Shown in pieces: positions 1 through 11,246 of a stretch of 11,246 bases of DNA. The position numbers and the translations under genes are program-made. This stretch comes from Phlegmacium glaucopus (Eukaryota; Basidiomycota; Agaricomycetes; Agaricales; Cortinariaceae): contig MU130695.1 of assembly GCA_015039465.1 (NCBI GenBank), positions 558,375 through 569,620 on the forward strand, given 5' to 3'. The notes below the pieces were generated by a model, which was given only the letters and a program-made list of their open reading frames with translations, was not told where the DNA came from and searched no databases. Each line of letters begins with the position of its first letter. Position 1 is the stretch's first letter.

Positions 1-700
1 CAGATGAATCAGCAGCAGAGGATTATTCTTGCAGAGTGTCAAGTGTTATCAAGGCTGCGCGACATGGGACCATGGGCAAGTAGTGTTTTCTCGGGAACAA
101 GGCTGCGCCTTTCAAGTGTTGACTCAGGACCTTTCACATTTTTGACATGACCACACGCCTTTGGAGTCGATATATTTTTGCTATTGGACTATGTACACTG
201 CCTTCCTTTCTTTTCTCTCGCACTTTGACACTTTACAGATTATTTTACTGTTCCTTTTCTTTTCCATTGTTCTTTTCTTCTCGCAGCTGTCCTCTCTTTA
301 TCTTTCTTCCTTTGACAGCGCGTACTTTGTTTCTTTTATTGTTTTACATAGCCTCATCCTTAGGTATAAATACTGCTCTTTTGTACCAGGATAGGTAGTT
401 CATCTCAATTCATTCTTACCCCCCACTTTCATCATCTCAGTGGAATTCCAGTGAATTCCTTCCTTCAAGTTTGCTTTTTTAACCTTTTATCTGTCACTGT
501 CCTCTACTGTCAACCGCTATAGTCTTACAGAAGACTCTCTCTTGATCATCCTCATCCTTCCTCCTCTATCTCAGTCACCTCTAAATTTGTCTTCATCCTC
601 ATCCTCCTTGTCTTCTACTCTCTCCCTTCTGTTGTGTGCTACAAGTCACAGGCTAAGCCTTCCCTAAACGAATAACAGGGAGTCCTTTGATCTAAAGACT
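1..700. other. Pyrimidine-rich, LTR-like stretch without a gene
   Basis: No convincing coding sequence is seen. From about 190 to 650 the plus strand is strongly enriched in C and T, with many TTCCTT, TCTTT and TCATCCTC runs. A TATA box lies inside it at 365-372. Short motifs recur near the left edge: AAGGCTGCGC at 51-60 and 99-108, and TCAAGTGTT near 39 and 112. A TATA box inside a long pyrimidine-rich leader is common in fungal LTRs, so this could be a decayed LTR or a lone promoter. I could not find paired TG...CA ends or a target duplication, so the identity is inference. The 77- and 83-codon open stretches here are low-complexity translations of the pyrimidine tract and are not called. 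Confidence 0.3.
365..372 (+). promoter_or_regulatory. TATA box (TATAAATA)
   Basis: A perfect TATAAATA followed by about 250 bp of pyrimidine-rich sequence, the arrangement expected of a fungal LTR or RNA polymerase II promoter reading rightwards. No recognisable gene follows within the next kilobase, so it may be a relic. Confidence 0.4.
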
Positions 701-1990
701 GGTCCAACGCTCTCTGGTTGTCTTTGTAGTCTTCATTGCTCCTCAAGCAGTCTAGGCTATAATCACTAACAACGATTTATAATGTTCCAATACAGCTGAA
801 AGGCTCATTCGATCTGTAGTGGATTCTTACTGAGCTATTTTCATCAATGAAAGGTCACTGTAGATGATAGCTCACTTCTATCTGTACATTAAATCAGTCG
901 ATGCGTTTGTTAAATAACCACTCCCTACGAAATGTTTTGTCCAGAGAATGTCTAATTATACTTTCCAAGGACAACTGACTGACGGAAAATCAGAGGGAAA
1001 ATGCTGTGATTCTTTACGGACCTGTAAATTTTTCTGATGTGCACTTTGCAGCAAAAATAGTGTGCATAAGCAGTATAGATGTTCTTTGCAATGCTTGATA
1101 ATGCTACATACATGATTCATCAAGTTTCAGCAAGTAGCCATACCATGCATCGACTTAAGATCACCCCAACTTACTGTATGATGAAGCAAAAATTGATCTT
1201 GAATAGAGCCTTGTTTGCTGGCTGGACTTGCAAAGCTTACTGCAGAACTAGGATGCCAACCACCATGCCAATTTGGTCAGCAAGCTGTTTGTTGACGTCT
1301 TTAAAGACAGAGACTGAAAAGAAGGGGGCAGAATGTAAGTGGCAAGATTACTATGCAAGCAGAATATAACAAACACTGCTTCATAATGATATTTTTATTC
1401 TTGATGAGTTTAAGGCTTGCGGAGATGTTTTCAATAAATGTATCATCCTTTTGATCGTGTTTCATTATCTCCCACAACTTAGCAGGTTGTAAATAGTCAC
1501 CTATGGAAGTTACAATTAGTGTGTCTTCCAGTGATATCAAAGTTCGACTATTATCTCACTTGGTGCGGTGATGCTGAGGTTGCTGATAGGACTGAAAACT
1601 GAATACCTATGGATTATTCATTTTTCATAATATTATTCTTCAAATTGAATCAAAAAGATCAATAACCCAACCATGAATTAATCTACAAATTGATAGTGTA
1701 AGGGTCAAAAGTGTTGACTACACTTGTTGAATAAACTGGAAATTGCAAAGCCTTGAATGTTAAATCAGCAGATAACTATGATCTAAACTGATCTATTTAT
1801 CATACTGTAAAATAACACTACAAAAAGTTCAGACTATAACCATACAAAAATCCATAAATGGTCACATGAACAACTTGCAATCTAAAGTAACTATCAAGTC
1901 TACAACTGTGAAGGAATTTGTCATACAAGTCCTAGGAAGATATCAGTAAACATCAACAAAGTTCCTGAAACAGTGAAACACTTTGTGACA
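700..1990. other. AT-rich intergenic stretch, nothing recognised
   Basis: Six-frame reading shows only short open stretches. The longest, 96 codons at 1079-1369 plus, has no recognisable motif, and its opposite strand is equally uninformative. A TGTAAGGG at 1697 resembles the start of some fungal gypsy LTRs, but no partner end or target duplication was found. I see no RNA gene or structured repeat here. Confidence 0.4.
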
Positions 1991-2012
1991 TTTGTGACAA
2001 ATATGACATCAT

Positions 2013-2155
2013 GAGACATATGACATCACAAAACAATGCTCAGTCATCTTAAAACAAGGCATGATATCATAAAAGAAGGCATGATATCATAAAACAAGGA
2101 TTTATCATCCAAAAACAAGACTTGACATCATAAAACATCATCAGTAATCATAAAA
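2013..2155 (+). repeat. 20-bp tandem repeat array, about 7 degenerate units
   Basis: The unit is close to AAGGCATGATATCATAAAA plus one base. Copies at 2056-2074 and 2076-2094 are identical, and degenerate units follow or precede at 20-21 bp spacing (about 2013, 2035, 2055, 2075, 2095, 2116, 2136). Most units carry a palindromic or near-palindromic core of the form TGAYATCA followed by an A-run. The array sits just upstream of a TATA box, where LTR enhancers usually lie. Confidence 0.75.
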
Positions 2156-2204
2156 CATAGACCTGACACCACAGACTCTTACCTAATTTTGTTTCTCATT
2201 TATG

Positions 2205-2212
2205 TATATAAG
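2205..2212 (+). promoter_or_regulatory. TATA box (TATATAAG)
   Basis: TATATAAG about 50 bp downstream of the 20-bp repeat array, in an otherwise non-coding LTR-like block. It is probably the core promoter of the putative LTR; no downstream internal retroelement domain is present. Confidence 0.4.
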
Positions 2213-2339
2213 TAACTAGAAAGCACCAGTAACATTAGTGAATTTGCACTCATCCCTTCTTTCCCAAATTTCACTACTGTGAATTGGCACAAGTTAGATT
2301 GGAATTACAAGTGGACTTGTCCTACTTCACTCAGTTCAA

Positions 2340-2512
2340 AGAATATTAAATCCTAAAGGGACTTGTCTTTGGAGTTGGAATATTAAAGCCTTTGTCAGAG
2401 TCTGAGGAGAAATCCTTGTACTATAAAGCTGTTTCATAGTCTGCCTGTGGGACTTTAAATCATTTGTTTTTGGAACTGTTCATAGAATATTAAATCCTAA
2501 AGGGACTTGTCT
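2340..2512 (+). repeat. Two identical 29-bp direct repeats, 144 bp apart
   Basis: The 29-bp sequence beginning AGAATATTAAATCC and ending GGGACTTGTCT is present without a mismatch at 2340-2368 and 2484-2512. A degenerate third copy lies at about 2546-2577. Interleaved GGACTTTAAA boxes at 2450-2459, 2616-2625 and 2696-2705, the last two each preceded by TAGTCT, suggest an ancestral bipartite module that was duplicated at least twice. Confidence 0.75.
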
Positions 2513-2862
2513 ATGTTCATCCAAATTAGGTTATCATATAAACAAAGAATATTGAACCCCAAAAAGGGAATTATCTTTGTCTATCAAATCACACTTTCAT
2601 ATAGTCTGAGAAATTGGACTTTAAACACTGGTCAGATTAGGAAAGAAGAGAGAAAAGAGAAAAGACAAGTTGTAAAAGATAGTCTAAAGAGAATTGGACT
2701 TTAAACCTGTATTTGGAAGTTTTATTCAAGAGTATACTGGTTATACTTTCAAGGAAACCCCAACTTGCTCAATACAGAAATTTGTTATTGGTTGCTGGTT
2801 GTTGGATTTGTTTTGAACATTTCCTAAAACAGTAATTTTAGAATTACAAATTTAAAAATTAT

Positions 2863-4666
2863 ATCATTGCGGTAAGCAGTGCCATCAAACAGTTCGTGTC
2901 TTTTATTATCCCTAATCTGGGAGTCAATGGCACCAGGGGGACCATCAAATTTGAGGCCGTGAGTGTTGCTCATGTAATTGGGGCGGCCGCCCTGGGATGA
3001 GACCGAAGCGGCACCAGCACGTTGGTAGTTGGCAACTCTGAACTTAGGTGCATTGCAAGGGAACTGCTGATTGTTGACCCTGAGACGGTAACATTGGATA
3101 TTGGGATATATGAAAAGATGAGCTTGGAGAAGATCTGGAGTAAGGGATCAAGTGAGACAGTGAGAAGGCCGGCTAGTGTGCCATCAGTACCACGATGTAA
3201 ATCAGGCGATGAAACCACAGATCTGCTCAATCTCATCAAAGTAGTTTTCAGGATTCTTATTCAGAACATCTCATGAAGAGGGAAGTCCGTGTGTGGCCAG
3301 ACTTTGGTAACATCAAACACGATATGTTTGTACTTCCCCATTGCATCAGTGGGCTTCATTGTTTGCTGCATCAGGGTAAGTAACATTGATAGATGCAAGG
3401 TCTACAATATGCTTACAATGGAGACAGTCCACTCAGGGAACTTGCGAGCCTCGATCATACACCAGGTCAAGGTGATGTTGGTAAGCCGCTCAAGCGCACT
3501 AATTTTATGATCTGAGACTAACTTTAATGCCAGTTTGTCTATACAGCCAAAACCATATAGGTAAACATATCTGTTGTCTCTATGCATTCAACTTCATGGG
3601 CCCAGGCTCGATGGCATTGTACAATTTCCGAGTGCCATAGTTGGGGTCTGCGCCGGCCAGCATGGTCGCTTGGGCAGCAGTGAGGGTCTGTGGATTAAAG
3701 AAATTTAGTGGGGTTCAAGTCGCCAGATGTAAGTGCATACCTTGACCTCTTTGGTTTTGACGTGGAGCTTGAAATAGACAAAGTCTGTTTGAGTGGGCTT
3801 ACCACTGACAGTCTTACAAAACTTGAAAGTAGTTCCAGAGAAGCCATGTTGTTGGTGGAAGCCATCAGGAGTTCCACAGTCAGAGAAGATCATTATGACT
3901 TGGTGAATGATCTCTGGGTTTTGGGAGAAAGAATCCTGCCAAATAGGTTAGAGATTGATATTTGATATTGGCAAAAAGAGGAATTACCCAGAGCATGTTG
4001 GGATCTTTCAAGTTAGACCGAGGGTTTCTCTTGGTACCGTGGACCAAGTCAGGGTACTTGGCAGGGTCCCTGATGAAGAAGGTAGGAGTGTTGAGAAGGA
4101 CCCAGTCCAAGATACCGTCGTCTGCTTTCAATTTGATAGTGAAACCATGGACATCCCAAGCGGTATCAGCTGAACCAGACTCACCGGCGACGGTGGAGAA
4201 ACAGACAGTGGCGTCAACCTTTTTGTTGATTTGGTGGAAAAGGGTTTGCAATGTGATATCGCTCAGGTCGCAGGTGACTTCAAAGTGACCATGAGCGCCG
4301 GCAGCCTTGGCATGGACCTACATTTTTAGATGTTACTAGTAGCGTCCAAACAAAATCTCAATAGGAATGATACTTGTGAGACGTTCGGGGATATGCTCGC
4401 AGGCAAGGTGCACGAGATTATTGATGTGATGGAAGTCTTTTCAAGTAGGTGAGTGATCTGGCAGGTGGATAAGATATAGAATTGCGTGACCTTGGAGAAG
4501 GAGGGGACCATTGGTGCTTACACACTGGGCAGCGTGGGGGAACTAGGAAGTGGTGTAGTGGTGTACCATTGGGGGTGGGACTGACAGATGAGGAGAACGG
4601 TGGTTGGATTTGCAAGGCTGACAAATGCCTGAAACAAATAACCGCCGTATTTTCCAAACTCTCCAT
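2863..4666 (-). pseudogene. Catalase pseudogene (monofunctional haem catalase), 3' truncated
   Basis: A relic of a haem catalase, which dismutates hydrogen peroxide to water and oxygen. Exons read: about 4491-4666 (NGTPLHH, then NGPLLLQ in another frame), 4374-4436 (DFHHINNL, IPERL), 3988-4317 (VHAKAAGAHGHFEV, FSTVAGESGSADTA, NTPTFFIRDPAKYPDLVH), 3741-3935 (HQVIMIFSDCGTPDGFHQQH), 3607-3687 plus 3417-3449 (ADPNYGTRKLYNAIE, then FPEWTVSI), and 2863-3365 (FDVTKVWPH, NKNPENYFDEIEQIC, NNQQFPCN, FRVANYQRAG). Five introns of 51-56 nt keep GT-AG ends. The distal-pocket His (GAHG) and the Tyr expected to ligate haem (FIYPN) remain. The distal Asn position appears to be Leu (VLLNTP), and the Arg before the ligand Tyr has become His. 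Breaks: a frameshift in exon 1, a 4-nt offset at the second donor, a 157-bp insertion after 3607, frameshifts near 3265 and 3225, and in-frame stops. The usual C-terminal tail after 2863 is missing. The family identification is certain; non-functionality is very likely. The ATG at 4664-4666 is only the first available Met. Confidence 0.93.
3450..3612. mobile_element. 157-bp insertion in the catalase exon with 6-bp direct repeat
   Basis: Catalase coding stops at NAIE (3607) and resumes at FPEWTV (3449). The boundaries carry the same six bases, CTCGAT, at 3450-3455 and 3607-3612, as a target-site duplication would. The intervening DNA is AT-rich with no recognised terminal inverted repeats, so it may be a small non-autonomous element or a filler insertion. 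It lacks GT-AG ends at the breakpoints, so it is not a normal intron. Confidence 0.5.
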
Positions 4667-4679
4667 TTCTTCTGTCGTC

Positions 4680-5190
4680 CCTTAAACCTTTCTCCTCCTT
4701 TTTAGTATTAGGAATTCAGTCTTTTACCTTTTCCCTGTTTCACTATTAATTAGGATACATCTCCGTTTTGAATGCTCTCTTCGAGAGTTATTTCTTTTGT
4801 TCAGCTAATTGTAGTTTAGCTCCTTTTCACTACTTTTCATATATGTAGTAACTTGTCATATCATCTTCCCTCAGTTGTTTGGCTTCGCAAACACTGCGGT
4901 AAGATCAATATTCTGCTTTTACATTTACCAAATATTCACCTTGTATTTCTAGCTATTTCATAAACTAATAGGTGAATGAAATGTAGTCGTTTGGCTTTGC
5001 AAACACTGAGCTATTTCGTCAACTAATAAACGGATCTGGGAAGTTATATACTGCGAGTGAAGAAAGCAAGTTCAAAATCCATCGTGTGGTAAGAGTGTAA
5101 GGCTGTCCCTCAGCGTTCAGCCCCTGACCACAAACCGCGGACTTCACATAGAAGGATGTCACTGAGCTGCACTTCGACGCTGCTGTTATA
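4680..5190. other. Intergenic stretch with short direct repeats
   Basis: No coding signal is recognised between the catalase 5' end and the G-alpha relic. It holds a short duplicated block: GTTTGGCTTCGCAAACACTG at 4877-4896 recurs with one change at 4989-5008, and AGCTATTTC...ACTAATA at 4951-4970 recurs at 5009-5028. The GTTTG/CAAAC pair within the first repeat can form a small hairpin. The open stretch 5019-5195 (minus) extends the wrong frame of the G-alpha exon and shows no recognisable domain. Confidence 0.5.
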
Positions 5191-5531
5191 CTTACATATC
5201 TATCTTTTTCTTCTAACAAAACTTGGTCGTGCAAACTCGTACTCGCTGAGGGTGGTACAGAAAATAATTGAAGCGACGGATTCCAAACAGGGGATCCATT
5301 TCCTGCCTTCACTCCTTTGACCTCCAGTGTCGAACATATGTATTCTGTAGAGAAGTTAACATCACAAAGACATGACACTAGAGGCCAAACCCAACGAAAA
5401 AAAAGAAGGTAAAATGGTTATGAGGGAATCAGATGCAGCTGGAAGCCAGTTTAAGAGAGATAAGGAATTATTCATGAGCTATGATAACTGTCCAATAGTA
5501 AATGTAGTCTCAGTGACGCTAAGTGGCCTTT

Positions 5532-5772
5532 TGTTGGAAGTGTCGAGTTCACTCACTGGGTAGATAAGCTGATAAAGAGAAAATTATGCCAGAGGTCAAA
5601 GATAAGAATACTATTTTTGTTATCATTCCTGTACTTGTATAAATACTAGTTACAATTAGAGTAGTTCTTTAGTCGAATAACTAGTGTCTTATCTGGTTAA
5701 CACCAACCGTCCTAAGCCTCCACTCTATTGTCGCTCTCGACGTTATTACCCGTTATTCGCCTAAATTCAACA
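5532..5772. mobile_element. Solo LTR, 241 bp, with 5-bp target duplication
   Basis: The element starts TGTTGGAAGTG and ends ATTCAACA, so its termini form the inverted pair TGTTG/CAACA. It is flanked by CCTTT at 5527-5531 and 5773-5777. A TATA box (TATAAATA) lies at 5638-5645. The paralogous block around 8590-8600 has no such insertion and gives the empty site, where the reading frame of the G-alpha exon is continuous. A solo LTR is left by recombination between the two LTRs of a retrotransposon. No internal coding region remains, so the superfamily (Ty3 or Ty1 type) cannot be assigned; orientation is suggested as plus by the TATA box. Confidence 0.9.
5638..5645 (+). promoter_or_regulatory. 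TATA box of the solo LTR (TATAAATA)
   Basis: A perfect TATAAATA about 107 bp inside the left end of the 241-bp solo LTR, as expected for a retrotransposon promoter. If active it would read rightwards, antisense to the G-alpha relic and gene A. Confidence 0.55.
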
Positions 5773-6053
5773 CCTTTTTCTTGCCTTGAGCACGTCCATT
5801 GCACTGGGAAAATAATCTGCAGTCCCTATCCGTAGAAGTCCCCAAAAAAACTTTAACAAAATGTCGTGTGGATTAGGAAGCAAAAGTGGAATTTTTATTC
5901 AGAGAAGAAAAGGACTTGGAGAAGGCATGCGCAATGATTGTCAAGAACCAGCTATGCAATTGAGAGATCAAGCTGGATATAATTTCATTATGATTTTGAA
6001 AACATGCATTAACATAGAGGGATCTCCACAGATTGGATAGAACTTGTCCTTGT

Positions 6054-6865
6054 TCACCCACCAACTCGGGACTTGACCCACTCTGCCATAACATCCCTCG
6101 GCACATCCTGATCGGCAGAACCATCATCTTGCTCCTCGTCGATGATGTTAGTGACGACATAGTACATGCCTTTCATAGCGCTCGAGATATGGTCCTTGAT
6201 GCGGATAGTGTGAATGGTCCTTCGGTTGTCGACGTCCCGGTAACGGAGGATATCACCGGGAGCCACAGTGTGTGCCACAGTGGCTGCGGGAGTTGGACTC
6301 ACGCCGGCCATCATGGCTCTAATTTCCTCTGGAGTACAAAGCGCCTCCATGCTATAGACCGTATACGTTAGAACGAAGCGGGACAACACTGAATTTAAAT
6401 GTACCAAAGTTGGGTTGTCTTTCGCGAGACCCTGCCATGCATGGCGAGATCGTTATGAAGCAGATTACTGTCGATAAATTGGGAACCCATAACTGCAGCA
6501 AAATACGCGAAAATCAAGCTGTGGATGTGAAATCAGGAATGCAATGAAAGAGGTGTAGACGGTACGCACCTGTTCGATGAGGCGGTAGCTCGAGTATCAC
6601 ATACATCACAAAGGGTGTCACATCTCGCGTAGAACGTGTTCACCTTCTCCAACGTATATGGCTCTGTCGGAAATTGACTTGGATATGCAATCGGGTCTTC
6701 TTGGAATCTTTGTCGAATAGAATCCCAGAGTGGTTTCGCAACTTCAAGAGCTGGGTATCGAGAGCTGATTTCGTCGGCCAACCTTTGAGCCACAATATAA
6801 TAATAGGTAATCTTCTGGGTGATGACCTCTTCGAAATTAGGTATATCGTGGTATGAAGACACCAT
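6054..6865 (-). CDS. Gene A copy 1: unrecognised protein, three exons, about 235 residues
   Basis: I do not recognise this protein. Exons are 6570-6865, 6405-6518 and 6054-6351, separated by GT-AG introns of 51 and 53 nt. Splice phases fit and give one open frame to a stop at 6054. The product starts MVSSYHDIPNFEEV and has an aromatic/helical segment (ITYYYIVAQRLADEI). It then has a cysteine cluster CDTLCDVCDT, a hydrophobic stretch (LIFAYFAAVMG) possibly too short for a membrane helix, and a C-terminal part containing GDILRYRDVDNRRTIHTIRI and an acidic IIDEEQDD. It ends in VKSRVGG. The start at 6865 is preferred over the upstream in-frame ATG at 6928 because copy 2 begins at the equivalent position. 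Exons 1-2 are conserved as open frames in copy 2 (about 86% identical in exon 1), which supports real coding. Function unknown. Confidence 0.75.
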
Positions 6866-6974
6866 TGATGATTGATCGATTATTGATCGTTGGGCTTGAC
6901 CACGTGTCGTCGTGCCCACGAAGGTCAAACGGCCTATAATTTAACACCTCTCACGTTTTGAGTTAAGAACTTCT

Positions 6975-7210
6975 CGAGGAAATTACAAATACGTGGGCCG
7001 ACGCTCAAGCAATATGGAATGCAAATCCTGGCGACCACCTTCCAAATATTTTTCCGACCCCGTTACCGACAAAATGGAGGATTTTTTCAGAAAGTGCAAC
7101 AATCTCTCGAATTGATCTACATTTGGCAATCCTACCGAGTGCGGCCATATTTCATCCATCTTCTCGTATTCTAATTTCCTGATTGATTTTACAAAAGCAT
7201 GATTCATACA
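6975..7210 (-). CDS. Open stretch of uncertain coding status, 74 codons
   Basis: An open frame on the minus strand starting at an ATG at 7207 and ending at 6983, rich in charged residues (KSIRKLEYEKMDEIWPH, LLERRPTYL). It lies just upstream of gene A and outside the duplicated block. No family is recognised, and no convincing splice link to the next open stretch (7312-7584) was found; an acceptor-like CAATCAG precedes GAAATTAG in this region. It could be the last exon of a small unknown gene or chance. Confidence 0.25.
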
Positions 7211-7311
7211 TTTTTTGCAGCCGTCATTGGTTCACAATCCATCCACAGTGTCTTACTCAACGATCATCCATTGTCCATTGCAAGCGCAGGTCGCGAATGA
7301 TGCATGTAAAA

Positions 7312-7584
7312 TTAGGTATGTGTCCGGTGTGTCTTTAAATCCACTTGCGCGCATTCGCACAGTCTAATTTGAATTCCTTTAGCATCGAAAGAGTCCACAC
7401 TCCAGAGCAATGGAACTCTATTGTATGCGGGCCGCATACGAAGGCTTAGTCTGTTCATCCCAGGGACATTATAACATACAGGTGGGGCAAAAACACAGCG
7501 AGTGTCCGCATCAAGGCCCAGGGCAGTAGTACGATTAACGGAGCAGACTACTTCATTGTCAAGAAAAATCTCAATGCAGACCAT
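7312..7584 (-). CDS. Open stretch, possible exon of an unknown gene, 90 codons
   Basis: An open frame on the minus strand with a balanced, protein-like composition: IEIFLDNEVVCSVNRTTALG, then NVPGMNRLSLRMRP, then LLWSVDSFDAKGIQIRL. The frame is also open for about 30 nt upstream of the ATG. It does not look like catalase, G-alpha, gene A or a transposase I know. Splice links to 6983-7207 or to sequence upstream near 7790 (a GTAAGT donor paired with AAATACAG, 48 nt) are possible but not secured because stops lie between them. Confidence 0.3.
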   Translation of the reverse strand: MVCIEIFLDNEVVCSVNRTTALGLDADTRCVFAPPVCYNVPGMNRLSLRMRPAYNRVPLLWSVDSFDAKGIQIRLCECAQVDLKTHRTHT

Positions 7585-7599
7585 GATGATGACAGATTC

Positions 7600-8000
7600 G
7601 ACGACAAGTTCGACACATATATCTCATGTCAATTGATGAGATGGAAAATCTGCTACGTTTCAGAACCAACGTGTAGCGTCAGTGTCTTGTAACTAATTAG
7701 ATGGATTTTCTGAGAACGATCTCAAAACGATCTGTATTTTTTTGATGTACTCAACTCGTAGGACTCGCCTTATACTTACCATTCCAATGCATATCGCATA
7801 TAATATTGCTATGGCAACGAAGAGATCTGAACTCGGAAATTCCAAATTCTGATGGGGTAGGCTTGTTTGGCAAATAGGCTGGTCCGCAGAATAGCATAAA
7901 AATATGGAACCTATGTCGTAATCTTCCCATGGTTCTCTGTCCTTCTTGAATTAAAGGTGGGCAAGTCGGTGTAGTTGGATGGGGCCACAGTTTTATTCAA
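7600..8000. other. No gene recognised between the duplicated blocks
   Basis: AT-rich sequence between the 7312-7584 open stretch and the tail of the G-alpha relic of copy 2. On the minus strand a hydrophobic segment (FVAIAILYAICIG) precedes a good GTAAGT donor near 7790, but no continuous gene can be built. A direct repeat-like pair occurs near 7640 and 7700 (ATGAGATGGAAAATCTG and TTAGATGGATTTTCTGA). Confidence 0.35.
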
Positions 8001-8009
8001 TATTCTCCT

Positions 8010-8710
8010 GTCTCTCAATCCTCATATCGGTACTGTTGCAAATCGTATGTATCAGGATAAATCTATCGAAATGGCACTCAAACGATGTTAACCTACCAAG
8101 CTGTGTAATATAAGAGTAGCGAAGTAGCGAGAGATGGGCCAGCGCAAGACTGTCAAAGACATGAGCTATCACGCACAACTCTGTCGGTTAGGATGAAGTT
8201 TTTAGTAGCTGTGTTACTAGGGCTGGAGCGATTCCAACATCCTATTTTTCAGGCAAATATATGAGGAATCTTATGTACCTGTTTTCTTCTAACAAAAATT
8301 GGTCGTACAGACTCGTACTCGCTGAGGGCGGTGCAGACAATAATTGAAGTGACGGAATCAAAACAGGCGATCTATTTCCTGCCTTCACTCCTTTGACCTC
8401 CAGCGTCAAAAATATTCTGTAGAGAAGTTTAACATCACAGAAAGTTATGACACTAGAGGCCAAACCCAACGACGAAGAAAAAAGGTAAAATGGTTAGACG
8501 CAGTTGGAAGCCAATTGACGAGATATAAAGAATTATTCATGAATTATGATAACTGTCCGATAGTGAACGCAGTCTCAGTGATACCAAATGACTTTTTTCT
8601 TGCCTTGAGCACGCCCATTACGCTGGGAAAATAATCTGGAGTTCCTATCCGTAGAACCCCCCAAAAAAAACGTTAACAAGATGTCAAAGACGTTTGAATT
8701 CAACGCAGGA
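8010..8710 (-). pseudogene. G-protein alpha subunit pseudogene, copy 2 (no LTR)
   Basis: Paralogue of the relic at 5196-5850. Minus-strand coding from about 8651 to 8547 gives RIGTPDYFPSVMGVLKARKK, then SFGITETAFTIGQLS with no interruption. Exon 8279-8416 gives [13 protein letters not shown] followed by a TAG where the conserved Trp should be, then IACFDSVTSIIVCTALSEYE. The same 10-nt insertion as in copy 1 shifts the frame to YDQFLLEENR. A 37-nt GT-AG intron (8242-8278) joins this in frame to MLESLQ, exactly as in G-alpha proteins. Beyond 8220 the sequence decays; HTICNSTDMRI near 8010-8060 may be a remnant of the TCATD-type G5 box (weak). Poor VEFK similarity extends the 5' side to about 8706. 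The P-loop exon is absent. Confidence 0.85.
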
Positions 8711-8942
8711 CATTGACGTAAAATGTCGCGTGGATTGGGAAACAAAAGTGGAATTTTCATAGAGAAAAAAAGGACTTAGAGAATGATCGTCAAGAACCAG
8801 TTATGCAATTAAAACTTTCCTCAGTGTCGCGGCTCACTCACATATTGGAGATATAAAGCTGGATAGAATTTCATTATGATTTTAGTGACCATAGGTCACA
8901 CCAAGGTTTGCTGATGTAGAACGAAGCGGCACAACAATGAAT

Positions 8943-9410
8943 TTAAATGTACCAAAGTTTGGTTGTCTTTCGCGAGACCCTGCCATGCATGGCTTGATCG
9001 TTTTGAAGTAAGATATTGTCGATAAATTGGGAACCCATAACTGCTGAAAAATACGCGATAATCAAGCTGTGGATGTGAAATCAGGAATGCAATGAAAGAG
9101 GTGTAGACGGTACGCACATGTTCGATGAGGCGGTAGCTCGAGTATCACATACATCACAAAGGGAGTTACATCTCGCGTAGAACGTGTTCACCTTTTCCAC
9201 AGTAAACGGCTCTGTCGGAAATTGACATGGATATTCAATGGGGTCTGCTTGGAATCTTTGTTGAGTAGAATCCCAGAGTGGTTGCACGAGTTCAAGAACT
9301 GGGTATCGAGAGCTGATTTCGTCGGCCAACCTTTGAGCCACAATATAATAATAGGTAATCTTCTGGGTGATGACCTCTTCAAAGTTAGGTATATCGTGGT
9401 ATGAAGACAT
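8943..9410 (-). pseudogene. Gene A copy 2, lacking exon 3
   Basis: Exon 1 (9118-9410) starts MSSYHDIPNFEEV and exon 2 (8953-9066) ends in VSRKTTKL; the intron 9067-9117 is 51 nt, as in copy 1. Both exons are free of stops and frameshifts. They differ from copy 1 at about 13 of 96 residues in exon 1, including the cysteine region (CNSLCDVCDT). The second donor GTACAT is still present, but the sequence diverges 35 nt later and exon 3 is gone. Unspliced read-through would end at a TAA at 8943-8945 after about 138 residues. It is called a pseudogene because 40% of the protein is missing; a truncated product remains possible since the exons are clean. Confidence 0.75.
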
Positions 9411-9514
9411 GATGGTGGAGGAAAAGTGAAAGATTGATCGTTGGGTTTGACATCGTCTTTCTCACGAAGGTTACTAAACAGCTAATTTACATATCAACTC
9501 TCACGTTTTGAGTC

Positions 9515-9923
9515 CAACTTTGTGTATTCTGTTGATTCAAGTTATGCACCAATTGTTATATGTCACTTTATTTCTAGTAAGAGAATGATGTGGACGCCCT
9601 TAGACTACGCCCTCAAGAAAGTATTTTTAGAGAACAAACGGTTTATCCACTGGATGGTAACGGATAAAACTATTCAGAAACCCCCTTTCTGCGAGAAATC
9701 ATAATGCTTAGATAGAAACCCCCTTTCTGATAGGACAAACAACGTCGGCATATTAAAATGCCGAGTATAACTCCGAAAGACATGAGCACCCGAATGTGAT
9801 CACATGATGCATTCTGTTTATCAAAGGACCGTTATGCGACTTTGAGGATGCGCAACTCTCCTTCCACTAGACAGGACAGGGGATTTCAGGTGCGTATGGC
9901 ATATTCTATGTCTTAATCACTTT
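9515..9923. other. Transposon-like debris with short repeats, no gene
   Basis: No recognised coding sequence. AGAAACCCCCTTTCTG occurs twice, at 9676-9691 and 9714-9729, and CGGCAT-ATTAAA-ATGCCG near 9747-9764 is a perfect 6-bp stem with a 6-nt loop. Such motifs are common near ends of fungal DNA transposons, but no paired terminal repeats were found. The 60-codon open frame at 9522-9704 has no recognisable features. Confidence 0.4.
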
Positions 9924-10019
9924 CTAAAGGTTCTTTAGGATTGGGCAAGACCTTCTCGTATGGCCAGTCTTGCCACAGAGCCCACATTTTTGTGTTTGGG
10001 AATTTTTAAGTAAGCAATA
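9924..10019 (-). pseudogene. C-terminal zinc-knuckle fragment of a transposon-type protein
   Basis: The minus strand reads 31 codons to a TAG at 9924-9926 and contains QKCGLCGKTGHTRRSCP, a canonical CCHC zinc knuckle (C-x2-C-x4-H-x4-C). In fungal genomes this motif often ends proteins of DNA transposons and related repeats, where it binds nucleic acid. Only the C-terminus is present: upstream sequence would lie beyond 10020, where the window switches to the abnormal orientation. It reads normally on the minus strand, which fixes the left limit of that abnormal segment. Confidence 0.6.
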
Positions 10020-10035
10020 AGACTTGTTGTTCATC

Positions 10036-11026
10036 CTCGGGGCAAAACGGGTTCGGAGAAAAAGAAGTCTCTGACTCGGGTGACAGACCTTCCGTTAAGG
10101 TTAATAACTCAACGAAGTTCTGGCAACCCTCTGTTACAACTTACATCCATTCAAATGGGGTCACGTACTACGGTAGCTTTTCCCAGACCTCTTCAATACC
10201 TTTACCATATACTCCTAACTACTTTCACTATGGATAAAATAAACGAACCCATACGTAGTAAGTTTTGTGATATTTCGATAAGTAATAATTAATTAGATGG
10301 AAGATCGGAATGTGGGTAGATAGTTCGAGCTCATAACATTCTACTTTACCCTACTTCTAAAGAAGTTCCGACCCAGGTTCCGAGAACTTGTTTGCCATCT
10401 AAAAAAGTAACTGTATTTATAAGAGTCTGATTATAGAAATACAAATCAAACTAAGAATGATGTTCGGAGGTTTTTTAAGTTTCCGAAACTTCGTACGAAG
10501 ACGTTCAAGTAGACTTCCATTCGATATAGAATACTATAGTTGTCCGACTAGAGTTAAAACCGTTTCGTCGAAGATTAGGAAAATTACCTATGTCACGTTT
10601 GACCTAGGACAGTAGGAACTTCTTTAGGAGGAGTACCTGACTTCAGTTGGTTCTAGGAGCATTTCTGGATGCACTAATGGAGTCATCAGGAGAACTTCTA
10701 TGTTGTTTAGGTCAGTTCACCACCCCCCATACATAAATAAGTTAATAAGGACTAAAAGAGAAATTAAGTTTAAGATCATGGTAAGTGTTGTTATGGGTTG
10801 TGACAGAACGTAACGGGCACTGATAGACCGGTATGTTCCAAGTAGTCAACGGAGTCTTTCTCGTAAGAGATCAAGTCCGGTATGGCTGTGAGATGTTGCG
10901 TTGAGGTACCTAGGTCGTCGGAAACCAATACAAGTTTAGGAATTTTTACGTATGTTCTGATTGAAAAACTTACGATACCTACTTCGACTACGGGTACTCC
11001 GGAAACTTCATTAATTATAGTTTATT
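10036..11026. CDS. hAT transposase C-terminal 259 residues, five exons, only in the complement-not-reversed reading
   Basis: After base-wise complement, left to right: exons 10036-10249, 10307-10395, 10448-10517, 10570-10727 and 10778-11026. They are separated by GT-AG introns of 57, 52, 52 and 50 nt. Exon lengths give a single open frame of 260 codons ending in TAA (11024-11026). Landmarks in order: TVWKAIPIIELLQDRWE, PVHDAIEKGLEKLWKWY, YFICLALHPSIKLEYCKMKW, YYKPP, then DLRDYL. Last come WWG followed by YPTLSCIARDYLA and GSSVASERAFSSSG, the hAT C-terminal dimerisation region with its W, P and SER-F residues. The N-terminal BED finger and first catalytic Asp region are missing; a 3' splice site (AAGTAG at 10030-10035) precedes the first exon. 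The coding quality suggests a young copy. It cannot be expressed as written; the open frames of the plus strand here (10080-10292, 10882-11073) are chance. Confidence 0.9.
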
Positions 11027-11079
11027 TATATGAATCAGATGACAAAATGTTATTTATAGGTCAAAAACACTAAAAAATA

Positions 11080-11234
11080 CGTCAAGTAGTCAAGCTTGAC
11101 CAAGATCTTGACTTGACTTGACAATCTTGGCCAAGATTTGTCAAGTCAAGTCAAGTCCAAGTCAAGTCGGTTCTCCCACAGTCAAGTCAAGAGTCAAGTC
11201 CGGTTCCCCCACTACTTGACTTGACTTGACTTGA
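11080..11234. repeat. hAT subterminal repeats: GTCAA/TTGAC pentamers with hairpin
   Basis: As written, the last 165 bases are dense in GTCAA and TTGAC pentamers in runs such as TTGACTTGACTTGAC. Complemented, they read CAGTT/AACTG. The stretch 11108-11154 is a near-perfect inverted repeat with 23-nt arms centred on GGCC and one bulged base; GTCAAGCTTGAC at 11089-11100 is a perfect palindrome. Dense short subterminal repeats are typical binding sites for hAT transposases. Confidence 0.75.
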
Positions 11235-11246
11235 AACCATCGGGAT

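What the first reader, a model, noticed from the sequence alone, without database searches (positions are those of the whole stretch)
10021..11246. A 1.2-kb hAT transposase segment is stored complemented but not reversed
Complementing each base without reversing turns an apparently empty 1.2 kb into a spliced hAT transposase C-terminus. It has 260 codons with no stop before the end, four GT-AG introns of 50-57 nt with matching phases, and landmark motifs such as IARDYLA and GSSVASERAFSS in the right order. Chance cannot explain this. A genomic inversion both reverses and complements, so it would leave the gene readable on one strand; this segment is readable on neither. The segment must have been produced by a sequence-handling or assembly fault, or placed deliberately.
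Basis: partly seen in the sequence, partly recalled or inferred. Interest (0 to 1): 0.97.

Follow-up and report, generated by a model that had tools for sequence, protein, structure and literature searches.

The report
Transposon piece written backwards beside gap
A 1.2-kb stretch beside a gap in a mushroom genome assembly is part of an ordinary transposon with its letters in reverse order, likely put there by faulty gap-filling software, and the same fault recurs elsewhere in the assembly.

Summary
The odd observation is real. Bases 10002-11246 read as a spliced hAT transposase C-terminus only when complemented without reversal (Pfam Dimer_Tnp_hAT E = 1.9e-16; 0 of 150 shuffles reach the splicing score). 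It is an assembly fault, not biology. The block ends at a 5,045-N run. Reading it backwards in place gives one ungapped 1,415-bp alignment at 99.4% to contig C248, straight across 10001|10002; as written, that alignment stops at 10001. True-order copies of the whole segment lie on two more contigs (98% and 97%). The fault recurs: un-reversing blocks on C53, C109, C9 and C230 beside N runs, and one on C130 with no N left, also restores single alignments (6 of 6 loci with the window's). Candidate counts for three repeats suggest that a few percent of copies are stored reversed. NCBI proteins of Phlegmacium glaucopus contain window exons exactly. A paper that covers this species (as Cortinarius glaucopus) patched its hybrid assemblies with PBJelly. 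A gap filler that reversed but did not complement its inserts is the likely cause; the tool is not proven.

The parts
9662..10001 (+). Flank in normal order; the last correctly ordered bases before the fault
   Evidence: 9663-10001 identical over 339 bases to L017 8493-8831 (C248); 9662-10001 98.8% to L018 5907-6246 (C188), which continues differently after this point
10002..11246 (.). Block written in reverse order without complementing; in true order it is one end and the C-terminal coding part of a hAT transposon
   Evidence: The reversed string matches C143 (98%), C198 (97%) and, over 1,076 bp, C248 (99%); flank plus un-reversed block aligns to L017 over 1,415 bp without a gap at 99.4%; 5-mer score 164.8
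10036..11026 (.). Spliced hAT transposase C-terminus including the stop codon, readable only on the complement of the written letters
   Evidence: Splicing search, frames printed, Pfam Dimer_Tnp_hAT E 1.9e-16
11237..11246 (.). Outer end of the element (TAGGGCTACC when read backwards), which in true order follows base 10001
   Evidence: The same ten letters begin the copies at L017 8832 and 8050, L022 543 and L023 424
11246..11246 (.). Last base before a 5,045-base N run on G000:C237
   Evidence: N runs in L001 and L009

Best explanation
Window bases 10002-11246 are the end of an ordinary hAT transposon with the letters in reversed order, likely because gap-filling software reversed its inserted sequence without complementing it. 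Shown: the reversal, its base-exact junction, the adjoining N run, normal-order copies elsewhere, and the same fault at other places of the same assembly, mostly beside N runs. Inferred: the draft contig ended at the transposon boundary (10001), a gap filler extended it about 1.2 kb into the repeat, and its code for one strand state reversed the string but skipped complementing. Less certain: that the tool was PBJelly, which the source paper names for its hybrid assemblies (my estimate about 0.4).
For: (1) Un-reversing the block turns a match that stops at 10001 into one ungapped 1,415-bp alignment at 99.4% to C248. (2) The same operation gives single alignments at C53 (1,802 bp at 95.7%, against 721 bp as written) and C109 (3,986 bp at 90.4%, against 862 bp), with junctions at exactly the next base of the element, and in a relative about 65-70% alike at C9 (1,971 against 505 bp) and C230 (2,577 against 622 bp), there with the inner border chosen by scanning 14 and 15 settings. 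(3) These five blocks lie against or beside N runs. (4) A sixth, on C130 (L019 about 4018-4851), has no N and matches normal copy L020 over 691 bp at 96.8% when un-reversed, against 109 bp as written, as a closed gap would. (5) In 11 stretches whose positions were not chosen by hits, 2 of 6 visible gap edges score as reversed; one of the two, in L028, is confirmed by homology. (6) First-look candidates, written order against true order: 15 and 297, 58 and 846, 44 and 655. (7) NCBI proteins named Phlegmacium glaucopus share identical runs of 98, 111 and 97 residues with window frames. PMC7550596 (passages) states ALLPATHS-LG then PBJelly patching for hybrid assemblies and names Cortinarius glaucopus. 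PBJelly closes gaps or extends contig ends into them (PMC3504050, passages).
Against: No raw reads could be examined. The block has no indels against its relatives (1,415 and 1,246 bp ungapped), whereas a benchmark reports mean fill identities of 88.6-95.2% for PBJelly with simulated reads in three species (PMC8848313, passages); so the fill came from accurate sequence, which weakens PBJelly on uncorrected reads. Which genomes were hybrid is in a supplement that I could not read. 4 of 6 sampled gap edges, and the other edge at C237, C109 and C230, score as normal order, so the fault is not universal. No paper describing such a bug was found. The matching NCBI proteins are listed with a contig of 868,108 bp, C237 has 864,199 bp, so the records are not shown to be identical. 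The tool also prints withheld stretches as N, so N runs as assembly gaps is an inference from their varied lengths.
Confidence: 0.84

Rival explanations
1. The fault arose in a different step, for example scaffolding, a merge of contigs from a second assembly or a format conversion, that reversed inserted pieces without complementing them.
For: The block letters are accurate, with no indels against relatives, as expected of assembled contigs rather than raw long reads.
Against: The blocks sit at gap edges and in one place that looks like a closed gap, which is what a gap filler touches, and they continue the flanking element when un-reversed.
Confidence: 0.14
2. The segment was altered deliberately in this window alone, as a planted control.
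Against: The same fault is present at five other loci of the assembly and with other repeats.
Confidence: 0.01
3. A real rearrangement produced a reversal of the letters without complementing.
For: Reversed copies match the window's block at 97, 94, 87 and 70%, which at first sight looks like an inherited family.
Against: Strands are antiparallel, so a physical inversion also complements; no known polymerase or recombinase does otherwise (established knowledge). True-order copies show the same range of divergence (97-99, 92 and 65-70%). Five of the six blocks examined lie against or beside N runs.
Confidence: 0.005

Closest known systems
Gap-filling errors of long-read gap closers such as PBJelly
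   Same: Sequence added at gap edges and in closed gaps, repeat-rich content, remaining N runs of varied size
   Different: The faults I saw described are overfilled gaps and low fill identity; reversal without complementing was not described in the listings and passages seen
hAT superfamily DNA transposons (Pfam PF05699)
   Same: C-terminal dimerisation domain, and a shared outer end TAGGGCTACC at several insertions
   Different: Nothing unusual was seen once the block is read in true order

Membership tests
hAT transposon | C-terminal Dimer_Tnp_hAT domain | tested here: met
   E 1.9e-16, 60 bits, cut-off 21.4, on the complement-only reading
hAT transposon | Defined terminus shared between insertions with different flanks | tested here: met
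   TAGGGCTACC at L017 8832 and 8050, L022 543, L023 424
hAT transposon | 8-bp target site duplication | not tested
   The other element end is not in the window; other copies were not examined for it
hAT transposon | Complete catalytic RNase H-like domain | not tested
   Only the last part of the gene lies in the block
Gap-filling artefact | Block abuts or replaces an assembly gap | tested here: met
   Against or beside N runs at 5 of 6 loci (C237, C53, C109, C9, C230); the sixth, C130 L019, has no N and would be a closed gap
Gap-filling artefact | Undoing one operation restores colinearity with normal copies | tested here: met
   6 of 6 loci tested: C237, C53, C109 with fixed borders, C9, C230 and C130 with borders scanned over 14, 15 and 4 settings
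Gap-filling artefact | Recurs at gaps not chosen by the probe | tested here: met
   2 of 6 visible edges in 11 stretches by 5-mer score, 1 of these 2 confirmed by homology; the contigs sampled were known from earlier hits, the positions were not
PBJelly product specifically | This genome was a hybrid assembly patched with PBJelly | tested here: inconclusive
   The paper states the method for hybrids and names the species; the list of hybrids was not readable
Gap-filling artefact | Raw reads contradict the written order | not testable with these tools
   No reads on hand

The most novel reading that the evidence does not exclude
A so far undescribed strand-handling bug in a widely used gap filler has put reversed, uncomplemented sequence into many public hybrid genome assemblies. 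It would hide real genes and repeats from ordinary homology searches and leave stretches that look like unique, orphan DNA, sometimes with no N to mark them.
Probability: 0.35. Interest if true: 0.6.

Novelty: not a real feature. Interest (0 to 1): 0.3.

Why it matters
It has no biological meaning, but it is a recurrent and nearly invisible error in a genome assembly. A reversed block finds its true relatives in no six-frame or nucleotide search (it finds only other reversed blocks), so it can mimic novel or orphan sequence and removes real copies of repeats and genes from analysis. A simple test, searching plain-reversed sequence next to gaps with a k-mer orientation score as a first screen, finds such blocks and could be run on any gap-filled assembly.

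Tried and rejected
Complement-only against reversed-in-place: both describe the same letters on opposite strands, but the reversed string is what continues the flank. Single-event fault: rejected, as five other loci show it. The 5-mer score alone as a detector: not specific. Stretches without N at L013 4736-5397, L029 1852-2567 and 6809-7378, L030 743-1474 and L028 5787-6686 scored 43-68, but belong to repeats found in the written order at several other loci; L031 2024-2310 and L032 9695-9978 (71 and 69) look like simple repeats by eye. L016 3271-3750 (43, no N) is unresolved: it partly matches the right gap edge of L015 in both orders. L022 1-432 (39) and L033 8712-9016 (34.5) were not resolved either. 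Phantom annotated proteins: the longest forward open frame of the L013 part of the C109 block gave no hit at E <= 0.001 among 63 candidates; only this one frame was tried. Literature: searches for reversed-not-complemented wording listed 4 papers, none on assembly by title and abstract; one search listed 5 papers, none with the phrase; others (20 of 42 listed; 12 of 34 listed) listed none that names this fault in title or shown abstract. In the passages shown, PMC6733440, PMC4580222 and PMC8848313 (12 of 25 places shown) mention no such fault.

Full report
Observation. The window is G000:C237:558375-569620, in a 60.5-Mb genome of 259 contigs. As written, 10002-11246 has no useful reading: the best spliced frame is 169 aa on the written strand and 76 aa on its reverse complement. 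Complemented without reversal it gives 288 aa; the plain reverse gives 81 aa, because the gene lies on the other strand of the true sequence. None of 150 dinucleotide shuffles reaches the complement score (818 against a maximum of 585). The 254-aa product up to the fourth intron's last exon matches Dimer_Tnp_hAT at E = 1.9e-16; the products of the written strand and of its reverse complement match no family at E <= 1, and the plain-reverse product has one sub-threshold hit. A 5-mer orientation score flags 10044-11233 at 164.8; the five other flagged stretches of the window score 15.1-37.9.

Where the block begins and ends. Base 10001 is the last base shared with C248 and C188. In C248 the next letters are TAGGGCTACC, which are the window's last ten letters read backwards. 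After 11246 comes a run of 5,045 N. I take N runs of such varied length (486, at least 645, 984, 1,345, 2,121, 2,558, 5,045) as assembly gaps. The tool also prints withheld stretches as N, and for the two longest runs (at least 9,728 and at least 8,184) I cannot tell.

True order. Searched backwards, the block matches full-length at C143 (98%) and C198 (97%), and over 1,076 bp at the end of C248 (99%). With the block un-reversed, the window aligns to C248 over 1,415 bp with 8 mismatches and no gap, straight across 10001|10002; as written, the alignment stops at 10001. So the operation is reversal in place without complementing.

Other loci. The written letters also match C53 (97%), C109 (94%), C130 (87%), C9 and C230 (70%) in the same order, which at first looks like an inherited family; seven further matches of 73-80% to the outer end were not examined. 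On C53 the block runs from L011 8721 to L012 172, where N begins. On C109 it runs from the right edge of a 984-N run at L013 7832 to L014 2247, and normal sequence resumes at L014 2248 with exactly the next base of the element. Un-reversing gives single alignments of 1,802 bp (95.7%) and 3,986 bp (90.4%) to normal copies, against 721 and 862 bp as written. On C9 and C230 un-reversing the stretch up to the N run extends the alignment to a relative from 505 to 1,971 bp and from 622 to 2,577 bp, with the inner border chosen by scanning 14 and 15 settings. On C130 a reversed copy of a short related element lies in sequence with no N (L019 about 4018-4851); backwards, 588 bp of it match L020 and L021 at 97%, and un-reversing it in place gives 691 bp at 96.8% against 109 bp as written. 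That is what a fully closed gap would look like. In all, un-reversing works at 6 of 6 loci tried, the window included.

How common. I fetched 11 stretches of 9,990 bases. Their contigs were known from earlier hits; their positions were not chosen by hits. Four hold an N run (L024, L026, L028, L030), with six visible edges. By 5-mer score the right edges in L026 and L028 are reversed; L024 right, L026 left and both edges in L030 are not flagged. L028 is confirmed by homology; for L026 only a 44-bp match in reverse order turned up. At the loci found by the probe, the other gap edge is normal at C237, C109 and C230, scores as reversed at C9, and was not visible at C53. First-look candidates, written order against true order, are 15 and 297 for the hAT, 58 and 846 for the L028 block, and 44 and 655 for a further repeat. 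These are counts before scoring; they include the query itself and, hits to the normal flank and to simple repeats, and the two queries of a pair are not identical. They support a few percent of copies reversed, no finer figure.

Organism and pipeline. A window frame hits four NCBI proteins named Phlegmacium glaucopus, each listed with a contig of 868,108 bp. P0001 shares identical runs of 98 and 111 residues with window frames and P0004 one of 97. The taxonomy holds strain AT 2004 276; that this is Cortinarius glaucopus is recalled. PMC7550596 (passages read) names Cortinarius glaucopus and says that hybrid assemblies were made with ALLPATHS-LG and patched with PBJelly; whether this genome was one of them was not readable. 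PMC3504050 (passages) says that PBJelly closes gaps, or extends the flanks into them and shrinks them, which is the geometry seen here. Against it, the block shows no indels, while PMC8848313 (passages) reports mean fill identities of 88.6-95.2% for PBJelly with simulated reads in three species. So the fill was accurate sequence, and the tool remains open.

Conclusion. It is one case of a recurrent reversal fault, mostly seen beside gaps, in one mushroom assembly.

Noticed in passing
window 6054-6940 and 9081-9461: Related copies of a small two-exon gene family of unknown function; further copies at C237:519821-526498 and on C133. NCBI names relatives hypothetical proteins of Phlegmacium glaucopus.
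   Followed up: partly
window about 3880-4317, minus strand: Catalase-like exon: a 121-aa piece matches Pfam Catalase at E 1.1e-41. Whether the gene is intact was not checked.
   Followed up: partly
window 540-800: Part of an abundant repeat, 655 first-look candidates in the genome; a related stretch is stored in the opposite letter order at dozens of places, among them C53:13975-14193, where L011 has no N.
   Followed up: partly
window about 5528-5770: By eye, a stretch present in one of two duplicated segments (about 5221-5900 and 8281-8780) and absent from the other; its ends look like a solo LTR.
   Followed up: no
L017 (C248) 8050-8492 and 8832-9907: Two copies of the hAT end about 340 bp apart, the second running to the contig end; the same flank without the insertion is on C188 (L018).
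   Followed up: no
L013 4736-5397, L029 1852-2567, L030 743-1474: Repeat family whose composition mimics reversed sequence in a k-mer score although it occurs in the written order at several loci.
   Followed up: partly
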